Below, one piece after another: positions 1-42,198 of a DNA stretch of 42,198 nucleotides. Each line of letters begins with the position of its first letter. The first letter of the stretch is position 1. This DNA comes from SAR116 cluster bacterium (GTDB taxonomy: Bacteria > Pseudomonadota > Alphaproteobacteria > Puniceispirillales > Puniceispirillaceae). The notes beneath the pieces are model-generated. The model searched no databases and was not told the origin of the DNA. It saw only the letters and a program-made list of their open reading frames with translations. Position numbers and translations under genes: made by a program. Location: NCBI GenBank assembly GCA_004212735.1, contig SHBD01000012.1, positions 1 to 42,198 of the forward strand. Reading direction: 5' to 3'.

Positions 1-543
1 ATATCCCTGCGCTTTGGCCCATTTAATGACCATACGCAGCCTTTGGCGTATTTTCTTGGCAGTATCACTCTTCTCAACCCAGATCGGGCTGAGCACCCTT
101 AGAATGTCTGCTGAGGTAACTTCAGATATGGCTGTATCGCCAATCATGGGAAATACGTGGCGCTCGAGTGATGAGATCCATTGATCTGAATGTTTCTCAT
201 TCCTCCAGGAGGGAGCGTTCAAGGCATGTACCTTTAGTGCTGCATCTTTGACCGATACAAATAGGCCGCGACCCCTCTGACGCTCCTGAATGGGATCACC
301 ACCCTCTCTGGCAATCTTCCTGTATCTGCGGGCAAGGTCTCTTGCTTCCTCGAGATCAACCAGGCTGGCGCTGCCAAGCCCCATGTCGCGGCGCTTGCCA
401 CGTACAACGATTCTGAGCAGCCAGTGTTTTGCGCCGCTCGCACCAACAACCAGATAGAGACAGTTTCCATCTGGATACCGTCCTTTTGCATTGGCTTTTT
501 TGACTTTTAGTGCTGTCAGCCTGTTTGAACCACTTGAAGCCAT
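1..543 (-). CDS. Tyrosine-type site-specific integrase, 5' part (C-terminus beyond window)
   Basis: An open frame of 181 codons runs from an ATG at 543 off the left edge without a stop. The N-terminus (MASSGSNRLTALKVKKA, then GRYPDGNCLYLVV and RGKRRDMGLGS) has the pattern of the DUF4102 arm-DNA-binding domain of P4/CP4-57-like integrases. The following segment (about residues 95-181, containing WRNEKHSDQWISSLERHVFP and a run ending IKWAKAQGY) looks like the SAM-like core-binding domain. The catalytic domain with its Arg-His-Arg-Tyr residues would lie outside the window, so integrity cannot be judged. The start codon sits 149 bases past the 3' end of the tRNA-Ser gene. That is the usual arrangement for integrases that recombine into tRNA 3' ends, so this is probably the edge of a genomic island extending leftwards. 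Confidence 0.88.
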   Translation of the reverse strand, partial: MASSGSNRLTALKVKKANAKGRYPDGNCLYLVVGASGAKHWLLRIVVRGKRRDMGLGSASLVDLEEARDLARRYRKIAREGGDPIQERQRGRGLFVSVKDAALKVHALNAPSWRNEKHSDQWISSLERHVFPMIGDTAISEVTSADILRVLSPIWVEKSDTAKKIRQRLRMVIKWAKAQGY

Positions 544-692
544 ATACAACCCCACATTTACCCCCACATAATAGCGTGGATTGGGCTGGATGGGAATAGC
601 CACTTCATCACTTTAAAGCTAAGAAAATCTCATATAATCAGAGACAAAAAGCCATTAAAGCTAACAATCTGAAGATAAAAAATAAGGGAGTA

Positions 693-784
693 TGGCGGAG
701 GGGAAGGGATTCGAACCCCCGAAAGGAATTTCTTCCTTTAACGATTTAGCAAACCGCCGCCTTCAGCCACTCGGCCACCCCTCC
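693..784 (-). tRNA. tRNA-Ser (anticodon GCT)
   Basis: The minus strand folds into a class II (serine-type) tRNA. A 7-bp acceptor stem pairs GGAGGGG (784-778) with CCCCTCC (703-697), followed by discriminator G and an encoded CCA (695-693). The D-arm contains GCCGAGTGGCTGAAGGC, the anticodon loop is TTGCTAA with anticodon GCT, and the long variable arm pairs AAAGGAA with TTCCTTT. The T-loop is TTCGAAT. It reads AGC/AGU serine codons. Its 3' end faces the integrase gene and is the likely attachment site of the island. Confidence 0.95.
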
Positions 785-859
785 GCCGGGGATTGCGCGC
801 AACAGAGCCTCACAGCCCATTTTGCCCGCATCGAAGAATACACGGCGTATGCAAGCTCA

Positions 860-888
860 TTCCTAGCTTTGAAAATGAATGCTGTCAA
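860..888 (-). promoter_or_regulatory. Putative promoter of the tRNA-Ser gene
   Basis: On the minus strand a perfect -35 hexamer TTGACA (888-883) is followed after 17 bases by a weak -10-like TAGGAA (865-860). Transcription would start near 853, about 70 bases before the tRNA 5' end. The -35 box and spacing are good and the -10 is poor, so this is tentative. Confidence 0.35.
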
Positions 889-996
889 ATCTGAAATCAG
901 CTGGTGCAGCGGTTTTGCCACAGCTTTTGGGATCACTTTTCGAAGTCACTTGTGTTGACGGGCGAAGGTAGCATTCTCAGCCACCCTGCATCGTCC

Positions 997-2454
997 TTAG
1001 CCATCAAGTTTGGTGCGCAAAATCTGATTCACCATACCCGGATTGGCCTGACCACCGGACTGCTTCATCACCTGCCCAACAAAAAAGCCAAACAGCTTGT
1101 CCTTACCAGCGCGATATTCCAAAACCTTGTCCTCATTCTCTGCAATCACCGCGTCGATCAACGCCTCAATTGCGCCGCTGTCAGAGACCTGCTTGAGACC
1201 CTTTTCCTCGACAATGCTGGCCGCATCTCCGCCAGTCTCGAACATAACGGCAAAGACATCCTTGGCGATCTTACCGGAAATTGTGCCATCACTGATCAGT
1301 CCAACAAGACCACCGAGCCGCTCTGGAGTTATGTTGCACTCAGTCAAAGTCTGGCCGGATTTATTAAGCGCGCCAAACAATTCCACCGTCATCCAGTTGG
1401 CGACGAGCTTGCGATCATGTCCCGCGCTTGCCGCCTCATAGAACAACGCGGTTTCGCGCTCTTCGGTGATAACTGCAGCGTCATAAGCTGACAAACCATA
1501 GTCTCCGATCAGACGGTCCTTTATCTGATCCGGCAGTTCCGGCAGGGCCGCAGCCAACTCGTTAACCTCGTCCTGCGGGATCACCAGAGGAAGCAGATCG
1601 GGATCGGGGAAATACCGGTAATCATGCGCATCCTCTTTCGAGCGCATCGTCCGGGTGGCACCTGTGGTTGTATCGAACAGCCGCGTTTCCTGATCTATCT
1701 CTCCGCCATCCTCAATAATCTCGATCTGCCGTGTCACCTCGAAATCAATCGCTTGTTGAATAAAGCGTAATGAATTCAGATTTTTCGTTTCAGTTCTTGT
1801 GCCAAGCGCCTCTCCCGGGCGTCTGACTGACACATTCACATCTGCCCGCAACGATCCCTCTTCCATATTGCCGTCACATGTTCCCAGATAGCGCAGGATG
1901 GAGCGCAGCTTGCGCACATAGGCGGCCGCCTCGATCGATGAGCGCATGTCTGGCCGCGAGACAATCTCCATCAAGGCCACGCCGGTACGGTTCAGATCGA
2001 TGTAGCTCTTGCTCGGGTGCTGGTCATGCATGGATTTTCCAGCATCCTGCTCGAGATGCAGGCGTTCAATGCCGATGTTACGGCTGCTGCCATCAGGCAG
2101 ATCAATACGGAGCGTTCCCTCACCAACAATCGGCTGTTTGAACTGGCTGATCTGGTAACCTTGCGGCAGATCGGCGTAAAAATAGTTCTTCCGATCAAAA
2201 ACGCTGACAAGATTGATCTCGGCCTTCAAGCCAAGACCTGTCCGTACCGCCTGACGCACGCATTCATGATTGATAACTGGCAACATTCCCGGCATCGCCG
2301 CATCAACGAGCGATACGTTCTGGTTGGGATCAGCGCCAAAGGTGGCAGACGCCCCCGAGAACAGCTTGGCATTGGAGGACACCTGAGCATGCACCTCCAA
2401 CCCGATGACAACTTCCCAGTCGCCAGTCGCGCCGCTGACAAGATTGCTGGTCAT
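997..2454 (-). CDS. gatB: Asp-tRNA(Asn)/Glu-tRNA(Gln) amidotransferase subunit B
   Basis: This 485-residue protein is full length for GatB. It binds mischarged Glu-tRNA(Gln) or Asp-tRNA(Asn), phosphorylates the amino acid and receives ammonia from GatA. The N-terminus carries the family signature VIGLEVHAQ (about residues 15-23). A central cradle domain follows, with [18 protein letters not shown] and the [12 protein letters not shown] segment. The last ~150 residues form the helical and YqeY-like tail that contacts tRNA (ending QILRTKL). Its ATG overlaps the gatA stop by 4 bases, which indicates translational coupling in a gatC-gatA-gatB operon. About 210 bases separate its stop from the tRNA-Ser gene; apart from the putative tRNA promoter I see no further gene there. 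Confidence 0.97.
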
Positions 2455-3932
2455 GATACACCTCCTGCACGCCGTGGTGGATTTGCGATAAAACCAGCGG
2501 CATCCTCAAGCACCTGACCGGCAGCATATAGAGTTGCCTCGTCAAAAGGCCGGGCCAAAAGCTGTAGCCCGAGGGGAAGGCCATCGCCATTCATTCCAGC
2601 CGGCACTGCCATCCCGGGCAATCCAGCGAGATTGGCAGGAACCGTAAAGACGTCATTCAGGAAATTGGTCACCGGATCATCCACCTTGCGGCCAACAGGA
2701 AAGGCGGCGCTTGGAGTTGCCGGCGTCAAAATGGCATCAACATTCTCAAACGCCGTGTCGAAATCATTGCGGATCAACCTGCGAACACGCTGCGCTTTCA
2801 GATAATATGCGTCATAGTAACCAGCGGACAGGACATAGGTGCCTATCATAATGCGGCGTTGCACCTCCTCGCCAAAACCCTCGGCGCGGGTGAGCGCATA
2901 CATCTCGTCCAGCGACTCCGCCTCAACTCGTTTGCCGTAGCGCACTCCATCGTAACGCGCCAGATTTGACGATGCCTCGGCGGGTGCAATGATATAATAA
3001 GCGGGCAGCGCGTACTTGGTATGAGGCAGAGAAATATCGACCAATTCTGCCCCGGCAGCACGAAGCCAATCCTGTCCCTGCTGCCAGATGGTGACAACTT
3101 CGGGGTCCATGCCATCCAGCACATATTCAGCCGGAATGCCGATCTTCATGCCTCCAACGCCTCGTGTCAACGCGGCAGACAGATCCTGCAACGGCACATC
3201 AGCCGAGGTTGAGTCTTTTGGATCAAATCCAGCCATCGCCTGCATCATCAGCGCGTTGTCTGCAACATTCCGGCTGAATGGGCCTGCTTGATCAAGCGAG
3301 CTGGCGAAGGCCACGATCCCCCAGCGCGAACAGCGGCCATAGGTCGGCTTTAGACCAACAACACCGCAAAATGCAGCTGGCTGTCGTATTGAACCACCAG
3401 TGTCAGTCCCTGTTGCCAGCAGCGCCGACCGCGCCGCAACAGCAGAAGCCGAACCACCCGATGAGCCACCCGGCACAAGATCAGCACCGTCAGCAGTCTG
3501 CCATGGGTTGATTGCAGGCCCATAGGCACTTGTCTCATTCGCTGATCCCATGGCGAATTCATCGCAATTCAACTTGCCAAGCATGACTCCACCCTCACGC
3601 CAAAGATTGGCCGTGACGGTGCTTTCATAGGTCGGGGTAAAGCCTGCCAGAATGTTGGAACAAGCAGTGCTGGTGTAGCCCGCCGTGCAGAACAAATCTT
3701 TCACGCCAATCGGAACGCCCTCAAGTAGACCAGCCTCACCCGTGGCGATTCTGGCATCCGAAGCGGCGGCCATCTCAAGCGCGTGTTCGGCGGTCAGCGC
3801 CACATAATTGTTCAGTCCAGCTGTATCCTCTGCCGCCGCGATATAGGCCGAGGTAAGCTCAACCGCAGAAATTTCTCGCGCGTCCAGCGCAGCGCGCGCC
3901 TCGACAGCGCCAAGTTCAAGCATATCTGCCAT
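2451..3932 (-). CDS. gatA: Glutamyl-tRNA(Gln) amidotransferase subunit A (amidase)
   Basis: The 493-residue glutaminase subunit of GatCAB releases ammonia from glutamine and channels it to GatB. The amidase signature is intact. The expected Ser-cisSer-Lys triad maps to Lys78 (GVPIGVKDL), Ser157 (GGSSGGS) and Ser181 ([11 protein letters not shown]), with the 24-residue Ser-Ser spacing known from characterised GatA proteins. The ATG overlaps the gatC stop by one base (TAATG) and its own stop overlaps the gatB start. Length and domain content are normal. Presence of the complex implies that this organism makes at least one of Gln-tRNA(Gln) or Asn-tRNA(Asn) by the indirect route. Confidence 0.97.
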
Positions 3933-4219
3933 TAATCAACCACCTTCGGCACAACAAAAAACCCGCCTGTTGACTCCGGAACATTGGCCAGCACCTCATC
4001 AATACGATCACCGTCGGTCACGACATCTTTACGCATGGGCAAAGCATGACCCGTAACACTTGCCAGCGGCTCGACATTTTCGGTGTCAACCTCGTTGAGT
4101 TCATCAACCCACGAGAGGATTCCGTTTAACTCGGTGGCTATTGCCTGCTGACGCTCATCCGGCACATGAATACGCGCCAGACGTGCGATTTTGGCAACTG
4201 TGGTCTTGTCAACAGACAT
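3932..4219 (-). CDS. gatC: Asp-tRNA(Asn)/Glu-tRNA(Gln) amidotransferase subunit C
   Basis: This small 95-residue protein wraps around and stabilises the GatA-GatB interface. It begins [17 protein letters not shown] and continues with an amphipathic helix ([19 protein letters not shown]), followed by the family hallmark VEPLASV and a C-terminal motif with RKDVV. Its length is typical for GatC. It is the first gene of the gatCAB operon and is transcribed divergently from ruvX, with only 55 bases between the start codons. The promoters of both genes must lie in or near that gap. Confidence 0.95.
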
Positions 4220-4233
4220 ATCACTGTGCTTTT

Positions 4234-4261
4234 TGCTGTTATCGAAAATTTAACGACAGCA
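4234..4261. repeat. Inverted repeat in the gatC-ruvX divergent intergenic region
   Basis: Arms TGCTGT (4234-4239) and ACAGCA (4256-4261) are perfect inverted copies separated by 16 AT-rich bases, with partial symmetry continuing inwards. Its position between two divergent starts would suit an operator or overlapping promoters. No regulator is recognised and chance cannot be excluded. Confidence 0.3.
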
Positions 4262-4274
4262 ATTATCATTCAGC

Positions 4275-4766
4275 ATGCCGATCTGCAAGCTTAACCATAT
4301 AAAAGACGCGATTTCCGGTGGCCAACGCCTCCTCGGACTCGATATTGGCAAAAAAACCATCGGCCTGGCGTTGTCCGACAAGAGCTTGGCCATTGCCTCG
4401 CCGATTAAAATCCTTTGGCGCAGCAAATTTACCCCTGACATTCACTCTATCTTTGAGCTCGTCGACCAAGAGGAGGTTGGCGCAATGGTTCTTGGCTGGC
4501 CCGCAAACATGGATGGAAGTGTCGGCCCGCGCTGTGACTCGGTCCGTGACTTCGCCCATGCGATGATGCGAATACGCGACATTCCAGTGGTCTTTCAGGA
4601 TGAGCGGCTCTCGACACAGGCGGTGGAGAGCGCCATGGTCGAGGCTGACATGACCCGGGCAAAACGCGCCCAGCGGCGTGACGCGCTGGCAGCGGTTTGG
4701 ATCTTGCAATCAGCACTGGACCGACTGCATGATGACCAGATCACCCCCTCCCTGCCCAACCGATGA
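4275..4766 (+). CDS. ruvX: Putative pre-16S rRNA nuclease / Holliday junction resolvase-like YqgF
   Basis: This 163-residue RNase H-fold protein belongs to the YqgF/RuvX family, which matures the 5' end of 16S rRNA and was originally described as a Holliday-junction resolvase homologue. The first catalytic strand reads LLGLDIGKKTIGLALSD, with Asp at the expected metal position. The middle motif is MVLGWPANMDGSVGPRC and the third is VVFQDERLSTQAVE with its acidic pair. A final RDALAAVWILQSALD helix completes the fold. Length is typical once the roughly 17-residue N-terminal extension is counted. No strong Shine-Dalgarno precedes the ATG. It lies divergent to gatC and upstream of pyrB on the same strand. 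Confidence 0.93.
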   Translation: MPICKLNHIKDAISGGQRLLGLDIGKKTIGLALSDKSLAIASPIKILWRSKFTPDIHSIFELVDQEEVGAMVLGWPANMDGSVGPRCDSVRDFAHAMMRIRDIPVVFQDERLSTQAVESAMVEADMTRAKRAQRRDALAAVWILQSALDRLHDDQITPSLPNR

Positions 4767-4910
4767 ATTTGGAGCAGTTATCTGTGTCGCTAGGCTGAAT
4801 AGGACTGGACCAGCCATGGGGGTTTGACCTATAAGCTGATTTTCATGAACATAAAGACCAATAACAAACCCGCAGACGCTGTCTCGACACTGCAAGAGGG
4901 CAAGGCTGCG

Positions 4911-5876
4911 ATGTTGCCGACACAGCATCTTCTCGGCATTGAGGGAATGAACCCTCTGGAAATCCGCTCTTTGCTCGACCGCGGCGATCAATTCGCCGAT
5001 GCGATGCAGCAATCCGGCGATGATCTCAGCCCGCTCAGTGATGTGTTGCAGGGCAAGACCATCATCAATCTGTTCTACGAAAACTCAACCCGAACACGCG
5101 TTTCCTTCGAACTTGCAGCAAAACGGCTGGGTGGGGCGGTGCTGAACATCGCCGTTGCCGGATCATCGGTGAAAAAGGGCGAGACACTTCTGGACACGGC
5201 GACGACACTGAATGCGATGCATCCGCACATTCTTGTTGTACGCCACAATTGCTCAGGCGCTGCGCGACTGCTCAGTCATCATGTTGATGCCGCGGTTATC
5301 AATGCAGGCGACGGCAGACATGAACACCCCACCCAAGCACTACTCGATGCGCTGACAATCCGGCGCCGGGTCGGCCACATCGAGGGGCTGAAAATTGCCA
5401 TCTGCGGCGATATCGCAAACAGCCGCGTTGCACGCTCCAACATTCATCTGCTTGGCACGTTGGGGGCTGAGGTGCGTCTCGTCAGTCCAGCGACCCTGCT
5501 TCCCACCGGGATCGAGCAGATGGGTGTCAGCATTGCCACCGAGCTTGAGGAGGGTATTCGCGGTGCAGACATCGTGATGATGCTGCGCTTGCAGACAGAG
5601 CGCATGGCTGGCACTGAAACCCCGTCACAACGCGAATATTATAACCTGTTTGGTCTTGACCGCTCAAAATTGATGCGGGCAGCACCCGATGCCCTGATTA
5701 TGCACCCAGGTCCGATGAATCGCGGTGTCGAAATTGACTCGGCGATGGCCGATGATGCGCAGAAAAGCCTGATCCGCACACAGGTGGAAATGGGTGTTGC
5801 AACCCGCATGGCTTGCCTCGAGGCGATGGCCGTAAAGCTGGCTACCGAGGCTGAGACGTCAAAGGAAAGGCAATGA
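4911..5876 (+). CDS. pyrB: Aspartate carbamoyltransferase catalytic subunit
   Basis: PyrB condenses carbamoyl phosphate with aspartate, the first committed step of pyrimidine synthesis. The carbamoyl-phosphate site [13 protein letters not shown] is intact. Also present are [12 protein letters not shown], the [12 protein letters not shown] motif and the C-terminal [12 protein letters not shown] aspartate-site loop. I place the start at ATG 4911 (321 residues) because AGAGGGCAAGG lies just upstream and the protein then begins [12 protein letters not shown], like other PyrBs. The frame is open further upstream to ATG 4845 and TTG 4824, so a longer product is possible. Its stop overlaps the start of the dihydroorotase-like gene by 4 bases, implying coupled expression of a PyrB-PyrC-like complex. 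Confidence 0.95.
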
Positions 5877-7165
5877 ACGATATCCTTTTCACCAATGCTC
5901 GCCTGATTGACCCCTCGCAAAATTTGGATGCCAGTGGCCATCTTGCGATCACAGACGGGGTGATAAGCGCCCTTGGGTCGGGACAGGTTAACGGTAAAAC
6001 AGCGAAAGCGGACAGGGTTATTGATTGCAAGGGAGCCTGCCTAGCACCCGGCCTTGTTGATATGCGAGTGCAGACTGCTGACCCGGGATCGGAGCATCTC
6101 GAGGATCTCGCCACCTTGTTGAACGCGGCCGCAGCGGGGGGTGTTACCGGTCTCGGCTGCCTGCCAAACACGCAACCAGTCATCGACAATGCAGCAATGA
6201 TCGACTCGCTTGGTCTGCGAGCCTCGCGTGCGGCAGGGCCCCGCTTGCATATCTATGGCGCCGCAACCAAAGGCGTTGCCGGCACAGAGATGGCAGAACT
6301 TGGGCTGATGGCAGAAGCAGGTGCTGTAGCATTTACCAATGCGACGACTAGCATCGGTGATGCGCTGGTGATGCGCCGACTGCTTGCCTACGCCAATATG
6401 CTCGACAAGCCAGTGATCCAGCATTGTGAAGATGCCAGCCTGGCGGCTGATGGCGAGATGAATGAGAGCGAGACATCGACTCGCCTTGGGCTTATTGGTA
6501 TTCCGGCAATTGCTGAGGCTGTGATCATCGAACGGGACATCCAGCTGATGCGCCTCACGGGTGCACGGTATCATGTAGCCCATCTGTCCACTCGAGCAGG
6601 AATCGACGCTGTGCGCAGAGCAAAAGCCGAGGGATTACCTATTACGGCCGATACTGCACCGCCGTATTTTCTGCTCAATGAAATTGCCGTCAGCACCTAT
6701 GACACCGCCTTCAAGCTGTCACCACCCCTGCGATCAGAGGATGACAGACAGGCAGTGATTGAAGCCATTGCAGATGGCACTATTGACGCAATTGCTTCTG
6801 ACCATGTGCCAGTTGATGGCGATGCCAAAGCGCAACCATTTGGCCCTGCCCAACCGGGCGCATCCGGTTTGGACACGCTTCTGGCTCTGACCCTGACCCT
6901 TGTCCAGCAGCACCAGATTTCACTGCTGCGCGCATTTGAGGCATTGAGCCTCGCCCCTGCGGCAATCCTCGATGTTACCGGCGGCACCTTGATGCCCGGC
7001 GCGGCAGCCGATATCATTGTGGTCAGCCCCGACACCGGTTGGCTGGTGCGCGGTGCTAACTTTGTCTCGCTATCCAGGATAACACCATTTGAAGGTCAGC
7101 CCGTGCAAGGCCTTGTTGATGCAACCTATGTTGATGGTGTCTGCGTCTTTAACCGCCACGCATAA
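5873..7165 (+). CDS. pyrC: Dihydroorotase-like protein, probably non-catalytic (PyrX type)
   Basis: This 430-residue amidohydrolase-fold protein has the length and overall plan of class I dihydroorotase. The metal-binding His-x-His expected after GLVDM is replaced by Arg65-Val-Gln67 ([13 protein letters not shown]). The later AFSDDG-type segment reads [10 protein letters not shown]. The HCED and AHLSTRAG histidines and a SDHVP motif remain. In Pseudomonas and relatives such inactive homologues (PyrX/PyrC') act as scaffolds for PyrB, with an active pyrC elsewhere. The 4-base overlap with pyrB supports that role here. Most annotation pipelines would call it dihydroorotase (pyrC). The loss of ligands is read directly from the sequence; the structural role is inferred. 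Confidence 0.9.
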
Positions 7166-7260
7166 ATAATGCTGTTGTGCGTCAATGCTTTGGCGGCGTG
7201 TCAAGCCAACAAAGTAGTATATGGGTTGGTGCGCGTTTTCAATGATAAGGCGATGAGCTT

Positions 7261-7860
7261 ATGGAAATGATCACAGAGTCCTATCTAACGGTGGCCATTA
7301 TTGCCTATCTGGTTGGATCGATCCCCTTTGGCTTAATCATTACAAAGATGGCCGGCAAAGGTGACATTAGGGCCATTGGCAGCGGCAATATCGGCGCGAC
7401 AAATGTTTTACGGACAGGTAGTAAAAAGCTGGCTGCCTTGACTCTATGTCTCGACGCTGGCAAAGGTGCAGCCATCACCCTTGTGATCGCGCTTTCTGGC
7501 ACTCATATGGCGGTGGCGGTGGCTGGAATTGCTGTCACCTTCGGCCATTGCTTCCCGGTGTGGTTGCGGTTTCAGGGGGGCAAGGGCGTTGCCACAAGCC
7601 TTGCGGTGTTTGCTGCCTTTGACTGGCGTCTTGGTTTACTGTTCTGCGTTGTCTGGCTGGGTACTGCCTTTGCTCTGCGATTCTCGTCACTTGCCGCGCT
7701 TGGCGCGACAATGACTTGTGGCATTGCCAGCCTTGTGTTGCAGCTGCCAGCACCAATAGCCATCGCAACATTGGTGCTGACCGGATTGATCTGGACTCGC
7801 CACCATCAGAATATTGGTCGTCTGTTAAGTGGTGCCGAGCCAAAGATTGGCAAGAAATAA
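7261..7860 (+). CDS. plsY: Glycerol-3-phosphate acyltransferase (acyl-phosphate dependent)
   Basis: PlsY is an inner-membrane enzyme that transfers acyl groups from acyl-phosphate to glycerol-3-phosphate, starting phospholipid synthesis. The 199-residue sequence has about five membrane segments and the three conserved cytoplasmic motifs: SGNIGATNVLR (about residues 41-51), DAGKGA (about 62-67) and GHCFPVWLRFQGGKGVATS (about 97-115). Length is typical. It lies 95 bases downstream of the pyrBC pair and 58 bases before dprA, an order common in alphaproteobacteria. No unusual features. Confidence 0.96.
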   Translation: MEMITESYLTVAIIAYLVGSIPFGLIITKMAGKGDIRAIGSGNIGATNVLRTGSKKLAALTLCLDAGKGAAITLVIALSGTHMAVAVAGIAVTFGHCFPVWLRFQGGKGVATSLAVFAAFDWRLGLLFCVVWLGTAFALRFSSLAALGATMTCGIASLVLQLPAPIAIATLVLTGLIWTRHHQNIGRLLSGAEPKIGKK

Positions 7861-7918
7861 GTGCAAATAACTCTTTTGAATTAACCTTTTGTTCATTTCC
7901 TTACCTTATACAGATCAA

Positions 7919-9016
7919 ATGGAAATGAGTGAAAAACTAGCCTGCATTAGGCTGATCCGGACCCGCAACATCGGTCCCATGACCTATAGTTTGTTAATGA
8001 AGCGCTATGGGTCAGCGCATGAGGCCCTGCGGGCTATCCCGGAACTTGCGCGTCGCGGCGGTCGAAAACTTGAACCGGCGAGCCTCAAACTGGCTGAAGC
8101 GGAAATGGCGGCAAATGAGGCGGCAAATGCCACCCTTCTATTTCGTGGAGGAGAGGGGTATCCAGAGCGTCTCAATCAATTCGATGATGCGCCTGCGCTG
8201 ATTTCAGTCAAAGGCAATCAACATCTTTTGGCCCGTCCCACCATCGCCATGGTTGGCGCGCGAAATGCCTCACTAAATGCCCTACGACACGCAGAAAAAC
8301 TGGCCGGTGATCTCGGCAAAGAGGGCTATGTCATCACGTCCGGCCTCGCGCGCGGGATTGACGCTGCAACGCACCGGGGCGCACTCGCCACTGGCACCAT
8401 TGCTGTGATTGCTGGCGGCATCGACAGTTGTTACCCGCCAGAGAACAGTGAATTGCAGCAAATGATTGTGGAAACTGGACTGCTTGTTGCGGAGATGCCG
8501 CCCGGCACGCAACCAACAGCGCGGCACTTCCCCGTTCGCAACCGAATCATCGCCAGTCTGGCGCTGGGGGTGGTGGTGGTTGAGGCAGCGGCGCGCTCCG
8601 GGTCGCTGATCACGGCGCGCGAGGCAACAGAGCGTGGCGGCGAGGTCATGGCCGTTCCCGGGTCTCCACTCGATCCACGATCAAGCGGGTGTAATATTTT
8701 GATCCGGGACGGCGCAACATTGGTGCAGAACAGTGAAGACATCATCGAATGCCTGGCCCGTCCCATTAAGGCGGGTGTGCCCGCATCGGCCGAGTGGGAC
8801 GGGCCTGCTTCCCTTCCCGGATCAGAGGCAGAGATCGCCGATTGCCGCAAAGTCATCCTTGAAGGACTTGGCACAGAGCCAACCGATATTGATGATTTGG
8901 TCCGGTGGTGTGATGCGCCGACTGCCTGTGTCCAAGCTGCCCTGCTCGAGCTTGAACTCGCTGAAATAATCACAAGACATCACGGAAACCGGGTGTCAAA
9001 ACTTGTTACATTGTAA
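7919..9016 (+). CDS. dprA: DNA-processing protein DprA (Smf)
   Basis: DprA loads RecA onto incoming single-stranded DNA during natural transformation. An N-terminal helical region (about residues 5-60, LIRTRNIGPMTYSLLMKRYG) precedes the Rossmann-like DNA-binding core, which includes AMVGARNAS, VITSGLARGIDAATHRGAL, the IAGGIDSCYPPEN loop and RNRIIASLA. A C-terminal winged-helix region (about 305-365, PTDIDDLVRWCDAP onwards) matches the DprA C-terminal domain. I chose ATG 7919 (365 residues). An upstream TTG at 7889 would add ten poorly conserved residues, and ATG 7925 is also possible. Presence of dprA alone does not show competence, since it is near-universal. Confidence 0.95.
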   Translation: MEMSEKLACIRLIRTRNIGPMTYSLLMKRYGSAHEALRAIPELARRGGRKLEPASLKLAEAEMAANEAANATLLFRGGEGYPERLNQFDDAPALISVKGNQHLLARPTIAMVGARNASLNALRHAEKLAGDLGKEGYVITSGLARGIDAATHRGALATGTIAVIAGGIDSCYPPENSELQQMIVETGLLVAEMPPGTQPTARHFPVRNRIIASLALGVVVVEAAARSGSLITAREATERGGEVMAVPGSPLDPRSSGCNILIRDGATLVQNSEDIIECLARPIKAGVPASAEWDGPASLPGSEAEIADCRKVILEGLGTEPTDIDDLVRWCDAPTACVQAALLELELAEIITRHHGNRVSKLVTL

Positions 9017-9034
9017 TTTTTTTTCACTAGAGTT

Positions 9035-9063
9035 TTGACAAATTCTGCTTAACGTACTATCGC
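9035..9063 (+). promoter_or_regulatory. Putative sigma-70 promoter of topA
   Basis: A consensus -35 TTGACA (9035-9040) is separated by exactly 17 bases from a -10-like TATCGC (9058-9063). It lies just after dprA and about 30 bases before the topA ATG, which is itself preceded by AGGAAG. The start of transcription would be near 9070, giving a short leader. Confidence 0.5.
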
Positions 9064-9092
9064 ATGCCCTTCATCAATCCCTGAGGAAGCGC

Positions 9093-11729
9093 ATGAAACT
9101 CGTCATCGTTGAGTCCCCCGCCAAAGCCAAAACCATCAATCGTTATCTTGGTGACGACTACAAGGTGCTGGCGTCATATGGCCATGTCTGTGACCTGCCA
9201 AGCAAAGACGGCTCGGTGGCGCCAGATGATGATTTTGCGATGAAATGGCAAGTTTCAAGCGGTTCAGAGAAACATCTCAAGGAAATCAAAACTGCCCTGA
9301 AAACGGCAGACAAGCTGATTTTGGCAACTGACCCGGATCGTGAGGGTGAGGCCATCAGTTGGCATGTGCTGGAGCATCTCAAAGAAAAGAAGCTTTTGGA
9401 GGGTAAAGACATTGAGCGCGTCGTTTTCAACGAAGTGACAAAAAATGCCATTTTGCAGGCGATGAACCAACCACGTGATCTCGACACAGAACTGATTGAC
9501 GCCTACCGCGCTCGCCGCGCTCTTGATTATCTGGTCGGCTTTTCCCTGTCACCCGTATTGTGGCGCAAACTGCCGGGATCACGTTCCGCCGGCCGCGTGC
9601 AATCTGTTGCCCTTAGACTGATCTGTGAGCGTGAAGCAGAGATCGAGGCGTTTATCAGCCATGAATATTGGAGTGTGGAGGCCGAACTGGGAAAGGCCGA
9701 TGGTCGCAATTTTAACGCCCGGTTGACCCATCTGGACGGCGAGAAGTTGGAAAAGCTGAGCATAGGCACCGAAGACAAGGCGTTGGCAGCGGTTGCAAAA
9801 ATCGACAGCTGCGCGCTGTTCGTCAAGGATATTGAGACTAAACGCGTCCGCCGTAATCCCTCCCCGCCTTTTACCACCTCGACATTGCAGCAGGAAGCAT
9901 CCCGGAAACTTGGTTTCTCCGCCAGCAGGACCATGCAAATTGCCCAAAAGCTCTATGAGGGTATCAACATTGGCAGTGAGACCACCGGTCTGATCACCTA
10001 TATGCGAACTGATGGGGTTCAGCTTGGCACCGAGGCCATCGCCGCATTGCGTGATGATATTGGCACGCGATATGGCGCGCGATATGTCCCGGAAAAACCA
10101 CGTGTCTACAAGACAAAGGCCGCCAATGCCCAAGAGGCACATGAGGCCATCCGGCCAACCAATATCAGCCGGTCCCCAGACAAGATCCGGTCTTATCTCG
10201 ACCATGATCAGGCCCGCCTTTATGAATTGATCTGGAAGAGGACCATCGCCAGCCAGATGCAATCAGCGGAGCTTGACCAGACTGGTGTCGACATTGGTGA
10301 TATGGCGAACAGCGTGACCTTGCGGGCAAATGGGCAGGTCATCGTCTTTGATGGCTTTATGTCAGTCTACCGTGAGAGTAAAGATGCAGCAGATGACCGA
10401 GACAAATCAGCAGACGGCAATCAGGGCTCCGGTGGTGTCATTCTGCCAGAAATGTCCAAAGCTGAGGCGCTGGCCACTCGTAAAATTACTCCTGAACAGC
10501 ATTTTACCCAGCCACCGCCCCGTTTCACCGATGCCAGCCTTGTCAAGCGTATGGAGGAGCTCGGCATTGGCCGACCATCGACCTATGCGTCCATTATGCA
10601 GGTTCTGCAGACGCGAAACTATGTGATCAAAGACCGTAACCGGTTTATCCCGGAAGATCGGGGTCGTCTTGTCTCAACCTTTTTGAACAATTTCTTTGAC
10701 CGCTATGTCGAATATGATTTCACCGCCAAGCTGGAGAGTCAGTTGGATGCAGTATCAGCTGGCGAACTGGATTGGCGAGAATTACTTGGTATCTTCTGGC
10801 GGGACTTCAAATCAGCCATTGATGGCACCAAGGATCTGACAATCACCAATGTGCTGGATGTGTTGGACGAGGAGTTAGGACCGCATTTCTTCAAAAAGGG
10901 TGATGACGGCGCGCTAATCCGCACTTGTCCAAATTGTGATGGTGGCCGTCTTGGCCTTAAACTTGGCAAGTTTGGGGCATTTGTCGGCTGTTCCAACTAT
11001 CCAGAGTGTAAATTCACTCGCCAGCTTTCAAGTGGTGATGACGCCGACGAAGACAATGCACCCGTCGGTGACAAGAACATCGGTGACGATCCTGCTACCG
11101 GCCTGCCGATTTATCTGCGACGTGGGCCATATGGCCCCTATGTTCAGCTTGGGGATCCGGAAACAAAAAAGCCAAAACGCGCTTCTCTGCCGAAAGGGTT
11201 GTCGGCGGCTGATCTGGACCTGGAGCGTGCCATTGGTTTATTGGCTTTGCCACGCGATGTTGGTCCACATCCTGAGACCGGCGATATGATCCAAGCTGGC
11301 CTTGGCCGGTTTGGCCCCTATCTGAAATATCAAGGCAGTTTCGCCAGCCTGCCGGCGGAGGATGATCTGCTAATAATTGGCTTGAACCGCGCGGTTGATC
11401 TGCTTGCCGAGGCCGCGAAGAAAAAGGGCCGGGTGCTGGGCCAACATCCCAACGGCGGTGATGTCCATGTCAAAGCCGGACGCTATGGCGCCTATGTTGA
11501 ACATAACAAGCTGCGTGCAACGCTTCCGAGGGGAAGCGACATCAGCGAAATGACACTTGAGGAAGCACTCCCGTTGCTCGCCGCGAAAGCTGCGAAGGCA
11601 CCGGCCCCCAAAAAGGCTGCCACAAAAAAAGTGGCATCAAAGAAGACAGCCAAAAAGAAGGCTTCTAAAAAGAAAACTACGGGGAAAAAAGCCGCTACAA
11701 AAACGCCAGCGGTACCGAAGGCGAGCTAG
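9093..11729 (+). CDS. topA: DNA topoisomerase I
   Basis: This 878-residue type IA topoisomerase relaxes negative supercoils. The TOPRIM domain opens the protein (MKLVIVESPAKAKTI, then DPDREGEAISWHV with the acidic metal residues). The catalytic tyrosine is Tyr303 in LITYMRTDG. A C-terminal zinc-finger-like region (CPNCDGGRLGL, then GCSNYPECKFTR) is followed by topoisomerase C-terminal repeats with GPYGPYVQLGD, GRFGPYLKY and GRYGAYVEH. The last ~40 residues are a lysine/alanine-rich tail, common in alphaproteobacterial TopA and probably a nonspecific DNA-binding element. The stop codon overlaps the first base of the rnr GTG start. Confidence 0.98.
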   Translation: MKLVIVESPAKAKTINRYLGDDYKVLASYGHVCDLPSKDGSVAPDDDFAMKWQVSSGSEKHLKEIKTALKTADKLILATDPDREGEAISWHVLEHLKEKKLLEGKDIERVVFNEVTKNAILQAMNQPRDLDTELIDAYRARRALDYLVGFSLSPVLWRKLPGSRSAGRVQSVALRLICEREAEIEAFISHEYWSVEAELGKADGRNFNARLTHLDGEKLEKLSIGTEDKALAAVAKIDSCALFVKDIETKRVRRNPSPPFTTSTLQQEASRKLGFSASRTMQIAQKLYEGINIGSETTGLITYMRTDGVQLGTEAIAALRDDIGTRYGARYVPEKPRVYKTKAANAQEAHEAIRPTNISRSPDKIRSYLDHDQARLYELIWKRTIASQMQSAELDQTGVDIGDMANSVTLRANGQVIVFDGFMSVYRESKDAADDRDKSADGNQGSGGVILPEMSKAEALATRKITPEQHFTQPPPRFTDASLVKRMEELGIGRPSTYASIMQVLQTRNYVIKDRNRFIPEDRGRLVSTFLNNFFDRYVEYDFTAKLESQLDAVSAGELDWRELLGIFWRDFKSAIDGTKDLTITNVLDVLDEELGPHFFKKGDDGALIRTCPNCDGGRLGLKLGKFGAFVGCSNYPECKFTRQLSSGDDADEDNAPVGDKNIGDDPATGLPIYLRRGPYGPYVQLGDPETKKPKRASLPKGLSAADLDLERAIGLLALPRDVGPHPETGDMIQAGLGRFGPYLKYQGSFASLPAEDDLLIIGLNRAVDLLAEAAKKKGRVLGQHPNGGDVHVKAGRYGAYVEHNKLRATLPRGSDISEMTLEEALPLLAAKAAKAPAPKKAATKKVASKKTAKKKASKKKTTGKKAATKTPAVPKAS

Positions 11730-13999
11730 TGGCAGAACAGGACAAGGTGACCGTTGATCTACCGGACGAAGGGGCGATAATCGAGTTTATAAACAGCTGC
11801 CCGTCGCCGCCCTCGCCGCGCGATATTTCCCGCGCTTTCAAACTGCCAGTTGAACAGCGCGCGCCGCTGCGGCGTTTGTTGCGCGAAATGGCTGAAGCCG
11901 GCAAAATCGACCGGCGCGAAGGTCGACGCGTTGCCACTCCGGACCAATTGCCTGAGGTCACAGTTCTTGAACTTGTGTCATTTGACGACAACGGCGATGG
12001 TCTCGCCAGACCCACCGGAAGCTACGATGGTGATCTGCCGGAAATACGGGTGATTCTAAGCCGCAAGGCAGGGCGCGCGCCCGCCAGTGGCCAGACAATC
12101 CTTGCCCGCCTCGCCCGCACAGGACCAGCGCATTACGAGGCACGCATCATTCGCGTTCTGGAGCGCCAGCAACAACGTCTATTTGGCGTTGTTGAGACGG
12201 CGGCCAAGGGGTTGATGCTGGTCCCAGCCGAACGCGGCAAGAGGCACCCGGTAAATTTGCAGTCATCGGCTGACTTCCCCTGTAACGCGGGTGATCTTGT
12301 TGAAGCTGAAATGGTGTCCTCGCGTGGCTATCTCGGCAAAATGGCACGAATCGTCCGCAATCTGGGTCCGGTTGACCAGAAAGGTGCCTTCAGCGCACTC
12401 GCCCTTGCCGAATTTGGTATTCGACACGTATTTCCTGAGACGGCCCTCACCGAGTCCCGGGGGCTTCGTGTGCCGCCGGCAAAGGGCCGTAATGATTTGC
12501 GTGACATGCCGCTGGTCACAATTGATGGCGCCGATGCTCGTGATTTCGACGATGCCGTCTTTGCCGAATCGAATGATGATGGTGGCTGGCGCTTGGTGGT
12601 GGCGATTGCCGACGTTGCCCACTATGTGCGCCCGGGCTCTGCATTGGATGAAGAGGCGCGTCGCCGTGGCAACTCGGTCTACCTGCCAGATCTGGTTGTG
12701 CCAATGCTGCCGGAAGGCATATCAAATGATTTATGCTCGCTGCGCCCTGATGAGGACCGCGCTGCGATGGTAGCCGAAATCGTCATTGACAAGTTTGGCA
12801 ACAGAACCGATTTCCACATCTACCGTGCGCTGATCCGCTCGCACGCAAGACTGACCTATGATCAGGTACAGTCGGTTTTTGAGGGGACCCTCGATGAAAC
12901 TGACATTGGGGTTGGGCATGGCGTGTTGCACAATCTCTTTGGTGCATGGCGGGCTCTTAATCAAGCGCGGCAAGCGCGTGAACCGCTGGCACTAAATCTA
13001 AGAGAACGCCGGGTCGTGATGAATGAGGATGGTGAGGCCATCGCCATCAGCCAGCGCAGCCAGAGTGAGTCGCAGCGGCTGATTGAGGATTTCATGATCA
13101 CGGCCAATGTCGCAGCTGCCGATAGCCTCATTGGCGCGCGCAAGCCATGCGTTTTCCGTGTTCATGACTCACCCGATCCAAAAAAGACAGACAGCCTGTT
13201 CGAACTGGCCACCGTGATCGGCGCGCCCTTTGCCAAGGGACAGGTGTTGCGTCCCCGACAATTCAACAGCCTGCTTGTAAAGGTTGCCAACACATCAGAT
13301 GAAATGATGGTTAATGAGGCCGTTTTACGGAGCCAGGCAAAGGCAGTATATAGCATTGATAATATTGGTCATTTTGGCCTGTCTTTGCGGAATTATGCGC
13401 ATTTCACCTCACCGATCAGACGCTATTCGGATTTGCTTGTGCATCGGGCGTTGATTGACGCTGCCAATTTGAAAACGGCACCACGTGATGGATTGAATGG
13501 ACTGCCGGACGAGCAAATTGCCGAAATCTGCATTCATATTTCTGAGACCGAGGCCAATGCTGCTGCCGCTGAGCGGCGTACAATCGACCGTTTTGCCGCT
13601 GCTTTGTTTACAACACGGCTACGCGATGTTGTCGAAGGGGTGATTGTCGGCATTACCGGTTTTGGCACATTTGTCCGGCTTGAGGATGGTGTTGCGGACG
13701 GTTTTTTGCCTCTGGCCGGTCTACCAGATGATTTCTATGATCTTGACGCGGCAGGACGATCCCTGACTGGGCGGCAAAGTGGTTGGTGCTTCACCACTGG
13801 CACCGCACTGAAGGTGCAGGTCGATGAGGTCACACCAATAAGCGGCGGTATTCTGCTGCGCTGGATCGAGGGTGGCACGGTAGTGGACAAAAAGAAGCGC
13901 AAGGGCTCCTCCTCCCACCGGCAGGTCAAAAGAGGCAAAGCCGGCGTGCATGGCAGCACCAGCGTTGCAAAGCGCAAAGGCGGGCGAAAAAGGCGCTGA
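11729..13999 (+). CDS. rnr: Ribonuclease R (3'-5' exoribonuclease)
   Basis: RNase R is a processive exoribonuclease that degrades structured RNA and takes part in tmRNA quality control. The 756 residues contain an N-terminal winged-helix region (about 20-70), cold-shock domains, the RNB catalytic domain with IDGADARDFDDAV (residues 265-277, carrying the metal-binding aspartates) and the HFTSPIRRYSDLLVHR motif. A C-terminal S1 domain (GVIVGITGFGTFVRLEDG) and a Lys/Arg-rich tail (about the last 35 residues) complete it. The GTG start overlaps the topA stop by one base (TAGTG), so the two are probably co-translated. Confidence 0.97.
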   Translation: MAEQDKVTVDLPDEGAIIEFINSCPSPPSPRDISRAFKLPVEQRAPLRRLLREMAEAGKIDRREGRRVATPDQLPEVTVLELVSFDDNGDGLARPTGSYDGDLPEIRVILSRKAGRAPASGQTILARLARTGPAHYEARIIRVLERQQQRLFGVVETAAKGLMLVPAERGKRHPVNLQSSADFPCNAGDLVEAEMVSSRGYLGKMARIVRNLGPVDQKGAFSALALAEFGIRHVFPETALTESRGLRVPPAKGRNDLRDMPLVTIDGADARDFDDAVFAESNDDGGWRLVVAIADVAHYVRPGSALDEEARRRGNSVYLPDLVVPMLPEGISNDLCSLRPDEDRAAMVAEIVIDKFGNRTDFHIYRALIRSHARLTYDQVQSVFEGTLDETDIGVGHGVLHNLFGAWRALNQARQAREPLALNLRERRVVMNEDGEAIAISQRSQSESQRLIEDFMITANVAAADSLIGARKPCVFRVHDSPDPKKTDSLFELATVIGAPFAKGQVLRPRQFNSLLVKVANTSDEMMVNEAVLRSQAKAVYSIDNIGHFGLSLRNYAHFTSPIRRYSDLLVHRALIDAANLKTAPRDGLNGLPDEQIAEICIHISETEANAAAAERRTIDRFAAALFTTRLRDVVEGVIVGITGFGTFVRLEDGVADGFLPLAGLPDDFYDLDAAGRSLTGRQSGWCFTTGTALKVQVDEVTPISGGILLRWIEGGTVVDKKKRKGSSSHRQVKRGKAGVHGSTSVAKRKGGRKRR

Positions 14000-14006
14000 A
14001 CCTGAC

Positions 14007-14035
14007 TTGACAAAAGCGGCATGATCGCGCAGTTT
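14007..14035 (+). promoter_or_regulatory. Possible promoter upstream of rpmG
   Basis: A perfect -35 TTGACA (14007-14012) lies in the rnr-rpmG gap, but the hexamer 17 bases downstream (CAGTTT, 14030-14035) is a poor -10. The leader to rpmG would be about 80 bases. Weak support. Confidence 0.25.
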
Positions 14036-14119
14036 GGCGGCCGAATTCAGTTTTTCGAAGATCCTCTCAGCGTGCAGACCAGCCGTCGGGATCTCCGACC
14101 GTTTTAAGGAGCAATAGCC

Positions 14120-14287
14120 ATGGCAAAGCCAGCTACCCTGCAAATCCGGCTCGTCAGCACAGCCGACACCGGCTATTTTTATGTCACCAAGAAAAACCCG
14201 CGCACCAAGCCGGAAAAGCTTGAGGTGATGAAATATGATCCACGCGCACGCAAGCATGTGCTGTTTCGTGAAGCCAAAATTAAATAG
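14120..14287 (+). CDS. rpmG: 50S ribosomal protein L33
   Basis: This 55-codon gene encodes a protein starting [20 protein letters not shown] and ending with LFREAKIK, the classic bacterial L33. It contains the GYFYVTKKN motif and the C-terminal [11 protein letters not shown] stretch. The zinc-binding cysteines of the C+ form are absent, so it is the C-minus paralogue. An AAGGAG ribosome-binding site (14106-14111) sits 8 bases before the ATG, and codon use is normal. Placement immediately after rnr is typical of alphaproteobacteria. Confidence 0.97.
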
Positions 14288-14306
14288 ACAGCACCGCTGT
14301 ACCTAA

Positions 14307-15197
14307 ATGCTGGGCTTGTCTGTCGACAAGAATTACATTCACGCCGCTATCCTATCGGATGGCGGCGAAGTTGTTGGTGACTTCCAAACCCCAACGCCCA
14401 CCGACAGCTATCGTGACTGCCTGTTGGCGATCAGCAACAGTGTAGCCGAGCTAGAAAAGCGAGCAATGGCACCCGGACTCACAGGCATAGCGCTGCCCGG
14501 TGTCATGCTTGATGACGTCATCCAGAACACGCCGATTGGCTGGCTCTATGGCAAGCCGATAAAACAGGATTTGCAGGCCAGCCTCGGACGCGAAATCGTC
14601 GTCTCAGGCTATGGTGCCTCCTTTACCCTCTATGAAGCATTGCATGGCGCCGGGCGAGACGCTAAAACGGTGTTTGGCATGCATATCGATGCGACGTGCA
14701 CAGGTGGTTTTGTCGCTAACGGGCGCACGCTTATTGGTGCCAATGGTGTCGCTGGAAATTGGGCCCATTTGCCGCTTCCCGCCCCGGTCCCCTATGAATT
14801 GGATGGTCATGATTGCTGGTGCGGGCGCACCGGTTGTATGGAGACATTTGTTTCGGCTGAGGGTGTTGAGCAGGATTACTTCAAAATCACTGAAAGCCGG
14901 GCCAGTGCCACTGCCATTGCCAGCGCTGCAGCCAACAGTGATATCGTTGCCGAGAGCACGCTGCAGGTGCTCGAGGACCGGCTCGGGCGGGCCACCTCCG
15001 CCCTGATCACGATAATCGACCCTGACGTGATCGTCATCGGCGGCATGTTGGCAGAGATGGAACGGATTTACCGGACCGTGCCACGCAAATGGCCAGGCTA
15101 TGTCACGGCACGCAATCCAGTTACGCGGCTAGTGCCAGCGCAATGTGGAACCACAGCAGCGGCAGCCGGAGCAGCTTTACTGGCGCAAATGCAGTAA
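14307..15197 (+). CDS. ROK-family protein with degenerate catalytic site
   Basis: This 296-residue protein carries the ROK zinc signature: GVAGNWAH followed by CWCGRTGCMETF, giving His154, Cys170, Cys172 and Cys177. It also has the ROK C-terminal nucleotide-site region IIDPDVIVIGG. The N-terminal phosphate loop, normally DIGGTK-like, reads LGLSVDKNY. The Asn-Asp pair that contains the catalytic base in ROK sugar kinases is missing: the matching stretch is VVSGYGASFTLYE, with no Asp. The AGEWGH glutamate is also Asn151. It may bind a sugar or act as a regulator rather than phosphorylate, but this is inference. There is no helix-turn-helix extension. It lies convergent with eipB and 20 bases after rpmG. 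Confidence 0.85.
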   Translation: MLGLSVDKNYIHAAILSDGGEVVGDFQTPTPTDSYRDCLLAISNSVAELEKRAMAPGLTGIALPGVMLDDVIQNTPIGWLYGKPIKQDLQASLGREIVVSGYGASFTLYEALHGAGRDAKTVFGMHIDATCTGGFVANGRTLIGANGVAGNWAHLPLPAPVPYELDGHDCWCGRTGCMETFVSAEGVEQDYFKITESRASATAIASAAANSDIVAESTLQVLEDRLGRATSALITIIDPDVIVIGGMLAEMERIYRTVPRKWPGYVTARNPVTRLVPAQCGTTAAAAGAALLAQMQ

Positions 15198-15212
15198 CAG
15201 GAAGGCCTGTTA
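15195..15212. terminator. Stop-codon-spanning hairpin between convergent genes
   Basis: TAACAGGAAGGCCTGTTA forms a perfect 7-bp stem with a 4-base loop. The first TAA is the ROK-gene stop and the last TTA is the complement of the eipB stop, so one symmetric element ends both convergent genes. There is no T-tract, so factor-independent termination is unproven. Confidence 0.4.
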
Positions 15213-16019
15213 ACGACAGACAGGTTCTTCGATATCCTCAATCCGGGTGAGGTCGGCTGCGATGCTGAAATCGCCGTAATCAATAACATAATTGCGGACA
15301 ACACCATTGGGCTGCATTGAGAATTTTATCTCATATTCAGGCTCAGCCGTCGTCGCTGATGGCTTGAAATACGCCACCTGAATGGGCCAAAAACCATCCT
15401 CGCGCAGCCCACCAAGGTCTATCGCATCATCTTCCACCTGCCAGCCACCAACGACTGTACTCGTCGTCATCAACGCGTCATCGGGCTCGCCGCCGGTAAA
15501 AATCGTAGCTGCCATCATCGTCTTACCGCTGTCGGCGGCATCAAGGATGCTCTCAAGATGGCGCACCGGAAAATAAGTGCCCTCAGGCAACTCCAGTTCG
15601 GCCTCGGGTTCAAGCGAGAAAAAAGCGCTGCCATTGTATGTGGAGGACAGATCGGCAAACCCCCCAAAATCCTTGCGTCCGAGAAATGTGCTGTCTTCGG
15701 TTACGTCAAAACTGAACTTATCGCCGCTATCAGCCTCCCATGACTCAAAATGTGAGAGAATCCGGTCACTGCCACCATTATCATTGATAAATTCGATCAT
15801 GTAGTCCTCGACGGAAACCCATCCATCGCAATCACGCTCAACAACAAAGGCCGATCTGCCTACGACATTGACGATGTTTGAATTTTGCACACGATCGCCA
15901 AGGCGCATCTCGTAAAATGCCTTATGCGCCGTAATACCACCGGCGGTGGCCAGTTGCGTTGTCGCCCCAAAGCCAATAACGGCCAGAGACAGCAAACAGC
16001 TTTGATTTGTCAGTTTCAT
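15210..16019 (-). CDS. eipB: Periplasmic envelope-integrity protein EipB (DUF1849)
   Basis: This 269-residue exported protein has a signal peptide (about residues 1-26, MKLTNQSC then a hydrophobic run ending ATAGG). The mature part contains the DUF1849 features ITAHKAFYEM, VVERDCDGW, FDVTEDSTFLGRKDFGG and YFPVRHLESIL. Two mature cysteines, Cys64 and Cys268, match the conserved disulfide described for Brucella EipB, a beta-spiral periplasmic protein needed for envelope integrity. Role and location are inferred from that family. It is a single gene, convergent with the ROK gene and divergent from rnd, whose start lies 121 bases away. Confidence 0.88.
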   Translation of the reverse strand: MKLTNQSCLLSLAVIGFGATTQLATAGGITAHKAFYEMRLGDRVQNSNIVNVVGRSAFVVERDCDGWVSVEDYMIEFINDNGGSDRILSHFESWEADSGDKFSFDVTEDSTFLGRKDFGGFADLSSTYNGSAFFSLEPEAELELPEGTYFPVRHLESILDAADSGKTMMAATIFTGGEPDDALMTTSTVVGGWQVEDDAIDLGGLREDGFWPIQVAYFKPSATTAEPEYEIKFSMQPNGVVRNYVIDYGDFSIAADLTRIEDIEEPVCR

Positions 16020-16140
16020 TGATACAACCCTTATCGTCTGATTTGGAAATATGGCTGGAAATTGCCCTTTTCAATAGGTTTGCCTTCACCTGTCACAAAT
16101 TTTCCTCTATACCTCCGGCATTCCAAAGCGAACGCAGGTC

Positions 16141-17349
16141 ATGAAAACAGCGGTAAATATGTCACGCAACCCAGTATCCACACGCACCACCACACCAAAA
16201 ACAACCGAGCCAATCACCACCACAGAGACGCTCAACGCCGTTATAGAACGCTTCCGGTCAGCGTCCTTTCTGGCAGTGGATACTGAATTCATGCGGGAGA
16301 AAACATATTACCCGCAGCTTTGTCTGATCCAGATCAGCGATGGTGACGAAGCGGTCTGTATCGATCCTCTGGCACAAGGCCTGGAGCTGGGGAAGCTTTG
16401 GGATTTGATGCGCAATGAGGACATTGTCAAAGTGTTTCATGCGGCGCATCAAGACCTTGAGATTTTTATGAATTTGATGGGTGACCTGCCCCGCCCCGTT
16501 TATGACACGCAAATCGCTGCAATGGTTATGGGTCAAGGCGATCAGGTTGGCTATGACAAGTTGGTCAAGGCCGTTCTTGACCATGATATCGACAAAACAT
16601 CCCGTTTTACCGACTGGTCAAAGCGCCCTCTCAGTGACCGGCAGATTGTCTATGCGTTAGATGATGTGATTTTTCTGGCACAATTGTACCCGATCATTAT
16701 TGACCGGCTGGACAAACAGGGACGTGTCGCTTGGCTGGCAGATGAATTTGACAGGCTTGCCAGCCCGGATACCTACCGGACAACACCGGAGGATGCCTGG
16801 AAACGCATCAAGATTCGCCATATGAAGCCTCCAGCCATGCTCCGACTAATGCATCTTGCCGCCTGGCGTGAGCGTGAGGCGCAGACGCGTAACCTGCCAC
16901 GCAACCGCATTGTTCGCGATGAGACTTTGATTGATCTGGCTGGCAGCAACCCCGAGACTCGCAGCGCCTTCTCCAAGATCAGGAATTTTCCTGGCGGCAC
17001 CGATGGCAAGTTGATTGATCCGGTTCTCAAAGTTCTTGCAAAGACAGCGACAGAATCACTGGATGATGTCCCTGTGCGGGACAATGGCAAAAGACCAAAG
17101 CGGCCACCCATTGCTATCATGGAGTTGCTTCGCGTTCTTCTTAAACATGTTACCGACGATCATGGCATAGCACCGCGCCTGATTGCCTCGGCAGATGATC
17201 TGGAAGCTTTGGCACTGGATGACAATGCTCCAATCCGAGCGCTCGATGGATGGCGACGTGATATTTTTGGGACGCCAGCCCTGAAGCTGAAAAACGGCAA
17301 GACTGCAATTGCCATCGAGAACAAGAAAATCAAACTGATAGACCTATAG
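16141..17349 (+). CDS. rnd: Ribonuclease D
   Basis: A 402-residue 3'-5' exoribonuclease involved in tRNA and small-RNA 3' maturation. The DEDD exonuclease domain shows AVDTEFMREKTYYPQLCLIQI (Asp and Glu of motif I), VFHAAHQDLEIFMNL (motif II) and the motif III region with RPLSDRQIVYALDDVIFL. An HRDC-type helical region follows (RLMHLAAWREREAQTRNLPRNRIVRDETLIDLA). ATG 16159 is an alternative start that drops six residues. The stop lies 18 bases from the convergent hdaA stop. Confidence 0.95.
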   Translation: MKTAVNMSRNPVSTRTTTPKTTEPITTTETLNAVIERFRSASFLAVDTEFMREKTYYPQLCLIQISDGDEAVCIDPLAQGLELGKLWDLMRNEDIVKVFHAAHQDLEIFMNLMGDLPRPVYDTQIAAMVMGQGDQVGYDKLVKAVLDHDIDKTSRFTDWSKRPLSDRQIVYALDDVIFLAQLYPIIIDRLDKQGRVAWLADEFDRLASPDTYRTTPEDAWKRIKIRHMKPPAMLRLMHLAAWREREAQTRNLPRNRIVRDETLIDLAGSNPETRSAFSKIRNFPGGTDGKLIDPVLKVLAKTATESLDDVPVRDNGKRPKRPPIAIMELLRVLLKHVTDDHGIAPRLIASADDLEALALDDNAPIRALDGWRRDIFGTPALKLKNGKTAIAIENKKIKLIDL

Positions 17350-17367
17350 AGAACACCCACAAAATCC

Positions 17368-18060
17368 TTATTGCGGCGGCTTGCCCTTGAAGAAATCATC
17401 CTGACCCCGTTCCATGACAGATCTGGCCAGTGACAATGTGATCTGACTTCTGTTGGCCAATGACAGCTGGTCCATCTTGACCACAACATCACGCGCCGCG
17501 GCAAATGAACGTTCCATCCGGGCGACAAGATACTGGATCACATTTTCGGGCGCATATAGTTGCCGTTCGATAAAATTCTTGTGCAACAAAGCACGCAGAA
17601 GCTTGTCATCAGGTCCCTCAATCATCGCCAGATTGACAGCCCGCATCCGCGAAGCAAGATCGGGAAGCTGCCAAGCCAGTCTGGCCACCGGCTCAGTGCT
17701 GATGATCAACACCGAACCGCCGATCTCGCGGGTGTGATTAAAGAGATGAAACAACCCCGTCTCACTCGGTGAGTCTTTGTCGAGATCAAGGACGAAATGA
17801 GGCCTGTTGCCAAGATTGGCGAGTTTTTCATCAAGATTACCAAGCAGCACCGCACCAGTTTTTTCCTGCCAAACAGCTGCCAAATGCGATTTGCCACTTG
17901 CCTCCGGGCCAGCGATGTTCAGTGCACAAAATTGGCCAACCCATTCCGGCCAGCGATCAACCCATTGAGCTGCAATGCTATTACAGTCGCTGATGATGAA
18001 ATCACCATGCTCTTCGGTGCTACGGATCTGCAAATCAAGGGGAAGTTGCTGCATTGGCAT
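17368..18060 (-). CDS. hdaA: DnaA-related regulatory protein HdaA/Hda
   Basis: This 230-residue DnaA homologue resembles the Hda family, which together with the beta clamp stimulates ATP hydrolysis by DnaA and prevents re-initiation of replication. The N-terminus begins MPMQQLPLDLQ, and QLPLDL is a beta-clamp-binding motif. The AAA+ fold shows Walker A GPEASGKSHL and a Walker B-like FVLDLDKD. A sensor segment reads VLIISTEPVA. There is no DnaA-like DNA-binding domain IV. It starts 8 bases after the stop of the DUF2066 gene, a pairing conserved in alphaproteobacteria, so the two are probably one transcript. Confidence 0.92.
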   Translation of the reverse strand: MPMQQLPLDLQIRSTEEHGDFIISDCNSIAAQWVDRWPEWVGQFCALNIAGPEASGKSHLAAVWQEKTGAVLLGNLDEKLANLGNRPHFVLDLDKDSPSETGLFHLFNHTREIGGSVLIISTEPVARLAWQLPDLASRMRAVNLAMIEGPDDKLLRALLHKNFIERQLYAPENVIQYLVARMERSFAAARDVVVKMDQLSLANRSQITLSLARSVMERGQDDFFKGKPPQ

Positions 18061-18068
18061 GATGTTGC

Positions 18069-19238
18069 TTAATTACCGATCAGCGGGATGACCGACTGGT
18101 TGCCATCTTCTGTCGTGACCAGTGATAATCCCTGCGCCAGAAGTGCATTCTTCACTGCGGCGATGGTCCCCTCAACATTTACCGTGACCACGCCGGAGGT
18201 CAAATCGAGCTTGCGGATCCGATAGCCGTTGAACACTGCAATCTGGTCAAAAACGGCAAGCCGTGACGCCCACTCCTCAAGTGAATTGATCGGCAGGATT
18301 AAAGTCATCTTCTGGGTATCATTGCCCGAAATGGCATTGGCCGCATACCAACTGGCCTGCATTTCCTGCAAAATCTGCGACCGAGCAACAGCAAGTTGAC
18401 CGACAAGATCACTCGATACTGGCAGATCCACCATCTTAGCCAAGGTGGTTATCAATTCGCCATCACGGGAGAACAATTGTCCATCCACCGTCAGCACCGG
18501 AGACGAGCCGTCATAGTCAAGGCGCGCAATGACCAGCATTGTCTGCTCCGCTTCCGCCAGCGTTGTGGCAAGGCTTAATGTCACCGGGTTGGCCCTTGCC
18601 AGATCCTCGGCGCGCAGGCTCCGCTCATTGATGATAGTCGGTTCCAGCAGCACAAAATTTACCAGCCCGTTTGAGGTCTCTACAGCCTCACGCCACCCTG
18701 ACAGCCAGCTATTGTCATTTTGCCAGGCGCGCGCGCCATCGGGCCCTTGCCAGACCGGTACGACAAGGATGGGGGGGCTGCGAAGTTCGGTCCATCGCAA
18801 ACCATCCTTGCGAAAACTTGCCCGTAAGCGATCGGCATCAAAACAGAAATCAAGAAGCGCGATGTACCGGCCCTCCAGACTATTCTCCTCGGTGATGTGA
18901 ACGAAATCGGAAAATTGATCAAGGTCATGGCGATCCAGAAACTGACTGATTTTCTCTGGATCATTCAAGAGCCGGTCAAGCACTACGGTAAATGCTGTCT
19001 CGGCGGCAGCGCGCGTGCCGAGCTGGCGCGCTTCACTGGCGGTATCAGCGAGCTGGTCGATGCTGACATTGTTCACACCGAACTGAGGGGTGCTGCACTC
19101 CTCTGCATGGGCTTGCAATCCCACAATCAGAAGCGGCAATACAAGGATCAGAAGGCAGCTTTTGACAGATTGCAAGATGACTGGCAGAACGACTGGCAAA
19201 ACTCCGGTCCACCTGAAAATTAATGCTGCATACACCAC
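18069..19238 (-). CDS. DUF2066 domain-containing exported protein
   Basis: This 389-residue protein of unknown function matches DUF2066, a family usually found beside hdaA and purM in alphaproteobacteria. A hydrophobic N-terminal segment (about residues 12-45, ending GLQAHAEEC) is a signal peptide or anchor. The family core includes LGTRAAAETAFTVVLDRLL, RYIALLDFCFDADRLRASF and SPPILVVPVWQGPDGARAW. The C-terminal half resembles a repeated beta-rich unit (LPINSLEEWASRLAVF onwards). The exact start is uncertain, because several upstream codons would give a similar signal. It lies head-to-head with purM and just upstream of hdaA. Confidence 0.88.
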   Translation of the reverse strand: MVYAALIFRWTGVLPVVLPVILQSVKSCLLILVLPLLIVGLQAHAEECSTPQFGVNNVSIDQLADTASEARQLGTRAAAETAFTVVLDRLLNDPEKISQFLDRHDLDQFSDFVHITEENSLEGRYIALLDFCFDADRLRASFRKDGLRWTELRSPPILVVPVWQGPDGARAWQNDNSWLSGWREAVETSNGLVNFVLLEPTIINERSLRAEDLARANPVTLSLATTLAEAEQTMLVIARLDYDGSSPVLTVDGQLFSRDGELITTLAKMVDLPVSSDLVGQLAVARSQILQEMQASWYAANAISGNDTQKMTLILPINSLEEWASRLAVFDQIAVFNGYRIRKLDLTSGVVTVNVEGTIAAVKNALLAQGLSLVTTEDGNQSVIPLIGN

Positions 19239-19300
19239 CGCAAAGCCCTATGATACCAACGTTCCGCTCCCTTATACCATTACCAACAGATGAAGCCAGC

Positions 19301-20383
19301 ATGTCAGACAAAAATCCAAACAGCAAATCGTTGAGCTATCGGGATGCTGGCGTTGATATTGATGCGGGTGATCAACTTGTTGCAGACATCGCGCCCCATG
19401 CAAAACGCACGAGGCGAAGCGGGGCTGATGCATCGCTTGGTGGTTTTGGGGGGCTGTTTGACCTGCGTGCAGCCGGATTTTCTGACCCAATTCTGGTGGC
19501 GGCAACCGATGGCGTTGGAACCAAATTGGAACTGGCAAAGCAATTGGGCCTGCATCGGGGTCTCGGCATTGATTTGGTGGCAATGTGCGCGAACGATATT
19601 CTTGTTCAAGGAGCAATGCCTCTATTTTTTCTCGATTATTTTGCAACCGGAAAACTTGAACCAACAGTGGCGGCAGAGGTTGTGGCTGGCATTGCGGATG
19701 GATGCCTCGAGGTCGAATGTGCATTGATTGGCGGCGAAACAGCCGAAATGCCCGGCATCTACCCTGCCGGATCCTATGATTTGGCCGGATTTTGTGTTGG
19801 CGCGGCGGAACGCGGCACTCTGCTTAAACCGGGAATGGCGAGAGCAGGTGATATTGCCATTGCGCTCCCCTCCTCTGGCGTTCATTCGAACGGCTATTCA
19901 CTAGTTCGCAAAATTATTGAAGTTACCGGCGCAGACCTTGCGGCAACGGCCCCCGGCGAAACGAATAAAACTCTGGGTGAGGCTTTGCTGACACCGACGC
20001 GTCTTTACCAGAAAGCCGTGAACTGTGCGTTGGCAACAGGAGGTGTTCATGGAGTCGTGCATGTCACTGGTGGTGGGCTGATTGAAAACCCGCCCCGCGT
20101 TTATAATGATGACCTCAGCCTTGTGCTGGACCTTGCCAGCAATCCGCTGCCGCCTCTTTTTTCCTGGTTGCAAACAGCTGGTAATGTTGAGACGTATGAG
20201 CTTGCCAGAACCTTTAATTGCGGTATTGGAATGCTGTTCTTTATTGCGCCCGACAGCGCCGACGCGCTGCTTTCTGCCTTGACGGAAGGACCTGAACCCG
20301 ACGCCTGGGTTGCTGGCAAATTGATCGAGCGTGATACACAACCAGCCGTTATCTTGCATAATAGTGAGAGCTGGGCCTCTTGA
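19301..20383 (+). CDS. purM: Phosphoribosylformylglycinamidine cyclo-ligase (AIR synthetase)
   Basis: PurM makes aminoimidazole ribotide from FGAM with ATP, the fifth step of purine synthesis. The 360-residue product starts MSDKNPNSKSLSYRDAGVDI. Motifs include GGFGGLFDL, VAATDGVGTKLELA (nucleotide and substrate loop), MCANDILVQGAMPLFFLDY, GGETAEMPGIY and SSGVHSNGYSLVRK. I use ATG 19301 rather than the open upstream ATG 19223, because the longer form would overlap the divergent DUF2066 start and adds residues absent from the family. Its stop overlaps the TTG start of purN. Confidence 0.96.
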   Translation: MSDKNPNSKSLSYRDAGVDIDAGDQLVADIAPHAKRTRRSGADASLGGFGGLFDLRAAGFSDPILVAATDGVGTKLELAKQLGLHRGLGIDLVAMCANDILVQGAMPLFFLDYFATGKLEPTVAAEVVAGIADGCLEVECALIGGETAEMPGIYPAGSYDLAGFCVGAAERGTLLKPGMARAGDIAIALPSSGVHSNGYSLVRKIIEVTGADLAATAPGETNKTLGEALLTPTRLYQKAVNCALATGGVHGVVHVTGGGLIENPPRVYNDDLSLVLDLASNPLPPLFSWLQTAGNVETYELARTFNCGIGMLFFIAPDSADALLSALTEGPEPDAWVAGKLIERDTQPAVILHNSESWAS

Positions 20384-21060
20384 CCAAGACCCGTATCGCC
20401 ATTCTGATATCAGGCAGGGGCAGCAACATGCAACGCCTCGTTGAGACCTGCGAGCTGACACTACCCTCCGTCGAAATTGTCCTAGTCGCCAGCAACAAAC
20501 CGTGCGCCGGCATTGAATTTGCCGCGACCCGAGGTCTACCGACGGCACTGATTGACCGACAAGCCTATAACAGTCGGCAGGCGCAGGAAACAGCGCTTGG
20601 GCAAGCGATCGAAGCGGCGGCAGCCAATTGGATTTTCCTTGCTGGCTATATGGCCGTTTTGAGTGGCGATTTTGTGGGACGATTCACTGGCCGAATACTC
20701 AACATTCATCCATCTATTTTGCCTGCATTTAAGGGTTTGAACACTCATCAACGGGCTCTTGATGCTGGGGTGTTACATCATGGTGCGTCCGTGCATATTG
20801 TTACCGCTGCCTTGGATGATGGACCAATAATTCTTCAGGCTGACCTCGAAATCAGTAAAGACGAGACAACTCAGACATTGGCTGAGCGTGTTCTGCGATT
20901 GGAGCATCAACTTCTTCCCTTTGTGCTGGCAAGCCTCGTTACGGGCGATTTGAAACTTCAAAACGCTGTTCCACACTGGGCGAACTACGCCGACATTTTG
21001 GCTGCGGCTGATGCGGAGACGCGTGATTTTCTTGAAAATCATGTAATTTGGCCCAACTGA
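20380..21060 (+). CDS. purN: Phosphoribosylglycinamide formyltransferase
   Basis: PurN transfers a formyl group from 10-formyl-tetrahydrofolate to GAR. The 226 residues begin with the GAR-binding ILISGRGSNMQRL and include FLAGYMAVLSGDFV. The catalytic Asn-His pair is in ILNIHPSILPAFKGL, and the catalytic Asp is in ALDDGPIILQ. The start is TTG at 20380, overlapping the purM stop (TTGA), so translation is coupled. Its length is slightly above the family norm because of a C-terminal tail ending NHVIWPN. Confidence 0.95.
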   Translation: MTKTRIAILISGRGSNMQRLVETCELTLPSVEIVLVASNKPCAGIEFAATRGLPTALIDRQAYNSRQAQETALGQAIEAAAANWIFLAGYMAVLSGDFVGRFTGRILNIHPSILPAFKGLNTHQRALDAGVLHHGASVHIVTAALDDGPIILQADLEISKDETTQTLAERVLRLEHQLLPFVLASLVTGDLKLQNAVPHWANYADILAAADAETRDFLENHVIWPN

Positions 21061-21180
21061 CACTGACTGGCTGTTTTTCAGCTCACTGCGACCGATCGCC
21101 TGATGGGTGAAGGATGGATTGATTTAAACAACACGATGCGCGATAAAGATCTAGAAAATTGCCATGGGGAGATATTGGGA

Positions 21181-21312
21181 ATGGACACAAGCAATCTGGA
21201 CAAACAGGCAAAGGCACATTTGGCCTTTTATCATAACTTTATGACAGCATCCAAAATCATCGCCGGTCTGGTGATTTTGACGCTGGTTATTATGGCGGGA
21301 ACCCTGCTTTAG
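21181..21312 (+). CDS. Small single-pass membrane protein, possible aa3-type oxidase subunit IV-like
   Basis: This 43-residue ORF (MDTSNLDKQAKAHLAFYHNF then a hydrophobic segment of about 20 residues ending MAGTLL) is preceded by GGGGAG about 9 bases upstream of its ATG. The layout, a short polar N-terminus with an aromatic FYHNF followed by one membrane helix, resembles the small alphaproteobacterial cytochrome c oxidase subunit IV family. I cannot confirm homology, and no oxidase genes are nearby. A longer frame is open from 21103, but its extra residues look non-conserved. An intrinsic terminator follows 37 bases later, supporting a genuine transcribed gene. Confidence 0.6.
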   Translation: MDTSNLDKQAKAHLAFYHNFMTASKIIAGLVILTLVIMAGTLL

Positions 21313-21349
21313 ATTAGCGGCATTGCCTTAATCATCTGCAAAGACAAAC

Positions 21350-21376
21350 GGCGGGCAATGCCCGCCTTTATTATTA
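21350..21376 (+). terminator. Intrinsic terminator after the purM-purN-small gene cluster
   Basis: GGCGGGC (21350-21356), loop AAT, GCCCGCC (21360-21366), then TTTATTATTAT. A perfect 7-bp GC-rich stem with a T-rich tail on the plus strand. It sits between the small membrane gene and the convergent ndk stop and could also slow minus-strand transcription. Confidence 0.85.
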
Positions 21377-21399
21377 TGATGTGTCCAGTTTAACGCTTG

Positions 21400-21822
21400 C
21401 TAGTCGGTGATCTCGCAGCCTGCAAAGAAATAGGCGATTTCGATGGCCGCGTTCTCAGGACTGTCAGAGCCATGAACGGAGTTGGCTTCGATCGACTCAG
21501 CAAAATCTTTTCTGATCGTTCCGTTGGCAGCATCCGCCGGGTTTGTCGCACCCATTGTTTCTCGGTTCTTTGCAATCGCATTCTCGCCCTCAAGAACCTG
21601 TAGCACAACCGGGCCGGAGGTCATGAATGCAACAAGGTCATTATAAAATGGCCTCTCGGCATGGACCGCGTAAAAAGCCTTGGCCTCAGCCTCGCTCAGT
21701 TGTTTGCGCTTTTGGCCGATAATCCGCAGGCCAGCTTCCTCCAGACGGGCATTAATATGACCAGTCAAATTACGGCGTGTTGCGTCCGGCTTGATGATGG
21801 AGAAGGTTCTTTCGAGGGCCAT
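21400..21822 (-). CDS. ndk: Nucleoside-diphosphate kinase
   Basis: Ndk equilibrates nucleoside di- and triphosphates. The 140-residue product has the standard length and begins [18 protein letters not shown]. The phosphorylated histidine is His117 in the signature NSVHGSDS. The [18 protein letters not shown] loop is also present. I chose ATG 21822, preceded by AAAGGA, over an upstream in-frame ATG at 21843 that adds seven atypical residues. Downstream of its stop, the strong hairpin at 21350-21366 may help end the transcript. Confidence 0.97.
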
Positions 21823-22011
21823 GGTGATTCCTTTGCATTTCAAATAACTGCGTCGAGTGGTTCAGCCATCCAATAAGATTGGTGGGCAACGGTTGGCTTC
21901 ATCAAAAGCGGTGGTCGCCATCACCATTACGCCGCCTTAATAGGCAATGCTGGGCGTGGTTACAAGTCCCAATTTACCTGCCCACAAGACATCGAGGCAT
22001 GTGCCTGCATT

Positions 22012-22464
22012 TCAGGCATTTTTCTGCCATCTTCCATCATCAGATTGCGCATAATAGCCAAGCTTCAGGGCGGCGTTTTCTCCCCACTCCTTCCATTGGA
22101 CGCGGGCGTCAATGGTCTGCGCATCAGAGCGGCCGTCAAACAGGTTGAACACCCTCTCGAACCCCCCCAGATCAGGGGGCCTTTGCCCATGGACCAGAAA
22201 CAGAAATGGCGCGTTAATTGGATTGCGCTCGGGGTCCGTTGAAATCCAGACAGGTGCAACATCGACACCCTCGGCATCATCCACACCATGCGGCATCCAC
22301 GACTCTGCCTCATGTGTCCACAGCGCTGCATCCAGCGCTGTTGCAGCCGGCTTTGGACACAAGATCAGGGCCGACTTCCCAGCCGCTAGTGTCTTTTTCA
22401 ATAACATGATCAGCGCCGTTTCAAGGTCAGACTGGGTCAGATGATAAAAATCAACCTGGGTCAT
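22012..22464 (-). CDS. holC: DNA polymerase III subunit chi
   Basis: The chi subunit links the clamp loader to single-strand binding protein at the replication fork. The 150 residues begin MTQVDFYHLTQSDLETAL, the typical HolC N-terminus. Further family features are KSALILCPKPAATALDAALWT, WISTDPERNPINAPFLFLVHG and FERVFNLFDG. Length is normal. It follows pepA on the same strand with a 29-base gap, the usual pepA-holC order in proteobacteria. About 190 bases separate its stop from the ndk start; nothing recognisable lies there. Confidence 0.93.
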   Translation of the reverse strand: MTQVDFYHLTQSDLETALIMLLKKTLAAGKSALILCPKPAATALDAALWTHEAESWMPHGVDDAEGVDVAPVWISTDPERNPINAPFLFLVHGQRPPDLGGFERVFNLFDGRSDAQTIDARVQWKEWGENAALKLGYYAQSDDGRWQKNA

Positions 22465-22493
22465 TACACTGCTTCACTTCACTGTCCCGGCAA

Positions 22494-23963
22494 CTAGTCC
22501 TTTTTTGAAAGACTGACATCCGTCCATTGATCGATCATCCGATTTAACAGTCTGACACCAAAACCAGTGCCGCCCTTCGGCACAGTTGCGGTCGCCTTAT
22601 CTGACCAAGCCTTGCCAGCAATGTCGAGGTGAGCCCACGGAGTACCATCAACAAAACGTTCGAGGAAACAGGCCGCAGTGATCGAGCCGCCATACGGACC
22701 ACCAATATTCTTCATATCAGCAATATGTGATTTAAGCATTTTGTCATAAGCCTCGCCCATCGGCATGCGCCACAGCTTCTCGTCTGTTGCCTCACCGGCG
22801 ACTGCAAGCTGCGCCGAGAGATCGTCACTGTTCGAGAACATGCCAGCATATTCCTTACCAAGTGAGACCAGAATAGCACCCGTCAATGTCGCCAAGTTTA
22901 CCATAGCCTGCGGCTTGAATCTTGTCTCCGTGTAATGCAGTGCGTCGGCCAAGACGAGGCGACCCTCGGCATCAGTATTAATAACCTCAATTGTTTTACC
23001 AGACATCGCAGTGACCACATCACCCGGACGCTGCGCATTTCCATCAGGCATGTTTTCGACAAGACCGATCACACCCACAACATTGCGCTGAACTTTTCTT
23101 CCGGCAATGGCACACATTGCTCCGGTGACCGCAGCAGAACCACCCATATCCCATTTCATATCCTCCATACCTTTTGGAGGTTTCAACGAGATACCGCCAG
23201 TGTCGAAGGTCACACCCTTGCCCACAAGTGCAACGGGGGCCTCACTGCCTCCCCCTTTCCAATTCATGACCACCATCCGTGATTCGCGCCGACTGCCCTG
23301 ACCAACGCCAAGCAATGCGCCCATCCCAAGATTCTCCATCTCCACCTCGTCCAGAACATCCACCTCGAGACCAAGCTCAACAAGTGTTTCGCACCGATCC
23401 GCATAAACAGTGGGATACAGCTTGTTGGCGGGCTCAAAAACCAGATCACGAGCCAAACAGACACCATTAACAAGCGCATTACGGTCGGCGATGAGAGGAT
23501 GCTGCTCATCAATGCCATCAGCAATCAAGGTGAGCGAGATGGTTTCGCTAACGCTGTCAGTCTCGGTGAAATACTCCTCAAAATGATAGCCAGCTAACCG
23601 CATGCCAAAAACCAGGTCGGCAATGACATCGTCAGCGAGACGGTGCTCGGGCATATGTCCACGTTTCTGTGCAGTTGCCTCGAGGGCCTTGAAAATATTG
23701 CCACCAATATCTTCAGCATCCCGTCCGGCCTCAGGCGCGTCACCTACACCAATGAGCAGATAGGTGCCAGCCGCGCCATACAGCGTCAGGCTTTTGCCCT
23801 TCGCGCCTGTAAACTGGGCTGACCCCATCGCTGCTATCAGTTCAGCCGCCGTCGTTTTATCAAGATGGGGAATAATCGTTGCATTGGTACCAATCAGACA
23901 GATTGTAACAACATCACCCTCGGGTGCTACAGACGACAGAACGAGTTTCAACTTATTAGCCAT
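22494..23963 (-). CDS. pepA: Leucyl aminopeptidase (M17)
   Basis: This 489-residue cytosolic dimetal aminopeptidase cleaves N-terminal residues from peptides. The catalytic domain has VGKGVTFDTGGISLKPP (metal and catalytic Lys/Asp), MKWDMGGSAAV and the hallmark NTDAEGRLVLADAL. The N-terminal macro-like domain spans about residues 1-170. I chose ATG 23963 (MANKLKLVLSS) because AAGGTG lies 6 bases upstream and family members begin there. The frame stays open to 24374, but that extension would run into the lptF coding region. It is first in the pepA-holC operon and divergent from lptF. Confidence 0.96.
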   Translation of the reverse strand: MANKLKLVLSSVAPEGDVVTICLIGTNATIIPHLDKTTAAELIAAMGSAQFTGAKGKSLTLYGAAGTYLLIGVGDAPEAGRDAEDIGGNIFKALEATAQKRGHMPEHRLADDVIADLVFGMRLAGYHFEEYFTETDSVSETISLTLIADGIDEQHPLIADRNALVNGVCLARDLVFEPANKLYPTVYADRCETLVELGLEVDVLDEVEMENLGMGALLGVGQGSRRESRMVVMNWKGGGSEAPVALVGKGVTFDTGGISLKPPKGMEDMKWDMGGSAAVTGAMCAIAGRKVQRNVVGVIGLVENMPDGNAQRPGDVVTAMSGKTIEVINTDAEGRLVLADALHYTETRFKPQAMVNLATLTGAILVSLGKEYAGMFSNSDDLSAQLAVAGEATDEKLWRMPMGEAYDKMLKSHIADMKNIGGPYGGSITAACFLERFVDGTPWAHLDIAGKAWSDKATATVPKGGTGFGVRLLNRMIDQWTDVSLSKKD

Positions 23964-24133
23964 TAATTCACCTTGCTGTTTTAGATTTTCGGGATGTTGA
24001 CCGACCTGATCGATGGACACGATAAAACAGAGTTGTTTGCCCCCTGTCAAACCGTGATGACCAGCCCTGTCCTTGTCACTGCGGCCAATTCTGATCAGGC
24101 CATTGAATCCATGTGCAGAAACAATCAATGTTT

Positions 24134-24162
24134 TTGCGTTTCCACTAGATGATGTGTTATCT
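24134..24162 (+). promoter_or_regulatory. Putative sigma-70 promoter of the lptFG-surA-pdxA-rsmA operon
   Basis: TTGCGT (24134-24139) and TTATCT (24157-24162) are spaced by 17 bases, placing transcription start near 24169 and the lptF ATG about 20 bases later. It lies in the 226-base divergent gap between pepA and lptF. Confidence 0.45.
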
Positions 24163-24189
24163 AAAGGCCTCAACGTCAATGGACTAACC

Positions 24190-25311
24190 ATGCAATTCAG
24201 CCGATATATTTTTGCGCAGCTGTTGCGGACAACATGTGCCGTCACTTTGGTGATCATCGGCATTGTCTGGTTGTTCCAGACAATTCGACTGCTCGAAATG
24301 GTGATCAGTCGCGGAGCGGCATTCACCGATTTCATCGTGATGTCTCTTGCGGTCATTCCACTCTGGCTTACCATTGCCCTGCCAATCGGGGCCTTTGTTG
24401 CGGTAAATTGGGTGTTTCACCGCATTCTGAACGACCGCGAACTTACGGTAATGCAGGCAATCGGCCTCAGCCCGATGCAGATTGCGCGCGCACCAATTGC
24501 CCTTGGCATAGTCGTTACTGTTGCGATGCTGGCCAACTCCATTTTTCTTCTTCCCAGCTCCTTTGGCGTTTACAAGGAACTACAATTCAAAATTCGCAAC
24601 AGCATTCCCGCGATCCTTCTCCAAGACAACGTGTTCATCGATGTCGTTGATGGTATGACCATGTTGATTGGTAAGCATGGAGCCAACGGGATTGCTAATG
24701 ATGTTTTCATCCACGACACCAGAAATGAGGGCAAGGTAATCACTGTTTTGGCCGAATCCGGGAAGTTCATCAATACGGATGGCGCGCCTGCCCTTGTGCT
24801 GCAAAATGGCCAGAGGGCAGAGCTGACCGGTGACACCAACAACAGTGCAATGCTTTATTTTGACAGCCATACGATGTCAATCACCGCCACGCAGGGGCCA
24901 AAATCCGAGCGCATGCCGATCGATATGAATGAGGATACAATTGTCAATCTTCTTGATCCGGCAAAATCACCCCACCCCACTTATTTCAGCGAGCGGCGCG
25001 CCGAAGGGCACTACCGCATCACGTCACCATTCCTCGGACTCGCAATGATCCTGATTGCAACGGCACTTACCCTGCGCGGTCAGATCAGGCGTGATCTGTG
25101 GTGGCGTCGTGCCTTTGTGAACATCGTTATCGGCATTGGCACGATCATAGTTCTCGTCATGTCGCGGAGCATCGCAACCTCAACACCGCAATTTGTTCCC
25201 CTGCTCTATGCAAGCGTCATTGTTCCCATGGTGATATGTCTGTTATCACTCTACGGAACCCGTCACATTGCCGCATCAAGCAACCAGTTATCTGACCAGG
25301 CAAGCGCATGA
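24190..25311 (+). CDS. lptF: LPS export ABC transporter permease LptF
   Basis: LptF is one of the two inner-membrane permeases that, with LptB2, push lipopolysaccharide onto the LptC-A-D bridge. The 373-residue sequence (YjgP/YjgQ family) begins MQFSRYIFAQLLRTT. Three membrane segments precede a large periplasmic beta-jellyroll domain (about residues 125-260), and three more follow (from about 280). The start is ATG 24190; the open frame upstream to 24073 enters the pepA promoter region. The stop overlaps the lptG ATG by 4 bases. Confidence 0.94.
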   Translation: MQFSRYIFAQLLRTTCAVTLVIIGIVWLFQTIRLLEMVISRGAAFTDFIVMSLAVIPLWLTIALPIGAFVAVNWVFHRILNDRELTVMQAIGLSPMQIARAPIALGIVVTVAMLANSIFLLPSSFGVYKELQFKIRNSIPAILLQDNVFIDVVDGMTMLIGKHGANGIANDVFIHDTRNEGKVITVLAESGKFINTDGAPALVLQNGQRAELTGDTNNSAMLYFDSHTMSITATQGPKSERMPIDMNEDTIVNLLDPAKSPHPTYFSERRAEGHYRITSPFLGLAMILIATALTLRGQIRRDLWWRRAFVNIVIGIGTIIVLVMSRSIATSTPQFVPLLYASVIVPMVICLLSLYGTRHIAASSNQLSDQASA

Positions 25312-26414
25312 GTAGAATGTCAATTTTTGGATTGCTATTCCGCTATTTTGCCAAACGGCATCTGCTCTGGACCGGTCTCTGCCTTTTTGGCCTCACCGCT
25401 ATCGTATCAATAATACAGGTCGTTGAATTAATCAGACGCGTCAGCGTCCTGAAAAACAACAACGTTGACGTCAATTTCCTGATCCTGTCTATGCTGAATC
25501 TACCTGCGGTGATTGACGTTGTTCTGCCCTTTGCGCTGCTGTGCGGTTCAATGCTTTGTTTCAACACCCTCAACAAAACCAATGAGTTTATCGTCACAAG
25601 GGGTATGGGCACGTCAATTTGGACCGCTCTTTACCCCGCGTTTGCAGCGGCTTTTGGCGTTGGGTTGTTTTTTGTAATGGTGATCAATCCAATAGGATCT
25701 TTTACAGCAAAACAATACGAAAAACAGATGGTTAAAATCTTTGGCACCGATGATCGCAACCTTTCGGTAACAGCAGACGGAATCTGGTTGCGCGACAGGC
25801 GGGACGATCGCCAGTTAATCATCCATGGTGACGCTCTGGACGCAGTCAATGTCAGCATCATAAACCCGGTAATTTACCAGTTTGCGACACCCGGTGAATT
25901 GCAAACCCGGCTGCGTGGAAGCGCCATGCTGCTTACAGACACCGGTTGGATGATTGAGGACACAGTGGCATGGGACAACGATGGTGGCCGCAAAGAGATT
26001 GGCACTCTAATGATTTCTACGAACATCGCCACTCTCGACATCGAACGGTCAACTGAACCACCGCACACCATTCCGGTTTACACACTCCCCCGCTTTATTG
26101 AGATGCTGGAGAACACTGGATTGCCCACAATAAATCACAGCATTCATTTCCATCAATTGTTGGCCCTGCCATTACTTTTGGTTGGTATCACAATGCTGGG
26201 GGCCCGCTTTACCCTGAGAAACGTAAATAAAGGTCGACGCATGCAGCTTTTCACCCGCGGCGTCTTGATTGCGACAGCTATTTTCATTTACGGCTATTTC
26301 ATGCAAATTCTAGGTTCAACATTTAGGGTGCCGCCGGCCGTTGCCGGCTGGGCGCCGGCAGCTACAATTCTGCTTACTGGCGCAGCACTGCTGGCAAGAC
26401 TCGATGAAAGTTAG
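25308..26414 (+). CDS. lptG: LPS export ABC transporter permease LptG
   Basis: This 368-residue partner permease of LptF has the same topology: N-terminal membrane segments (about residues 15-115), a periplasmic domain (about 130-265) and C-terminal segments (HFHQLLALPLLLVGITML onwards). The segment RGMGTSIWTALYPAFAAAFGVGLFF is typical of the family. ATGA overlap with lptF gives coupled translation and a 1:1 ratio. An in-frame ATG at codon 4 is an alternative start. Followed after 12 bases by surA. Confidence 0.93.
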   Translation: MSRMSIFGLLFRYFAKRHLLWTGLCLFGLTAIVSIIQVVELIRRVSVLKNNNVDVNFLILSMLNLPAVIDVVLPFALLCGSMLCFNTLNKTNEFIVTRGMGTSIWTALYPAFAAAFGVGLFFVMVINPIGSFTAKQYEKQMVKIFGTDDRNLSVTADGIWLRDRRDDRQLIIHGDALDAVNVSIINPVIYQFATPGELQTRLRGSAMLLTDTGWMIEDTVAWDNDGGRKEIGTLMISTNIATLDIERSTEPPHTIPVYTLPRFIEMLENTGLPTINHSIHFHQLLALPLLLVGITMLGARFTLRNVNKGRRMQLFTRGVLIATAIFIYGYFMQILGSTFRVPPAVAGWAPAATILLTGAALLARLDES

Positions 26415-26426
26415 GAACGGTCCTCA

Positions 26427-27683
26427 ATGAAGCGATCAATCGCCTTTGCTATCACGATTTTGATGTTTTGCGGACTGCCTCTTGCCGCATGGGCGTCAGT
26501 CAACATTGTCGCGACGGTGAATGGAGAGCCGATCACTAGCTATGAGCTTGAGCAACGCATTCTGATGCTCAAGGATGCAACAAACATCGAGATCAACAAA
26601 CAGACAGAAAAGCGGATCAGTGATGATGCCCTGCAAATGCTGATTGACGACAGTTTGAAACTACAGGTGGCCAGTGATGATAGTGGTGGGCTGAGGTCTG
26701 CCGCCATTGCCAAGGCCAATGAGCTGATTGATGCGTCATTTGCCTCAGAGGGCAAAACCGGCATAGCCACTCTGCGGGAAATCGGCATTGATCCTATGAC
26801 TGTTCAGTCCAAATTTGTCAGCGACCTGATCTGGTCCGATTATTTGCAACGAATATACCGCGATAAATTTGCCAGCATTGACGATAAGATCGACACAGAG
26901 TTGGCACGGCTCGAAAAAAATGCCAGCAGCCCACAGATCAAACTCAGCGAGATTGTGTTAACGCCCGCACCAAACCGCAATCTCAAACAAACTTTTGATC
27001 TTGCGAAACAGATGGTTGCTGCCATCCGAAAAGGCGCAAATTTCAATGCTATCGCCCAACAATATTCCGGTGCTGGAAGTGCAAAACAGGGTGGTCGTAT
27101 CGGCTGGCTGGTTACTGAGCGGCTGCCCCTTTCCTTTATCGAGACATTAGCGGCCATCAGCAACGGCGAAACCAGCGACCCTATTGAGCTCGATGGTGCC
27201 ATCTATGTTTTTCGAAAAGATGGCGAACGCAAAAAGGGGTTGGCAGACGAGTCGCAAACCCGTATCTGGCTTGCACGGGCATTTCTTCCCTTGCCAGCGG
27301 ACGCAACCAATGCCGACAGGCTTGAGGCTGGTGCCCAGATTGAGCGTGACGCCGCTAACATTAGCAGCTGTGACCAACTGGAGGAGCTTAACGCCAGCTA
27401 TGGATCGTCCGCCGTGGCACGCCTTGACGAGATAGTTTTGGCAGACCTCGCGCCGCAAATGCAGAAACTCGTAAGCTCACTGGATGACAATCAGCCGAGT
27501 GCGTCGATTGCCTTTGCTGAGGGAATTGCCACTATGATGGTCTGCCGTCGTGACAAACCAGAGCTGAACTTACCAAGCCGCGAGGAAGTCCGCAGGGTTC
27601 AGTTTGACCGTTTGTTTGGCGATCTGAGTGAAAGACATCTCGTAAGGCTGCGTCGCAGTGCCGTAATCGACATGCGCAATTGA
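26427..27683 (+). CDS. surA: Periplasmic chaperone and peptidyl-prolyl isomerase SurA
   Basis: SurA escorts outer-membrane proteins, including LptD, through the periplasm. The 418-residue precursor has a signal peptide (MKRSIAFAITILMFCGLPLA, predicted cleavage after AWA at residue 23). An N-terminal chaperone domain contains VNGEPITSYELEQRI and DDALQMLIDDSLKLQVA. One parvulin domain (about residues 170-270) shows IKLSEIVLTP and GGRIGWLVTERLPLSF. E. coli SurA has two parvulin domains; this version has one, as is common in alphaproteobacteria. Genetic linkage with lptFG fits a shared envelope-assembly role. Confidence 0.93.
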   Translation: MKRSIAFAITILMFCGLPLAAWASVNIVATVNGEPITSYELEQRILMLKDATNIEINKQTEKRISDDALQMLIDDSLKLQVASDDSGGLRSAAIAKANELIDASFASEGKTGIATLREIGIDPMTVQSKFVSDLIWSDYLQRIYRDKFASIDDKIDTELARLEKNASSPQIKLSEIVLTPAPNRNLKQTFDLAKQMVAAIRKGANFNAIAQQYSGAGSAKQGGRIGWLVTERLPLSFIETLAAISNGETSDPIELDGAIYVFRKDGERKKGLADESQTRIWLARAFLPLPADATNADRLEAGAQIERDAANISSCDQLEELNASYGSSAVARLDEIVLADLAPQMQKLVSSLDDNQPSASIAFAEGIATMMVCRRDKPELNLPSREEVRRVQFDRLFGDLSERHLVRLRRSAVIDMRN

Positions 27684-27689
27684 CAGATC

Positions 27690-28709
27690 ATGGCTTCCAT
27701 CACGCGCACCCCCATTCTGGTAACACCTGGTGATCCTGCCGGCATCGGCGCCGAAATTGCACTGCGCGCCTATATGGCTGGTTGCCATGATTTTTTCCTG
27801 ATCGAGAATGCAACGCGCATGACAGCGCTTGCCCATGATTTGAACCTCAATATGCAGGTGCAGAAAATTTCCCGCCCCGCCGATTTTCACCAAGAAAACA
27901 AAGCTCTTCAGGTTCTCGATATTGATTGGCCTACAACACCTGTATTGGGAGCCCCTGACGTGGCCAATGCGCGGCCCGTCATCGATGCGATAGAAACCGG
28001 CGCAAAATGGGCACAGGATGGAACTGTTGCTGCAGTGGTAACCAATCCGATTGCCAAGGCAACGCTCTATGATGCGGGCTTCGCCTATCCGGGGCATACC
28101 GAATTTCTGGGAAGCATAGCGCCAGTCCGCGCTGGAGGCCCGGCGATGATGTTGGCCTGTGATATGTTGCGGGTTGTTCCAGTGACGGTCCACATCCCCC
28201 TTTCGGCAGTTGCCTCGTCTTTGACACCTGAGCTGATCATCGACAAAGGCCGCCTAGTGGCAAATGCTTTGCGCACGCATTTCGCCATCCCCTCCCCGCG
28301 CTTGGCGGTGTGTGGATTGAACCCGCATGCCGGTGAGCAGGGTCGGATGGGCACGGAAGATGAAGCGATCATTGCCCCAGCAATCAGCCAGTTGCGCGCC
28401 GATGGCATTGATGCGTTGGGTCCATATCCTGCTGACACATTATTCCATGAGGATGCCCGGAAAACCTATGATTTGGTTCTCGGAATGTACCATGATCAGG
28501 TTCTTATTCCACTGAAAACATTAGATTTTTTTGGTGGTGTCAATATCACGCTTGGCCTTGATTTCATCCGAACTTCACCAGATCATGGGACCGGATTCGA
28601 CATCGCTGGCAAGGGTGTGGCCCGACCTGACAGCCTGATCGCCGCAATCCGGGCCGCAAAGTCAATGGCGCGCAATTACACGCCTGATGACTCTGGCATC
28701 AAACAATGA
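27690..28709 (+). CDS. pdxA: 4-hydroxythreonine-4-phosphate dehydrogenase
   Basis: PdxA oxidises 4-phosphohydroxy-threonine with NAD in the DXP-dependent vitamin B6 pathway. The 339 residues include the opening VTPGDPAGIGAEIALRA. The metal-binding histidines lie in AYPGHTEFLG, GMYHDQVLIPLK and the C-terminal RTSPDHGTGFDIAGKG. The NPHAGEQGRMGTEDE loop is also typical. Length matches the family. It lies 6 bases after surA and overlaps rsmA by 4, the conserved surA-pdxA-rsmA order of proteobacteria. Confidence 0.97.
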   Translation: MASITRTPILVTPGDPAGIGAEIALRAYMAGCHDFFLIENATRMTALAHDLNLNMQVQKISRPADFHQENKALQVLDIDWPTTPVLGAPDVANARPVIDAIETGAKWAQDGTVAAVVTNPIAKATLYDAGFAYPGHTEFLGSIAPVRAGGPAMMLACDMLRVVPVTVHIPLSAVASSLTPELIIDKGRLVANALRTHFAIPSPRLAVCGLNPHAGEQGRMGTEDEAIIAPAISQLRADGIDALGPYPADTLFHEDARKTYDLVLGMYHDQVLIPLKTLDFFGGVNITLGLDFIRTSPDHGTGFDIAGKGVARPDSLIAAIRAAKSMARNYTPDDSGIKQ

Positions 28710-29590
28710 CAGACAGCGAGTTATCACCCGCCGAAATGGAACAGAGCAATCAACAAATCGATGCGCTGCCACCCTTGCGCGCACTTGTCGACTCACTGGA
28801 TATGAAGGCCCGCAAATCATTGGGGCAGAATTTTCTATTTGATTTAAATCTAACCCGCCGAATTGCCCGCTCGGCCCGACCTCTCAAAGGGACAACGATC
28901 GAGATTGGACCCGGTCCGGGTGGACTGACTCGGGCAATTCTGCTGGAAGGCGCTAGCAATCTGATAGCCATTGAGAAGGATTGGCGTGCCAGCACTGTTC
29001 TACAATCTTTGATGGCGGCTGCAGGCACGCGTCTGACACTGGTTGAGGATGACGCGCTCAATTGCCCGATCTGGCAGATGGGAACGACACCAAGACGCGT
29101 CATTGCCAACCTGCCCTACAACATTGCGACAACACTGCTCATCAAATGGCTTGAGCATGCCTCTGAGTTTGCCTCCTTAACGCTGATGTTTCAACGCGAG
29201 GTTGCGTTGCGCATCACTGCCCGCCCGGGTGATAGCGAATATGGCCGATTGAGTGTTCTTGCCAATTGGAAAGCAGATACCGAAATCCTCTTTGATGTTC
29301 CCGCATCAGCCTTTGTACCTCCGCCAAAGATCATCTCCTCAGTTATCCAAATCGTGCCACTGGCAAAACCAAGATTTGCCTGCAAGCAAACCTATCTTGA
29401 GGATGTGACGCGCCATGCCTTTGGACAACGCCGCAAAATGCTGCGCGCATCGCTAAAGCGGATCGGCGGGCAGGAATTGCTGGAGGAGGTAAATATAAAC
29501 CCCGAGGCTCGTCCTCAGGAGCTAGAGATAGCTGAATTCTGCGCGCTCGCACGTTGCCTTGAGGCCCGAGACCGCCAGAAACAGCCCTAG
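28706..29590 (+). CDS. rsmA: 16S rRNA (adenine1518-N6/adenine1519-N6)-dimethyltransferase
   Basis: RsmA (KsgA) dimethylates the two adjacent adenines in helix 45 of 16S rRNA. The 294-residue sequence has KARKSLGQNFLFD, the SAM-binding loop EIGPGPGGLTRAILLEG, the acidic IAIEKD and the catalytic NLPYNIATTLL. A C-terminal domain ends with the FGQRRKMLRASLKRI segment. It overlaps the pdxA stop (ATGA). It is the last gene of the plus-strand operon; only 18 bases separate its stop from the convergent gmk stop. Confidence 0.96.
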   Translation: MTDSELSPAEMEQSNQQIDALPPLRALVDSLDMKARKSLGQNFLFDLNLTRRIARSARPLKGTTIEIGPGPGGLTRAILLEGASNLIAIEKDWRASTVLQSLMAAAGTRLTLVEDDALNCPIWQMGTTPRRVIANLPYNIATTLLIKWLEHASEFASLTLMFQREVALRITARPGDSEYGRLSVLANWKADTEILFDVPASAFVPPPKIISSVIQIVPLAKPRFACKQTYLEDVTRHAFGQRRKMLRASLKRIGGQELLEEVNINPEARPQELEIAEFCALARCLEARDRQKQP

Positions 29591-29608
29591 AAACCCCGTC
29601 AAGCGCCT

Positions 29609-30253
29609 TTACTGGCCAGCGCGTAATCTCTTTACAAAATTCGTCAAACCGACCTGACGGTCACGCTTGAGTCGCTCTGCCGTCAAAATGGCTTTGACTG
29701 ATGTAACCGAGACGTCAATATCCTGATTAACAATGATGTAATCATATTCGCGGTAATGACTGATCTCATCGGATGCCTTGGCCATTCGGGCCGCCACAAC
29801 TTCAGCCGAGTCCTGCGCACGCTTGGTCAAACGGTGTTCCAGATCGCGGGTTGACGGTGGCAGAATGAAAACCGAAACAAGATCCTCGCGTTTTGCATCG
29901 GCAATCTGCTGCGTGCCCTGCCAATCGATATCAAACAACACATCTCGCCCGCTATCCAACGCGGTCATCACCGCACCCTCGGGCGTACCATAATAATGGT
30001 CGAACACTCTCGCATATTCCAGAAATTCACGATTGTTGATCATGATATGAAAACTGTCACGGTCAACGAAATGATAGTCTTGTCCCTCAACCTCACCCGG
30101 GCGACGCTTCCGGGTGGTCGCCGACACCGACATTTCAAGTGCCGCATCCTCCTCTAGCAGCCGGCGGGCGATTGAGGTCTTGCCAGCTCCTGATGGCGAT
30201 GAAAGCACCAGCATCAGACCACGTCGGCCAATCAGATTATCGGTTTCATTCAT
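29609..30253 (-). CDS. gmk: Guanylate kinase
   Basis: Gmk phosphorylates GMP to GDP. The 214-residue product has the P-loop SSPSGAGKTSIARRLL and the GMP-binding region TTRKRRPGEVEGQDYHFVD. It also has the FLEYARVFDHYYGTP motif, DIDWQGTQQI and a lid with RLTKRAQDS. The ATG at 30253 gives the family-length protein. The frame is open upstream to a TTG at 30292, four bases after the mltG stop, so a form 13 residues longer is possible. Last gene of the fabG-acpP-fabF-mltG-gmk cluster. Confidence 0.95.
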   Translation of the reverse strand: MNETDNLIGRRGLMLVLSSPSGAGKTSIARRLLEEDAALEMSVSATTRKRRPGEVEGQDYHFVDRDSFHIMINNREFLEYARVFDHYYGTPEGAVMTALDSGRDVLFDIDWQGTQQIADAKREDLVSVFILPPSTRDLEHRLTKRAQDSAEVVAARMAKASDEISHYREYDYIIVNQDIDVSVTSVKAILTAERLKRDRQVGLTNFVKRLRAGQ

Positions 30254-30296
30254 TCTCTGGTTCACTTCTGTCTTGACCGGGGACCGGTGCAATCAC

Positions 30297-31286
30297 CTAT
30301 TGCGCTAAAGCTGCTTGTCGTTTGCGGAATAATCTTACATTCTCATTGTGAGCGTCCAGTGTTTTCGCAAACAATAATCCTCCCTTGCCATCCGAGACAA
30401 AATACATATTCGGTGTCTTTGCGGGCTGCAGCACAGCCTCAATGGAGTCGCGGCTGGGGTTGCAAATGGCGGTCTGCGGTAGCCCCTTTATGAAATAGGT
30501 GTTCCATGCTGTTTGGCGTTTCAGATCAGATTTGCGAATCGGTCGTGACGGATTGCCATCCACACCATAAAGGACGGTTGGATCAGATTGTAAGCGCATG
30601 CCACTGCGGAGCCGATTAACAAAGACTCCGGCCACCTCCCTGCGATCCTCGCTGTCACCCGTCTCAAGTTCGACAATCGATGCCAGAATCACTGCCTCCT
30701 GCGGTGTTCTAAGGGGCAGATCAGCACTGCGGTCCACCCAAGCCTCAATCAGTTCCATTTCGCGTTGCTGCTGCATCCTGTCAAGCAAAGCCTGTCGAGA
30801 GGTTCCATAGGTGAAGAAATAGGTTTCCGGCAAAAGGCTACCTTCATCCGGAACGGTTTTGATCTCGCCAGTCAGATTTGACAGATCATTTAAAAGCCCT
30901 ATGACTTCGGCAACTGTCATTCCCTCGATTATGGTGAGGCGCCGTTGATGGCTTTTGCCTTGATGAATGAGCGCGAGCGTGTCGGCCAGGCTCGCCCCTG
31001 CCGGAACCAGATACTCTCCTGCTTTCGGCAGATAGCTGTCACCAGCAAGGAACTTAGCGAGATCATAATGAAACAACTCGGTGATGACGCCAGCACGTTT
31101 CAGGTGCCAGCGGATGGTGGTATGTCCGTCTCCAGGTTCCACGACAATGAATACATTACTGCTATGCGGGCCCGGGGCCTGCAGAACCTTGGTATGCCAA
31201 CTCCACAAACCAATCGTGGCAAGACCGGCAATAACCACAGCACCCACGACCGACCGGATCAGATACCGGACGGCACGGGACGCCAT
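30297..31286 (-). CDS. mltG: Endolytic murein transglycosylase MltG (YceG-like)
   Basis: MltG cleaves nascent peptidoglycan strands at the inner membrane. The 329 residues start with a basic stretch and a membrane anchor (about residues 10-30), followed by a LysM-like region and the YceG catalytic domain. The putative catalytic glutamate is Glu206 in ILASIVELETG, where other members usually have EKET. The conserved VFVNRLRSGMRLQSDPTVLYG block is present, as is the C-terminal NTYFIKGLPQTAICNP motif. The start codon shares a base with the fabF stop (TGATG). Confidence 0.95.
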   Translation of the reverse strand: MASRAVRYLIRSVVGAVVIAGLATIGLWSWHTKVLQAPGPHSSNVFIVVEPGDGHTTIRWHLKRAGVITELFHYDLAKFLAGDSYLPKAGEYLVPAGASLADTLALIHQGKSHQRRLTIIEGMTVAEVIGLLNDLSNLTGEIKTVPDEGSLLPETYFFTYGTSRQALLDRMQQQREMELIEAWVDRSADLPLRTPQEAVILASIVELETGDSEDRREVAGVFVNRLRSGMRLQSDPTVLYGVDGNPSRPIRKSDLKRQTAWNTYFIKGLPQTAICNPSRDSIEAVLQPAKTPNMYFVSDGKGGLLFAKTLDAHNENVRLFRKRQAALAQ

Positions 31287-32548
31287 CAGGTCACCTCACC
31301 AACAATCAGTGAGGCATTTGTGCCGCCAAAGCCAAAGGAATTTGACATCGCATTGCGCACTCGGCGCTGCTTGGCTTCCAGGGGAACCAGATCAAAGCCA
31401 GCTACCGCGTCCTCAGGATCGTTGAGATTTAGTGTCGGAGGCACCGCGCCAGTTTGCACGGCTTTGATTGAATATATCGCCTCAATCGCGCCAGCAGCGC
31501 CAAGCAGGTGACCGGTGGCGCTTTTGGTAGAGGACATGGAGACGGTCTTGATAGCATCACCAAGCAGGCGGGACACTGCGCCGGCTTCAATCAGATCACC
31601 AAGCGGCGTTGAGGTGCCATGGGCATTCACATAGTCAATTTGCTCAGGCATCAGCGCTGCCCGTTTGAGCGCTGCTTGCATCGCCCGAAAGCCGCCATCG
31701 CCATCTTCAGCTGGCGCGGTAATATGATGCGCGTCACCGGACATGCCATAGCCCTTGATTTCGGCATAGATAGTCGCGCCTCTGGCCTTTGCGTGTTCAA
31801 TCTCCTCAAGGACGACAATGCCAGCCCCCTCACCCATAACAAAGCCGTCACGCCCCTTGTCCCATGGCCGTGAGGCACTTTCTGGGGAGTCATTGTAACC
31901 TGAGGACAACGCACGGGCCGCAGCGAAGCCGGCCATACCAATGCGGCAAACAGCAGCCTCAGCGCCGCCAGCCACCATCACATCGGCATCATCAAGGGCG
32001 ACCATGCGTGCCGCGTCACCAATGGCATGCGAACCTGTCGAACAAGCGGTTACAACGGCATGGTTCGGCCCGCGAAATCCGTATTTTATCGATACGTGGC
32101 CAGAAATCAGATTGATCAACGCAGACGGAATAAAAAACGGGCTTATGCGCCGCGTTCCCCGCTCATTCATCAACTGGTCCGTCTGAACGATCGTATCGAG
32201 GCCACCAATGCCAGAGCCGATCATCACCCCGGTTCGGTTCTGTGCCTCAACATCATCTGGCTTCCACCCTGAATCTTCCACCGCCTGAATAGCGGCGACG
32301 AGGCCTAGTTGGATGAACCGATCCTGTTTGCGCTGCTCGCGCGGTTCAATCCAGTCATCAAGATTAAGACCGCCAGCAACATCAGCACCCGGCACCTGCC
32401 CCGCAATACGGCACGTGATATCGCTGACATCAAAGCCTTCGATGCGCGAAATTCCACTTTTTCCATTCGTGATCTGGGACCAGTTATGGTCAACACCAAC
32501 CCCGAGTGGTGTAACCATACCCAGACCGGTAACAACAACACGGCGCAA
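31286..32548 (-). CDS. fabF: 3-oxoacyl-ACP synthase II
   Basis: FabF condenses malonyl-ACP with growing acyl-ACP and extends palmitoleoyl chains. The 420-residue product has the Cys-His-His triad Cys169 (VVTACSTG), His310 (NAHGTSTPLGD) and His347 (KSATGHLLG), with Lys342 in the same motif. I chose the TTG at 32548 because CGGAGG sits 6 bases upstream and the protein then starts (M)RRVVVTGLGMVTPLG, like its relatives. A TTG at 32572 would add eight residues. It follows acpP after a 97-base spacer holding a strong hairpin. Confidence 0.96.
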   Translation of the reverse strand: MRRVVVTGLGMVTPLGVGVDHNWSQITNGKSGISRIEGFDVSDITCRIAGQVPGADVAGGLNLDDWIEPREQRKQDRFIQLGLVAAIQAVEDSGWKPDDVEAQNRTGVMIGSGIGGLDTIVQTDQLMNERGTRRISPFFIPSALINLISGHVSIKYGFRGPNHAVVTACSTGSHAIGDAARMVALDDADVMVAGGAEAAVCRIGMAGFAAARALSSGYNDSPESASRPWDKGRDGFVMGEGAGIVVLEEIEHAKARGATIYAEIKGYGMSGDAHHITAPAEDGDGGFRAMQAALKRAALMPEQIDYVNAHGTSTPLGDLIEAGAVSRLLGDAIKTVSMSSTKSATGHLLGAAGAIEAIYSIKAVQTGAVPPTLNLNDPEDAVAGFDLVPLEAKQRRVRNAMSNSFGFGGTNASLIVGEVT

Positions 32549-32584
32549 GGCAAGCCTCCGGACAGGTTTCAATCAAGATATTAA

Positions 32585-32629
32585 TCGGCCTCCATGCTAC
32601 GCTCAAAGCAAACAGAACCAGGAGGCCGA
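32585..32629 (-). terminator. Hairpin between acpP and fabF (attenuator or mRNA-processing element)
   Basis: On the transcribed minus strand TCGGCCTCC (32629-32621) pairs perfectly over 9 bp with GGAGGCCGA (32593-32585), enclosing a 27-base loop. No U-tract follows, so partial termination or protection of an acpP transcript end is more likely than full termination. Confidence 0.5.
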
Positions 32630-32645
32630 ATACAATGTCGTCAGC

Positions 32646-32882
32646 TTAGGAAGCGCTTTCCTCAAGGAAAGAGACCGCATCCTTCACGGTTAGAATACGT
32701 TCGGCAGCATCGTCTGGGATTTCAACGCCAAATTCTTCCTCAAACGCCATTACCAGCTCAACAGTATCCAGACTGTCAGCACCTAGATCATCGATGAAGC
32801 TAGCGCCCTCAACAACCTTATCGGCATCAACGCCAAGATGTTCCACCACAATATTCTTCACACGATCTGCAATATCGCTCAT
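32646..32882 (-). CDS. acpP: Acyl carrier protein
   Basis: This 78-residue acidic protein carries growing acyl chains on a phosphopantetheine arm attached to Ser37 in the invariant DSL motif ([19 protein letters not shown]). It is rich in Asp/Glu, as all ACPs are. GGGGG about 6 bases before the ATG is the ribosome-binding site. It lies between fabG and fabF, with 138- and 97-base spacers that both contain inverted repeats, in keeping with its need for much higher expression than its neighbours. Confidence 0.98.
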
Positions 32883-32965
32883 TTACGCCCCCATTTAGAC
32901 GGTTATAGTTACCCCCTAAGGCAGGGGAAAATTGGAAGTTGCGCGGCAATAACATAGTTTTTTAC

Positions 32966-33014
32966 GCGGCGCCACCCCGAATGATGTCATTCATCGCCGC
33001 AGACCCTCGCGGCG
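32966..33014 (-). repeat. Alternating GC-rich arms able to form mutually exclusive hairpins (fabG-acpP spacer)
   Basis: Reading the minus strand, CGCCGC (33014-33009), GCGGCG (33000-32995) and CGCCGC (32971-32966) allow the middle arm to pair with either side. The inner segment also contains GAATG/CATTC. The element is followed by an A-tract rather than a T-tract, so it is not a standard terminator. Confidence 0.4.
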
Positions 33015-33020
33015 TTAGGA

Positions 33021-33758
33021 TTATAGCATAGCCATCCCGCCATTGACATGAATAGTGGCACCGGTGACGTAAGCGGCTTCATCGCTGGCAAGATAAGCGA
33101 CTGCGGCGGCAATTTCATCAGCATGGCCAAGGCGCGCGGCGGGAACCCGGCTGAGAAGCGCCGTCTTCTGATCATCACTCAACTCATCTGTCATCGGTGT
33201 TTCAATGAAGCCAGGCGCGATAACATTAACTGTCACACCTCGGCTTGCGACCTCCTGTGCCAGCGCTTTGCTATACCCGATCATGCCAGCTTTTGAAGCA
33301 GCATAATTGCTTTGGCCCGGATTGCCGATCACGCCAACAATAGATGATATCGAGATAACTCGACCATGACGCGCTTTCATCATTCCCCGCATTGCCGTGC
33401 GACACAGGATCATGCTCGCTGTCAGATTGACATCGATTACCGCGTCCCACTCTTCTTCCTTCATGCGCATTGCCAGATTATCGCGGGTGATGCCGGCATT
33501 ATTGACGAGAATTGAGATCGGTCCCGCCTTTTCTGTGGCCTCGGCAATGATATTTGCGACCGCTTCGCGATCACCAAGGTTGGCGGTGACGATATGCGCC
33601 CGTTCACCGAGCTTTGCCTGTAACGCCGCCAGCCGCTCCTCTCGTGTACCATGCAGGACGACACTGGCTCCTTGCGCATGCAGCGTTGTGGCAATGGCCG
33701 CGCCAATTCCCCCGCTGGCCCCTGTCACGAGCGCTGTTTTGCCGGTTAAATCAAACAT
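33021..33758 (-). CDS. fabG: 3-oxoacyl-ACP reductase
   Basis: This 245-residue NADPH-dependent short-chain dehydrogenase reduces 3-ketoacyl-ACP. The nucleotide-binding glycine motif is TGASGGIG (residues 12-19). The catalytic residues are Asn111, Ser139, Tyr152 and Lys156 (SISSIVG then SNYAASKAG). NNAGITRDNLAMRM is the typical FabG sequence. Length is standard. GAGGT precedes the ATG. It is the first gene of the fatty-acid cluster; fabD is not adjacent, where a periplasmic protease gene lies upstream instead. Confidence 0.97.
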   Translation of the reverse strand: MFDLTGKTALVTGASGGIGAAIATTLHAQGASVVLHGTREERLAALQAKLGERAHIVTANLGDREAVANIIAEATEKAGPISILVNNAGITRDNLAMRMKEEEWDAVIDVNLTASMILCRTAMRGMMKARHGRVISISSIVGVIGNPGQSNYAASKAGMIGYSKALAQEVASRGVTVNVIAPGFIETPMTDELSDDQKTALLSRVPAARLGHADEIAAAVAYLASDEAAYVTGATIHVNGGMAML

Positions 33759-33874
33759 CTGGATACCTCATTTCTGTCATGGTCCGACCGCGCGCGATAG
33801 CGATTAGCACAATGATGTTCGCCCGGACCATAATCAATGGCCAAAGCACGCGCAAGTGCCGTCAACTTCACAGA

Positions 33875-34627
33875 TCAGAACTGGACACCATCAACCCGCA
33901 TGGCATCAAGACTCTGCTCGATTATTGGCAGGCTGACGGCAAAATTAACCCCGGCGTCAATGTCCGCCTCTTTGGTGAAAATACCATCAATCATTCCAAC
34001 CAGTTGACCATCAGCGCGCACCAATGCTCCACCAGAAGCGCCGGGATTGACGGCGGCATCTGTCTGCACGAAATCTTCTATTTCGTTGAATCCAACATTG
34101 CTGCGTCCAGTGGCCGAGACAACACCACAAGTAAATGATATCCCGATACCGAACGCGTTGACCAAAGCACACACATGCGATCCGATTGGCAGATCTCTAT
34201 CAGCCAGTGTTATGGGCGAAAAAACCTGATCAACATGAAGCACGGCAACATCACGGCGTTGGTCAATGCTATGCAGCCGTGCCTGATACCGGCTTCCCTC
34301 TGCATCGACAACCTCAATATTCACGGCTTTAGCCACAACATGGGCTGCGGTCAGGATATAGCTGCCACTGCCCGCCCGCAGGGGGTAGACAATGCCCGTA
34401 CCTGCCGGGGCGACACCCGGGGGAGCGCCAAAGCCCGGACGCGCATAGCCCGGCCACGTTGGCTCAACAAGCAGAATCGACTGTCGGGCCGCCTGCCAGG
34501 TCTGCGGCCCGTGATCAGCAACAGCGGCAGAGCCTGAACTCATCAACAGTAAAATTGCGACACATAACGGGCGTAATAGGGCCGTGATACCTGCCATCGT
34601 GCTCTCACAGACGATCTTGGTGCGCAT
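33875..34627 (-). CDS. Exported trypsin-like serine protease (HtrA/S1C type, no PDZ)
   Basis: This 250-residue protein has an N-terminal signal or anchor (hydrophobic about residues 17-36) and a chymotrypsin-fold domain. The catalytic triad is His96 (ILTAAHVV), Asp126 (RRDVAVLHV) and Ser198 (NPGASGGALV). Cys153 and Cys167 could form a disulfide. There is no PDZ domain, so it is much shorter than DegP or DegQ. ATG 34627 is preceded by GAGGGG with an 8-base spacer; a frame open to 34666 adds no recognisable sequence. It lies downstream of the formate dehydrogenase genes on the same strand, with 96 bases to the 40-codon ORF. A role in quality control of that complex is a guess. Confidence 0.85.
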   Translation of the reverse strand: MRTKIVCESTMAGITALLRPLCVAILLLMSSGSAAVADHGPQTWQAARQSILLVEPTWPGYARPGFGAPPGVAPAGTGIVYPLRAGSGSYILTAAHVVAKAVNIEVVDAEGSRYQARLHSIDQRRDVAVLHVDQVFSPITLADRDLPIGSHVCALVNAFGIGISFTCGVVSATGRSNVGFNEIEDFVQTDAAVNPGASGGALVRADGQLVGMIDGIFTKEADIDAGVNFAVSLPIIEQSLDAMRVDGVQF

Positions 34628-34723
34628 ATTTGCTTCCCCTCGACCATTGGCTGGGACCAACCGCACGGAAACTCACCGATTTTGACGGTGAAATCCGACA
34701 AATCCGCAGGGGATTAAGGTCAG

Positions 34724-34846
34724 TTAAAGACGGACATTATCGCCGCTGTAGACCGATGCCGAGTCCATCCCCGTGCTGATCAACACATAATAGGCGACAA
34801 TGGCGATAATGACGGCAACACTGCCGCTAATCAGGACCATTTTCAT
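34724..34846 (-). CDS. 40-residue single-pass membrane peptide
   Basis: ATG at 34846 to TAA at 34724 gives 40 residues. The N-terminal half is a hydrophobic helix (about residues 3-24: VLISGSVAVIIAIVAYYVLI). The C-terminal half is polar (STGMDSASVYSGDNVRL). AGGGGG lies about 10 bases upstream of the ATG. The order of a membrane helix followed by a Ser/Gly/Asn-rich tail ending in VRL suggests a tail-out small envelope protein. I do not recognise an established family. It sits between the WD40-cytochrome c gene (51-base gap) and the protease gene, all on the same strand. Confidence 0.7.
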   Translation of the reverse strand: MKMVLISGSVAVIIAIVAYYVLISTGMDSASVYSGDNVRL

Positions 34847-34897
34847 AATTGCGATACCCCCTAATATACTTCGTTATACCACTGATCGATGACCGAC

Positions 34898-36280
34898 TCA
34901 ATCGGCAGGCGTCGTGGCCATTTTCAGGAAAGTTACCAGATCGCGTCTGTCCTGAGGATCTTTCATCCGCTGGATAGGCATTTTCGTGCCGGGTGTTACG
35001 ATATCAGGCCCTTCATCGAACAGGCGGCTGATTGTTGTCTCATCCCACACAATCTGTGATGTCAGCAATGCCTCGGAATAGGGATAGCCATCAAGCGTTC
35101 CTGCCTCTCTGCCAAAAACTCCGAACAATGTGGGGCCGGCACGGCGTTTGCCGTCCTTTTCAAGCGTATGGCAAACGCTGCATTTGCGGGCAAACTGCTT
35201 TTCTCCATTGGTCATCGCAACAGTCGGATGAAAACGACGTGGTTTCCCCGGTGATTCGAGAAATTCAGGTGGAAACTCAAAAATCGACCATTCGGTGATG
35301 TGATCATCGAGGCTCCCGATAACCAACGTATCCCCCTCGGGCATCACCAGCATGCTCCAGACAGGGCCATTTGCAGCCCGGAACTCACGGAAAACACTCC
35401 AATCCCGAGTGTCGGCAAGCATGATCCGACCCTTCGCCGTTCCAAAGCCGATCATATTGTCCGCCGCATTGTAATGCAGCGAAAGAACGGGAACACGCTC
35501 ATCACCAAAACGCAGCAATTCAGTTTGGTCCGAAAAGCGCACGACATACATGCCCCCATCGGCTGTCCCATAGGCGAGCATGTCACGCTCTTCATCAATC
35601 TCAAAAACGCTTACACCCCAGCCATTTCGCACAAGCGAACGCTGATACTCGCCAGTTGCCATGAGCCAACGCCGGATCGAACCATCATAGCCGGCGCTGT
35701 ATAAATGCTTCATGTCGTGCGAGAACTGCACCATGTTGACCGGGCCATCATGCCCGGTGATGAACCGGTCCAGAAGCGGCCCCTTGTTTCCCTGCATCTG
35801 CCAGAGACCTATCGAGCCATCCCAACTTGCGGACGCCAACTGGCTGCCGTCTGGCGCAAAGGACAGCCCCACCACCTTGCCTTTGTGTCCGGACAGAATC
35901 ATCGGTTCGGCATCATCTTTGTTGGCGGCGATATCAGCCATGTCCCACAACAGGATCAAGCCGTCATCACCAGCGGTTGCCAACAAAGCGCTATCAGGGG
36001 AAAAGGCAGCTACATTAACCGCCGCTTCATGACCAAAAAGCGTTGCTTGCGGCGCGATCTGGTCAGTTGACCACACTACGACGGTGTAATCGAAACTGGC
36101 ACTCACCATTGCCGAGTTGTCAGGGGCGATTGCCAACCCTTTTACCGGGCCGCCATGCGCCGTATAGGTCTGCATGGCAAACGCAGCAGGCGGACAGGAG
36201 ATGACCACTAGACAGGCTGCTAGGCACGCGCTCACAACCCACGAATAAAGCCCTCTATTGCCTTTTGACAACACTGACAT
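34898..36280 (-). CDS. Exported WD40 beta-propeller fused to a cytochrome c domain
   Basis: This 460-residue precursor has a signal peptide with likely cleavage after AFA at residue 35. Seven WD40-like repeats follow (residues about 38-335; e.g. LFGHEAAVNVAAFSPD, LSGHKGKVVGLSFAPD, ITGHDGPVNMVQFSHD), enough for one closed seven-bladed propeller. A C-terminal class I cytochrome c domain carries heme-binding Cys367, Cys370 and His371 (RKCSVCHTLEKDG) with likely axial Met434 (GTKMPIQRM). It starts 17 bases after the gamma-subunit stop, so it is probably part of the formate dehydrogenase operon. It could accept electrons from the cytochrome b or dock partners. That role is inferred. Confidence 0.9.
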   Translation of the reverse strand: MSVLSKGNRGLYSWVVSACLAACLVVISCPPAAFAMQTYTAHGGPVKGLAIAPDNSAMVSASFDYTVVVWSTDQIAPQATLFGHEAAVNVAAFSPDSALLATAGDDGLILLWDMADIAANKDDAEPMILSGHKGKVVGLSFAPDGSQLASASWDGSIGLWQMQGNKGPLLDRFITGHDGPVNMVQFSHDMKHLYSAGYDGSIRRWLMATGEYQRSLVRNGWGVSVFEIDEERDMLAYGTADGGMYVVRFSDQTELLRFGDERVPVLSLHYNAADNMIGFGTAKGRIMLADTRDWSVFREFRAANGPVWSMLVMPEGDTLVIGSLDDHITEWSIFEFPPEFLESPGKPRRFHPTVAMTNGEKQFARKCSVCHTLEKDGKRRAGPTLFGVFGREAGTLDGYPYSEALLTSQIVWDETTISRLFDEGPDIVTPGTKMPIQRMKDPQDRRDLVTFLKMATTPAD

Positions 36281-36297
36281 GACAAGCCAACAAACGC

Positions 36298-37359
36298 CTA
36301 TTCAGCGGGTGATGGCGAGCCCTTGGTTTTCTGCTGCTCTTCCTCGACCCAAAGATTATGATGCTCTTTGGCCCAGTTCAGATCAACTTCACCAGAATGC
36401 ATAGCGTCAATAGCGCCCTCCATACCGACAGAGCCGATGTAAATGTGTGCAACTATGATAACCATGAGAACTAGAGATACAACGCCATGCCATATTTGGT
36501 TGTATTGCTGTTCCTGAATCGGGGTCAGATCTGTTGGAAGATTGAGTCCCACTGCATTGAAAATCGCAAACGTATCCGCAAACATGGTTGTCTGAAAAGG
36601 AAACATTAGAGCAATGCCAGACAAACTAACCGACAAGCCTCCGACCATGGTCACCCAAAAAATAATCTTCTGACCAGCATTGAACTTTTTTGCTGGCGGA
36701 TGCACACCCTTTTTAAAGATGCCACCTCCCATACGCAACCATTGTAGATCAATTTTGGACGGAATATTGTGGCGAACCCACAAAAGAAAGGACAGACCAA
36801 GCCCAACCATAAAGGCAAAGGCGAGATAGTTGTGTGCATATTTGCCCCCCGTCGTGATGGCTGAAAAGACTTCAGGACCGACGATAGGAAGGATTATATA
36901 GCGACCGTATAACAGATTAAGTCCAGTCAGGCCGAGAACAACAAAAGAGCCCGCCATAAGCCAATGTGCAAAGCGGTCGATACTGCCAAAACGCAGAATG
37001 GTTTTGCCGGATGGCCCCTTCTCAATGCGGATTTTACCCCTGACCATGTAGAACATAGTCAGCAAAAACAGCATAATAAATAAACCGAAAGCTCCAATGT
37101 TTGATAGTGGGCCGTTCCGCAGAGCGCGCCAATTATCACCCTCGGACTGGATCATCACCGCTCCCAACTCGTCTTTCATCGACACGGAGCCGGCATTTCC
37201 AGTGCGCACAAAACGCCAAAGATCAGCGTCAGAATTAATACCGAGAGCCTGACCTGGCACTTCGCCACTCTGCTGGGCAATGGCGGCCGGAGCCAATAAA
37301 GCCATACCAGAAAAAAGGGTAACGATGACGGCGAAAGCTGCAAGAATTCTGCTGTACAT
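36298..37359 (-). CDS. Formate dehydrogenase gamma subunit (cytochrome b)
   Basis: This 353-residue membrane cytochrome b anchors the enzyme and passes electrons to quinone. A signal-like segment (1-28, ending AIAQQ) precedes about 55 periplasmic residues and an extra membrane segment (about 87-107), an extension absent from E. coli FdnI. The core four-helix part has candidate heme-b ligands His132 (FAHWLMAG), His176 (YAHNYLAF), His291 (QIWHGVVS) and His305 (VAHIYIG); the last two share the 14-residue spacing of FdnI. It lies 25 bases after the small exported protein gene and 17 before the WD40-cytochrome c gene. Confidence 0.93.
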   Translation of the reverse strand: MYSRILAAFAVIVTLFSGMALLAPAAIAQQSGEVPGQALGINSDADLWRFVRTGNAGSVSMKDELGAVMIQSEGDNWRALRNGPLSNIGAFGLFIMLFLLTMFYMVRGKIRIEKGPSGKTILRFGSIDRFAHWLMAGSFVVLGLTGLNLLYGRYIILPIVGPEVFSAITTGGKYAHNYLAFAFMVGLGLSFLLWVRHNIPSKIDLQWLRMGGGIFKKGVHPPAKKFNAGQKIIFWVTMVGGLSVSLSGIALMFPFQTTMFADTFAIFNAVGLNLPTDLTPIQEQQYNQIWHGVVSLVLMVIIVAHIYIGSVGMEGAIDAMHSGEVDLNWAKEHHNLWVEEEQQKTKGSPSPAE

Positions 37360-37384
37360 TTTAAAACCTCCCTGGCAAGCCAGA

Positions 37385-37585
37385 TTAATAATCGCTCTGC
37401 AACCGAGAACGGCTTGTTAGCCCTCTGAGCTGTTCACTATTCAAGGACGTATCAGATTTACCAAGATAGGTCCCTTTATCGTAATTGAGGGGTCGCCCCT
37501 GCTCCTCTTCCCGGCACGCAGACGTCCCAACGGCAACGGCCGTTATCGCCAGGATCAAAGCTGATTTTGTCACAATTTGACGCAT
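37385..37585 (-). CDS. Small exported Cys-containing protein of the formate dehydrogenase operon (possible lipoprotein)
   Basis: A 66-residue product starts MRQIVTKSALILAITAVAVG, followed by TSAC and a charged REEEQGRPLNYDKGTYLG segment. The Cys at residue 24 after a hydrophobic stretch suggests lipid attachment, although the -3 residue is Thr and the lipobox is weak. The rest is polar and includes SEQLRGLTSRSRLQSDY. Similar short proteins occur between beta and gamma genes of alphaproteobacterial formate dehydrogenase operons, to my recollection. Function is unknown. A GTG at 37600 would add five residues. Confidence 0.72.
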   Translation of the reverse strand: MRQIVTKSALILAITAVAVGTSACREEEQGRPLNYDKGTYLGKSDTSLNSEQLRGLTSRSRLQSDY

Positions 37586-37655
37586 GATAACCCCATTCAC
37601 TCACCACCCTCTGCCGCGCTGGTGGGGCTGGTTGTATAAATAAAGAAAGGCACGA

Positions 37656-37678
37656 AACCCCCGTCTTAAGCGGGAGTT
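37656..37678 (-). terminator. Intercistronic hairpin between formate dehydrogenase beta and the small exported protein
   Basis: On the minus strand AACTCCCG pairs with CGGGGGTT (8 bp, one G-T wobble) around a 7-base loop, followed by TCGTGCC and then T-rich sequence. It lies in the 111-base gap. It may partially terminate transcription or stabilise the upstream mRNA for the alpha and beta subunits. Confidence 0.5.
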
Positions 37679-37696
37679 CCGTACTGTTTTGATATG

Positions 37697-38287
37697 TTAG
37701 CTCTTGATTGAGTAGGCTGTACCCCATCCCCAAGCACCTGAGCCAAAGCCACGGGCAACCACACGCTCGCGGAAGATATTGGAGACCTGATCTCCATCAC
37801 CCGCCAGCAATGCCTTGGTAGAACACATCTCCGCACAGATTGGGAGCTTGCCTTCCGCAAGACGGTTACGACCGTACTTCTGGAACTCGGCATCAGAGAT
37901 GTCTTCCTCCGGACCACCGGCGCAGAAGGTACATTTGTCCATCTTGCCACGTGAGCCGTAGTTTCCAGCCTGTGGATATTGCGGCGCGCCAAACGGACAC
38001 GCATAAAAGCAGTAACCACAACCGATGCACAGATCTTTTGAGTGCAGCACCACACCCTGGTCGGTCTGATAGAAGCAATCTACCGGACAAACAGCCGTGC
38101 ATGGCGCATCAGAACAGTGCATACAAGCAACAGAGATTGAACGCTCTCCGGGCTTTCCATCCTGAATGGTGACCACGCGACGACGATTTACGCCCCAGGG
38201 AACCTCATGCTCATTTTTACATGCGGTAACGCAAGCATTACATTCGATACAGCGCTCTGCATCACAAAGAAATTTCATTCGTGCCAT
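37697..38287 (-). CDS. Formate dehydrogenase beta subunit (four Fe-S cluster ferredoxin)
   Basis: This 196-residue electron-transfer subunit has four cysteine groups for [4Fe-4S] clusters: CIECNACVTACKNEHEVPWG, CMHCSDAPCTAVCPVDC, CIGCGYCFYACPFGAP, and CTFCAGG pairing with CAEMC downstream. It wires the catalytic subunit to the cytochrome b. Unlike E. coli FdnH (about 290 residues) it has no C-terminal membrane helix. It carries no Tat signal, so it presumably travels to the periplasm bound to the alpha subunit. The ATG is 11 bases after the alpha stop. Confidence 0.94.
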   Translation of the reverse strand: MARMKFLCDAERCIECNACVTACKNEHEVPWGVNRRRVVTIQDGKPGERSISVACMHCSDAPCTAVCPVDCFYQTDQGVVLHSKDLCIGCGYCFYACPFGAPQYPQAGNYGSRGKMDKCTFCAGGPEEDISDAEFQKYGRNRLAEGKLPICAEMCSTKALLAGDGDQVSNIFRERVVARGFGSGAWGWGTAYSIKS

Positions 38288-38298
38288 TATTACCTCCC

Positions 38299-41190
38299 TT
38301 ATGCCCGCTCAATTTCACACAGGGAACACTTTGTTTCCTGCATTAATGTCACGGAGTCATAACCATATGTAAAAGCTGTGTTAGCTGCCTCACCAAGCAC
38401 GTAAGGATCTGCACCCTCTGGATACTTGGACCGAAGGTCTTTACCCTCCATATGTCCACCAAAGTGGAATGGCAGGAATGCAACACCCTTAGCAACTCGC
38501 TCAGTGACTTGCGCCATCACTTTAATACGTGCTCCTTCGGGGGTCATCACCCACACCATATCACCATCACGAATTTGCTTTGTGTTGGCGTCAAATGGGT
38601 TCATTTCAACAAACATATCCTGCTGAAGTTCTGCAAGCCATGGGTTGGAACGGGTTTCATCACCACCGCCTTCATACTCGACAAGCCTGCCAGACGTCAG
38701 GATCATAGGATATTCCTTTGAGTGATCCACATCCTGGATTGACTTGTAAAGTGTTGGCAGACGGTAGAGTTTCCGATCTGAATAGGTCGGATAGTCAGCG
38801 ACCAGATCACGACGTGAGGTATAAAGAGGCTCACGATGCAGCGGAATTGGATCCGGGAATGTCCAAACCTTCACCCGTGCCTTGGCATTACCAAACGGTG
38901 CACAACCATGCTTGATTGCAACCCGCTGGATACCTCCTGAAAGATCGACCTTCCAGTTGGTTTTGTCGCCAGCAACCGCGTCAATGGCCAACCGCTCATC
39001 TGCAGTCAGATCACCGTCCCAGCCGAGTTTCTTGAGCATACCCATGGTGAATTCCGGATAACCGTCCTTGATTTCCGATCCGACAGGGTATGAACCTTCG
39101 GCCAACAGATTGTTGCCCTCATGCTCAACGCCGAAACGGGCGCGGAAGCAAAGACCACCCTCAGCCACTGGCTTGGATGTGTCATACAGAAGTGGTGTGC
39201 CTGGGTGACCCATCTCTGGCGTTCCCCAGCAAGGCCAAGGCAGACCGTAATATTCACCATCAAGTTCACCACCAACAGCCTGTAGCGTTGTCTTATCGAA
39301 CAGGAACTGGTTGGCCATGTGAGCCTTAATCCGCTCAGGTGACTGGCCGGTGTAACCGATCGTCCACATGCCACCGTTAAATTCACGGGTCACATCTTCG
39401 ATCAGCGGCTCGTCATTTTCCACTTTAACCTTACGGAACATCCGATCGGCAAAGCCGAACTTTTTTGCGAACTTGTAGATGATGGTGTGGTCTGGCAACG
39501 AGTCGAATGACGGCTCGATAACCTTTTCACGCCACTGCAGCGAGCGGTTTGACGCAGTCAATGACCCATAGGTCTCGAACTGTGTCGTTGCTGGCAGCAG
39601 ATAGACGCCATCGCTACGGTCAGACAGCACCGCGGAAACTGTCGGATATGGATCGATCACGACCATTAGGTCGAGCTTCTCCATCGCCGTCTTCATTTCC
39701 TTCATGCGGGTCTGCGAGTTCGGGGCATGTCCCCAGAACACCATCGCCCGCAGATTATCCGGCTGATCAATGTTGTTCTTGTCCTCGAGAACACCATCAA
39801 TCCAGCGCGAAACGGGGATGCCTTTCAGGTTCATCAGGCTCTTATTCTTACCGTCAGATCCTTTGATTGAGGCAAATCGACTCTTCAACCAGTCAATATC
39901 CTCACCCCAAACACGAGCCCAGTGCTTCCACGCACCGGCTGACAAGCCGTAATAGCCGGGCAGTGAGTGTGAAAGGACACAGAAGTCGGTCGCGCCCTGA
40001 ACGTTACAGTGACCGCGGAAGATATTGGCACCACCACCGGAGGTTCCCATATTTCCAAGGGCAAGCTGCAACGCACAATAAGCGCGGGTGTTGTTGTTAC
40101 CGTTGGTATGCTGCGTTCCACCCATACACCAGATAAAAGTACCTGGACGGTTGTTAGCCATAATCATGGCAACACGCTTCAACTGTGATCCCGGGACGCC
40201 AGTGACGCGCTCGGTCTCTTCCGGAGTCCATCTCTTGACCTCGTCCATGACGTCTTCCATGCCATAAACGCGCTGGCGGATAAATTCCTTATCTTCCCAG
40301 CCATTTTCGAAGATGTGCCACATGATGCCCCAGATCAATCCAACGTCCGAGCCCGGGCGGAAGCGGACATATTCGTCAGCATGCGCTGCAGTCCGCGTAA
40401 AGCGGGGGTCACAAACAATCACCGGTGCATTGTTCTGCTCTTTGGCTTTCAACACATGCATCAGCGAAACAGGGTGCGCTTCTGCAGGGTTACCACCAAT
40501 GATAAAGATCGCACGTGAATTGTGGATATCATTGTAGGAGTTGGTCATCGCACCATAGCCCCAGGTGTTCGCGACACCGGCAACTGTGGTTGAGTGACAA
40601 ATACGGGCCTGGTGGTCCCCGTTGTTCGTGCCCCAATAGGCATAGAACTTACGGAACAGGTAGGCCTGCTCATTGTTGAACTTCGCTGAACCGAGCCAGT
40701 ACACAGAGTCAGGACCGGACTTTTCCCGAATATCCATCATCTTGTCGCCGATCTCATTGATCGCATCATCCCAGCTCATACGGGTCCATTTACCGCCAAC
40801 AAGCTTCATTGGATACTTCAAACGACGCTCGCCACTTGCTGTTTCCCGAACAGACGCACCTTTGGCGCAATGTGCACCAAGGTTGATTGGACTATCCCAA
40901 CCAGGCTCCTGACCTGTCCAAACGCCATTTTGCACCTCTGCGACAACGGTACAACCGACGGAGCAATGAGTACAAACTGACTTTTTGATTTGCGCAGCGG
41001 CAGATCCGCCCGCAGCCATGGCTGGCTTTACGCTTGGACCAACAAGGGCCGCAGCCGCAGCCAATCCACCGATCGCGATACCTGACCCACGCAAAAATGT
41101 GCGTCTGTCAACAACCGTTTCGACAGCTTGACCAAGAAAAGATGATGACTGGGGGCCTCTCGCAACCCCGGACGTCTTCTTTCTAAGCAT
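38299..41190 (-). CDS. fdhA: Formate dehydrogenase alpha subunit (molybdenum/tungsten bis-MGD, Tat-exported)
   Basis: This 963-residue catalytic subunit oxidises formate to CO2. A Tat signal (DRRTFLRGSG followed by a hydrophobic region, about residues 28-60) points to the periplasm. The N-terminal [4Fe-4S] ligands are Cys73, Cys76, Cys80 and Cys108. The metal-ligand position, selenocysteine in E. coli FdnG, is Cys198 here (ARICHSTTVAG) with His199 next to it, so no SECIS element is needed. The downstream GAMTNSYNDI motif and a C-terminal molybdopterin-dinucleotide-binding domain (LTSGRLVEYEGGG, NPFDANTKQIRDGDMVWV) are typical. GGGAGG precedes the ATG. Confidence 0.96.
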   Translation of the reverse strand: MLRKKTSGVARGPQSSSFLGQAVETVVDRRTFLRGSGIAIGGLAAAAALVGPSVKPAMAAGGSAAAQIKKSVCTHCSVGCTVVAEVQNGVWTGQEPGWDSPINLGAHCAKGASVRETASGERRLKYPMKLVGGKWTRMSWDDAINEIGDKMMDIREKSGPDSVYWLGSAKFNNEQAYLFRKFYAYWGTNNGDHQARICHSTTVAGVANTWGYGAMTNSYNDIHNSRAIFIIGGNPAEAHPVSLMHVLKAKEQNNAPVIVCDPRFTRTAAHADEYVRFRPGSDVGLIWGIMWHIFENGWEDKEFIRQRVYGMEDVMDEVKRWTPEETERVTGVPGSQLKRVAMIMANNRPGTFIWCMGGTQHTNGNNNTRAYCALQLALGNMGTSGGGANIFRGHCNVQGATDFCVLSHSLPGYYGLSAGAWKHWARVWGEDIDWLKSRFASIKGSDGKNKSLMNLKGIPVSRWIDGVLEDKNNIDQPDNLRAMVFWGHAPNSQTRMKEMKTAMEKLDLMVVIDPYPTVSAVLSDRSDGVYLLPATTQFETYGSLTASNRSLQWREKVIEPSFDSLPDHTIIYKFAKKFGFADRMFRKVKVENDEPLIEDVTREFNGGMWTIGYTGQSPERIKAHMANQFLFDKTTLQAVGGELDGEYYGLPWPCWGTPEMGHPGTPLLYDTSKPVAEGGLCFRARFGVEHEGNNLLAEGSYPVGSEIKDGYPEFTMGMLKKLGWDGDLTADERLAIDAVAGDKTNWKVDLSGGIQRVAIKHGCAPFGNAKARVKVWTFPDPIPLHREPLYTSRRDLVADYPTYSDRKLYRLPTLYKSIQDVDHSKEYPMILTSGRLVEYEGGGDETRSNPWLAELQQDMFVEMNPFDANTKQIRDGDMVWVMTPEGARIKVMAQVTERVAKGVAFLPFHFGGHMEGKDLRSKYPEGADPYVLGEAANTAFTYGYDSVTLMQETKCSLCEIERA

Positions 41191-41238
41191 GTGTTTCCTC
41201 CCACATATAAGTATTCATAAAACTAAAATTCGCTTCAA

Positions 41239-41436
41239 CTAAAACCGCGCAAGGTCATAAAATGTCTTGACGTGGTCGGTCAGACGGTAGCCAGCACCTT
41301 CGGGTGCTTCGACCGTCTCAGCAGAAGCCGCTTTTCCGACCAGCATCGCACCCCCTGCAGCGGCTGCACCAGTCGCAGACAACTTCAAGAAATCACGACG
41401 GCCAGATTGCTTTACTTCACCATTTTCACTCTTCAT
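41239..41436 (-). CDS. Small Tat-signal protein of the formate dehydrogenase region
   Basis: This 65-residue protein begins MKSENGEVKQSGRRDFLKLS, a clear twin-arginine motif (RRDFLK), followed by an alanine/glycine-rich hydrophobic stretch and a short tail with YRLTDHVKTFYDLARF. It matches the 'formate dehydrogenase region Tat target' type of protein found in such operons; its role is not established. GGGAGG lies about 6 bases before ATG 41436. An in-frame start at 41490 would overlap torD and is less likely. It lies 48 bases upstream of fdhA. Confidence 0.88.
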   Translation of the reverse strand: MKSENGEVKQSGRRDFLKLSATGAAAAGGAMLVGKAASAETVEAPEGAGYRLTDHVKTFYDLARF

Positions 41437-41482
41437 TTTTACCTCCCTGTTTATCTCAACATTGAGACCATTTAACCGCACG

Positions 41483-42031
41483 CTACTCATGTCCGGTCAA
41501 ATCCATTTCGAAAGCCTTGCTTTCGATTTCCAAAAACACCCGTCCCATGGTTCCAACTGGCGCGTAAAAGATGGCGGTCTTGGCCTCTTCTACATCGCGC
41601 ATCAGCAACTGGCCCCACGGATGGATGTGCTTTGCAAAAAATGTACCTTGTTCTGCCACACTGTAGACGCGCCCGAAATCTCCGCGTATCAACCCGGACA
41701 TGATGTCAAACAAACTTGCAATGTGGTCCTCCGGCTCGCGCACGCCCTCGGCGCGTTTGATCCCAATCGCGTCCATCTCACCACGCAAATTGGCGAGCGG
41801 TCTGTCGTTCAAAAAACCTGTCAGATAGTAGCTGGCGAAAGGCAGCACTTCGCCTCGCCCTACGCCGACGAACAACTCGACATACTCGTTGCGAATCATT
41901 CCATTATCCAAAGAGCCCGCCAATTTGGCCGGTTCGGAGCGCAACAAAGAGGCAAGAAAGCCATACATGTCGGCCCTCAAACTATCTTCTTCGCCATCGT
42001 CAATGCCCAGATTTGCTGCTTCTAAATTCAT
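41483..42031 (-). CDS. TorD/DmsD-family molybdoenzyme chaperone
   Basis: This 182-residue redox-enzyme maturation protein probably binds the Tat signal of the alpha subunit and delays export until the cofactor is inserted. The family motif is REPEDHIASLFDIMSGL (about residues 98-114). NEYVELFVGVGRGEVLPFASYYL matches the central substrate-binding region. The segment before it (SEPAKLAGSLDNGMIRNEY) appears shorter than usual, giving a compact protein. It is the first gene of the operon in the window, with 167 bases to the right edge that contain putative regulatory sites. Confidence 0.88.
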   Translation of the reverse strand: MNLEAANLGIDDGEEDSLRADMYGFLASLLRSEPAKLAGSLDNGMIRNEYVELFVGVGRGEVLPFASYYLTGFLNDRPLANLRGEMDAIGIKRAEGVREPEDHIASLFDIMSGLIRGDFGRVYSVAEQGTFFAKHIHPWGQLLMRDVEEAKTAIFYAPVGTMGRVFLEIESKAFEMDLTGHE

Positions 42032-42036
42032 TGATG

Positions 42037-42052
42037 TTAGTCCCCCAACTAA
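42037..42052 (-). promoter_or_regulatory. Ribosome-binding site of torD inside a small stem-loop
   Basis: On the minus strand TTAGTTGGGGGACTAA places the GGGGG ribosome-binding tract in the loop of a 5-bp stem (TTAGT/ACTAA), 5 bases before the ATG. Such a fold could modulate initiation. It is short and may be fortuitous. Confidence 0.3.
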
Positions 42053-42139
42053 AAGCTATAGCATACCACTCTCACCTCAACAACAGCGCCGTGGAAGAAA
42101 GTTGCGCTCTTGACCAAAAATTGGAAACATCTTTGCGAA

Positions 42140-42154
42140 TGATAACGATTATCA
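42140..42154. promoter_or_regulatory. Fur-type 7-1-7 operator-like inverted repeat
   Basis: TGATAACGATTATCA differs at one base from the 7-1-7 Fur consensus TGATAATnATTATCA; its outer six bases on each side are a perfect inverted repeat. A further GATAAT follows at 42156-42161. It lies 109 bases upstream of the torD start and could control the formate dehydrogenase operon or a divergent gene to the right. Confidence 0.55.
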
Positions 42155-42198
42155 CGATAATATAACTTCACTTCGAAAGATTTTACAGTGCCAGTGTC

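What the first reader, a model, noticed from the sequence alone, without database searches (positions are those of the whole stretch)
33875..42031. Extended formate dehydrogenase locus with a WD40-cytochrome c fusion and accessory envelope proteins
Seven core genes on one strand are tightly packed (gaps mostly 11-50 bases): chaperone, Tat-signal protein, alpha, beta, small Cys protein, gamma, then a seven-repeat WD40 propeller joined to a CxxCH cytochrome c. A 40-residue membrane peptide and a PDZ-less protease follow. The fusion suggests that formate electrons may leave via a periplasmic cytochrome c besides, or instead of, quinone, with the propeller as docking surface. Gene order and motifs are seen; electron routing is inferred.
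Basis: partly seen in the sequence, partly recalled or inferred. Interest (0 to 1): 0.55.

Follow-up and report, generated by a model that had tools for sequence, protein, structure and literature searches.

The report
Formate dehydrogenase with propeller-cytochrome c module
A marine bacterium's gene cluster for burning formate carries an extra module (a propeller protein fused to a cytochrome c, plus a tiny membrane peptide) that travels with this enzyme across many related bacteria and may give its electrons a second way out.

Summary
Window 33875-42031 (- strand, SAR116-clade relatives) encodes an FDH3-type periplasmic formate dehydrogenase (TorD-like chaperone, Tat peptide, alpha, beta, lipoprotein, gamma), then a seven-bladed WD40 propeller fused to a one-haem cytochrome c, a 40-aa membrane peptide and a PDZ-less trypsin-like protease.

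The fusion is a real FDH3 partner. Gamma lies directly upstream in 74 of 80 database loci. The five stand-alone fusion genes all sit in genomes with FDH3. Of 39 fusion-carrying genomes among 387 Alphaproteobacteria, 38 have FDH3 beta. In seven FDH3 loci propeller and cytochrome are separate neighbouring genes, which supports a joint function. The 40-aa peptide belongs to an unannotated microprotein family found in 39 of 55 further alphaproteobacterial FDH3 loci and in 0 of 5 stand-alone fusion loci.

'Instead of quinone' is not supported: gamma keeps its four haem-b histidines and quinone-site residues with or without the fusion. In many SAR116 relatives, though not in the window, a hairpin separates gamma from the fusion, so one even transcript is doubtful.

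Best explanation: a docked c-type electron acceptor beside the quinone route. Association is shown; routing is inferred. My paper searches found nothing on it. New variant of a known kind.

The parts
41483..42031 (-). TorD-like chaperone (182 aa), probably proofreads and folds FDH alpha (inferred)
   Evidence: Pfam Nitrate_red_del 9.2e-25; overlaps the next gene by 8 bases
41239..41490 (-). small Tat-signal protein (83 aa), 'formate dehydrogenase region TAT target'
   Evidence: TIGR02811 50.1 bits against cut-off 48.45; twin-arginine RRDFLK
38299..41190 (-). FDH alpha (963 aa), Cys-type (Cys198), Tat-like signal, one Fe4S4 domain
   Evidence: Pfam Molybdopterin 2.4e-48 and Molybdop_Fe4S4; phmmer 1403 bits to 9vap_A, named SoFdhAB of Shewanella in PMC13397495; Cys198 in ARICHST
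37697..38287 (-). FDH3 beta (196 aa), ferredoxin-like [4Fe-4S] protein with 18 Cys, no C-terminal membrane tail
   Evidence: NF038355 342.6 bits against 240; 332 bits to 9vap_B; 18 Cys; C-terminal hydropathy at most 0.96 in 66 homologues
37650..37684 (-). terminator-like hairpin (14 bp, U-rich tail) directly after beta
   Evidence: conserved in place, not in sequence, in SAR116-like loci
37385..37600 (-). small lipoprotein-like protein (conserved KGxYxGxxD motif)
   Evidence: aligned Cys in 24 of 24 homologues; no Pfam/NCBIfam match
36298..37359 (-). FDH gamma (353 aa), di-haem cytochrome b with an extra N-terminal region and one extra long helix
   Evidence: TIGR01583 140.7 bits; aligns to 1kqf_C; H132, H176, H291, H305 invariant in 63 of 63; model
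34898..36280 (-). seven-bladed WD40 propeller with N-terminal hydrophobic segment, fused to a class I mono-haem cytochrome c (460 aa; CSVCH at 367-371, Met434)
   Evidence: one CxxCH in 80 of 80 homologues
34724..34846 (-). 40-aa single-membrane-helix microprotein ('pep40'), member of a family found in FDH3 clusters
   Evidence: 67 of 79 loci by a simple rule; HMM counts
33875..34666 (-). trypsin-like serine protease without PDZ, start GTG 34666 or ATG near 34627
   Evidence: Pfam Trypsin_2 3.5e-23; H109/D139/S211 invariant in 31 of 31 homologues

Best explanation
This is the gene cluster of an FDH3-type periplasmic, quinone-linked formate dehydrogenase with an alphaproteobacterial accessory module. 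Shown: the WD40-cytochrome c protein and the 40-aa membrane peptide are evolutionarily tied to this enzyme, and propeller and cytochrome occur fused or as separate neighbouring genes, which suggests one functional unit. Inferred: formate is oxidised by exported alpha-beta; electrons run through the [4Fe-4S] chain to the two b haems of gamma and reduce quinone. The propeller docks on the periplasmic face of the complex and holds a c550-like haem where it can take electrons from the beta/gamma relay and hand them to the periplasmic c-type pool and terminal oxidase: a second outlet beside quinone, useful when the quinone pool is over-reduced. The 40-aa peptide is a small membrane subunit that helps hold the cytochrome or gamma in place.
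For: Gamma directly upstream in 74 of 80 loci. The 5 loci with the fusion away from FDH genes, plus L098, lie in genomes that all carry FDH3 beta above cut-off (6 of 6). In 387 Alphaproteobacteria, 38 of 39 fusion-carrying genomes have FDH3 beta against 23 of 348 others (recounted; Fisher 2.2e-35, ancestry ignored); the 39th (G473) shows gamma and 44 aa of beta at a contig end. In 101 relatives, 37 of 37 FDH3+ genomes have the fusion. Split form: a WD40-only gene plus a separate cytochrome c matching the fusion's haem domain (89-138 bits) in 7 loci. CxxCH in 80 of 80. The haem domain's best NCBIfam hit is cytochrome c-550 CycA, below cut-off. pep40 follows the cytochrome c gene on the same strand in 7 of 7 split loci. 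Quinone machinery intact.
Against: No electron transfer was or could be measured. FDH3 exists without the module: 0 of 20 non-alphaproteobacterial loci and 0 of 14 such genomes searched whole have it, and by my tally 10 of 61 alphaproteobacterial FDH3+ genomes lack it, so it is not needed for formate oxidation. No gamma column separates clusters with and without the fusion, so no docking signature was found. In many SAR116 relatives a hairpin separates gamma from the fusion, so it may be made at another level than the enzyme. A His/Met haem (high potential, general knowledge) would waste much of formate's energy. Operon neighbours can be maturation factors.
Confidence: 0.52

Rival explanations
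1. The propeller-cytochrome c protein is a maturation, assembly or redox-sensing factor of FDH3. It binds the complex during export or membrane assembly, and its haem reports the state of the c pool or of oxygen; it is not on the electron path.
For: The cluster holds maturation-type genes (TorD-like, Tat peptide; DUF3305/3306 in many relatives) and ends in a protease. Many FDH3 clusters do without the fusion. A hairpin before the fusion gene in many SAR116 relatives would fit a protein needed in smaller amounts. WD40 propellers are typical scaffolds (general knowledge).
Against: The haem motif is kept in 80 of 80, and in split loci the cytochrome is a separate c550-like protein with a signal-like N-terminus, which looks like a carrier. 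The module was not found in non-alphaproteobacterial FDH3, so assembly does not generally need it.
Confidence: 0.27
2. The cytochrome works downstream only: it takes electrons from the quinol/bc1 branch near the complex (a tethered c550 that links FDH3 to bc1 and oxidase), without direct contact with the FDH Fe-S or b haems.
For: The haem domain is c550-like; gamma keeps its quinone site, so the classical route through quinol is open.
Against: I recognised no bc1 gene by eye beside the window cluster or in the five annotated plasmid loci; the constant neighbour is gamma.
Confidence: 0.15
3. Hitch-hiker: the fusion is only a neighbour and has an unrelated function.
For: Operon partners are often inherited together by linkage.
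Against: The association persists where the genes are unlinked (6 of 6 genomes; about 86 kb and 253 kb from FDH3 beta on one contig in G134 and G398), and 37 of 37 FDH3+ relatives carry it.
Confidence: 0.03

Closest known systems
Escherichia coli formate dehydrogenase-N (FdnGHI, PDB 1KQF)
   Same: molybdopterin alpha with Tat signal, ferredoxin-like beta, gamma with four haem His and the aligned N/G residues
   Different: FDH-N beta carries a C-terminal membrane tail (PMC10924467, passages read); here beta has none (66 homologues) and gamma has an extra N-terminal region and helix; the window alpha is Cys-type; I know of no WD40-cytochrome c or 40-aa peptide in FDH-N (recalled)
FDH3 family (NCBIfam NF038355); Shewanella oneidensis SoFdhAB (PDB 9VAP)
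   Same: alpha 1403 bits and beta 332 bits by phmmer; SoFdhAB is a Cys-ligated, oxygen-tolerant W enzyme (PMC13397495 section 13)
Desulfovibrio FdhABC3 (FDH with tetrahaem cytochrome c subunit)
   Same: a formate dehydrogenase with its own c-type cytochrome subunit (PMC13397495, passages read)
   Different: four haems and no integral membrane subunit there; one class I haem on a WD40 propeller plus an intact quinone-type gamma here
Soluble cytochrome c550 (CycA, NF043008)
   Same: haem domain aligns (55.8 bits)
   Different: below the family cut-off of 240; fused to a propeller

Membership tests
FDH3-type formate dehydrogenase | beta above the NF038355 curated cut-off (240 bits) | tested here: met
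   342.6 bits
FDH3-type formate dehydrogenase | molybdopterin alpha with active-site Sec/Cys and Tat signal | tested here: met
   Pfam Molybdopterin; Cys198; twin-arginine RRTFLRG in the translation. TIGR01591 and TIGR01553 match below their cut-offs
FDH3-type formate dehydrogenase | formate oxidation activity | not testable with these tools
   no biochemistry available
Quinone-linked di-haem b gamma (TIGR01583) | score above 115.85 and four haem-ligand His | tested here: met
   140.7 bits; H132/H176/H291/H305 invariant in 63 of 63
Quinone-linked di-haem b gamma (TIGR01583) | residues aligned to FdnI N110/G112 (quinone-analogue site, recalled) | tested here: met
   N227, G229 invariant in 35 + 13 + 18 sequences
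E. coli FDH-N proper | beta with C-terminal membrane tail | tested here: not met
   196-aa beta; maximum 17-aa hydropathy 0.96 over 66 homologues
WD40 propeller | seven four-stranded blades | tested here: met
   28 strands in the model; Foldseek top hit 5yzv_B
Class I mono-haem cytochrome c | CxxCH and a downstream Met ligand | tested here: met
   C367/C370/H371 and M434 invariant in 68; the Met motif was also a search seed, so its conservation is partly by selection
Class I mono-haem cytochrome c | covalent haem and its redox potential | not testable with these tools
   needs purified protein
DegP/HtrA protease | PDZ domain after the trypsin-like domain | tested here: not met
   no PDZ match; TIGR02037 133.1 against cut-off 416.2
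Formate dehydrogenase region TAT target (TIGR02811) | score above 48.45 | tested here: met
   50.1 bits

The most novel reading that the evidence does not exclude
Alphaproteobacterial FDH3 is a dual-exit respiratory complex with two undescribed parts: a WD40-held cytochrome c that lets formate electrons bypass quinone and bc1 and reach the cytochrome c pool and oxidase directly, and a ~40-aa single-helix microprotein subunit. It would act as an overflow valve for periplasmic formate oxidation in marine clades such as SAR116 and the Roseobacter group.
Probability: 0.33. Interest if true: 0.72.

Novelty: new variant of a known kind. Interest (0 to 1): 0.52.

Why it matters
Formate dehydrogenase-N is the textbook proton-motive redox loop. 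If a common alphaproteobacterial version has a second, cytochrome c outlet and a hidden microprotein subunit, energy yields assumed for formate and C1 oxidation in marine bacteria need revision, and oxygen-tolerant FDHs studied for CO2 reduction gain a natural cytochrome partner. The split and fused gene forms make docking directly testable.

Tried and rejected
Looked for a gamma-WD40 fusion protein in L107-L146: none seen; the long ORFs in L109, L112, L141 and L145 only overlap gamma in another frame. Looked for gamma positions that separate clusters with and without the fusion: none at the chosen limits. Asked whether PQQ genes recur beside the cluster, as in Tateyamaria L016: 0 of 161 loci. 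One search scored only 4 candidates per genome and so undercounts; 20 of its 23 FDH3+ 'negatives' were fetched and read again (G107, G429 and G478 were not fetched). Complexes cannot be modelled here (single chains only). In the top 50 Foldseek rows no alignment is longer than 377 columns, so none covers propeller and cytochrome together.

Literature: ten searches, seen as listings with starts of abstracts. Several lists were capped (25: 30 of 814; 44: 12 of 28; 77: 8 of 36; 80: 10 of 23). None of the papers listed was about a WD40-cytochrome c with formate dehydrogenase. Passages were read in PMC13397495 (with its section 13) and PMC10924467 only. Subscription papers are mostly not held.

Limits. 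The co-occurrence p-value ignores shared ancestry. The pep40 HMM was trained on 56 sequences from the first two locus groups; the L107-L186 counts are the better test but are not wholly independent (the pep40 of L135 and L136 are identical to those of L066 and L067). In the tree, 'fused' includes genomes whose fusion gene lies elsewhere; its counts do not tell gain from loss. The hairpin shuffles keep dinucleotides only approximately. My assumed start codons of the fusion in several relatives lie upstream of the hairpin after gamma and may be wrong.
Full report
OBSERVATION. Gaps are -8, 48, 11, 96, 25, 17, 51 and 57 bases. The nearest named relatives are SAR116-clade genomes; L021, 89% identical in the fusion protein, is AG-911-J17. 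The fusion protein is predicted with high confidence as a seven-bladed propeller (28 strands) plus a helical cytochrome c domain (mean pLDDT 90.6).

ENZYME TYPE. Beta passes the curated FDH3_beta cut-off, and alpha is Cys-type with a twin-arginine signal. The nearest solved structure by sequence is 9vap (alpha 1403 bits, beta 332 bits), given in a 2026 review as the oxygen-tolerant Cys-W enzyme SoFdhAB of Shewanella oneidensis (PMC13397495, passages and section 13 read). Gamma matches E. coli FdnI by sequence and fold. Its four haem-ligand His are invariant in 63 of 63 gammas. They, with N227 and G229 (aligned to FdnI N110 and G112, which I recall as quinone-site residues), are unchanged in 35 gammas of clusters with the fusion, 13 without it nearby and 18 from outside the class (one of the 13, L150, is also from outside the class). 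The classical quinone route therefore looks intact.

THE FUSION TRAVELS WITH FDH3. Gamma is directly upstream on the same strand in 74 of 80 (within 480 bases). One is cut by a contig end (L041). Five stand apart: L050, L051, L078, L081, L096. The genomes of these five and of L098 (gamma but no alpha or beta nearby) all hold FDH3 beta above cut-off (6 of 6). In 387 alphaproteobacterial genomes (drawn by the tool, at least 90% complete), FDH3 beta is in 61 and the fusion model hits 39; 38 are shared (Fisher 2.2e-35, ignoring ancestry). The one exception, G473, shows gamma and 44 aa of beta at a contig end. In 101 near relatives, FDH3 beta is in 37 and all 37 have the fusion. The fusion (E <= 1e-70) is in 43; of the six without FDH3 beta (G026, G032, G042, G074, G077, G084), all but G042 have the fusion or gamma at or close to a contig end. 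G060 has a short fragment only. Annotated plasmid records agree: Sagittula and Sulfitobacter carry alpha, fdh3B, gamma, 'c-type cytochrome' and a short hypothetical protein in this order; in Sinorhizobium and Bradyrhizobium a diverged copy lies upstream of the same cluster.

SPLIT FORMS. I fetched 20 FDH3 loci from the 23 genomes that seemed to lack the fusion, and 20 more stretches. In seven loci (L111, L112, L115, L116, L118, L124, L145) the two domains are separate neighbouring genes: a WD40-only protein (248-284 bits to the propeller model) and a small cytochrome c (89-138 bits to the haem model). L107, L119 and L126 have the propeller alone near FDH3; the genomes of the last two hold a matching cytochrome elsewhere. 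L109 is a full fusion that one search missed. L121 is a decayed copy without CxxCH. L108, L110, L113, L114, L117, L120, L122 and L125 show none nearby, and L123 is cut short. My tally for the 61 FDH3+ genomes is: fused 38 (full-length matches, not all read one by one; G195 and G263 were flagged with a stop inside the frame), split 8 (seven read, G478 assumed from its genus), propeller alone 3, decayed 1, in pieces 1 (G296), none found 10, of which G233 and G367 hold weak propeller hits elsewhere. Outside the class, 0 of 20 FDH3 loci and 0 of 14 genomes searched whole have it, though L052 (titled Gammaproteobacteria) and L050 (titled Litoricola) carry copies. On a tree of 87 alpha subunits the label 'fused' needs 11 changes against 27.2 in shuffles.

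THE 40-AA PEPTIDE. A 40-50 aa one-helix ORF follows the fusion in 67 of 79 loci with enough sequence; in 27 of the 67 it starts 4 bases before the end of the fusion gene. An HMM of 56 such sequences, run over 2.5 Mb in six frames, hits (15 bits or more, within 1.5 kb of the FDH or WD40 genes) in 27 of 27 SAR116-like loci and 48 of 48 other fusion+gamma loci (mostly training data), in 0 of 5 stand-alone fusion loci, in 39 of 55 other alphaproteobacterial FDH3 loci (30 at 20 bits or more) and in 1 of 20 outside the class. Six further hits lie 1.9-4.0 kb from those genes; there is no other besides the window's own. It occurs right after gamma where no fusion is near (L113, L114, L172, L173, L183, L184, L185; the genome of L183 has a fusion elsewhere), so it belongs to FDH3 and not to the fusion alone. 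In 7 of 7 split loci it follows the cytochrome gene on the same strand. The window peptide has no Pfam or NCBIfam match. FDH-N beta has a C-terminal membrane tail (PMC10924467, passages read) and FDH3 beta has none. The peptide could replace this tail, but 19 of 20 FDH3 loci outside the class lack the peptide as well, and gamma's own extra helix is the likelier substitute.

TRANSCRIPT STRUCTURE. A hairpin with a U-rich tail follows the beta stop codon in the window. In the window and 22 of 22 SAR116-like loci the 100 bases after beta fold better than all 20 shuffles; so do 33 of 44 other fusion loci, 35 of 56 further alphaproteobacterial stretches and 5 of 20 outside. A repeat with fresh shuffles on the window and SAR116-like loci gave 21 of 23 after beta, 21 of 27 after gamma, 3 of 22 after alpha and 0 of 28 after the fusion. 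The sequences differ but the place is the same. So a second hairpin often lies between gamma and the fusion in SAR116 relatives, yet not in the window, L021 or L022, where the best folds are -12 to -13 kcal/mol. This counts against one evenly transcribed operon. It may set steps in amount, alpha-beta over gamma over fusion (inference).

MECHANISM. Shown: evolutionary tie, domain architecture, haem motif in 80 of 80, intact quinone-type gamma. Inferred: docking, electron transfer, destination. The haem domain resembles c550, a carrier between bc1 and oxidase (general knowledge), so I favour a docked c-type acceptor that works beside quinone. The maturation or sensor rival stays open.

VERDICT. 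A real and widespread extension of a known enzyme family, not described in any paper my ten searches listed.

Noticed in passing
34724-34846 (-): Unannotated ~40-aa single-helix microprotein family that tracks alphaproteobacterial FDH3 clusters, also where the WD40-cytochrome c is absent.
   Followed up: yes
37650-37684 (-); L023-L030 and L042-L043 after gamma: Hairpins conserved in position but not in sequence after beta, and in many SAR116 relatives also between gamma and the fusion gene.
   Followed up: partly
37385-37600 (-): Small lipoprotein-like gene with conserved KGxYxGxxD motif in SAR116-like FDH3 clusters and a few others (L090, L119, L126, L143, L174).
   Followed up: partly
L121:5738-6409: Decayed WD40-cytochrome c copy next to an FDH3 cluster; its haem motif is lost.
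   Followed up: no
L016 (Tateyamaria plasmid): FDH3 cluster with pqqA, C, D and E annotated downstream; gamma and the WD40-cytochrome c are not in the record's gene table and the fusion matches in two pieces, so it may be broken.
   Followed up: partly
L061: Record titled Oceanobacillus (a Bacillota genus, recalled) carries an alphaproteobacterial-type FDH3/WD40c cluster; probably contamination or a wrong label.
   Followed up: no
L050, L052, L090: The same kind of protease follows the WD40-cytochrome c outside SAR116, in L050 even where no FDH gene is near.
   Followed up: partly
161 FDH3/WD40c loci: DUF3305 (73 of 161 loci), a 4Fe-4S protein (62), DUF3306 (47) and ABC transporter genes like those beside the S. 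meliloti cluster (ATPase 26) recur in the stretches.
   Followed up: partly
1-603 (-): ORF at the window's left edge looks like the N-terminal part of an integrase (by eye, from recall).
   Followed up: no
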